DNA of 34,886 bases from an uncultured Treponema sp. (GCA_946537975.1 CAMNGG010000299.1:1-34886), one strand, 5' to 3'. Positions 1 through 34,886 are shown, counted from the first letter of the stretch. The notes: generated from the letters alone by a model not told the origin. Program-made: numbers and translations.

Positions 1-2
1 CA

Positions 3-140
3 GGAAAAGATTTGCCAAGTATAGATAATCTTGTAAAACTTGCTCATTTTCTTAATACTACAGTAGACACGCTTATTGCCGTTGATCTGCGTGAAAATGA
101 AGCAGTATATGATGTGCCTGATGAATTTCAAATCCGATAA
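3..140 (+). CDS. XRE-family HTH regulator, C-terminal fragment (5' end outside window)
   Basis: Open frame GKDLPSIDNLVKLAHFLNTTVDTLIAVDLRENEAVYDVPDEFQIR* with the typical HTH_3 tail. Confidence 0.7.
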   Translation, partial: GKDLPSIDNLVKLAHFLNTTVDTLIAVDLRENEAVYDVPDEFQIR

Positions 141-155
141 TTAAGAGAGATTTTT

Positions 156-1121
156 ATGACCATATATTTTTCATTAGAAGGTGTTCTCGTTGATCATAAG
201 CTGCAATGGCTTGCCGGCTCAAAAGAGTTTTTTGAAGGAGTTTCAGACTTTGCAAGAAGCATAAACTGGGATGTAAAAGTTCTTGCAAAATATAACAAGA
301 AGAAGCCCGAAAGCAAATCAGAAATATACGACTGGTGTATCAAAAATCTGGGACTGTCAAAATCAAAAATTAAGCCAGTTCCAAATAATGAAGACAAGCT
401 CACATATGCAAATCCGGAAACTTTTTTAATAGACCCTAAGATTGAAATTGTAAACGGCTTTATGTATTCAGGAGGCACAGCAATTTTGTTTGATGGCCTT
501 GCTTCCGGGGTAAAGAAAATCAAGTTCTTAATTGAAACAATAAAGGAACTTGAAGCCGAAGCGACGATGAATAATTGGTCAAAGAGTTTGCTGTATCCGC
601 CTGCAGTTTTACAAGCTCGCTTAAAATATCTGTTTAGAGAAAATGGTTTCGATTCTGTCCAAGTCCAATATGATGCATGTCGTTGTACTGCTTATGATGA
701 AGCAGATTCATATTTAGGTTTTTGGGCTGATCCTTTGCTTGGACTCGAAGGACAGACTGAGCTGGGAATTAACTTTGATTCGGTCACTGCTTTGTATTTT
801 GAACAGCATGAATTTTGGAAAAACCCCTGGTCTGTCTATACCATTGAAACACAACCTTTGTCTACTCTTCCCCAAAAGACAGATTTTGGTAGTGAACTAG
901 AAAAGAAACTTTACGAGTACTACATGAAAGAGAACAGACCTTATATGAAACATTATGATAAAAGTCTTTTTTCAAAAATACAGAAAAATATTGAGAAAAA
1001 TCAGAATCTAAAAAACTTCATGTATCTCCATTATTTTGAACAACTTTCTATCCTTATGTTTGTTTATATGAACCTGGTAGCAAATATGCTGCAAGAGGAA
1101 CTGGCTGGGAAAGTTGATTGA
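156..1121 (+). CDS. HAD/5'-nucleotidase-like protein with degenerate motif I
   Basis: 321 aa ORF; N-terminus IYFSLEGVLVDHK resembles HAD motif I (DxDGVLVD) with both Asp replaced; later FLIDPKIEI...GGTAILFDG. Confidence 0.5.
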   Translation: MTIYFSLEGVLVDHKLQWLAGSKEFFEGVSDFARSINWDVKVLAKYNKKKPESKSEIYDWCIKNLGLSKSKIKPVPNNEDKLTYANPETFLIDPKIEIVNGFMYSGGTAILFDGLASGVKKIKFLIETIKELEAEATMNNWSKSLLYPPAVLQARLKYLFRENGFDSVQVQYDACRCTAYDEADSYLGFWADPLLGLEGQTELGINFDSVTALYFEQHEFWKNPWSVYTIETQPLSTLPQKTDFGSELEKKLYEYYMKENRPYMKHYDKSLFSKIQKNIEKNQNLKNFMYLHYFEQLSILMFVYMNLVANMLQEELAGKVD

Positions 1122-1301
1122 TGCTAAAATGTAATCAGCACCAGAAGAAGTTCAGAATAAAGAAGCTGAAGTTGAAGGCGGAGTGATTTCCTCATAATAT
1201 GGCAGTAAGGTGAGAATTATTCCCTCATAAAATAGTGTTTTGCAGGGAATAATTCGCTCATAAAATAGTGAAATATTGCAAAAATTCGCTCATGTTTTAG
1301 G

Positions 1302-1733
1302 AAAGAGGATGATAAATATAAGATTTATTTCCGCGATACAGGCCTTTTAGTTGCAAATCTTGATGAAGAGGCCCAGGAAGATCTTCGTGCCAATAAGAAT
1401 ATGAATGTTTACAAGGGTGCTTTATACGAAAATGTAATTGCAGAAGCTCTCTGTAAGCAGGGATACGAACTGTTTTATTATAAAAAAGATAATTCGACTC
1501 TTGAACAGGATTTCTTTGTTCGAACTAAAAAATCTTTGGTACCTGTAGAAGTAAAATCTACAAATGGACGTGCTAAATCTCTCGCAACGCTTATTAAGAG
1601 CGATTCATATCCTGATATTACTACAGGAATAAAATTGATTCATGGAAATGTTGGATTTGAAAACAATATTCATACATTTCCATATTTCTGTGCATTCTTG
1701 TTAAAACGCTATTTAGCTGATGTAGATTGGTAG
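1302..1733 (+). pseudogene. DUF4143-type ATPase, C-terminal remnant
   Basis: Frame is open upstream of the ATG at 1401 (DDKYKIYFRDTGLLVANLDEEAQEDLRANKNMNVYKGALYENVIAEALCKQGY...VPVEVKS); the AAA domain is missing. Confidence 0.75.
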
Positions 1734-1802
1734 ACAGAATCTCTATTATAGACACTATATATAGCGTGTCAAAATTTTATAATACACTATATATAGTGTT
1801 TT

Positions 1803-2252
1803 TTATTTAATAAGACTTTCATAGAAGTCTATTGCCTTCTGTATATCATCTTCGTTCGGACGGCCTTTGTTTAATCCGCCAATCAGCTTGAATGGACCAA
1901 AGGTATCATAGGCCAGACATGAGTATGTAGCGACAAGTGTAGAATCTTTAGACTGAATCAGGTCTTTGATTTCCTTAAGATAAGCTGCAGAATGATTAGA
2001 ACCGCAGGTATAGATTACGAAGGTTTTCTTATGGGCTGGAAGATTATCTGTAATAAAGTTGAGCAATGCCTTGTGAAACTTGCTGTAGAAGATTCCGGAT
2101 GCAAAGCCTATCAGATCATAAGATGCCAGGTCTTTAAGGATTGTTTTTGTAGCGTCTATCAGCTCGACTTCGGGATGCTTTTCGGCTATAGCTTTTACCA
2201 CTTTTTCCGTGTTTTTATGGTGTACGCTTGCATATACTATCGCTGTTTTCAT
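1803..2252 (-). CDS. flavodoxin family protein
   Basis: MKTAIVYASVHHKNTEKVVKAI...DLIGFASGIFYSKFHKALLNFI; flavodoxin FMN-loop pattern. Confidence 0.85.
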   Translation of the reverse strand: MKTAIVYASVHHKNTEKVVKAIAEKHPEVELIDATKTILKDLASYDLIGFASGIFYSKFHKALLNFITDNLPAHKKTFVIYTCGSNHSAAYLKEIKDLIQSKDSTLVATYSCLAYDTFGPFKLIGGLNKGRPNEDDIQKAIDFYESLIK

Positions 2253-2401
2253 CGAAAAGCCTCCCTTTGTATTTTAAATAGTATAGAATAGTAGACATTT
2301 TCGCAACTTTTCTAACTATAATTGCAATATTCTTGCGATTCTGTCTACCAAATCCTTCAATATTTCCTGTATATTACCCTCTTTTATCTTTTTAATCAAA
2401 T

Positions 2402-4573
2402 CTAGGCACCGAAAAAACCCATCCTGTGTTCCTGGCGGCTTTCCAGACGTTCGGTATTACACATTTTTACCAGTTCATCATAACAAGGTTTCTCCCCTTT
2501 TATAATTTCATTCATCTGGCATTTGCGTACAATATTGTCTATTTCTCCACCTGAAAAATCAAACTGGCCGGCAAGACGTTCTGCATCATGATTTTTGAGT
2601 TCCGGCAGTTTACTGAGCCAGATATTTGTACGTGCAGCGAGGCTTGGCTTATCGTATTTAATCTTGAACAAAAAGCGGCGTTCAAAAGCTGCATCCATGT
2701 TTTCGCAGAGGTTTGTTGTTGCAATCATAATACCTTCCAGCTTTTCAAGCTCTTCAAGAAGGATATTCTGAATGGCATTTTCTGTTTGAGCGCAGTTTCC
2801 TGTACTTACATCTTTTCGTTTAGAAATAAGGGCATCGGCCTCGTTGAAAAGCAGGATTGGAGTATTCTCTTTGTGCTTTTTGCACTCGCGGCAAAGTCTA
2901 GTATAATCTGTAAAAATCTTTTTAATGCGTTTTTCGCTCTCTCCAAACCACATAGATTTAGCTTCAGAAATATCTACATGCAGAACTTTTCTGTTTGTCT
3001 TTTTTGCAAGCTGATATACGGTTTCTGTCTTACCAGTTCCTGGAGCTCCGTAGAGCAAAACTGCAATTCCTTTTGGAAGAGCCTTCTGCTCCAGACGAGC
3101 TTGCATAGATTCAAGTTTCTTTTGATCAAAGCTTTCTGTAAGCATATCTATCTGCTGCTGCACTTCATTTGAATAAAAAAGAGTCTTTTCCTTTAGTTTC
3201 TCAGGCATAATGACATTCTTAGCGGCAGATGTTTTCTTATATAAATCAGCATTATTTCCATAGAGTAAATCAATGGTCTTGTCCCCTAGCCCAATTTCTG
3301 TCTGCTCAATAACGTCGTTCTTTTCTATTTCCAGAAAGCCCTGTGTAAGAAGAGGATGCTTTTCGTCCAGGAATAAACGCAGTTCTGAAAAGTATCTGTC
3401 ATCATGACCATGAAGATCATTAAGAGTTCGACAAAGGTTGGAGCTGCTTCCTGATAAAAAGTCGGTTGTACAATCATATAAAAAGAATCGATGATTCGAG
3501 TTCTTTATTGCACTTTGAATATTCTTAAAAAATGATAATCCGACATTCTCAGCTTCTTCTTTTTGAAGCTGTTCCCGTTTGTGATTTCTGGATGTATCTG
3601 TAGCCTGATAAATATCTGAAATCATAGATAGTGCATTTATTGTTTTATCGAGTTCTGTTTCACTTTTGCTTTCATCCAGAAAATTTTTAGCTTCAGAGCC
3701 AAACAGTTTTTTTATTCCATTAATAGTAAGTTTGAATGTTCGATTTACCTTTCTTCGGCCTCGATAATATTCTTCTGTTTCGATATAAGCAGTCTTGATA
3801 AAATCTTCTGTCATCAAAACATCATCACGCTCAACTGTCATTCCTTTCTTTCTGGAACTACGATTTCCTGGTGCAATGAGAATAAAGGCATTAGTTTCAC
3901 AATATCCATATTTATGAATCAGTTCTCCAGATTCTTCTCCATTAATCAATGCAACACTGAAATAATATAAGAAGCTGCGCGAATCAAAATCTTCTGGGAA
4001 AAATCTTTTTGTATTTGAAATGTATTTATTCTTAGCAAACTTCTTTTCAAGAGTGAGAATCTGGCGTTTATATTCGAAATAATCCATAACATCGCCCTGC
4101 ATGTAATAATTCTGAACTTCCCGTATTTCGCCAAGAATTCTTTCTGTCGTCACATCCCCTGTTTCGCGCTTTAAGATTGGTTCTCCATCAATCACATTAT
4201 TCATAACGGTTCCGTTTATCTGATAGCCGTTGTTCTCAGGATGCGGACTTACATTTCTTTTTTTTGCCATATAAATGAGGCCCATCTCTTCGAGAATGCT
4301 GATATTCTTACGATATTCAAGAATATACAAAAAAGAATAATCGAGAAACTCTGCGATGTCGTGCAGACTCACAGGCTGCTCTCTCTGATTCTGCAGAACA
4401 AAAAGAACCGAGAAAAAGATTGCAGAAATTTTATCAGCTCCAAGATATTCACAAATTGCAGTCAGTTCCTTATTAGTCTTGGCAAGTGCTGCATCTTCCA
4501 GCTTGCTGCCTTCGAGAGTTTCTGTGAGATAAATAATCTTTCCCAAAATTGTGTTTTTGTTGTGTTTCATCAT
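2402..4573 (-). CDS. AAA+ ATPase with N-terminal winged-helix-like region
   Basis: Walker A LLYGAPGTGKT, Walker B ILLFNEADALIS, FERRFLFKIKYDKP; N-terminal wHTH-like helices; operator at 4629. Confidence 0.85.
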   Translation of the reverse strand: MMKHNKNTILGKIIYLTETLEGSKLEDAALAKTNKELTAICEYLGADKISAIFFSVLFVLQNQREQPVSLHDIAEFLDYSFLYILEYRKNISILEEMGLIYMAKKRNVSPHPENNGYQINGTVMNNVIDGEPILKRETGDVTTERILGEIREVQNYYMQGDVMDYFEYKRQILTLEKKFAKNKYISNTKRFFPEDFDSRSFLYYFSVALINGEESGELIHKYGYCETNAFILIAPGNRSSRKKGMTVERDDVLMTEDFIKTAYIETEEYYRGRRKVNRTFKLTINGIKKLFGSEAKNFLDESKSETELDKTINALSMISDIYQATDTSRNHKREQLQKEEAENVGLSFFKNIQSAIKNSNHRFFLYDCTTDFLSGSSSNLCRTLNDLHGHDDRYFSELRLFLDEKHPLLTQGFLEIEKNDVIEQTEIGLGDKTIDLLYGNNADLYKKTSAAKNVIMPEKLKEKTLFYSNEVQQQIDMLTESFDQKKLESMQARLEQKALPKGIAVLLYGAPGTGKTETVYQLAKKTNRKVLHVDISEAKSMWFGESEKRIKKIFTDYTRLCRECKKHKENTPILLFNEADALISKRKDVSTGNCAQTENAIQNILLEELEKLEGIMIATTNLCENMDAAFERRFLFKIKYDKPSLAARTNIWLSKLPELKNHDAERLAGQFDFSGGEIDNIVRKCQMNEIIKGEKPCYDELVKMCNTERLESRQEHRMGFFGA

Positions 4574-4628
4574 AATACGTTCTCCTCTTCTACCTTTATC
4601 TTGCAGACTACAATATACACAAGCGGAA

Positions 4629-4643
4629 TATCATTTAGTGATA
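4629..4643 (-). promoter_or_regulatory. regulon operator
   Basis: TATCATTTAGTGATA; 11 nt then TATATT toward the AAA+ gene. Confidence 0.85.
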
Positions 4644-4685
4644 GCGTCCTGCGCGAGAGCGCAGTTTTATATAAATTTCCTATCG

Positions 4686-4710
4686 CTAAACGCCGCTCAG
4701 CGGCGTTTAG
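4686..4710 (-). terminator. strong hairpin after the SLOG gene
   Basis: CTAAACGCCGC-tca-GCGGCGTTTAG, perfect 11-bp stem abutting the stop codon. Confidence 0.5.
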
Positions 4711-5094
4711 TTAGTTTTCTATTTTTTTTAATAAAAATTCCTTCCCCTGCTTTTCGCAGAAATCTATGACAGACTTTGTACCTTTCGATTCTCCATCCCA
4801 AAAGATGAGAACATAATCTGCAGCAAGAACCATTTCTTTGTTTCGAACGATACCAGCCCCCTTACCATATTTTGCCCATTCAGGTTTATGTTGTTCTATT
4901 GGAAGTTTTCGAAACCTGCCCCACTCTTCCGCAATTGAATCTACTCCTTTTGCACCACCGGAAATGATAATGAGATCTGGATGTGCAACGTAGATCTTCT
5001 CCAGTTCATCAAAAATCATTTTAAGATTTTTGATGCTGCGTGATCCACTTATCATAAGTTTGAACGGTACTTCGCTATTTTTCTGTCCTTCCAT
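4711..5094 (-). CDS. SLOG/YspA-like (DUF2493-type) Rossmann protein
   Basis: KLMISGSRSI...LIIISGGAKGVDSIAEEWGR...GAGIVRNKEMVLAADYVLIFWDGESKGTKSVI; ATG at 5094 preceded by an AAGGAG SD. Confidence 0.8.
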   Translation of the reverse strand: MEGQKNSEVPFKLMISGSRSIKNLKMIFDELEKIYVAHPDLIIISGGAKGVDSIAEEWGRFRKLPIEQHKPEWAKYGKGAGIVRNKEMVLAADYVLIFWDGESKGTKSVIDFCEKQGKEFLLKKIEN

Positions 5095-5146
5095 AAATAA
5101 CACTCCTTCTAAAATTTGTTTTCTGAGAAATAGTAATAGAAGGAAA

Positions 5147-5161
5147 TATCATTTAGTGAGA
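5147..5161 (-). promoter_or_regulatory. regulon operator
   Basis: TATCATTTAGTGAGA; 11 nt then TACTAT toward the SLOG gene. Confidence 0.8.
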
Positions 5162-5174
5162 ATCAGAGTTTTTT

Positions 5175-5987
5175 TCACAATATACTTCTAATACAATTCA
5201 CCATGTATTTGATTTCCATATCATGCGGATGTTCCAGCAGATTAATTAAAAGAGAGGGATTGTTTATAAAGGCCTTGTGATAGATTTCAATTTGAAACAA
5301 TCCAACTTTACGGATTGTATTTAAATTATAAACATTCTTGTCCTTAATTCCTTCCGGTTCGTATGTATTCTCTTCTTTGTAAAAAGTAATTTCACTATTA
5401 AGCCATGAATATCTGATACGAGTTTTTACTCCCCTTTTATCTGCATGTATTTTACATATAGACTTGATAGATGATATTGCTATCTCTGCTGTTTTAGAAT
5501 TAACATATATCATTTCTTTCAGATCTTGTTTCTCTTCAAGTATATATAAATCGATATTCAAATAATCCTGTATCCATTGTAATCCAGTCTTCCATTCGTA
5601 ATAGAAAAATTGCTTTGGATTAAAATGAGGAAGCGCGATCGAAAAGCATCCTGTATCTTTTCCAATTGTGACATGAATCTGACAAGGATAAAGTGTAATA
5701 TAATAATGCTCTGCCTGGGAAAGAAATGTACAGCCAAGATTATTTGCATGCGCCAGATTTCTAATTTCTTTTCGTAACATGAATACAGCATCTTGAGCCG
5801 TGATTTCTAAATCCTGAATATTTGCATTGTGCTTTTCTAAGAACTCTTTGTTTTTACCATTCCAGAAATCTTTAATAAATTTCCTAACTATATTCTCAAG
5901 CTCTTCTTCAGGATTTCCTTCTCTATAATCTCCATAATTGTTTTTATGATGAAGTCTATAAGCCCTCTTCATTGCATTTAAATTCAT
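5175..5987 (-). CDS. uncharacterised protein, member of the IYHKxF/PHxME paralogue family
   Basis: GLQWIQDYLNIDLY, KTAEIAISSIKSI, IEIYHKAFINNPSLLINLLEHPHDMEI shared with 32266-32958. Confidence 0.75.
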   Translation of the reverse strand: MNLNAMKRAYRLHHKNNYGDYREGNPEEELENIVRKFIKDFWNGKNKEFLEKHNANIQDLEITAQDAVFMLRKEIRNLAHANNLGCTFLSQAEHYYITLYPCQIHVTIGKDTGCFSIALPHFNPKQFFYYEWKTGLQWIQDYLNIDLYILEEKQDLKEMIYVNSKTAEIAISSIKSICKIHADKRGVKTRIRYSWLNSEITFYKEENTYEPEGIKDKNVYNLNTIRKVGLFQIEIYHKAFINNPSLLINLLEHPHDMEIKYMVNCIRSIL

Positions 5988-5995
5988 TGTGTTCC

Positions 5996-6040
5996 CCTTT
6001 TAGCCAGTACAACGCCCCGGCAAGTTGGAATAAATCCGGC
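5996..6040 (-). repeat. 45-bp dispersed repeat, copy 1
   Basis: ccttttagccagtacaacgccccggcaagttggaataaatccggc; 43/45 identical to 9246-9290; directly upstream of a start codon. Confidence 0.85.
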
Positions 6041-6058
6041 GGTATTATTGATGATTAA

Positions 6059-6304
6059 TTATCTTTCGTGTTTTCCGTGTGGACTGTATGAACAGGAACC
6101 AGTTGAAGTTGAACCACAGAACTTACACTTCTTTCCGTCGCTGCCATGCATATGTTTACCGAACGGACTGTAAGAACAAGATCCATAAGATGATGAACCG
6201 CAGAATGCACAATGGCCAGAATCTGTAATATGTTCATGCTTTCCATAAGGGCTGTATGAGCAGCTTCCGAATGATGATGAACCACAAAATTTACACTTTG
6301 ACAT
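6059..6304 (-). CDS. small Cys/His-rich tandem-repeat protein (putative metal-binding)
   Basis: Three about 28-aa repeats CxFCGSxSxGSCSYSPxGKHxx; SD GGAGG; operator at 6364. Confidence 0.8.
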   Translation of the reverse strand: MSKCKFCGSSSFGSCSYSPYGKHEHITDSGHCAFCGSSSYGSCSYSPFGKHMHGSDGKKCKFCGSTSTGSCSYSPHGKHER

Positions 6305-6363
6305 ATAATCCTCCTTCAGTCTGATTTTTTATCAGCTGATATTACAAAGATAGCAAACGGCTA

Positions 6364-6378
6364 TATCATTTAATGATA
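6364..6378 (-). promoter_or_regulatory. regulon operator
   Basis: TATCATTTAATGATA; 11 nt then TATCTT toward the Cys/His repeat gene. Confidence 0.85.
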
Positions 6379-6456
6379 AAATTCTGAAATAATGCAAATA
6401 ACTTGTTTTTTTCATTTTTTGGTGTTAATTTAAAGTAAACAATATAGGAGGTGCTT

Positions 6457-6675
6457 ATGTCTGATGCTGTTTTTTATGAAATGCTCTCGCAAATAGATGA
6501 TTTTTCTTTGATGCAAAAGAAATCTCTTTTAAAAGCATTAAAACGTTCTCTTAATCCTTTCAGCAGAAAAACTCATTCAAAAGATATGCACCTCACTGAA
6601 AGTCTCATTGGCATTGCCGGCGATAAAGATTACACAATCGATCAAATAAAAGAGGAAAGACTGTCTGCTTTATGA
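6457..6675 (+). CDS. antitoxin-like small protein
   Basis: ATG at 6457 after AGGAGG; 72 aa; stop overlaps the start of a PIN-like ORF. Confidence 0.55.
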   Translation: MSDAVFYEMLSQIDDFSLMQKKSLLKALKRSLNPFSRKTHSKDMHLTESLIGIAGDKDYTIDQIKEERLSAL

Positions 6676-6728
6676 GAGTATTCTATGATTCTAATGTTGT
6701 TCTCGATCTTCTCCTAAAATTGTTTTAA
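6672..6728 (+). pseudogene. PIN-domain toxin, N-terminal remnant
   Basis: ATGA overlap with upstream ORF; MRVFYDSNVVLDLLLKLF* matches a PIN N-terminus then stops. Confidence 0.65.
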
Positions 6729-6757
6729 TCAGAGAAACTTCTACACCTCTTTTTTTC

Positions 6758-7900
6758 CTACTCCACAACCTCAGTAATCTTAACTCCGAAGCTCTCGTCC
6801 ATAACTAAGATTTCTCCATAGGCGATTACCTTATTGTCTTTGATGACTTTTGCAGGTTCATTCCACCATTCTCGCAGTTCAAGGATGCGGCCTTCGCCAA
6901 ACTTTTCTTCTGCTTCTGTACTGCAGCCACCGTAAATGATTTTTGTATTATAAAAAGTTTCTTCTTCTGGAGTTTCTACATTTTCTGTTACACGAACGCC
7001 CCTGTTATCATCAATTACAACTCCCTCGCCCAAGGCAACCTGCTTTCCATTTTTGTAAATATCTAATGGGTCTCCTGCCAGCTTATTTGATTCGAAAATC
7101 ATATTCTTTTTAATCTTGAAGTTTTCTTCCAGGCGGAAACGACCCACTTCGATAATTGTATCTGGTTCTGGATATGTAAGCGGAATAATAATCTCACCTT
7201 TTTTCTGGAAGAATTTTCTCTCAGAGAAAAATCCGTTTTCTCTGAGAGCTTTCACTAAATCGTCAGTAAGAAACAGATTCATTTGTTTCTCTACATTATT
7301 CAGGCTCACCTCGAACACAACAAGAAGGCCCATCTCTGAAAAAGAATTATGCTTAATTAAAAATTGTGGATTATCAACAAATTCCTGCTCGGTAATTTCA
7401 GGAAGTTCTTTGTCAGCCTTACTTGAAAATTCTCTGTATATAATTTCCTCAATAGGACTGTATATATCTCTCGTAAAGAGATTCTTTTCCAGACCATTTA
7501 AATCACGAGCCTTCTCAAGGTGTGCTCCCATAAAGCCATCAAAAAAGACTTCCCTGTCCAATTCAAAAATTCCTTCGCTATCCATCCACGAGAAATTCAT
7601 ACAAGGAGTTGGCATTGGAATGCTTCTGAGGAATTCTTCGCATGTAAGTTGATCAACACTCGCAACATGGAACTTTGGGAAGATTTCATACTTAGAGGCA
7701 AACAGTTTTGTAAGTTCCCGGGCAATAGTTTCTGAGACATTTGAGATTTCTCTAAGCTCTTCTTTTGAAAATCTGTCTGGTCGCTTAAAATCATAAATCT
7801 TAATTTTGCGAACCCTGTCTTTTGGCATTAGATTTACATCTCCAGACGCAATTGACTCTAAAAGTTTATCTATTTCCTTTTTACTTAATACTTCTCCCAT
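6758..7900 (-). CDS. FliM-like flagellar switch paralogue with SpoA/FliN-type C-terminal segments
   Basis: MGEVLSKKEIDKLLESIASGD...RKIKIYDFKRPDRFSKEELREIS as in FliM; IIEVGRFRLEENFKIKKNMIFESNKLAGDPLDIYKNGKQVALGEGVVIDDNRGVRVTE (SpoA) and a second copy ending NKVIAYGEILVMDESFGVKITEVVE. Confidence 0.9.
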   Translation of the reverse strand: MGEVLSKKEIDKLLESIASGDVNLMPKDRVRKIKIYDFKRPDRFSKEELREISNVSETIARELTKLFASKYEIFPKFHVASVDQLTCEEFLRSIPMPTPCMNFSWMDSEGIFELDREVFFDGFMGAHLEKARDLNGLEKNLFTRDIYSPIEEIIYREFSSKADKELPEITEQEFVDNPQFLIKHNSFSEMGLLVVFEVSLNNVEKQMNLFLTDDLVKALRENGFFSERKFFQKKGEIIIPLTYPEPDTIIEVGRFRLEENFKIKKNMIFESNKLAGDPLDIYKNGKQVALGEGVVIDDNRGVRVTENVETPEEETFYNTKIIYGGCSTEAEEKFGEGRILELREWWNEPAKVIKDNKVIAYGEILVMDESFGVKITEVVE

Positions 7901-7955
7901 ACTGCTCCTCCTTCAAAATAGTCATCATTTCTATTCCCAAAATAGCAGTAGACTA

Positions 7956-7970
7956 TATCATTTAGTGAGA
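7956..7970 (-). promoter_or_regulatory. regulon operator
   Basis: TATCATTTAGTGAGA; 11 nt then TATTTT toward the FliM-like gene. Confidence 0.8.
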
Positions 7971-7975
7971 TGGTG

Positions 7976-8521
7976 TTATTTTTTTAGTTTTTCCGCATAC
8001 GCCTCACAATACATCTGCAAACACTCTAATGAACTATTTGTTCCGCGGATTAACTCAGAAGCAATCTCGAGTGCATGTTTGTACGGATTGTCCATTATCG
8101 TTTGGGTTGCTTTATCGGAATCTTTTGGCAACGGAGCAAATTCGAGATTGTATGCATGGGGATGATGGTGGCTAAACTTGCCATCACTTTCCAAAAATTC
8201 TATTCTTGTGCTTCCGGCATCTATCCAGTCCGAAAAATCCTTTGTTCGTTTATCATTTTCAAAAAAGTCCTCATCATCCTTGCAGCTGCAGAAAACACCA
8301 ATATTTTTTTCGTTTCCAATTTCATAAACAAGGTCGCCGCTTCTGAACGGAAAAGGAATCGTGACATAATCATTTTTGTATGATGGTTCTTCTTTCAATT
8401 CAAGATAACGGTAGAGAATATCCCGATCGCGTTCACTGAACTGCCAGTTGATTTTTGTAAGATATTCACGGACTGCTTTTGAAGGAAAAAGTCCGATAAT
8501 CTGTTCGTTTGTAAGTTCCAT
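7976..8521 (-). CDS. hypothetical protein
   Basis: 181 aa ORF co-oriented with the upstream XRE/MTase genes. Confidence 0.65.
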   Translation of the reverse strand: MELTNEQIIGLFPSKAVREYLTKINWQFSERDRDILYRYLELKEEPSYKNDYVTIPFPFRSGDLVYEIGNEKNIGVFCSCKDDEDFFENDKRTKDFSDWIDAGSTRIEFLESDGKFSHHHPHAYNLEFAPLPKDSDKATQTIMDNPYKHALEIASELIRGTNSSLECLQMYCEAYAEKLKK

Positions 8522-8546
8522 GATTTTTCTCCCTATACAACTTTCG

Positions 8547-8972
8547 TTATTTCAAAAAATCCTTTATCTGCACACCCCAGCCGATGTTATTGAGGTCCAT
8601 GCCCCAGCCAAGAGAGTCTTTTACTGTGAGAAAATTACCGAAGCATTTTCCCATACCGCCGGCTACACAGTTTTTGAGTTGAGTACAACATAAGATGTTG
8701 TTGTGATCGTAACACTGAACGGAAGTCTGGCCGCCGTAAAATCTGATTCGAACAGCACCGCGTTCAAGAACGGCCAGCACCAGATTGTCTCTCTGCACAC
8801 TTGGTTCCGGGCAGAAAGTTGAATCTGCTGCCAGACCGTTCTTTACGCATAATGCTTCTTTTTCTTCCTGACTAAAGCCGAGTAAACCCGGATGATTCAG
8901 AAAGAAGTTTACGTGAGTTGTTTTGACGTCGTAAAATATTCCGTCTTTATACCACATTGCGTCTGATGCCAT
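8547..8972 (-). CDS. hypothetical protein
   Basis: Likely start MASDAMWYKDG at 8972 with AGGAGG 8 nt upstream; overlaps the end of the XRE gene. Confidence 0.65.
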   Translation of the reverse strand: MASDAMWYKDGIFYDVKTTHVNFFLNHPGLLGFSQEEKEALCVKNGLAADSTFCPEPSVQRDNLVLAVLERGAVRIRFYGGQTSVQCYDHNNILCCTQLKNCVAGGMGKCFGNFLTVKDSLGWGMDLNNIGWGVQIKDFLK

Positions 8973-9237
8973 ATCCATAGCCTCCTGCATTTTCGTTTTC
9001 CATAAAAAACAATAGAGGATCAATGTCCAGGGCTTCCGCAAGAGCACAAATTCCCTGAAGGGAAAGATGTTCACCTGCTTTCAGACGATTTATAGTAGCA
9101 ATAGACAGATTTGTTATATTGCTGAGATATTCAGCGGTAAAACCTGTTCTTGCAATATAATATTTTACATTTGCCGAAACAACGTCCTGTACTCTGAATT
9201 CAAGGAATTCAGAATAAGTTACATTTCTCGCTTTCAT
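8947..9237 (-). CDS. XRE-family HTH protein
   Basis: YYIARTGFTAEYLSNITNLSIATINRLKAGEHLSLQGICALAEALDIDPLLFF, HTH_3 pattern. Confidence 0.85.
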   Translation of the reverse strand: MKARNVTYSEFLEFRVQDVVSANVKYYIARTGFTAEYLSNITNLSIATINRLKAGEHLSLQGICALAEALDIDPLLFFMENENAGGYGYGIRRNVV

Positions 9238-9245
9238 AAGATTCT

Positions 9246-9290
9246 CCTTTTAGCCGGTACAAAGCCCCGGCAAGTTGGAATAAATCCGGC
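9246..9290 (-). repeat. 45-bp dispersed repeat, copy 2
   Basis: ccttttagccggtacaaagccccggcaagttggaataaatccggc; same position just 5' of an SD/start as copy 1. Confidence 0.85.
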
Positions 9291-9311
9291 TTCGCTTTGC
9301 AAGTTTAAGGC

Positions 9312-11036
9312 CTAGGATCCGTTAATGCTTGCTTCAATAAGTTCTTTCTTTTTCTGTGAAAGAGCTTCCAGCTGATTCTTGAGCTGTTCCTGCTCAAGTT
9401 CGAGTTCGCAATACTTTTTTACTAATTCCTGCTGTACAGCCAGTGGTGGAACTGGGATAAGAAGATTATTAAGGAACTCTGCGCTGATAGTCCTTAAGGC
9501 CGTACCAACACTAAACTCCTTAAAAATCGTTCTTGCACTTTCTGATTCCAATAGAAGCTTAAAGAATACCGGTAATATTAAACTTGTATTTGGACGGATT
9601 ACATACAAATTACTTGCGGGTAAAATCTTTTGCGCATCAAGATTTGATACAACCGCAACTTTTATATTGTCTGTAATTGCCAGTACCAGAAGAATGTCAT
9701 CATTCTTTAATATTAGAGAAAGATCCTTTTCGGAAATCTCGCTCATATGCTGCAGATTCTTGCAAATACGGTTTTCCTGAATGTCCTTAGATGAGAAGTA
9801 ATAAAAATCTGTATCCTCTTCTGTAAGCAGAGTATCGAGTACATTTGCTTTATACTGAACGCCGCGGTAAATCTTCTGTGTTACAAGGTGAGAAAGTTTC
9901 TTGTACTCAACAGATTCATCTGCGTAAGGCAGCTTTGCTTCCAGGAGGAAAGTATTTGGAAGAAGACAATATCCGTCTTTTCCAATCTTCTCAACTTTGA
10001 TATCTACAGCATTGTGATTTTTCTTTTTACTCATTTCGTAGATTGCATTTACATGCTCATCCATAAGGCAGCTTCCGCCATGACGTGATTTTCCGTGAAC
10101 TGAACTTGCATTTACGAATCTTACCTTGTCGTTGTTGTGACTCAAAATCAAAAGAGCAACAGGAACATTTGTATTTACCAGAACTGAATCCGGCAGAGTA
10201 ATTACTGCTTCGAGATATCTGTTCTTTACAAGATACTCGCGGAAGCTTGCAAGATTCTCTCTGAAAAGCAAGCCAGGTAAGATTGCAATAACAGCTTTTC
10301 CAGTCTCACTAAGCAAATCTAGAGCTTTAAGGATAAAGGCAACTTCGCCCTGTGTTGCAAAATCCTGTCCATTGATATTTTTTGACAAGACATAATCTTT
10401 GATATGCGGTGCTTCAATTCTCTGGTTGAATGAAGGGAAAGAAAAAAGTTTTTCAACAAACTTAAATTTTTCGAATGTGAAAACATCTTCATTCCAAACT
10501 TGAATATCCTGTTCGTTGATAGCAGCAAGAATGTTTGCAAAAACATAAACCGATTCATCAATTTCTATACCTGCTGCAGTTGTAACGCCGTAATTCTTCT
10601 TTGCATTGATAAGGAATGAGGAAATGCCAGAACCCAGATCAAGAAGTGTATCTGTTTTTTTAAGCTCAAGAAATTTTGCACTTAAATCATTCATCTGCTG
10701 AGGGAAATAAGTTGCATCGGTTCCGTCGTGGCTGTACAAAGTGCGGTTTTCAATTTTATGATTAATATATTCAATCATATCTTCCGGAGTAACTTTTTCA
10801 AAAGTTTCCAGAGTGCACTTCAAATAGCCCCTATTATTTTTTTCAAAGCAAGCTTTTATGAAAGATGGAGCTTTGCTTTGATCAAGGATTTCTGAAACGC
10901 TGAGGCTTACGCTAACAGAGGCTTTTTTTGCATAGTATGCAGTAAGTACTAAGAGTAAGTCAGAAACTTTGTCTCCAATGCGGAAATTAAACTTCTCTAA
11001 TGCCTTGTCTACAAAATGGTGTTTAGCGAATGACAT
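9312..11036 (-). CDS. HsdM-like N6-methyltransferase fused to an HsdS-like target-recognition region, degenerate catalytic motif
   Basis: LDLGSGISSFLINA (motif I); the motif IV position reads FSFPSFN instead of NPPF; HsdS-like tail IPVPPLAVQQELVKKYCELELEQEQLKNQLEALSQKKKELIEASINGS. ATG at 11036 follows GGAGGATAT. Confidence 0.8.
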   Translation of the reverse strand: MSFAKHHFVDKALEKFNFRIGDKVSDLLLVLTAYYAKKASVSVSLSVSEILDQSKAPSFIKACFEKNNRGYLKCTLETFEKVTPEDMIEYINHKIENRTLYSHDGTDATYFPQQMNDLSAKFLELKKTDTLLDLGSGISSFLINAKKNYGVTTAAGIEIDESVYVFANILAAINEQDIQVWNEDVFTFEKFKFVEKLFSFPSFNQRIEAPHIKDYVLSKNINGQDFATQGEVAFILKALDLLSETGKAVIAILPGLLFRENLASFREYLVKNRYLEAVITLPDSVLVNTNVPVALLILSHNNDKVRFVNASSVHGKSRHGGSCLMDEHVNAIYEMSKKKNHNAVDIKVEKIGKDGYCLLPNTFLLEAKLPYADESVEYKKLSHLVTQKIYRGVQYKANVLDTLLTEEDTDFYYFSSKDIQENRICKNLQHMSEISEKDLSLILKNDDILLVLAITDNIKVAVVSNLDAQKILPASNLYVIRPNTSLILPVFFKLLLESESARTIFKEFSVGTALRTISAEFLNNLLIPVPPLAVQQELVKKYCELELEQEQLKNQLEALSQKKKELIEASINGS

Positions 11037-11054
11037 ATATCCTCCAAAGCTTTC

Positions 11055-11072
11055 TTGATAATCGTTTATCAA
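11055..11072 (-). promoter_or_regulatory. operator copy 1 of the MTase/WYL module
   Basis: TTGATAATCGTTTATCAA, near-perfect 18-bp palindrome in the MTase 5' leader. Confidence 0.75.
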
Positions 11073-11124
11073 GTCTTCTTGATTATAATATACATCATAA
11101 AATCCTGTTTGTAAAGGAAATTTC

Positions 11125-11142
11125 TTGATAAACGTTTATCAA
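11125..11142 (-). promoter_or_regulatory. operator copy 2 of the MTase/WYL module
   Basis: TTGATAAACGTTTATCAA, perfect 18-bp palindrome, 70 bp from copy 1; a TTTACA-N17-TATATT promoter lies between them on the minus strand. Confidence 0.8.
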
Positions 11143-11203
11143 AATAACGAATTTCAGCAAATTTCTTTGAATTTCTCTGCAAATTCCGTGTTATAATATC
11201 TTT

Positions 11204-12274
11204 ATGTCAAAAGAAGATAAGGATGATAACACCAGACAGTCGGGAAAAGAGATTTTCCGCCTCTTTCAGCTGGATGCTTTGTTTCAGGAAGATAAATATT
11301 ATTCAATGGAAGACCTCACCAAACGTCTTGAGGTTTCAGTTGCAACCTTAAACCGCGATATCCGCCGCCTGCGTGATAACTATCATGCGCCTCTTGAATA
11401 CAGCCGTGAATACGATGGATACCACTACTCCAGCCATCTTTATAAGTTCCCTGCCATTTTTGTTACCGAAGAAGAAATGCCAGCTTATGGAATGGTAATG
11501 AAACTTTTTGAAATGTTTCAGGACACTCCACTTTATGCTCCTCTTTTGAATATCTGCGAAAGCTTTGAATCGCCTGTAAAATCAGAAATGATTGATGTGA
11601 ATCAGGTAAACTTCAAAAACTCTCATCTGCGCGAAAAGCAGTGGTTTGAAACCCGCATTGTAATGGCAAAGCGAGTTGTAGACAGCGTTGATGACACAGC
11701 CTGGGAAATCATTCTTTCTGCCCTTAAAGATAATTTTATGCTCGAGTTTGATTACGACTCGATTCACAATAATATGGCATCTTCTGGCCGCACTATTGAG
11801 CCATGGCAGTTGATTTATGATCGCGAGCAGTGGTATCTTACCGGCATGGTTAGTAAGTGGGACAATCCGAAAGAAAAAGTACGCAGAACATTTGTTGTTC
11901 CAAGAATGAAAAATCTCCGCCTGGTAAAAACTCATTTTTCTCTGCCATCTGAAGAAGAATGGATGCACGAAAAAAAGACTCTGGGAATTTTTGGTATTCA
12001 GACAAATGATGAAAAGAAACTCTGCGAATTCATTTTCCAGGGCTCGGCACTGTATTATTCAACTGCAGACTTCGGGGAAGACAAAACTGTAAAAGAATAC
12101 AAAGGAAAGCTTCCTCACAAAGACGGGGCCCTCCATGTAAGCTTTACAAGCAACCAGTGGCCCGGTATTCTCCGAGACTTTTTCCCATACGGTGAAGACA
12201 TCATTCCACTCGCCCCAGAAGAACTGGTAACCGAATGGAAGAAGAAAGTCCAGGCAATGACGAAGTATTTGTAA
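11204..12274 (+). CDS. WYL-domain transcriptional regulator
   Basis: HTH MEDLTKRLEVSVATLNRDIRRLRDNY; WYL core IEPWQLIYDREQWYLTGMV; C-terminal WCX-like part. Confidence 0.85.
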   Translation: MSKEDKDDNTRQSGKEIFRLFQLDALFQEDKYYSMEDLTKRLEVSVATLNRDIRRLRDNYHAPLEYSREYDGYHYSSHLYKFPAIFVTEEEMPAYGMVMKLFEMFQDTPLYAPLLNICESFESPVKSEMIDVNQVNFKNSHLREKQWFETRIVMAKRVVDSVDDTAWEIILSALKDNFMLEFDYDSIHNNMASSGRTIEPWQLIYDREQWYLTGMVSKWDNPKEKVRRTFVVPRMKNLRLVKTHFSLPSEEEWMHEKKTLGIFGIQTNDEKKLCEFIFQGSALYYSTADFGEDKTVKEYKGKLPHKDGALHVSFTSNQWPGILRDFFPYGEDIIPLAPEELVTEWKKKVQAMTKYL

Positions 12275-12278
12275 GTTA

Positions 12279-13148
12279 TTATTTTTCTTCCTCTTCCAGA
12301 AATTTATCTTCCTTTGAATCAAATTGGAAATATTTACATCTGCCTAATCCATACTCACTGCAACAAATCTCAAGCTCATATCGATTGGAACAAATACCCT
12401 TCTTCTCCGTTATATTCTGAAGTTGCAATACAATATCTGAATATGTATATACGAAACCTGTTTTTTGAACTAGAATTTCATTATCAATATTACCACCGAA
12501 TATATCCCTAATATTCTCATAACAGAAATAATCAGTAATGATGGAAATATCTAACTCCACTGCCAGCATTTTCAATTTCTTAATAATATTCATTATTCGA
12601 TTCTTTTGACTACCAAATTCTTTCTCAATTGGAATTGTATTCAAAGAATCAATGTAAATAACCCTTAAATCATACCGTTCAACAGATTCCCGAATAATAT
12701 TGCATAATTCATCAAAAGAGAATGAACATACTCTTGGAATAACAACATTTGAAGTAAAAATAGTTTCTATTGCTTTCTGAATATTTTTTACTTCCTGTTC
12801 ATTCATCATTCCTGTAACCATCTTAGAAACTGGAATCAACGTTTCTCGGTATAACATAGCCAAACCAAATTGCTGTTCATTCATAGTATAAGAAACAAAC
12901 CCAAAACGACTCTTATCTTTTGTTATAATATTGTGAAGTAATTGCATTACAAAACAATTTTTGTAATAACATAAATTCGAGCAAATAGTAATTAAGTTTC
13001 CTTTTTGAAATCCATGAGTAATCGCATCAATAGTTGGAAAACCAGACTTAACTCCGCTTATAGAATTAGAATCTTTATATCGTTTTTCAATATAATCAGC
13101 TAACTTCATCGCCAATTCTTGTGCTGTTACATCAGTATGATCACACAT
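12279..13148 (-). CDS. DnaB-C/RecA-fold-like ATPase with eroded Walker A
   Basis: SGFPTIDAITHGFQKGNLITICSNLCYYKNCFVMQLL; Walker B-like VIYIDSLNTI retained; aligns by eye with 22994-23782. Confidence 0.7.
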   Translation of the reverse strand: MCDHTDVTAQELAMKLADYIEKRYKDSNSISGVKSGFPTIDAITHGFQKGNLITICSNLCYYKNCFVMQLLHNIITKDKSRFGFVSYTMNEQQFGLAMLYRETLIPVSKMVTGMMNEQEVKNIQKAIETIFTSNVVIPRVCSFSFDELCNIIRESVERYDLRVIYIDSLNTIPIEKEFGSQKNRIMNIIKKLKMLAVELDISIITDYFCYENIRDIFGGNIDNEILVQKTGFVYTYSDIVLQLQNITEKKGICSNRYELEICCSEYGLGRCKYFQFDSKEDKFLEEEEK

Positions 13149-13203
13149 ACAAAACCTCCTATAGTCTTTGAGTTTTGTATTTAGGGAGTTTAGCAGAGAA
13201 GTC

Positions 13204-13218
13204 TATCATTTAGTGAGA
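13204..13218 (-). promoter_or_regulatory. regulon operator
   Basis: TATCATTTAGTGAGA; 11 nt then TAAACT toward the gene starting at 13148. Confidence 0.8.
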
Positions 13219-13219
13219 T

Positions 13220-13894
13220 TTAGCTAAGAAATTTATCTATCATTTCTAAACTATTTATTGATTCTTTAATGAGTTCGGGCGCTTTCACGTAATTATCATC
13301 TTTGATTTCTATTTCCACCTTAGCTCCGTTTTCTTTTTGTATTTTAAGGATGAAAGAGTTTTTTAGATTAAGTAACTGCCATTTATAACCTAATGGTTCT
13401 AACAGTTTTTTCGAATAAGCTTCAATTAGAGATTTTGCCATAGTATAAAGACGTATCTTTTTTTGATTTTCTAAACGCATTTGATTTAGAATATACAAGT
13501 CTATTATCAAATTATCTTTTATCTTTTCACAGACTTGAAAAATAGCTCTTATATCTTTTATATGTTCGTATCCTCCACATGCGTGATTAGAGTCGCAAAT
13601 GTAAAAAACTAATTCTGCCTCAGACAAATTAGTTTTCCCAGCAACACCAGAAATAACAATCATGATTTCCTCTTGAAGTGTAATTTCTATTTGCCAGCAA
13701 AGATCAGATTCTATTCTGACTTTTTCATATTGCTGTTTTAACTCTCTATATAGATAATCTTCAATACACTCAGGTGACACATCTCTCAATTCTTCATAGT
13801 CTTCTTCTTTTGCTCTTAAATTATAAATTTCCTCAAAATATTCATGAATCAGCTTATGCCAATAATTCCATGTAAAATGAAAATCTAACATCAT
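13220..13894 (-). CDS. uncharacterised protein, divergent member of the paralogue family
   Basis: N-terminal FTWNYWHKLIHEYFEE and C-terminal module MAKSLIEAYSKKL...VEIEIKDDNYVKAPELIKESINSLE. Confidence 0.6.
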   Translation of the reverse strand: MMLDFHFTWNYWHKLIHEYFEEIYNLRAKEEDYEELRDVSPECIEDYLYRELKQQYEKVRIESDLCWQIEITLQEEIMIVISGVAGKTNLSEAELVFYICDSNHACGGYEHIKDIRAIFQVCEKIKDNLIIDLYILNQMRLENQKKIRLYTMAKSLIEAYSKKLLEPLGYKWQLLNLKNSFILKIQKENGAKVEIEIKDDNYVKAPELIKESINSLEMIDKFLS

Positions 13895-13895
13895 T

Positions 13896-14327
13896 TTATT
13901 TAGCCCTTCTCTCCTCTTTCATTTTCTTTACATCACTCTCCCACTCTTCTTTTCGTTTCTGCATTGTTTTGTAGAGAAGGGAGTTCTCGTCTGCGTAAGA
14001 TTTCGTGATGTAATCCTGAACGATTTTCAGAAGCTCGGCCGTCATATTGGTATCTTCCAATATAGTCTCCGCATTTTCGGTAAACCAGAATATTTCATAG
14101 TTATTGTCATCAATTGCATCGTTAGTATTCGTTTGAACTTTAATCCACTCTATCAGGCCAAGTTCAAAAAAGACGCCATAGGTTACATTAATAATATTAA
14201 CCGGCAGACCTGTTTCTGCTTTCAAGAGCCGAACAGGAGATCTTTCGGGAGGATAAACAAAACTTTTCTGCACATCCTGCCAGGTCATATTTTCAATTAT
14301 TTCAGGAAGGTTTTCTGGATTAATCAT
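13896..14327 (-). CDS. hypothetical protein
   Basis: 143 aa ORF in a tight operon with its neighbours. Confidence 0.7.
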   Translation of the reverse strand: MINPENLPEIIENMTWQDVQKSFVYPPERSPVRLLKAETGLPVNIINVTYGVFFELGLIEWIKVQTNTNDAIDDNNYEIFWFTENAETILEDTNMTAELLKIVQDYITKSYADENSLLYKTMQKRKEEWESDVKKMKEERRAK

Positions 14328-15004
14328 TGCTTATTCCTCCTGTTTCGTTTCTTCAGGGCATCAATAAATTCCATGCTGTCAATTTCATCTTTGTAATGCC
14401 GTTTAATGATGTCTCGATTTTTGCGGACAAAGATTTTCAGCTGCTCAATCTGTTCAGCTGAAAGGTTACATTTCTCACGGCCTTCAAGAATTTCCGGCTT
14501 GCTGCTGATTGTCATACAAAGAGGACGGATTTTGTTTTTATTGTAAAACCGAATAACTTTCTTATAGATGATCTGCCCATGTTCATCCACCACCGGCTCC
14601 AGAGGCCAGGAAGGAAGACAGCCGCAAGTACATTTTACCGGCACGCCCGGCACATCCCTCGGATGCACAGTTGTAGAAAAGAAACCATATTCCTCGTAGA
14701 AATATATCTGCTCAATCACCACAAAAAAATGAATCAACATCCTTTTGAAATCTTCTGCATACAGCAGCTTCTTATCCACAAACCGTGCATACTTCTGAAA
14801 AGCAATCTTAATTTCCCAATAGCACTTCAAAGGCCTGTAAAACTCTACAATAATCGCAAAAGAATCAAAAAGCTCCCGCAATGTTCTTGCAGCAGGATAA
14901 TAAGCCTCTGCAGGCATTCCTTTTATAACCCCTGCAGTTAGCTTCTTGAGTTCATAAATAAATCGCTTTGCAAGTTTGTCTTTTGATTCGTGTTTGTGTG
15001 ACAA
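14324..15004 (-). CDS. hypothetical protein
   Basis: 226 aa ORF, TTG start with GGAGGA upstream; operator at 15050. Confidence 0.7.
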   Translation of the reverse strand: MSHKHESKDKLAKRFIYELKKLTAGVIKGMPAEAYYPAARTLRELFDSFAIIVEFYRPLKCYWEIKIAFQKYARFVDKKLLYAEDFKRMLIHFFVVIEQIYFYEEYGFFSTTVHPRDVPGVPVKCTCGCLPSWPLEPVVDEHGQIIYKKVIRFYNKNKIRPLCMTISSKPEILEGREKCNLSAEQIEQLKIFVRKNRDIIKRHYKDEIDSMEFIDALKKRNRRNKQ

Positions 15005-15049
15005 TTGAATCCTCCATCATTGAAGTAATTTAATCTTACATAACACGAA

Positions 15050-15064
15050 TATCATCTAATGATA
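15050..15064 (-). promoter_or_regulatory. regulon operator
   Basis: TATCATCTAATGATA; 11 nt then TAAGAT toward 15004. Confidence 0.8.
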
Positions 15065-15070
15065 TTAAAT

Positions 15071-15874
15071 CTAGAATTGAATTAAACATTTTTTTTGGAA
15101 GGCATTGAATTTTTCGTCTTTTGTTTTTTGAATTATTTCTTCTACAGAGGCATTTTGATCAATCCCTTCAACATGAATAACCTGGGCAAAAATTGAAAGG
15201 CGCTCATTCGGATTAATAATCAATTCCCATTCCTTCAGGGAAACGAGCCACTCATTTACATCGAAGTTTTCTTCACAGAAAAACTGATATAAGACGATTG
15301 CCCTGGCGGGATTATTTATACAGGCATCAACAAGACGCAGTAAAAACTGATATTGCAAATCGTCAATTCTAGTTATGTCCGGATTGCAAAAATCCTGTAT
15401 GGCTTCAAGCCAGTTGTCTTCAATTTTCTGTATTATGGGTTGCCTCCCGACTTTCATTTCTTTGATTGTTGGATAAATTGATTTCTGAGACAGCGCGAGA
15501 TTCCGGAATTCTTTATACTTCCCCTCAACAGAAATCCTGAAATCCTCTCCCAGGCAAAGAACATCAGTATTCGAGGTAAGTTTGCAGATGTTTGAATTTC
15601 CCTTGTTAAAATTGTCTGTAACATCAAAATGTATTTCTTTTATCGAGCCAATTTTTAATTTGCCTTGAATATCTTCTAGATTTGTCTGATTCTGCCAATA
15701 TTGCAAAAGAGGAACAAAATCTATTTTCGCTGGATTCTTTATCTTGCAAAAATAATTTGTGATTTCATCCTCAGTATTAAAATCGAGTTGCTCTAATTCC
15801 TTCGGCCTTTTTCCACCAATTTCTTCGTATAAAGAACTTGCACTTTTTCCAATAATATATTTCACCTCTGACAT
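15071..15874 (-). CDS. hypothetical protein, possible PD-(D/E)XK-like fold
   Basis: TDVLCLGEDFRISVEGKYKEF resembles D...ExK; fold assignment is tentative. Confidence 0.55.
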   Translation of the reverse strand: MSEVKYIIGKSASSLYEEIGGKRPKELEQLDFNTEDEITNYFCKIKNPAKIDFVPLLQYWQNQTNLEDIQGKLKIGSIKEIHFDVTDNFNKGNSNICKLTSNTDVLCLGEDFRISVEGKYKEFRNLALSQKSIYPTIKEMKVGRQPIIQKIEDNWLEAIQDFCNPDITRIDDLQYQFLLRLVDACINNPARAIVLYQFFCEENFDVNEWLVSLKEWELIINPNERLSIFAQVIHVEGIDQNASVEEIIQKTKDEKFNAFQKKCLIQF

Positions 15875-15912
15875 AATTACCTCCTTACAAAAGCAATTAT
15901 GCCTTGTGGGAA

Positions 15913-15927
15913 TGTCATACAGTGATA
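15913..15927 (-). promoter_or_regulatory. regulon operator
   Basis: TGTCATACAGTGATA; 11 nt then CATAAT toward 15874. Confidence 0.7.
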
Positions 15928-16008
15928 TTATATTTTTAAAATTTGCAATGAATTAAAAACTGCCTCCTTATTTTATATAGCGGGCAGAGCTACTATATTG
16001 AATTCATT

Positions 16009-16188
16009 TTAACCGGCACTCTTTACTGTATTATATCCCCCACAAGCAGGACAAATATTACATGCTATAGATTTTATGCCGAATCTTTTCTCGAGACATT
16101 TTGAGTTTGCACACCAGATTATTCCACACTGTGTACACTTTTTCATGTTGCCTCCTGAAGTATTACACCATCTACAAGTAGCACTCAT
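16009..16188 (-). CDS. small zinc-ribbon-like protein (59 aa, not in ORF track)
   Basis: MSATCRWCNTSGGNMKKCTQCGIIWCANSKCLEKRFGIKSIACNICPACGGYNTVKSAG*; SD AGGAGGA 8-9 nt upstream. Confidence 0.7.
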   Translation of the reverse strand: MSATCRWCNTSGGNMKKCTQCGIIWCANSKCLEKRFGIKSIACNICPACGGYNTVKSAG

Positions 16189-16294
16189 CTTCCAGACTCC
16201 TCCTTTTTTTGTAAAATAACGTTACATGTAACACATGCTATCAAAACAATTCAATAAAACATTGAATTATCGAACGTACAAGAAAATCAAATAT

Positions 16295-17548
16295 TTATAA
16301 AGTACACTCCCCTGCCATACGCTTCTCTTTTACGAGCTTCATGATGTTATCAATTTCTTTGCATTGATTTTCATAATACTCTGAGTCTTTTGCATAACAT
16401 GTGATTGGTGTAATAGACTGGTGGATATCTTCAACTTCCAGAAAATACACGCTGCCTTTCTTTAAGTAGACATAACCAGTTTTTCCATTAGTTTCAGATT
16501 CAAAAACATGAATGTCATGAGTAAGAGCAAAGCCATTGTATTCTCTGCCTTCAAGCATAAGATACGGAACACCATCCCTCAGATAGAAAAGTGCATTTCC
16601 GACGATTCGGGCCTGCTCTCCATCAAAACTTGCTGAAACCTGAATTTCATCATCACCTTTTTTAACGAACCAGGCAGACTTCTCATATAAAGGTTTTCTA
16701 ACATAAGCTATTGAACCATCTTTCAAGAACTTGACATCGCCATCTGGATGTATATGTATTCCATTGTAAACTATTTCACTTCCTACAGAAGTATAATTGT
16801 CTCCCGTTAATAATTCGTATCCAAAAGGTTCCTCGGAATATGAAAGGTTTATACATTTTCCTTCAAAGAAGTCTGTCTTCTCTCCATCAATCAGAATATA
16901 TTTTTCCGGCAAGTTATTTATGATTGCCCGCCCCTTGCTGTCATAAATGAGATGACAATGAACAGGCTCCCAGCCTAAGAATGGGCCGTACTCTTTCCCA
17001 TCCAAATTGTAATAAAACTCTTTATCACCTTTTGATTTGAGATAAACAAACTGAAAATTTGATTCATCTTTGTATGCGGTTTTTTGAATCTGATAATACG
17101 GTCCAAGTCTTTTAGAAGGCGTTATAAACCAATCAATCTGTTCTTTATTGTTACGAAGCACATGTTCTTCTTCATTATATTCTTCATCTGGAGTTATTTC
17201 GGCTATTTCCTCACACATTTTATTTAAGAGAGCCATGGTCTCTTCCCATGTTGGAATCTTTTTCTTGCCGCAATTCTTGCCGCCTATGAAAATATACTCT
17301 TCGCCGTTAATTACACCTTCCCAGGCAAAAGTCTTGTAACTTTTACCTTTCAAGTCTGCAATATCTGGATTATCACTTCTTCCAACCTTTTCATACGGCC
17401 CATAAACTTTCTTGTTGCAGTTCACATAATATTTAACACGGCCGTTTTTTCTAACCTCATAAAAGAACGCAAAAGTTTCATCTTTAAAGTTAAAAAACTC
17501 AAGAAGTGCAGTAGCGTTGGTTCTACATAATTTCTTTGACTTCTTCAT
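16295..17548 (-). CDS. hypothetical protein with repeated GKxYGPY / GxxYNG motifs
   Basis: CNKKVYGPYEKV, LDGKEYGPFLGW, LEGREYNGF repeats; SD GGAGG; operator at 17590. Confidence 0.7.
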   Translation of the reverse strand: MKKSKKLCRTNATALLEFFNFKDETFAFFYEVRKNGRVKYYVNCNKKVYGPYEKVGRSDNPDIADLKGKSYKTFAWEGVINGEEYIFIGGKNCGKKKIPTWEETMALLNKMCEEIAEITPDEEYNEEEHVLRNNKEQIDWFITPSKRLGPYYQIQKTAYKDESNFQFVYLKSKGDKEFYYNLDGKEYGPFLGWEPVHCHLIYDSKGRAIINNLPEKYILIDGEKTDFFEGKCINLSYSEEPFGYELLTGDNYTSVGSEIVYNGIHIHPDGDVKFLKDGSIAYVRKPLYEKSAWFVKKGDDEIQVSASFDGEQARIVGNALFYLRDGVPYLMLEGREYNGFALTHDIHVFESETNGKTGYVYLKKGSVYFLEVEDIHQSITPITCYAKDSEYYENQCKEIDNIMKLVKEKRMAGECTL

Positions 17549-17589
17549 AACCTTACCTCCGTTTATGCCTGAAATTTATATGATTTGAA

Positions 17590-17604
17590 TATCATTTAGT
17601 GATA
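17590..17604 (-). promoter_or_regulatory. regulon operator
   Basis: TATCATTTAGTGATA; 11 nt then TAAATT toward 17548. Confidence 0.85.
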
Positions 17605-17657
17605 CTCAAATAAGAAATTTTTTTTCCTCGTATTACTGACATGTTACTGCTCGTCTA

Positions 17658-17672
17658 TATCATTAAATGATA
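17658..17672 (+). promoter_or_regulatory. regulon operator
   Basis: TATCATTAAATGATA; 11 nt then TAAAAT, ATG 7 nt after. Confidence 0.85.
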
Positions 17673-17696
17673 CTAAGCAACAATAAAATGAAAGTT

Positions 17697-18440
17697 ATGA
17701 ATAATGATGATGAATTGTTTTATAATTGGATTCAAAGGGAATTTGAAAACTACATTCTAAATCCGCTGGCCAAATATTGGAAAAGTTTACTGAATAGTTT
17801 GATAAGCAAAAACTCTGAATTAATATTTGATTCACAGAAACAAGCCCAGCCCAAACTCTCGAAAAAAACAATTCATAACAACTTTATAGATTTTCTCTCG
17901 GAGCAAAAGAAACATTACGATATTGGGATTAATTACGATTATCAGAAGAGTACAAGAAATTTCAATGTAAGTATCTCATTAAAAAATCATTCAATTGCCG
18001 ATGAAATAATTCTGATTACTTTTTACAAAGATGAAATCCAGCTAAGCGTCAGCCCTTGTTTATCTATAAAATTTGAATTTGATTATTGTGATATTCAGCT
18101 TTTACAAAAAATCCTATTAGATATTTTTGAGATGTTTTTCTCCGGAAAACCAATGCAACAAGAACTCCTGTCCGAAATCGAAGAAATCAGAAAAAAAACT
18201 CATGGACTGACAAAAAAATCTATAGGCATCACCAAAAACGCAATCAAGTCCATTTATGATAACGAAATAGCCAAAAATCCTCAGCTCGAGTTTTCAATTC
18301 AAAGCCGCCTCTTATACACAGACATAAAAATCAATAAACGAACATTTACGATATTTCACAAAGATTTTATTGATAATCCCAAGAAGGTCATAGACGAACT
18401 GCACGAGCTAGAAGAGAAATGTAAAAATAGCAGCAGGTAA
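17697..18440 (+). CDS. uncharacterised protein, member of the paralogue family (probably leaderless)
   Basis: AKYWKSLLNSLI; KKSIGITKNAIKSIY; FTIFHKDFIDNPKKVIDELHELEE. The track's start at 17667 lies inside the operator. Confidence 0.7.
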   Translation: MNNDDELFYNWIQREFENYILNPLAKYWKSLLNSLISKNSELIFDSQKQAQPKLSKKTIHNNFIDFLSEQKKHYDIGINYDYQKSTRNFNVSISLKNHSIADEIILITFYKDEIQLSVSPCLSIKFEFDYCDIQLLQKILLDIFEMFFSGKPMQQELLSEIEEIRKKTHGLTKKSIGITKNAIKSIYDNEIAKNPQLEFSIQSRLLYTDIKINKRTFTIFHKDFIDNPKKVIDELHELEEKCKNSSR

Positions 18441-18450
18441 TTCCTACTGC
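18430..18450. terminator. possible terminator hairpin between convergent genes
   Basis: GCAGCAGG-taatt-CCTACTGC imperfect inverted repeat. Confidence 0.35.
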
Positions 18451-18477
18451 CACTTCCTTATCTTTATGAAACAATGG

Positions 18478-19209
18478 TTAATCTGTCCACTCATCGCTCC
18501 AGATTAATTCATGACAAGAATAGAGATCTTCCATTACACGTAGAATCTTCTGGCGACATTCCTGAACCTGACGCTTCAATACTGGCCCTAGGTCATCAAT
18601 GTAATCATATAACCACTGTTCGGCGCGCTTGCTCATATTGCAACTAATCGCTTTTTTGAAGGTATCACTTGTGTTTTTAAGAGCAATACCCAAATCATAA
18701 TTAGAAATATCTCGCAGAATTTTTTGGATGCTTCTTCCATCAAAACGAACAATATCTTCAAAAGCCAGAAATGATTTATGAAATTCACGATTGAAACGTG
18801 TATATCCTTTTCTTTCTGCTAGTTTCTTTTCAATCTTATCACGTCCTTCATTCCCAAGTTTCTGAATGTCATTCATTACCCCACGTGGGAAACATTCCTT
18901 CTTATAAAAATTAAAAATGAAATTAGAAAATTCACGAGCCAGTTCTCTTTCCATATAGTGCATTTTGTCATCTTCTGCATAACCACAAAACAGCTCTTTG
19001 CTATCATAGGTATTTCCATAAAATTCTTCCTGAGCTGCAACATCATCTATAATAAAGCGAAGAGTTTTACAGTCTTGCAAGATTGGTTCCTTAATTGTCT
19101 CATACAACTGTCTGCAAGCAGTTTCAAAGACCTTTCCAACACGCTCATCAAAATCTGTAAATGAATACTTTGCTTCTCCATTCTTACCATCTTTATGAAA
19201 CTCAACCAT
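18478..19209 (-). CDS. FliG-C-like protein (most divergent copy)
   Basis: FLAFEDIVRFDGRSIQKILRDISNYDLGIALKNTSDTFKKAISCNMSKRAEQWLYDYIDDLGPV matches the FliG C-domain pattern. Confidence 0.8.
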   Translation of the reverse strand: MVEFHKDGKNGEAKYSFTDFDERVGKVFETACRQLYETIKEPILQDCKTLRFIIDDVAAQEEFYGNTYDSKELFCGYAEDDKMHYMERELAREFSNFIFNFYKKECFPRGVMNDIQKLGNEGRDKIEKKLAERKGYTRFNREFHKSFLAFEDIVRFDGRSIQKILRDISNYDLGIALKNTSDTFKKAISCNMSKRAEQWLYDYIDDLGPVLKRQVQECRQKILRVMEDLYSCHELIWSDEWTD

Positions 19210-19258
19210 ATCGGGCCTCCTTAGAATTAATTTCTGAGGATAATGTACATAAATGATG

Positions 19259-19273
19259 TATCATTTAATGATA
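19259..19273 (-). promoter_or_regulatory. regulon operator
   Basis: TATCATTTAATGATA; 11 nt then TACATT toward the FliG-like gene at 19209. Confidence 0.85.
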
Positions 19274-19275
19274 TT

Positions 19276-19665
19276 TTAGGTATGAAAACTAAAAAACATT
19301 CCACTTTCATAATTGATTTCTTTACTGCTGAAATTCCACTGTGTTCTTTCATGCGGATTTTCAATAAAAGCTCTGAATGCTTCTGTATCACGAAGAAATT
19401 CGTTATATGTGATGTAAACTTGATAGGTCTTTTCTGGAACTCTGTTTCCATAATTTAAGCTTACTGGCTTTGTTAGATAGATTAAAGAATTGTCTCGATA
19501 GTATTTTATACCATGCAGATTATAATTATTTTCTAATAGAGCTTTCATCGAAGATTCTGCAATTTCATAGGCCTTCTTATTTAATACGACGTCATCAGAT
19601 ACCTGAGGTGAGATATTTTCAAAGTCTTTCTTTGTCTTCTGAAATAATGTTTTTATAAAATTCAT
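19276..19665 (-). CDS. uncharacterised protein, short member of the paralogue family
   Basis: KKAYEIAESSMKALLENN...YQVYITYNEFLRDTEAFRAFIENPHER. Confidence 0.65.
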   Translation of the reverse strand: MNFIKTLFQKTKKDFENISPQVSDDVVLNKKAYEIAESSMKALLENNYNLHGIKYYRDNSLIYLTKPVSLNYGNRVPEKTYQVYITYNEFLRDTEAFRAFIENPHERTQWNFSSKEINYESGMFFSFHT

Positions 19666-19715
19666 GATTTCTTTTCCTCATTAGAGTTCAAAAATCCTAT
19701 TTTAAAATATCAACA

Positions 19716-19730
19716 TATCACTAAATGATA
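19716..19730. promoter_or_regulatory. shared divergent regulon operator
   Basis: TATCACTAAATGATA; 11 nt then TATTAT on + and 11 nt then TAAAAT on -. Confidence 0.9.
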
Positions 19731-19771
19731 TTCTCCCCTGCTATTATTTGTGGTATCAAGGAGGCTCGCTT

Positions 19772-20497
19772 ATGGCAAACGAATTATCTGTTGAACGCCG
19801 CAAGGCTCAAATTATGGTTTCTTATGCAATGGACAATATTACAAAGGAAACACAGAAGGTTTTACAGGAATATTTGCAGGAAAAGCATTTTGAAAGTCTT
19901 GCAAAGATAATTGCTTATCTGGAGCTTGATTACACGAAAGCCGATGAGTTTCTGCAGGCTTATGATTACGATACCCGAGATAAAATCTTTGAGCTCTCCA
20001 GAAAATTTCATAAAACAGATGAAGCTGTTGTTGCTGAAGCAGACCATATTGTAAAAACTGCAGGAGTTTCCTGCGATGATGATTTTCAGATTATCAAAGA
20101 AAACCTCCCTGCCGGTGGAAGAGATTTTGCAAAAGATGCTGTTCATAATTTCCGAACAACAACACCCGTCCTGAAACCAGAACTTGATAAATGTCTTTTT
20201 GAAATTAAAGATATAGTTTACCTTCGTGACCTTGATATCCAAAAACTTTTGCGTGATATGGATCAGCGACAAATTGCAGCAATCCTTAGATATGAATCAG
20301 AAGAGGTCCAGAATAAAATATTCCGCAACATGTCAGAACGAGCTGCAAAAATGCTCAAAGACGATATCGAAATGATGGGTTTTATCTCTCAGAGCAGACT
20401 TGATGCTTGCCGTGCAAGAATGATCAATACCATTCTAAGACTCGAAGCTTCCGGAGATATTGAAATCTTTACAAAAGAAAATTTTGGGGAGTTGTAA
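19772..20497 (+). CDS. FliG-like protein (middle and C-terminal region)
   Basis: CLFEIKDIVYLRDLDIQKLLRDMDQRQIAAILRYESEEVQNKIFRNMSERAAKMLKDDIEMMG; ATG at 19772 after AAGGAGG. Confidence 0.85.
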   Translation: MANELSVERRKAQIMVSYAMDNITKETQKVLQEYLQEKHFESLAKIIAYLELDYTKADEFLQAYDYDTRDKIFELSRKFHKTDEAVVAEADHIVKTAGVSCDDDFQIIKENLPAGGRDFAKDAVHNFRTTTPVLKPELDKCLFEIKDIVYLRDLDIQKLLRDMDQRQIAAILRYESEEVQNKIFRNMSERAAKMLKDDIEMMGFISQSRLDACRARMINTILRLEASGDIEIFTKENFGEL

Positions 20498-21079
20498 ATG
20501 CTGAATTATGTAAATGACGAGTTACGATTTGCACTTTGCGAACGTTGGTATGAAATTAACAGTAAATTCATCTGGACTCCAGAAAAGAAGCAGAGAATCA
20601 TTGAACTAAATAATGGACTTTACGATCGATATCGGGCAGCTTACAATGAACTTATCAGAATAACTAATGAATTCGAAGACAGGTATCGTTCTGGTGATAA
20701 TAATTACAAGGATTATATGATTGAGCTCGAGTTCTGGTACAATCATCCTGAAAGTCAGAATAAAGAAGAAAACAAACTCTGGCAAAATATGTGCGAAAAA
20801 AGCAAATATTGGGGGCCAAATTTTTGCGCAAGAAGTGATGAACGAAATAAAGGGGTTGGTCTTGAACCCTTTGAAGACGCTATGGTTATGTGGGCAAAAA
20901 AAATAACTTATCTCCCCTTCAAGGTAAAAGACGATAAAATTAACCTTTATTCATTCATGTATGACATTTTTGATAATAATCACACATATTCCTTAGAAGA
21001 TGCCATGCAAATGAAAGCCGAAAACTTTTCCTGGCAGCTGGTAATACACCTTGAACACTGGGGAAAATCCTGCCAATAA
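20498..21079 (+). CDS. hypothetical protein
   Basis: 193 aa ORF directly after the FliG-like gene. Confidence 0.7.
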   Translation: MLNYVNDELRFALCERWYEINSKFIWTPEKKQRIIELNNGLYDRYRAAYNELIRITNEFEDRYRSGDNNYKDYMIELEFWYNHPESQNKEENKLWQNMCEKSKYWGPNFCARSDERNKGVGLEPFEDAMVMWAKKITYLPFKVKDDKINLYSFMYDIFDNNHTYSLEDAMQMKAENFSWQLVIHLEHWGKSCQ

Positions 21080-21093
21080 TAAATTTTTACGTA

Positions 21094-21108
21094 TATCATT
21101 AAATGATA
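21094..21108 (+). promoter_or_regulatory. regulon operator
   Basis: TATCATTAAATGATA; 11 nt then TATTAT. Confidence 0.85.
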
Positions 21109-21135
21109 GAATCTCGCCTTATTATTTAAATTACT

Positions 21136-21501
21136 ATGGATTTTTATGACATAACAAACAACGCAATTGCTACCGGTGGTACCCAGCCAATTGGTACAAA
21201 AAAGGTAAAGACTGATAATAGCAAGAAGGCAAAGTCTTCCGGTGCAGCTTTTGTATCAAAACTCAGAGAAGAAATAGAAACTGAAGTTCGCGCGGAATAT
21301 GAAAGCCGTCTGGCCGAAATCTTATTGAATGGTCAGATGCCTTCTCCACCTCCAGTATTATCCCGCGAGGAATACATATCCAAGCAACTTGAAATCATCA
21401 GGAAGCAATATAACCATATGCTTTGTCTTTGTGATACTTATCCAGAATTATCAGACATATTTACAGAAATGCCCGTTGCCAGAAGACTATATGAACAGTG
21501 A
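21136..21501 (+). CDS. hypothetical protein (probably near-leaderless)
   Basis: 121 aa ORF; operator at 21094 then TATTAT, with ATG 10 nt further on. Confidence 0.6.
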   Translation: MDFYDITNNAIATGGTQPIGTKKVKTDNSKKAKSSGAAFVSKLREEIETEVRAEYESRLAEILLNGQMPSPPPVLSREEYISKQLEIIRKQYNHMLCLCDTYPELSDIFTEMPVARRLYEQ

Positions 21502-21528
21502 TTGATTTTGTATAATCAGAGATGGGAT

Positions 21529-22158
21529 ATGTTTAAGAAAAAAACTACCGAAAAGAAAATCTCCTCACCCAAAAAGCCTGCCAGAATTAACCCCCAGACT
21601 AAGGAAATCGCAGACTATATAAAACAAAAACAGGCAACTGAACCTGAATACCAGTACATCGCAAATGAAGATCACTACGAGAAAGTAATAGAAAAAATCA
21701 AAGACTGTAAAAAGACTCTCTGGATTGGCACAGCCGATATAAAAGACCTTTATGTAAAAGACGGCCGCGGCACAAAACCTCTACTGGAAGTTCTTTCTGA
21801 TCTTGCAAAACGAGGAGTTGCAATCCGCCTCATTCACGCAAAGGAACCAGGGCCTGCTTTCCGTGAAGACTTTGATAAATACCCCGCCCTAATCGAAGGT
21901 CTTGAAAGAGTCCTCTGCCCCCGCGTTCATTTCAAGATTATCATTTTTGATTTAAAAACAGCCTATGTCGGTTCTGCAAATCTCACCGGAGCTGGCCTCG
22001 GTATGAAAGGCGAAAATACCCGCAACTTTGAAGCTGGAGTTTTAAGCAGCAACCATGATTTCGTAAAAAACGCCGCTACTCAGTTCGATGAAGTATGGAT
22101 GGGTGCCCACTGCAAGAGCTGCAAAAGAAAACAATTCTGCAGCGATCCAATTGTATAA
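21529..22158 (+). CDS. phospholipase D-like protein with one HKD motif
   Basis: VHFKIIIFDLKTAYVGSANLTGAGLGMKGENTRNFEAG (HxKx4D...GSxN); Cys-rich tail CKSCKRKQFC. Confidence 0.85.
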   Translation: MFKKKTTEKKISSPKKPARINPQTKEIADYIKQKQATEPEYQYIANEDHYEKVIEKIKDCKKTLWIGTADIKDLYVKDGRGTKPLLEVLSDLAKRGVAIRLIHAKEPGPAFREDFDKYPALIEGLERVLCPRVHFKIIIFDLKTAYVGSANLTGAGLGMKGENTRNFEAGVLSSNHDFVKNAATQFDEVWMGAHCKSCKRKQFCSDPIV

Positions 22159-22192
22159 AAAATCCTCATATTTTTAAAATACTTTTTCAGCC

Positions 22193-22207
22193 TATCTCAT
22201 CGTGATA
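22193..22207 (+). promoter_or_regulatory. regulon operator (variant)
   Basis: TATCTCATCGTGATA; 12 nt then TATATT toward the FliG-like gene. Confidence 0.65.
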
Positions 22208-22255
22208 GTCTACCTGTCGTATATTAATCATATAAATACGAAGGAGGCTATGCTT

Positions 22256-22984
22256 ATGAAAAATGAATTATCTGCAGAACAGAAGGCTCAGACTATTGTT
22301 GAAACCACAATGGGCGACATTACCAGAGCAACCCGCAAAGTACTGATGGATTATGTCAGCAATATGTATCTTGTAAGCTTTGCAAAAGCAATCGCGTATC
22401 TCGGGCTGGAATCCGAAGATGCTATCAGTCTTTTGAATACCATGGATGCCGACACTCGCCGCCAGGTTGAGGCCTTTGCTAAAGGCTATCAGAAATCAGA
22501 ACCTCAGGTTGTTTCAGAAGTTGAGCATATCGTCACTGCTAATGGAATGAACCTTGATGATGACTACAAGAAGTTGAAGGAAAACCTTATACTTTCCGGC
22601 CAGCAGTTTACTGAAAAAGCAGTACGCAATTTCCGCAGCGAAACTCCAATCTTCCAGAAAAAACTCAACAACTGCATTTTTGCATTTGAAGACATTATCA
22701 ATCTCGATGATCGGGCGATTCAAAAGACACTCCGCGACGTAGATCAGCAGGAATTAGCGAAAGCTCTCAGGGGGGCTTCTCCCGAAATCCAGGATAAGTT
22801 CTTCCGCAACCTGCCAGTCCGTTATGCAACCATGCTAAAAGAAGACATGGAATTTATGGGTCCTGTGATCATAACCGATGTCAAAAAAGCCCAGGCAAGA
22901 ATCGTCCAGATTATCCTCCAGCTTGAAGCAAAAGGCGAAATTGTGATTGTTGCCAAGCATGAAATTAGCAAACTACTGGTTTAA
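22256..22984 (+). CDS. FliG-like protein (closest to consensus)
   Basis: CIFAFEDIINLDDRAIQKTLRDVDQQELAKALRGASPEIQDKFFRNLPVRYATMLKEDMEFMGPV...QARIVQIILQLEAKGEIVI; ATG after AAGGAGG. Confidence 0.9.
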   Translation: MKNELSAEQKAQTIVETTMGDITRATRKVLMDYVSNMYLVSFAKAIAYLGLESEDAISLLNTMDADTRRQVEAFAKGYQKSEPQVVSEVEHIVTANGMNLDDDYKKLKENLILSGQQFTEKAVRNFRSETPIFQKKLNNCIFAFEDIINLDDRAIQKTLRDVDQQELAKALRGASPEIQDKFFRNLPVRYATMLKEDMEFMGPVIITDVKKAQARIVQIILQLEAKGEIVIVAKHEISKLLV

Positions 22985-22993
22985 AATAATTTC

Positions 22994-23782
22994 TTATTTC
23001 GAACTATTCGTATCAGAACAATAATAAATTACTGGACTCTCGAATCTAACAATTTCCCTCGAGAAGTTCAGTTTAAATTCTGCAGTTTCTCCATAATGAT
23101 TTTTTGCCACGATTAATGTTGCAACACTGTCTTCAACATTCTCACGATGTACAAAGAGCACTATATCTGAAACATCTTCTAAAGCTCCAGATCCACGTAG
23201 TTGTTGCAAATTTGGAGCCAAATTATCACAGGATCTTGCAACCTGACAAGTAATAAGAATCGGAATCTGTAATTCTTTTGCAAGCTTCTTAAGTTTTATG
23301 ATTATTTCCGTTACTTTCTCATATACTGGAGCTGCATTATCATTTATAGTAATTAAGCCAAGATAATCGATATAAATTATATCTATGGCATTCTCTTTTA
23401 CCTTCGTTCGAGCCATATCACAAATATCATTAATATTATCTACTCCATCTTCGATTATGATTGGTAAATCGCTGACTTCCGCCAAAACTGTTTTGTAATT
23501 TTTTAATTCATCTTTATCCATTTCTGAATTTCTGATTTTAGAATATGGAATACAAGAAATAGATGAAACTAATCTATCCTTAAACTGTGCTGCAGGCATT
23601 TCAAGACTGAAGAACAAACCTTTTGCACCGTTCTCAATAGTAATTTTATTGATTAAGGTTCCAAGAAATGCAGACTTACCAATAGACGGTCTAGATCCTA
23701 TAACCGTTAACTCCCCTGGAAAAAATCCGCCAATAACATTGTCTAATTCTGTAAAATTTGTTTTGATTGCTTTTACATCCAT
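22994..23782 (-). CDS. stand-alone DnaB helicase C-terminal-domain-like ATPase
   Basis: TNFTELDNVIGGFFPGELTVIGSRPSIGKSAF; LFFSLEMPAAQ; IIYIDYLGLI; LRGSGALEDVSDIVLFVHRE; no DnaB N-terminal domain. Confidence 0.9.
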   Translation of the reverse strand: MDVKAIKTNFTELDNVIGGFFPGELTVIGSRPSIGKSAFLGTLINKITIENGAKGLFFSLEMPAAQFKDRLVSSISCIPYSKIRNSEMDKDELKNYKTVLAEVSDLPIIIEDGVDNINDICDMARTKVKENAIDIIYIDYLGLITINDNAAPVYEKVTEIIIKLKKLAKELQIPILITCQVARSCDNLAPNLQQLRGSGALEDVSDIVLFVHRENVEDSVATLIVAKNHYGETAEFKLNFSREIVRFESPVIYYCSDTNSSK

Positions 23783-23822
23783 AATAACCTCCGTTGTATG
23801 GAGGTATCATAATTTACAGCAA

Positions 23823-23837
23823 TGTCATTTAGTGATA
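23823..23837 (-). promoter_or_regulatory. regulon operator
   Basis: TGTCATTTAGTGATA; 11 nt then TATGAT toward the DnaB-C-like gene. Confidence 0.8.
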
Positions 23838-23852
23838 TTGAACCTTGAGATA

Positions 23853-24692
23853 TTAAACTTCATATCGTTTTAGGTAAGCTCTATGTTCTAAATCATTTGA
23901 CCAATCAACTCGAGTAAGAAACTCTGAATAACGAATATACTCAACGGAGAAATCTACTCCTAGTTGTTTGAAAAGATTACGGAATGTCACATTTGCAAAT
24001 GCAACATATTCTTTTCCTTCACGCTCTACCGTTTGATATTCTTCTGCTTCATCATAATTCCAGACTATATTCAATAATCTGATTTTCTTTGGAACCTTAC
24101 CTTTCTCTCGTGCACAGTAATTATAGATTCCAAGAATATGAATATTCATTTGAACTGCATCGTATTTTGAATAAAAAGGCATTATCCTTTTTGCATCTTT
24201 TGAATCTTTCACTTCCGGGAAAGATTTCAAACTTTTGAAAGATTCTATAAAGTGCGGCACTGCCTTATCTATTTCCGGGGGATAACATCTTGGCGAAAGA
24301 TATGCAATGCTCATAGATTTTGGATTTTCTGTCCACTCAAGCATTTTCGCTTCAACAAGGGTCAATTCTGTCTTATCTTCACTTAGCATAGAAACATCAA
24401 GATGCGCAGAATGATCATGGTCTGTTGCATCGTTGTTATTCAATGCAGGAAATTCTCGCTCATATTCAATATTCTGATATTTCTTTCCATCAAGAATAAC
24501 ACTGTCTGGGCCGATTGTGTTATAAATCATTGCGGCGGAGGATCTGATTGAGTTTGCTCTGGGGTCAATTCCTTTATAGGGAGTGAAGAAAAGATTTTCT
24601 GACATTGCTTTCAAATAATATCTATTACATAACTCTAATTCCTGTTGAAAGAGTTTTTGTCTCAATCTTTCAAGTACTATTTCTTTATTCAT
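23853..24692 (-). CDS. PD-(D/E)XK-type nuclease-like protein
   Basis: SAHLDVSMLSEDKTELTLVEAKMLEW (D...ExK). Confidence 0.65.
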   Translation of the reverse strand: MNKEIVLERLRQKLFQQELELCNRYYLKAMSENLFFTPYKGIDPRANSIRSSAAMIYNTIGPDSVILDGKKYQNIEYEREFPALNNNDATDHDHSAHLDVSMLSEDKTELTLVEAKMLEWTENPKSMSIAYLSPRCYPPEIDKAVPHFIESFKSLKSFPEVKDSKDAKRIMPFYSKYDAVQMNIHILGIYNYCAREKGKVPKKIRLLNIVWNYDEAEEYQTVEREGKEYVAFANVTFRNLFKQLGVDFSVEYIRYSEFLTRVDWSNDLEHRAYLKRYEV

Positions 24693-25518
24693 GCTTATCT
24701 AATTCCTTCTTGTTTTTCCACTCTTCAAATTCAGCCTCGTTTATTACATATTTTCGTGAATTAGGATTTTTATCAAAAATATCATGTATACTTAATAAAT
24801 CTGCCATCGAAAAAGAGTACTTTTTATTCAACCCAATAAAATTTATATAAATAATAACTTGTTTAAATCTTTTCTCTAATTCTTTAGAAGAAAAATGACG
24901 GTTATTTATTTCTTTTTTCACACCTTCTATTGATCTACTATACTTTGAGAAAATTGCTGCTATAGTTTTTTTGGACCGGTTATTTATTTCTTTTTCTTTA
25001 AGATACAAATAATGAATGAAATAATTCTTATTTTTTCCATTATTCTCACAAATCAATTTCAGGAAATCTTTCTGTATATTTTTTTTATCACATTGTCCAT
25101 ACTTGAATTCTAAATGCGACATTAAATTCTGCTCTGGCTTTTTTTCAATAAAGTTAGCTTTATGATATAAAGAAACATCAATTCGTGCAGACAAGAAATT
25201 ATTATCCTCATTATCATAATTTTCATTTGGAAAAATAACTCGAGGATTCTTCTTAAAATTATATATATTTTCTGAGGGAGTCTCGACAGAAAAAAATAAC
25301 TGATTTTGATTTAGAATACGTCTTATGAATATTTGTTTAAGTTCCTGTTCTGAATATCTTTTCTCCCCTTTTTTCTTTTGCTTATTTTCCTCATTTGCTT
25401 TTTCATCATTTCTATAATTCGGAATGATAATATTAGACTCACAAGCACCTTCTTTGATTACTGTTTCTAATTCCCTAAAAGAGTCTTCAATAATTGTTTC
25501 TATTTCCTTATTACTCAT
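24685..25518 (-). CDS. PD-(D/E)XK-type nuclease-like protein
   Basis: SARIDVSLYHKANFIEKKPEQNLMSHLEFKYGQCDKKNIQKDFLKLI (D...ExK). Confidence 0.6.
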   Translation of the reverse strand: MSNKEIETIIEDSFRELETVIKEGACESNIIIPNYRNDEKANEENKQKKKGEKRYSEQELKQIFIRRILNQNQLFFSVETPSENIYNFKKNPRVIFPNENYDNEDNNFLSARIDVSLYHKANFIEKKPEQNLMSHLEFKYGQCDKKNIQKDFLKLICENNGKNKNYFIHYLYLKEKEINNRSKKTIAAIFSKYSRSIEGVKKEINNRHFSSKELEKRFKQVIIYINFIGLNKKYSFSMADLLSIHDIFDKNPNSRKYVINEAEFEEWKNKKELDKHE

Positions 25519-25550
25519 CTATTCCTCCGTAATTATTTTAACTAGAAAAT

Positions 25551-26261
25551 CTATTTCAACAGTATATATTTTTTAAGATTCCAGAATGAATCCGAAACAT
25601 CCTCATTTTTTATCTCATATTTACTAATAGCATCATTAATAAACTTTTCATCTCCTTTGTTTAGAGCAAGTAAATCTTCTAGCATTCCCATTGCTTCATC
25701 TTTATTTACTGATATATTTGTTAGATTGTTTTTCAGATTCTTTCTGATTTGATATAAATAATTCTTATGAGACAATTGACTATGATCACTTCTCAGCATC
25801 CATATCAAATTGCTACATCTGTTATCAAAACCATTATTTGTTTTATGATGTACAATCCAATAATCATTTTTGGGAAGTTTTATAAGAGTATCTGATACAG
25901 GACATTTACACCAAACTTCTGCAACAAAACGATATACAGGATATTCTATTTTGTCATTTAATCTTACATACAAATATCCGTATTTCTTTTGAAATTGTTT
26001 TTCAATTTTATTATTTATTTTCACTCTTCCTAAATTACTGATATTAATTACATTTTCTTTTAAGAAGTTTTTTAACTCCTCTCTACAAGCATATAAAGCC
26101 AAATCGACATTCTTGTATTCCTTGAATTCTTCGTCTTTTAAGTTTGAAATATTCAATTCTTTATATGCTATATTGTCATTTTTGTTATATTCATAATTCT
26201 GCAAAATAAAGTTTAATTCTTCTTTTGAAACGCCATAATCTCTATTAAATTCTTTTGTCAT
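25551..26261 (-). CDS. HNH endonuclease-like protein
   Basis: YPVYRFVAEVWCKCP...YWIVHHKTNNGFDNRCSNLIWMLRSDHSQLSH. Confidence 0.8.
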   Translation of the reverse strand: MTKEFNRDYGVSKEELNFILQNYEYNKNDNIAYKELNISNLKDEEFKEYKNVDLALYACREELKNFLKENVINISNLGRVKINNKIEKQFQKKYGYLYVRLNDKIEYPVYRFVAEVWCKCPVSDTLIKLPKNDYWIVHHKTNNGFDNRCSNLIWMLRSDHSQLSHKNYLYQIRKNLKNNLTNISVNKDEAMGMLEDLLALNKGDEKFINDAISKYEIKNEDVSDSFWNLKKYILLK

Positions 26262-26276
26262 ACTCTTCCTTGTGTT

Positions 26277-27272
26277 CTACCTTAAATTTCTTACCATCCC
26301 TCTAACATTCTTTCCCCACTCTTTCACCAGCCACTCTGGCTCCAGCGGCTGCACGTACATTCCATGACTCAGTACCCACCCGAGAAGCGGATAGTCCTGA
26401 TTAGTGGTAAAGGTCATGATTGTACTACCATCACTCTGCTTTTCGAACTTCTGGTCTTCGGCCCAGTTGTAGGTTTTTATGTAATTGAGAGTTTGTTCCG
26501 AAGTAATTTTGAGTTTGCAGTTAAGTAACTTCGGGCCTATGTAGCGGCGGAAGTTACCTTTTGCACGTTTGGTATATTCAAAATCAGGAGGAAGTTCGAA
26601 GGTATTTTTCTTGTCAATTTCCAGGTCGTGGATTCCCGGCAGATTGTAGAATCTGTTGGCTTTTACATCCGGCATCTGATTATATGTGTACAAGCTCCAC
26701 ATTCCTTCGCTGTAAATAAGCTGCCACGGCTGAACAACAATCACATTGTCGTAATTCAGATACTTAAAGCGTATGTAGTTATTCTTTGACATTGCCTCTT
26801 CAAGCTTGGTCCAGATTTCATCATCAACTTTTACCGGATCCATTCCAAGAAACAAAATGCGGTTCGAGAGCTTCTTTGAATTGAGTTTTGAGTCTTCATC
26901 AATATTGTCAGAAAGAGAATTGAAAACTTCGATTGCTTTTTTATACACCGGTGTATTCTTTATGAGATTCAGAAGATTGGACATCAGTTGTGCTGCGACA
27001 ATCTGTTTTTCCGATGTAAGCATTGCAGGAATTCTGAAAGAAGGCTGAGTGTAATAAAAGCCTTTTCTGATTCTGTCGTACTGCAAAATATCTTCCGCCC
27101 CAAACTTCAGACGTAAATCCCGCAAGTCGCGGTTAATTGTTGGAATGGAAGCTTCTGTTACTCTTGCAAAATCTTCTACACTCGGATATCCTCCTTGTGA
27201 AATCATTTGATCAATCTTCAAGATTCGTTCTAGTCCGTTCAAATACTGTTTCTTTACCTTTTCTTTTGCCAT
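26277..27272 (-). CDS. WYL-domain transcriptional regulator, candidate regulator of the TATCATTTAGTGATA regulon
   Basis: HTH YPSVEDFARVTEASIPTINRDLRDLRLKF; VVQPWQLIYSEGMWSLYTYN; variant operator in its own promoter. Confidence 0.85.
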   Translation of the reverse strand: MAKEKVKKQYLNGLERILKIDQMISQGGYPSVEDFARVTEASIPTINRDLRDLRLKFGAEDILQYDRIRKGFYYTQPSFRIPAMLTSEKQIVAAQLMSNLLNLIKNTPVYKKAIEVFNSLSDNIDEDSKLNSKKLSNRILFLGMDPVKVDDEIWTKLEEAMSKNNYIRFKYLNYDNVIVVQPWQLIYSEGMWSLYTYNQMPDVKANRFYNLPGIHDLEIDKKNTFELPPDFEYTKRAKGNFRRYIGPKLLNCKLKITSEQTLNYIKTYNWAEDQKFEKQSDGSTIMTFTTNQDYPLLGWVLSHGMYVQPLEPEWLVKEWGKNVRGMVRNLR

Positions 27273-27313
27273 TTGCTGCTCCTATTTACAGCTACTATAT
27301 TATACACCCAGAC

Positions 27314-27328
27314 TATCAAGGAATGATA
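27314..27328 (-). promoter_or_regulatory. variant operator upstream of the WYL regulator gene
   Basis: TATCAAGGAATGATA; followed on - by GTCTGGGTGTATAATAT. Confidence 0.65.
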
Positions 27329-27331
27329 GGC

Positions 27332-28456
27332 TTAATTTTTTCTTTGTTTATTTAATTCTAATTTTCCTTCAACAGAAAAATCAAAATCTTTATAAACCTC
27401 TGTAGCTTCTACATCTGTAATACAATAGGCACATTCACATTTGAGTCTGTGGCACACCCAATTAGACAAAGGAGTTCTTAACGAACTGGCAGTTATAAAC
27501 ACAGGTCGATACCCCTTATCAGATATATATTTCATTTTTTTTCCTAGTTCAGAATCAAATCTTTTTGCATCACAAGATTCTAATAAAAAATAAGGTACTT
27601 CTGTTCTGGATTTAGGAGTAACTATATGGTCTGTTAAAAAATCACAAAGCGTTTGTGAAATTCTTAATACATGCACCCTTTTATCTTCTGCTAAATTCAA
27701 AATTATTGGGTATGCCAGCTTCTCTCTAACCTTTTCCATAAGTTCTACCGGCTTTTTCTTATCCTTTAAATTATCAGCAATTGTTTCAAGAATTGTATTC
27801 ATGTCGCGAATTGAAACGCCTTCTTCAAGAAGCCAATTTAAAATGAGCTTTAAATCTGATGTTGAAAAATCATGCTTGAAAAAAATATCATCTATTACAA
27901 CAGGATTTTGAAAACGAATTTTATTTATAAGAGTATTTACCATGCTTTGATCAAGAAACTTCGTAATATTCTTTCTTATAATTTTGTAAAGATGACATCT
28001 TATAACAACAGACCACTCTGGAATCACATAGCCACGAGACTGTGCCTCATCTTTTTCTGAATAAGGGATTATTACTGCATCGATATCAAACGCAGGATCT
28101 CTAGTCTTCTCTCCAGAAATTTCTTCCGTAACAGCTCCTGTATCAAGGCACATAACATAATGAGGATTACATTTTTCATATCCACCAACTTCAACACCAT
28201 GCAATAATATCTTATATTCATAAGCTTCGAGACACATATTATCCCGTATACGAACTTTAGGCAGGGGTAAACCATATTCCCCATCAATTTGATTTCGTAC
28301 ATATGAAATCTCTTCTAACAATGGAGCTTTTAGTTCTTGATCAACTAAAGGAATTAAACCATATCCAAGTTGTAATTCAAGAGGATTTGGTTGTCCTCCA
28401 AAATTACGATAATACTTCTCATCATATATTCTTGGGCGTTTTCGTCTTCCAGCCAT
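27332..28456 (-). CDS. soluble FlhA cytoplasmic-domain (FHIPEP C-terminal) homologue without membrane segments
   Basis: NPLELQLGYGLIPLVDQE...VRIRDNMCLEAYEYKILLHGVEVGGYE...GEKTRDPAFDIDAVII...EEGVSIRDMNTILETIADNLKDKKKPVELMEKVREKLAYPI. Confidence 0.9.
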   Translation of the reverse strand: MAGRRKRPRIYDEKYYRNFGGQPNPLELQLGYGLIPLVDQELKAPLLEEISYVRNQIDGEYGLPLPKVRIRDNMCLEAYEYKILLHGVEVGGYEKCNPHYVMCLDTGAVTEEISGEKTRDPAFDIDAVIIPYSEKDEAQSRGYVIPEWSVVIRCHLYKIIRKNITKFLDQSMVNTLINKIRFQNPVVIDDIFFKHDFSTSDLKLILNWLLEEGVSIRDMNTILETIADNLKDKKKPVELMEKVREKLAYPIILNLAEDKRVHVLRISQTLCDFLTDHIVTPKSRTEVPYFLLESCDAKRFDSELGKKMKYISDKGYRPVFITASSLRTPLSNWVCHRLKCECAYCITDVEATEVYKDFDFSVEGKLELNKQRKN

Positions 28457-28457
28457 C

Positions 28458-29684
28458 TCATTCTCCTCTGTTTTTCAGGCTTGGAATAAAGGTTGCTTTA
28501 TTAAATCGCAAATCTTTAATCCAATGGTTTGCATTGTCATACTCGACTTTGCTTGTAAGAATCCAGAGAATTTGCTTGTTCTTTTTGATTTTTGGTATAG
28601 CCGCATAACCATCCGTAACCATAATCAGGCCTTGGTATTCTTCATGGTTTTCGTAATAGTTTATTACGCTCTGAAAATTGGTTCCGCCGCGTCCAAGGAT
28701 TTGAATTGAACGTCTGGCTTTTTTTAGTTCAAACTCCTGTTTGATTTCTGTATCAAATGCAAGAACCTTAATAGTCTCAACTCCATAGCTGAAAAAGCGG
28801 TTTATGATCGAAAAGAAATTCTGCAAATCATTAGAACAAATTGAACCGCTCACATCAACGGCAACAAGCAGGTGCGTTTTGGGTTCAAACTGACTTCCCA
28901 TGAACTCAAAGCCATATCGGCGGTTAGGCTTCATGCGGGTTAGTTTTCTGCGCTGGCTGATTATGCTTGCTCGGAACTGAGAAAGGATTCGGCGATAGTC
29001 CATCGGAATTTTTAGAGAGGCTGTAACTGTTTCCTGAAACTGTCCTGTTACACTACCCCACTGATTAGTCTTCTGGGCTTTCTCTATTTCCATATTTACT
29101 TTATCAGCCATCTCTTCGTCTTCATCCCAAAATTCAGAACAAGATGCTGCAGCCTCATATTCCCATATTTCCCCTTTTTTCAGAGACGGACTGAGATGAG
29201 TTTTTTGCTGAGAGTCTTCACCGCTTTTACCACCAGAGCAAGACAAGTCTTTGTAATCTCCCTCTGGAGTAACATCCGGGCAAATCAAAGTAAGTTTTCT
29301 GTAATATTCCTCATAACTCAACTGATTCTCAAAATTGTAATGAGCTGCATTATGGAGTTTTTCATTCTGAAAACAGTGCTCACGGATTGTAACGTCACTG
29401 GCTGTAGTAAGGGCTGACCTGTTCGGATACGGTGGCACTCGCTGATAAGGATGCTTTAAGAGGATTCGGGTAACTTCTGTTTTAAGCCCCATCTCAATCT
29501 CATCTGTGGAGGCTTGTTTCAACAAGTTAGGATTGTATTCAATGCGACGTTTCCCGGTTCGGAAAGGACACTTTATTTCTGTGTTCTCTTCCAGTTTGTG
29601 AGTACAGTACACATTGAATAAAAGCGGTTCATACAAAAACCACTTGTCTACAACCTTACTGATTGTTTCCCTTACATCAGTCAT
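28458..29684 (-). CDS. VWA-domain protein with DUF2201-like N-terminal region
   Basis: HLLVAVDVSGSICSNDLQNFFSIINRFF (MIDAS DxSxS), LIMVTDGYAAIP; N-terminal YNPNLLKQASTDEIEMGLKTEVTRILLKHPYQRVPP. Confidence 0.85.
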   Translation of the reverse strand: MTDVRETISKVVDKWFLYEPLLFNVYCTHKLEENTEIKCPFRTGKRRIEYNPNLLKQASTDEIEMGLKTEVTRILLKHPYQRVPPYPNRSALTTASDVTIREHCFQNEKLHNAAHYNFENQLSYEEYYRKLTLICPDVTPEGDYKDLSCSGGKSGEDSQQKTHLSPSLKKGEIWEYEAAASCSEFWDEDEEMADKVNMEIEKAQKTNQWGSVTGQFQETVTASLKIPMDYRRILSQFRASIISQRRKLTRMKPNRRYGFEFMGSQFEPKTHLLVAVDVSGSICSNDLQNFFSIINRFFSYGVETIKVLAFDTEIKQEFELKKARRSIQILGRGGTNFQSVINYYENHEEYQGLIMVTDGYAAIPKIKKNKQILWILTSKVEYDNANHWIKDLRFNKATFIPSLKNRGE

Positions 29685-30760
29685 TATTTAATCTCCGCTA
29701 CAAACTTTGTCATCTTTGAATAAAGATCCGGACACTCGCTGATAATGAACACAAGCGCATTCGGATACATTGTTCCGCTGAACATATTTGCAAAATGTGC
29801 CATCGCTTCACGTAGTTTTTTCTGTTCGAGATAAGAAAAATAAGAAGCAAGATTTTCTGCCATTATTACCTTATCACCCTCTGCATATTTTCCACTTTCA
29901 AGATAGACAAAGATTCCGTCATTGATTGTTGCAAACTGAGGAGTCTTATAAGATTCAAGCTTGAGTCTGCTCATTTCAAAGTTATCGAGCAAAAGCTCTT
30001 TTGCAGTGAGAATGTGATTCTTATCCAGGAACTCAATGAAGCGGTTTGCAGCAACTCCACCCACAATTCCAGCAATCATACTTTTGTGACTCTGTTTCAA
30101 AACAGGCTTGTCTTTTATGATTTCTGAAACACGCACCCAGCCACGACGGTCCGGAGTTTTTTCAAGATTATCAAGTTCTTCAATTGATGACTGATTATCC
30201 AGAGCTTTCGGATTTGCAGAAATGTAATCTAGAATGCGGTCATCAACTCCATTCTTGTTTGCCCACAAAAGCCAGTCCTGAACACTTGGCACAAACTCGT
30301 AAATGTTAAAGCGAGAAACAAGGGCCGGGTCCAGGTCTGTAAGCTGATATTCTTCTCCATTGTTTACAGCTGAAATAATGCGGCTACCTGCAGGAAGAGA
30401 ACGGCCGGCAAGTTTACGATTTAGGGCAAGATCCATGATAGTCTGCAACACTTCCGGGCGTGCACGATTCAACTCATCAAGGAAGAGAACAACCGGTGTA
30501 TCATCTGTCGGAAACCAGTAAGGAGGCATGAACTCTGTATGCCCGGTCTCTTCGTTTTTATGCGGAATACCAATCAAGTCGCCAGGATCACTCATCTGTC
30601 CCAAAAACAAAGGCACGACCTTGCAGCCTTTTGCTGTATAAAACTTTTCCAAAATCTGAGACTTACCGATTCCGTGTTTTCCCATAAGCATAATATTCTG
30701 AGTACTTGGAGTTTCTTCCAGAATCTCCAAAAGCAAATTACCATCAATTCTTACTGACAT
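29684..30760 (-). CDS. MoxR-type AAA+ ATPase
   Basis: LMGKHGIGKSQILEKF; PVVLFLDELNRARPEVLQTIMDLALNRKLAG; ALVSRFNIYEF. Confidence 0.9.
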   Translation of the reverse strand: MSVRIDGNLLLEILEETPSTQNIMLMGKHGIGKSQILEKFYTAKGCKVVPLFLGQMSDPGDLIGIPHKNEETGHTEFMPPYWFPTDDTPVVLFLDELNRARPEVLQTIMDLALNRKLAGRSLPAGSRIISAVNNGEEYQLTDLDPALVSRFNIYEFVPSVQDWLLWANKNGVDDRILDYISANPKALDNQSSIEELDNLEKTPDRRGWVRVSEIIKDKPVLKQSHKSMIAGIVGGVAANRFIEFLDKNHILTAKELLLDNFEMSRLKLESYKTPQFATINDGIFVYLESGKYAEGDKVIMAENLASYFSYLEQKKLREAMAHFANMFSGTMYPNALVFIISECPDLYSKMTKFVAEIK

Positions 30761-30805
30761 ATTTCTTATCCTCCATTCGTTGTCTATAATTTAATCACAT
30801 ACAAA

Positions 30806-30820
30806 TATCATTTAGTGATA
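30806..30820 (-). promoter_or_regulatory. regulon operator
   Basis: TATCATTTAGTGATA; 12 nt then TAAATT toward the MoxR gene. Confidence 0.85.
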
Positions 30821-30851
30821 GGCTACAATTTATTTTCTCAATTCACTGGTA

Positions 30852-31556
30852 CTATATTTTTCCAAGCTCTTTCATTAGTTCTTCTGGCATCTCTAAGAAC
30901 TCCTTATGCAAAACTCGAATCCTTTTTCCTTGTAAATCAAGAACAGAATACAAATACTTCTGTTCCAAATTCTTGGGACTCTCTTTCCTACTGTCAAAAA
31001 TTGCCTTTATAGAACTCTGGGCTATTTCTACTGTTTTCAATGTCAGGTTTTGATCACTCTCTTCAATTCTTAAATGTTCATATAAAAGATCTGCTAATTT
31101 CTCATTTTCATACAAATCCCTACAAACTTCTGAAAGCAAAAGTTCCATAATTTCATAATCTTCTAATAAGAAATTTTCTATAAACAAACCTGAAAGCATC
31201 CGAATTTCTATAGCTGCACACCCTATAGAAATAATTATAGAATCTGAAAAGTAAGCCTCATTTAGATATCTGAATTTAATTCGATATTCTGTTTCTTGAG
31301 ACTCTTTCTGCATTGTTATTTCTAAGTTATATCTTTTTCCCAAATCCATAAGGAACCGATCAATAGAATCCTTTACTATATAATATGAAAGAGCTCTTTT
31401 AGTTGATTTATAATTATTTAAGCCAATCACTGTATACGCATCTATAAAAAGTGAATTCCAAAAAACTCTATGACTTACATCCAAAAGTTTTATCTTTTCT
31501 TCATTGAGAATTTCCTTAAGCTGTTCATTATCTATTTTCTCTTCACAATCCGACAC
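30852..31556 (-). CDS. uncharacterised protein, member of the paralogue family
   Basis: RVFWNSLFIDAY; LKTVEIAQSSIKAIF; IRVLHKEFLEMPEELMKELGKI; GTG start. Confidence 0.7.
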   Translation of the reverse strand: MSDCEEKIDNEQLKEILNEEKIKLLDVSHRVFWNSLFIDAYTVIGLNNYKSTKRALSYYIVKDSIDRFLMDLGKRYNLEITMQKESQETEYRIKFRYLNEAYFSDSIIISIGCAAIEIRMLSGLFIENFLLEDYEIMELLLSEVCRDLYENEKLADLLYEHLRIEESDQNLTLKTVEIAQSSIKAIFDSRKESPKNLEQKYLYSVLDLQGKRIRVLHKEFLEMPEELMKELGKI

Positions 31557-32269
31557 AAGTAGCCTCTTATATATTCCAACTCTCTTGTAAGCACTTCCGG
31601 ATTCTCAAAAAAGTCTTTGTGATAAATCCGGACAACTTTTCCACTTTTCAAAAATGACGAATACAAAACTTTCTGTACAAACGATGCATGGTCGCTTTTG
31701 TCATTTTGAAAATAAAGAGCGCGGATTGAAGACCTGGCTATCTCTATAGATTTTGAATTAATCTTTTTCGAACACTCTTCTATATGCTTTGTTTCTGCGG
31801 CTAAGGCTTCAAACTTTTCTTTTTCACTGTTGAAAATAACGTCAAACAGTTTCGCAATAATATTTGTAACAAGTACATATTCTTCAAGCATGAATTGTTT
31901 TAAGAGTGGATCATATGGAAAAATACGCAGAGTAATATCCTTATTACAAATTACAATAGAAAGCTCATCTGCTTTCGTTTTCTTTTTTCGATCAAAACAA
32001 ATCCTTAAAATAAATTCTGTTCTGCTAGGTCCGTTTGTCTCTGTTACAGAAATTCCGTATTTTTTGCAAAGCTCTGAAAAATTTCTTCGACAGTAATCAG
32101 ACACATCTCCCACACTAAGATTTACTGGAACCATAAAATATCCATATTGATAGGTGTAGTTCTTGAATAAAGCCTTAAACGTATTATTCCAGTATTCCCC
32201 ATGAATGTGGTTTATGAGCTCTGTTTTCTCACGGTCTAAAATCGAGGCCAATTCTCTTTCGCTTTTCAT
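31532..32269 (-). CDS. uncharacterised protein, member of the paralogue family
   Basis: GEYWNNTFKALF; KSIEIARSSIRALY; VRIYHKDFFENPEVLTRELEYI; ATGA coupling with the upstream gene. Confidence 0.75.
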   Translation of the reverse strand: MKSERELASILDREKTELINHIHGEYWNNTFKALFKNYTYQYGYFMVPVNLSVGDVSDYCRRNFSELCKKYGISVTETNGPSRTEFILRICFDRKKKTKADELSIVICNKDITLRIFPYDPLLKQFMLEEYVLVTNIIAKLFDVIFNSEKEKFEALAAETKHIEECSKKINSKSIEIARSSIRALYFQNDKSDHASFVQKVLYSSFLKSGKVVRIYHKDFFENPEVLTRELEYIRGYLCRIVKRK

Positions 32270-32958
32270 TCCGTTTCCTTCCTGCAATAAAGTTTGTCTT
32301 CGATTTCCATTTCATGAGGGGACTTAAAAAGCTTGAGTACGTCCGAGGAATCTATGCTGAAAGGCTTATGATAAATCTGAATATGATATTTCTCATCTTT
32401 CGAAATCCGGGCAATAATATCGCTCTTCAAACGATTCTGATTGATTTTATAATCCAGACATTTCTCTCTTAGTACTGAATTACATAGAGCCAGAATTGAA
32501 GCTTTTACAATATCTGCAGTTTTAAGATTTAGATAAAACTTGTCACGGACTTCCTCTGTCTTTTCTATAAGAGGTTTTATATCAATGTTGATATAATCCT
32601 GTATCCATTTCAAACCTCGCTCCCAATCGGATGCAGCAAAACTTCTGGAATTGATATGAGGAACAGAAACTGTAAAATCATTCGTCTTCTTGTCTATTCC
32701 GACATAAATTGGAAAAGGAACAATCGAAATGTAATAGTGGTTGTTATGAGAGTATGCCGAATATTTAAGGCCGCTTTTCTTTGCAATAGATTTTATGCCT
32801 TTCTTCAACTGAGAAAGAACATCTGTAGAGGATTCATTCAGTGGCTTATATTCTTCCTGAAGAATACAAAGCTGAAAATAAGCCTGTTTCCAGAATTCAC
32901 CCGAAATCTGATAAATTAATTCATTGAGTTCCGTGCATGGTTCATCGTTCTCATTCAT
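32266..32958 (-). CDS. uncharacterised protein, member of the paralogue family (probably leaderless)
   Basis: GEFWKQAYFQL; GLKWIQDYINIDIK; LKTADIVKASILALC; IQIYHKPFSIDSSDVLKLFKSPHEMEIE. Confidence 0.75.
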   Translation of the reverse strand: MNENDEPCTELNELIYQISGEFWKQAYFQLCILQEEYKPLNESSTDVLSQLKKGIKSIAKKSGLKYSAYSHNNHYYISIVPFPIYVGIDKKTNDFTVSVPHINSRSFAASDWERGLKWIQDYINIDIKPLIEKTEEVRDKFYLNLKTADIVKASILALCNSVLREKCLDYKINQNRLKSDIIARISKDEKYHIQIYHKPFSIDSSDVLKLFKSPHEMEIEDKLYCRKETE

Positions 32959-32981
32959 GAGGCCAATATAACAAGCCGGGC

Positions 32982-32996
32982 TATCATATAATGATA
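32982..32996 (-). promoter_or_regulatory. regulon operator
   Basis: TATCATATAATGATA; 11 nt then TATATT, ATG 6 nt after. Confidence 0.8.
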
Positions 32997-33048
32997 TTCG
33001 TAAATAGATTTTATTATTTATTCAAAAAAACTCTGTGCCAATTTTCCA

Positions 33049-33264
33049 TCAGGCTTCTGATATTATGAAGTCTTTAGACTTTGGATCAAACGAAAGCTTA
33101 TGCCACTGCTCGTTCAAAAAGGAAAGCGACCACTGATTTTCCTTAATACCAAAAACTTTGAGAATAGAAAAAGGCTTCTCCCGATCTATCATCTCAGGAG
33201 AAGCCACAAGGCACCGGGCTTTTTGGTCAGATTTGTAAGTTAAGCCTCCATCAAACTTTTTCAA
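33049..33264 (-). CDS. small hypothetical protein
   Basis: 71 aa ORF with TTG start, downstream of the VWA gene. Confidence 0.5.
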   Translation of the reverse strand: MKKFDGGLTYKSDQKARCLVASPEMIDREKPFSILKVFGIKENQWSLSFLNEQWHKLSFDPKSKDFIISEA

Positions 33265-33403
33265 ATCTATAGACAGGAGCGGGATCCCCCGCAGGCGCTA
33301 CTCTGTCATGAGTTCGCATTTTCTGCTGCATGTGCCTTTTATTATCAAGATGCAAATTAGCTTCCATAGAGTACCAGTCTATTGCTTTAATTGCTGTACG
33401 CAT
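33251..33403 (-). CDS. possible small ORF (50 aa, not in ORF track)
   Basis: MRTAIKAIDWYSMEANLHLDNKRHMQQKMRTHDRVAPAGDPAPVYRFEKV*; frame stays open back to the stop codon of the VWA gene; weak SD. Confidence 0.3.
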   Translation of the reverse strand: MRTAIKAIDWYSMEANLHLDNKRHMQQKMRTHDRVAPAGDPAPVYRFEKV

Positions 33404-33411
33404 CTTTATAC

Positions 33412-33471
33412 AAGGTGCATCAAGGATTTCCCTTGAGGTACAATTCCTTTCGAAATTGCTGCATGCACCTT
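33412..33471. other. cloverleaf-like structured element (candidate RNA)
   Basis: 9-bp outer stem AAGGTGCAT/ATGCACCTT enclosing hairpins CAAGG-atttc-CCTTG and CAATT-cctttcga-AATTG. Confidence 0.5.
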
Positions 33472-33478
33472 TAATTCC

Positions 33479-34886
33479 TTATGCTACAAGCTTGTCGAAC
33501 TCAGCATATGGTTCAAGTATCTGAAGCATGAACTCGTATGGAGTTACAACCTTGAGGTCGCCACTCACTACATCTGCAAAGATGTTTGCTGATGCACCGC
33601 TTACCAGTTTTACGCCCTTCTCGTTCATTGTAACAGGAAGGTGTGTATCGCGGGCTTCTACGTTCCAGAATACGAGCTCTGGAAGTTCATAACCGGCAGC
33701 TTCAAACTCCTTTTTGTAGAATTCGAAGGTTGAGACACCTTCTGCGCAGTAATCGAACTCCATGTCAGAAATAATCAAAACTCGTTCAATCATTTCCTCT
33801 TTTGGAACATTACCGCTCTTTGCTACATCAAGGATAAGGCGGTAAACCTTACCGATATCAGTGTTAGAACAGTCATTAAACTTTGAAATGAAGTTTAACT
33901 TCTTCTGCAAAGTGTCTGCGTTCTCTGGAACCTGAACGAGTCTTGGTTCAGAACTGAAGGTGATAAAGCTGTTCTTATATGCACCATCAAGCTGTTCTGC
34001 AAAAAGCAATGCCAAAGATGTAGCAATATTGATTGCAGCAAAATCTCCAGAACCATACATAGAACCAGAACCGTCGCGAACAACAATGGTCTTTGAATCA
34101 AAGCTTCCACGGTCCAAAGCCTTCCAGCTTGCTTCCAAAGGAAGGGCCTTCTCGTCCGGAAGACATCTAGCACCAGACCATCCATCCATAAATGGAGCAA
34201 CAATCTGATATGGATAAAGGGTCTTAGTATTAAGCTTTACCCTCTCCTCATCAGGAATCTCTTCACCACGAGCAAGCTTTTCTGCCTGTTCAACTACCTT
34301 GTTCAAGAAGCTCTTATAGCGTTCTTCATCGTTACGCATAAAGGCCTTCTTGTAACGGAGCATTGCCTGACTTGGCTGCTTAGAATAATCAAAGGTGTAA
34401 TCCTTGCGACGAAGGTTATCTTCAAGAATCTTGATTTCCTTACGAAGCGCAGAACACAACTTACGATATTCAACGGCCTTCATTCCAAGAGCTGCCATAA
34501 GCTGTTTGGCAAGCCAAACACTCTCTTTAGAAGAAGTATTGATAGAAGGAAGCCACTTTCCAAGCAAGCTTACGGTTCCTGAGCCTGTCGAAGGGTCTTT
34601 ACCCTTCTCCATTGCTTCCTTATCTTTTTCAATCTGACTTTTTATCAGAGCGATTGCATCATTCTTTACCGGTGTATCAAGCAGAACAAGAAGGTCATCC
34701 CAGCGACCGTATTCAGGAACAGCGTAAACAATCTGCTTGGCCATTTCTGGATAGAACTGAGCCAATTCTTTCAAGAGCACGCGGAAGCTGTTTCGCTCAC
34801 CAAGACCACCGCGGATGTTACGCATATAAAAAAGAATCTTAATTGCAACTACAGGATTCTCTGCATAAGCCTTTGCAAAAAGCTTG
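33479..34886 (-). CDS. VWA protein of DUF2828/TROVE-like type, 5' end outside window
   Basis: Frame open to window edge (KLFAKAYAENPVVAIKILFYMRNIRGGLGERNSFRVLLKELA); VWA part TIVVRDGSGSMYGSGDFAAINIATSLALLFAEQ; ERVLIISDMEFD. Confidence 0.75.
   Translation of the reverse strand, partial: KLFAKAYAENPVVAIKILFYMRNIRGGLGERNSFRVLLKELAQFYPEMAKQIVYAVPEYGRWDDLLVLLDTPVKNDAIALIKSQIEKDKEAMEKGKDPSTGSGTVSLLGKWLPSINTSSKESVWLAKQLMAALGMKAVEYRKLCSALRKEIKILEDNLRRKDYTFDYSKQPSQAMLRYKKAFMRNDEERYKSFLNKVVEQAEKLARGEEIPDEERVKLNTKTLYPYQIVAPFMDGWSGARCLPDEKALPLEASWKALDRGSFDSKTIVVRDGSGSMYGSGDFAAINIATSLALLFAEQLDGAYKNSFITFSSEPRLVQVPENADTLQKKLNFISKFNDCSNTDIGKVYRLILDVAKSGNVPKEEMIERVLIISDMEFDYCAEGVSTFEFYKKEFEAAGYELPELVFWNVEARDTHLPVTMNEKGVKLVSGASANIFADVVSGDLKVVTPYEFMLQILEPYAEFDKLVA
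34574..34595 (-). repeat. short dispersed-type repeat inside the VWA gene
   Basis: ggttcctgagcctgtcgaaggg, read in frame as DPSTGSGT. Confidence 0.5.

Follow-up and report, generated by a model that had tools for sequence, protein, structure and literature searches.

In Treponema of the T. bryantii group, parts of the flagellar type III export gate appear to have been recruited into a MoxR-VWA ATPase system, in which the cytoplasmic domains of FlhA and FlhB (FlhA-C and FlhB-C) are soluble and diverge fast, and in which FlhB-C forms one protein with X, the adaptor domain that belongs to this system (the name 'X family' was coined in this analysis). Our preferred explanation, to which we give a probability of roughly 0.45, is a conflict-type MoxR-VWA chaperone/co-chaperone machine with X as a dedicated adaptor, which has captured inactive flagellar export-gate modules in this group. 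The operon, the FlhB-C-X fusion, the loss of the NPTH motif, the fast divergence of the modules against a constant ATPase and a common palindrome are all evident at the sequence level; the captured modules are possibly decoys, and the whole is probably a fast-changing defence-type system of gut and rumen Treponema that has so far gone undescribed. The gene set and its DNA operator offer a handle on what MoxR-VWA machines act on, and open the question whether bacterial conflict uses decoys made from housekeeping machines.

The MoxR-VWA-FlhA-C operon

The window analysed here is the whole of contig C299 (34,886 nt), which belongs to the incomplete 3.6-Mb, 430-contig metagenome-assembled genome (MAG; G000 below) of an uncultured Treponema sp., with a contamination of ~4%. 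The ORF calls place MoxR, VWA and FlhA-C contiguously and in this order on the minus strand (Table 1), with a 1-nt overlap at the first junction and a 1-nt gap at the second, in line with the preliminary description, which had presented them as consecutive, tightly joined genes under one operator. The operator, too, is present as a sequence, namely as the palindrome TATCA-N5-TGATA upstream of MoxR. MoxR is the best-conserved gene of the cassette (80-99% identity in 8 aligned orthologues), and its Walker A (GKHGIGKS) and Walker B (LFLDE) motifs are invariant in the alignment. A motif scan recovered the MIDAS motif DxSxS in 14/14 homologues of the VWA protein, which has no HExxH. Inside the operon there is no nuclease, toxin or known effector, and none of the three proteins matched a PADLOC model.

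Table 1. Coordinates of the operon, the X-family genes and operator-linked or neighbouring genes in the window.
Feature	Position	Strand	Remarks
Operator TATCATTTAGTGATA	30806..30820	.	46 bp upstream of MoxR start
MoxR-type AAA+ ATPase, 358 aa	29684..30760	-	Pfam AAA_5 E 3e-10; Walker A/B read from sequence
DUF2201_N + VWA protein, 408 aa	28458..29684	-	Pfam DUF2201 VWA E 3e-12; DUF2201_N E 1.5e-9
Soluble FlhA cytoplasmic domain (FlhA-C), 374 aa	27332..28456	-	FHIPEP 331-641, E 3e-63; TM-score 0.87 to 6ch2
Operator TATCAAGGAATGATA	27314..27328	.	42 bp upstream of WYL start
WYL/WCX-domain regulator	26277..27272	-	Pfam; directly downstream of FlhA-C; candidate repressor
X1, X-family	30852..31556	-	alignment A3; absent from G106
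X2, X-family	31532..32287	-	alignment A3
X3, X-family	32266..32958	-	alignment A3; operator 24 bp upstream, 32982-32996
X4, X-family	17667..18440	+	two operator matches at/upstream of predicted start
X5, X-family	5175..5987	-	alignment A3
C-terminal X domain only, 129 aa	19276..19665	-	operator 51 bp upstream
FliG C-terminal-domain paralogue	22202..22984	+	FliG_C E 5e-34; one-mismatch operator 22193-22207 overlaps predicted start
FliG C-terminal-domain paralogue	19748..20497	+	FliG_C E 4e-26; operator 19716-19730
FliG C-terminal-domain paralogue	18478..19209	-	FliG_C E 6e-22; operator 19259-19273
FliM + two SpoA domains, non-flagellar paralogue	6758..7900	-	FliM E 3e-18, FliMN_C E 4e-16; one-mismatch operator 7956-7970
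DnaB-C-like ATPase	12279..13148	-	one-mismatch operator 13204-13218
DnaB-C-like ATPase	22994..23782	-	one-mismatch operator 23823-23837; 49% in G106, most neighbours 93-99%
AAA ATPase, 723 aa	2402..4573	-	operator 4629-4643
TROVE-like DUF2828/DUF7788 VWA protein	33479..34825	-	same island; Pfam; PHROG 850 RNA-binding protein E 1e-97

The soluble FlhA domain

That the third gene encodes a soluble FlhA cytoplasmic domain had been proposed beforehand and is upheld by Pfam, by a PDB sequence search and by structure modelling. The Pfam match is confined to the cytoplasmic half of the FHIPEP model; it begins at position 331, and the N-terminal membrane half is absent from the protein. Similarly, the best matches of the PDB search are FlhA cytoplasmic domains, and the AF2 model of the monomer (pLDDT 83) matches 6ch2/6ai0 (TM-score 0.87 by target length), so that sequence and model agree on a predicted complete FlhA cytoplasmic domain. 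Among the papers searched, none joins FlhA with MoxR and VWA, and such a gene in a MoxR-VWA operon is unusual, as had been remarked.

The gene has its own ATG with a Shine-Dalgarno-like GGAG immediately after the VWA stop codon, so the suggestion that sequence correction might recover a membrane region upstream can be dismissed. A frameshifted or assembly-truncated FlhA was likewise ruled out, since isolates carry the same soluble form and the MAG has a full canonical FlhA elsewhere, in the order flhB-flhA-flhF. In the tree, moreover, the stand-alone FlhA-C copies are separate from canonical Treponema FlhA (support 99-100) and are thus not recent breakages of flhA. Of the residues D456, F459 and T490, which we take to belong to the chaperone-binding dimple of Salmonella FlhA, the former two are kept in most copies and T490 is replaced in most. 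The loss of T490 does not by itself prove that chaperone binding has been lost, because D456 and F459 are mostly retained.

Occurrence in other genomes

Relatives of MoxR with at least 80% identity were found in the isolates T. bryantii NK4A124 (G106) and XBD1002 (G015), in T. ruminis RU1, in Treponema sp. JC4 and in several rumen MAGs. The contiguous arrangement MoxR-VWA-FlhA-C is present in NK4A124, XBD1002 (with two FlhA-C copies), JC4, which is likewise an isolate, and one uncultured Treponema; it therefore recurs in the same order in isolates and MAGs, and is no peculiarity of one genome. In T. ruminis, which has no FlhA-C, the gene after MoxR-VWA is a weak FlhB-C-like/X gene; two other genomes have FlhA-C and FlhB-C at a distance from MoxR. 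Fisher tests of co-occurrence (p ~1e-11 to 1e-13) are indicative only, as they refer to the matches listed for weak FlhA, and the genus-wide counts of weak FlhA-C copies are likewise to be read as 'at least', among the matches listed. A first scan of genome contigs with FlhA-C alone returned nothing, its peptide patterns being too variable. Among FlhA-C matches in records labelled 'phage', the two inspected are full-length canonical FlhA beside an FlhB-like gene, and hence flagellar contigs.

The X family and the FlhB-C-X gene

Next after FlhA-C, the relatives have a gene of ~370 aa, for which the label of unknown protein had to be rejected. An FlhB cytoplasmic domain makes up its N-terminal ~105 residues (Pfam Bac_export_2, E 1e-9 to 3e-13; EscU/YscU/FlhB-C by Foldseek), with the NPTH autocleavage motif replaced by NGTE, NGQE, DESN, NGLE and others (alignment A2), and the remainder shows homology to the X proteins encoded immediately upstream of MoxR (hhalign 98-99%; reversed-profile controls near 0). 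The X fold is modelled confidently, as part of a model with pLDDT 86; a Foldseek search with the X domain gave no confident structural neighbour, with RnlA at E 0.026 only. In the window the gene is missing, and the FlhA-C reading frame stops right in front of the conserved WYL promoter region; judged from these sequences, the window has lost the FlhB-C-X gene that its relatives have, and the preliminary description could not have included it for that reason.

Where more distantly related Treponema MoxR-VWA loci lack FlhA-C, their third gene frequently encodes a distant X homologue of ~200 aa (hhalign 89%, E 2e-6). Since X lies upstream of MoxR here and an X homologue often stands third where FlhA-C is missing, X seems the more constant partner, and the generic third partner of this MoxR-VWA clade is probably the X family and not FlhA-C. 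The original suggestion that FlhA-C is the third partner is thus correct as to gene order in this operon, but a generic role is unlikely, X accompanying the clade even at loci without FlhA-C. FlhB-C-X is the probable bridge that links FlhA-C to the ATPase.

A shared palindrome and its predicted regulon

When one mismatch was allowed, the longer form of the palindrome gave 25 strand-wise matches in the window against 1.0 expected. At the same tolerance there are 19 site matches; 15 of them are followed by a predicted start after 18-60 bp, and in two further cases site and predicted start overlap. The genes behind the sites comprise MoxR, WYL, X3, X4, the three FliG-C and the FliM-SpoA paralogues, two DnaB-like genes, an AAA ATPase and others, one of which is only an 81-aa ORF without known relatives. 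In its strict form the palindrome occurs 17 times in G000, 14 times in G106 and 22 times in G015, compared with ten control Treponema genomes, of which seven have 0-1 sites and three have 4-5. The sites are clustered: 12/14 in G106 fall within 30 kb (binomial p ~2e-23), and 21/22 in G015 are on one contig. The FlhA-C-sigma4 fusion loci and the canonical flagellar loci fetched contain no operator match. FliG_C domains number 3-7 in the group versus 2-3 in control genomes, and SpoA domains up to 12 versus 2 in most controls. Given the shared palindrome and these raised copy numbers, it seems that the FlhA-C operon is part of a coordinated group of genes derived from the flagellum. The WYL protein is 94-95% identical to the window copy in G106, G015 and G167, and 82% in T. 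ruminis. The WYL, TROVE, RtcB and N6-methylase genes share the island. DNA-binding domains are found on further flagellar fusions of the group.

Divergence and possible exchange of the modules

Between the isolates G106 and G015, amino-acid identity amounts to 91% for MoxR, 92% for WYL and 75% for VWA, falling to 46% for FlhA-C and 37% for FlhB-C-X; canonical FlhA and FlhB are 88% and 86% identical. Four-fold-site differences are 0.47-0.49 for MoxR, WYL and canonical FlhA and FlhB, compared with 0.61-0.68 for VWA, FlhA-C and FlhB-C-X (0.65-0.68 for the latter two), so that an older divergence may account for part, not all, of the excess in FlhA-C and FlhB-C-X.

Most neighbouring island genes of the window are 86-100% identical to those of G106, with four-fold differences of 0.01-0.29, compared with 0.43-0.54 for the core flagellar genes of the same two genomes. 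The outliers are FlhA-C (58%) and one DnaB-like gene (49%), and at the FlhA-C/FlhB-X block there is an abrupt break in the alignment. Such a pattern would be produced if cassettes were exchanged inside an island that is mobile or recombines; mis-binning of the contig could be an alternative for the window, which stems from a MAG, but not for the isolates.

Possible function

Under the conflict-type explanation, the WYL protein would keep the predicted regulon repressed and release it on a stress or infection signal. X would bind VWA and thereby couple clients to it, and FlhB-C-X would present FlhA-C to MoxR-VWA. FlhA-C and FlhB-C could be copies of the flagellar gate with a decoy or sensor role, which would bind a flagellar-targeting factor of an invader or of the cell itself, upon which ATP hydrolysis by MoxR would assemble or remodel the complex into an effector state. 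The preliminary description had instead seen in FlhA-C a link between the ATPase and a secretion-type docking platform. Such a link could not be established: the NPTH motif is lost, T490 is mostly replaced and both proteins diverge fast, features more in keeping with decoy or sensor modules than with an export gate that works.

A less likely function, although one with a real chance, is flagellar regulation, in which soluble FlhA-C and FlhB-C-X would compete with the real gate for export chaperones and substrates, and MoxR-VWA would load or release them and so tune assembly. The full cytoplasmic-domain fold with D456 and F459 kept in most copies would suit this role, as would the presence of FliG-C, FliM-SpoA and FlhA-N in the predicted regulon and the DNA-binding domains on the group's other flagellar fusions. 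The replacement of T490 and the canonical flagellar loci without operator match speak against it; moreover, the system is absent from most Treponema genomes, even from some with normal flagellar genes, and a flagellar regulator would not be expected to diverge so fast or to swap alleles. We consider it unlikely that a single WYL-controlled regulon builds a defensive or secretory machine other than a flagellum from FlhA-N, FlhA-C, FlhB-C-X, FliM-SpoA and FliG-C, with MoxR-VWA as its motor. It is distinctly unlikely that these same parts form a split export-gate/C-ring-like, secretion-type platform powered by MoxR. FlhA-N-only genes do have operator matches upstream when mismatches are allowed (L066, L067, L080), one such gene is directly upstream of MoxR in G011, and G191 has FlhA-C, FlhB-C and a SpoA fragment at one locus; yet no second FliP/Q/R, FliI or FliH set was noticed in the surroundings of the operon, FlhB-C has lost NPTH, and the parts are lost independently (FlhB-X in the window, FlhA-C in T. 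ruminis).

The sharp allele-swap boundaries and the loss of modules between close relatives could also reflect a drifting, gene-shuffling island, where duplicated flagellar, DnaB and sigma fragments are kept by mobile-element exchange and have no coherent role. This is very unlikely in view of ORFs maintained across species, a MoxR conserved at 80-99%, a single conserved palindrome near start codons and the conserved pairing of FlhA-C with FlhB-C-X. A phage-derived assembly module, for which a phage would have left behind TROVE and a MoxR/metallopeptidase-vWA pair like that of jumbo phages, is highly improbable. PHROG matches of MoxR (2e-51), VWA (8e-42) and TROVE (1e-97) and the MoxR-vWA pair of jumbo phages (PMC7824862) point in this direction, but a viral-contig scan with MoxR gave no close relative, MoxR reaches just 25-28% identity in its best-ranked phage tblastn matches, VWA is without HExxH, and virion genes were not recognised in the window.

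Comparison with known systems

FlhA-C resembles FlhA (FHIPEP family) in its full cytoplasmic-domain fold and, in most copies, in D456/F459, but has neither the membrane half nor the canonical linker, falls into a separate clade and evolves fast. Stand-alone FlhB-C proteins of the FlhX type exist; with these and with the cytoplasmic domains of FlhB, YscU and EscU, FlhB-C-X shares the FlhB-C fold at its N terminus, and it differs in the replaced NPTH, the fused X domain and the operon shared with FlhA-C and MoxR-VWA. Jumbo phages carry a MoxR/metallopeptidase-vWA pair (PMC7824862), which likewise places MoxR beside a vWA protein whose N-terminal domain is putatively of the metallopeptidase type; here, however, identity is low, HExxH is missing and FlhA-C is in the operon.

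The closest parallel lies in the MoxR-vWA conflict systems, for which modules acquired in inactive form have been proposed as decoys (PMC7159879). The third components described for MoxR-vWA-centric ternary systems are VMAP, iSTAND, FtsH and beta-propeller (Kaur et al. 2020, PMC7159879), and the main text of that study makes no mention of FHIPEP or flagella. Among the neighbouring genes scanned, none of these four components had a Pfam match above the cut-off, and bpMoxR stayed below it; without such a component the present system is not a known ternary subtype. It has in common with the ternary systems the core of a MoxR AAA+ protein with Walker A/B adjoining a vWA gene with MIDAS aspartates, an extra conserved partner and fast-varying inactive modules (PMC7159879), but here the third component is X, and the modules are flagellar export-gate and C-ring domains.

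Related domain proteins and neighbouring genes

Fusions of the soluble FlhA cytoplasmic domain (FlhA-C) to sigma-70 region 4 form a second soluble FlhA-C family; the regulon operator is absent from their loci, and an AAA ATPase adjoins the fusion in four of the seven. The membrane half of FlhA is likewise found alone, with an operator match upstream in three of four loci and, in L080, MoxR immediately downstream. Proteins joining an N-terminal Cro/C1-type HTH to FliM-SpoA are likely transcription factors made from flagellar switch domains.

Location of the features (Pfam, assignment given)
Feature	Position	Assignment
FlhA-C/sigma-70 region 4	L071:8700-10022
	L073:1260-2624
	L061-L065
FlhA-N only (FHIPEP membrane part)	L066:8559-9356
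	L067:4687-5442
	L072:2423-3205
	L080:917-1705
HTH-FliM-SpoA	L131:3287-4717
	L132:1400-2707	Pfam
	L139:5434-6804
	L140:4708-6102	Pfam
RtcB RNA ligase adjoining MoxR-VWA-FlhA-C	L057:17499-18728
	L068:4711-5997
HNH/R1/R2 block	window:23794-26291
Bacteroidales MoxR, VWA, DnaB-like ATPase, PLD protein	L117:10001-16513

The MoxR-VWA-FlhA-C island also houses RNA-repair genes, encoding RtcB and a TROVE-like protein, the latter present in both the window and Treponema bryantii NK4A124. The HNH/R1/R2 block is a further swapped cassette; a different gene takes its place in NK4A124, and the flanks on both sides are conserved. The Bacteroidales locus, from a different phylum, carries a gene mix similar to that of the window, and the two PLD proteins are 62% identical.
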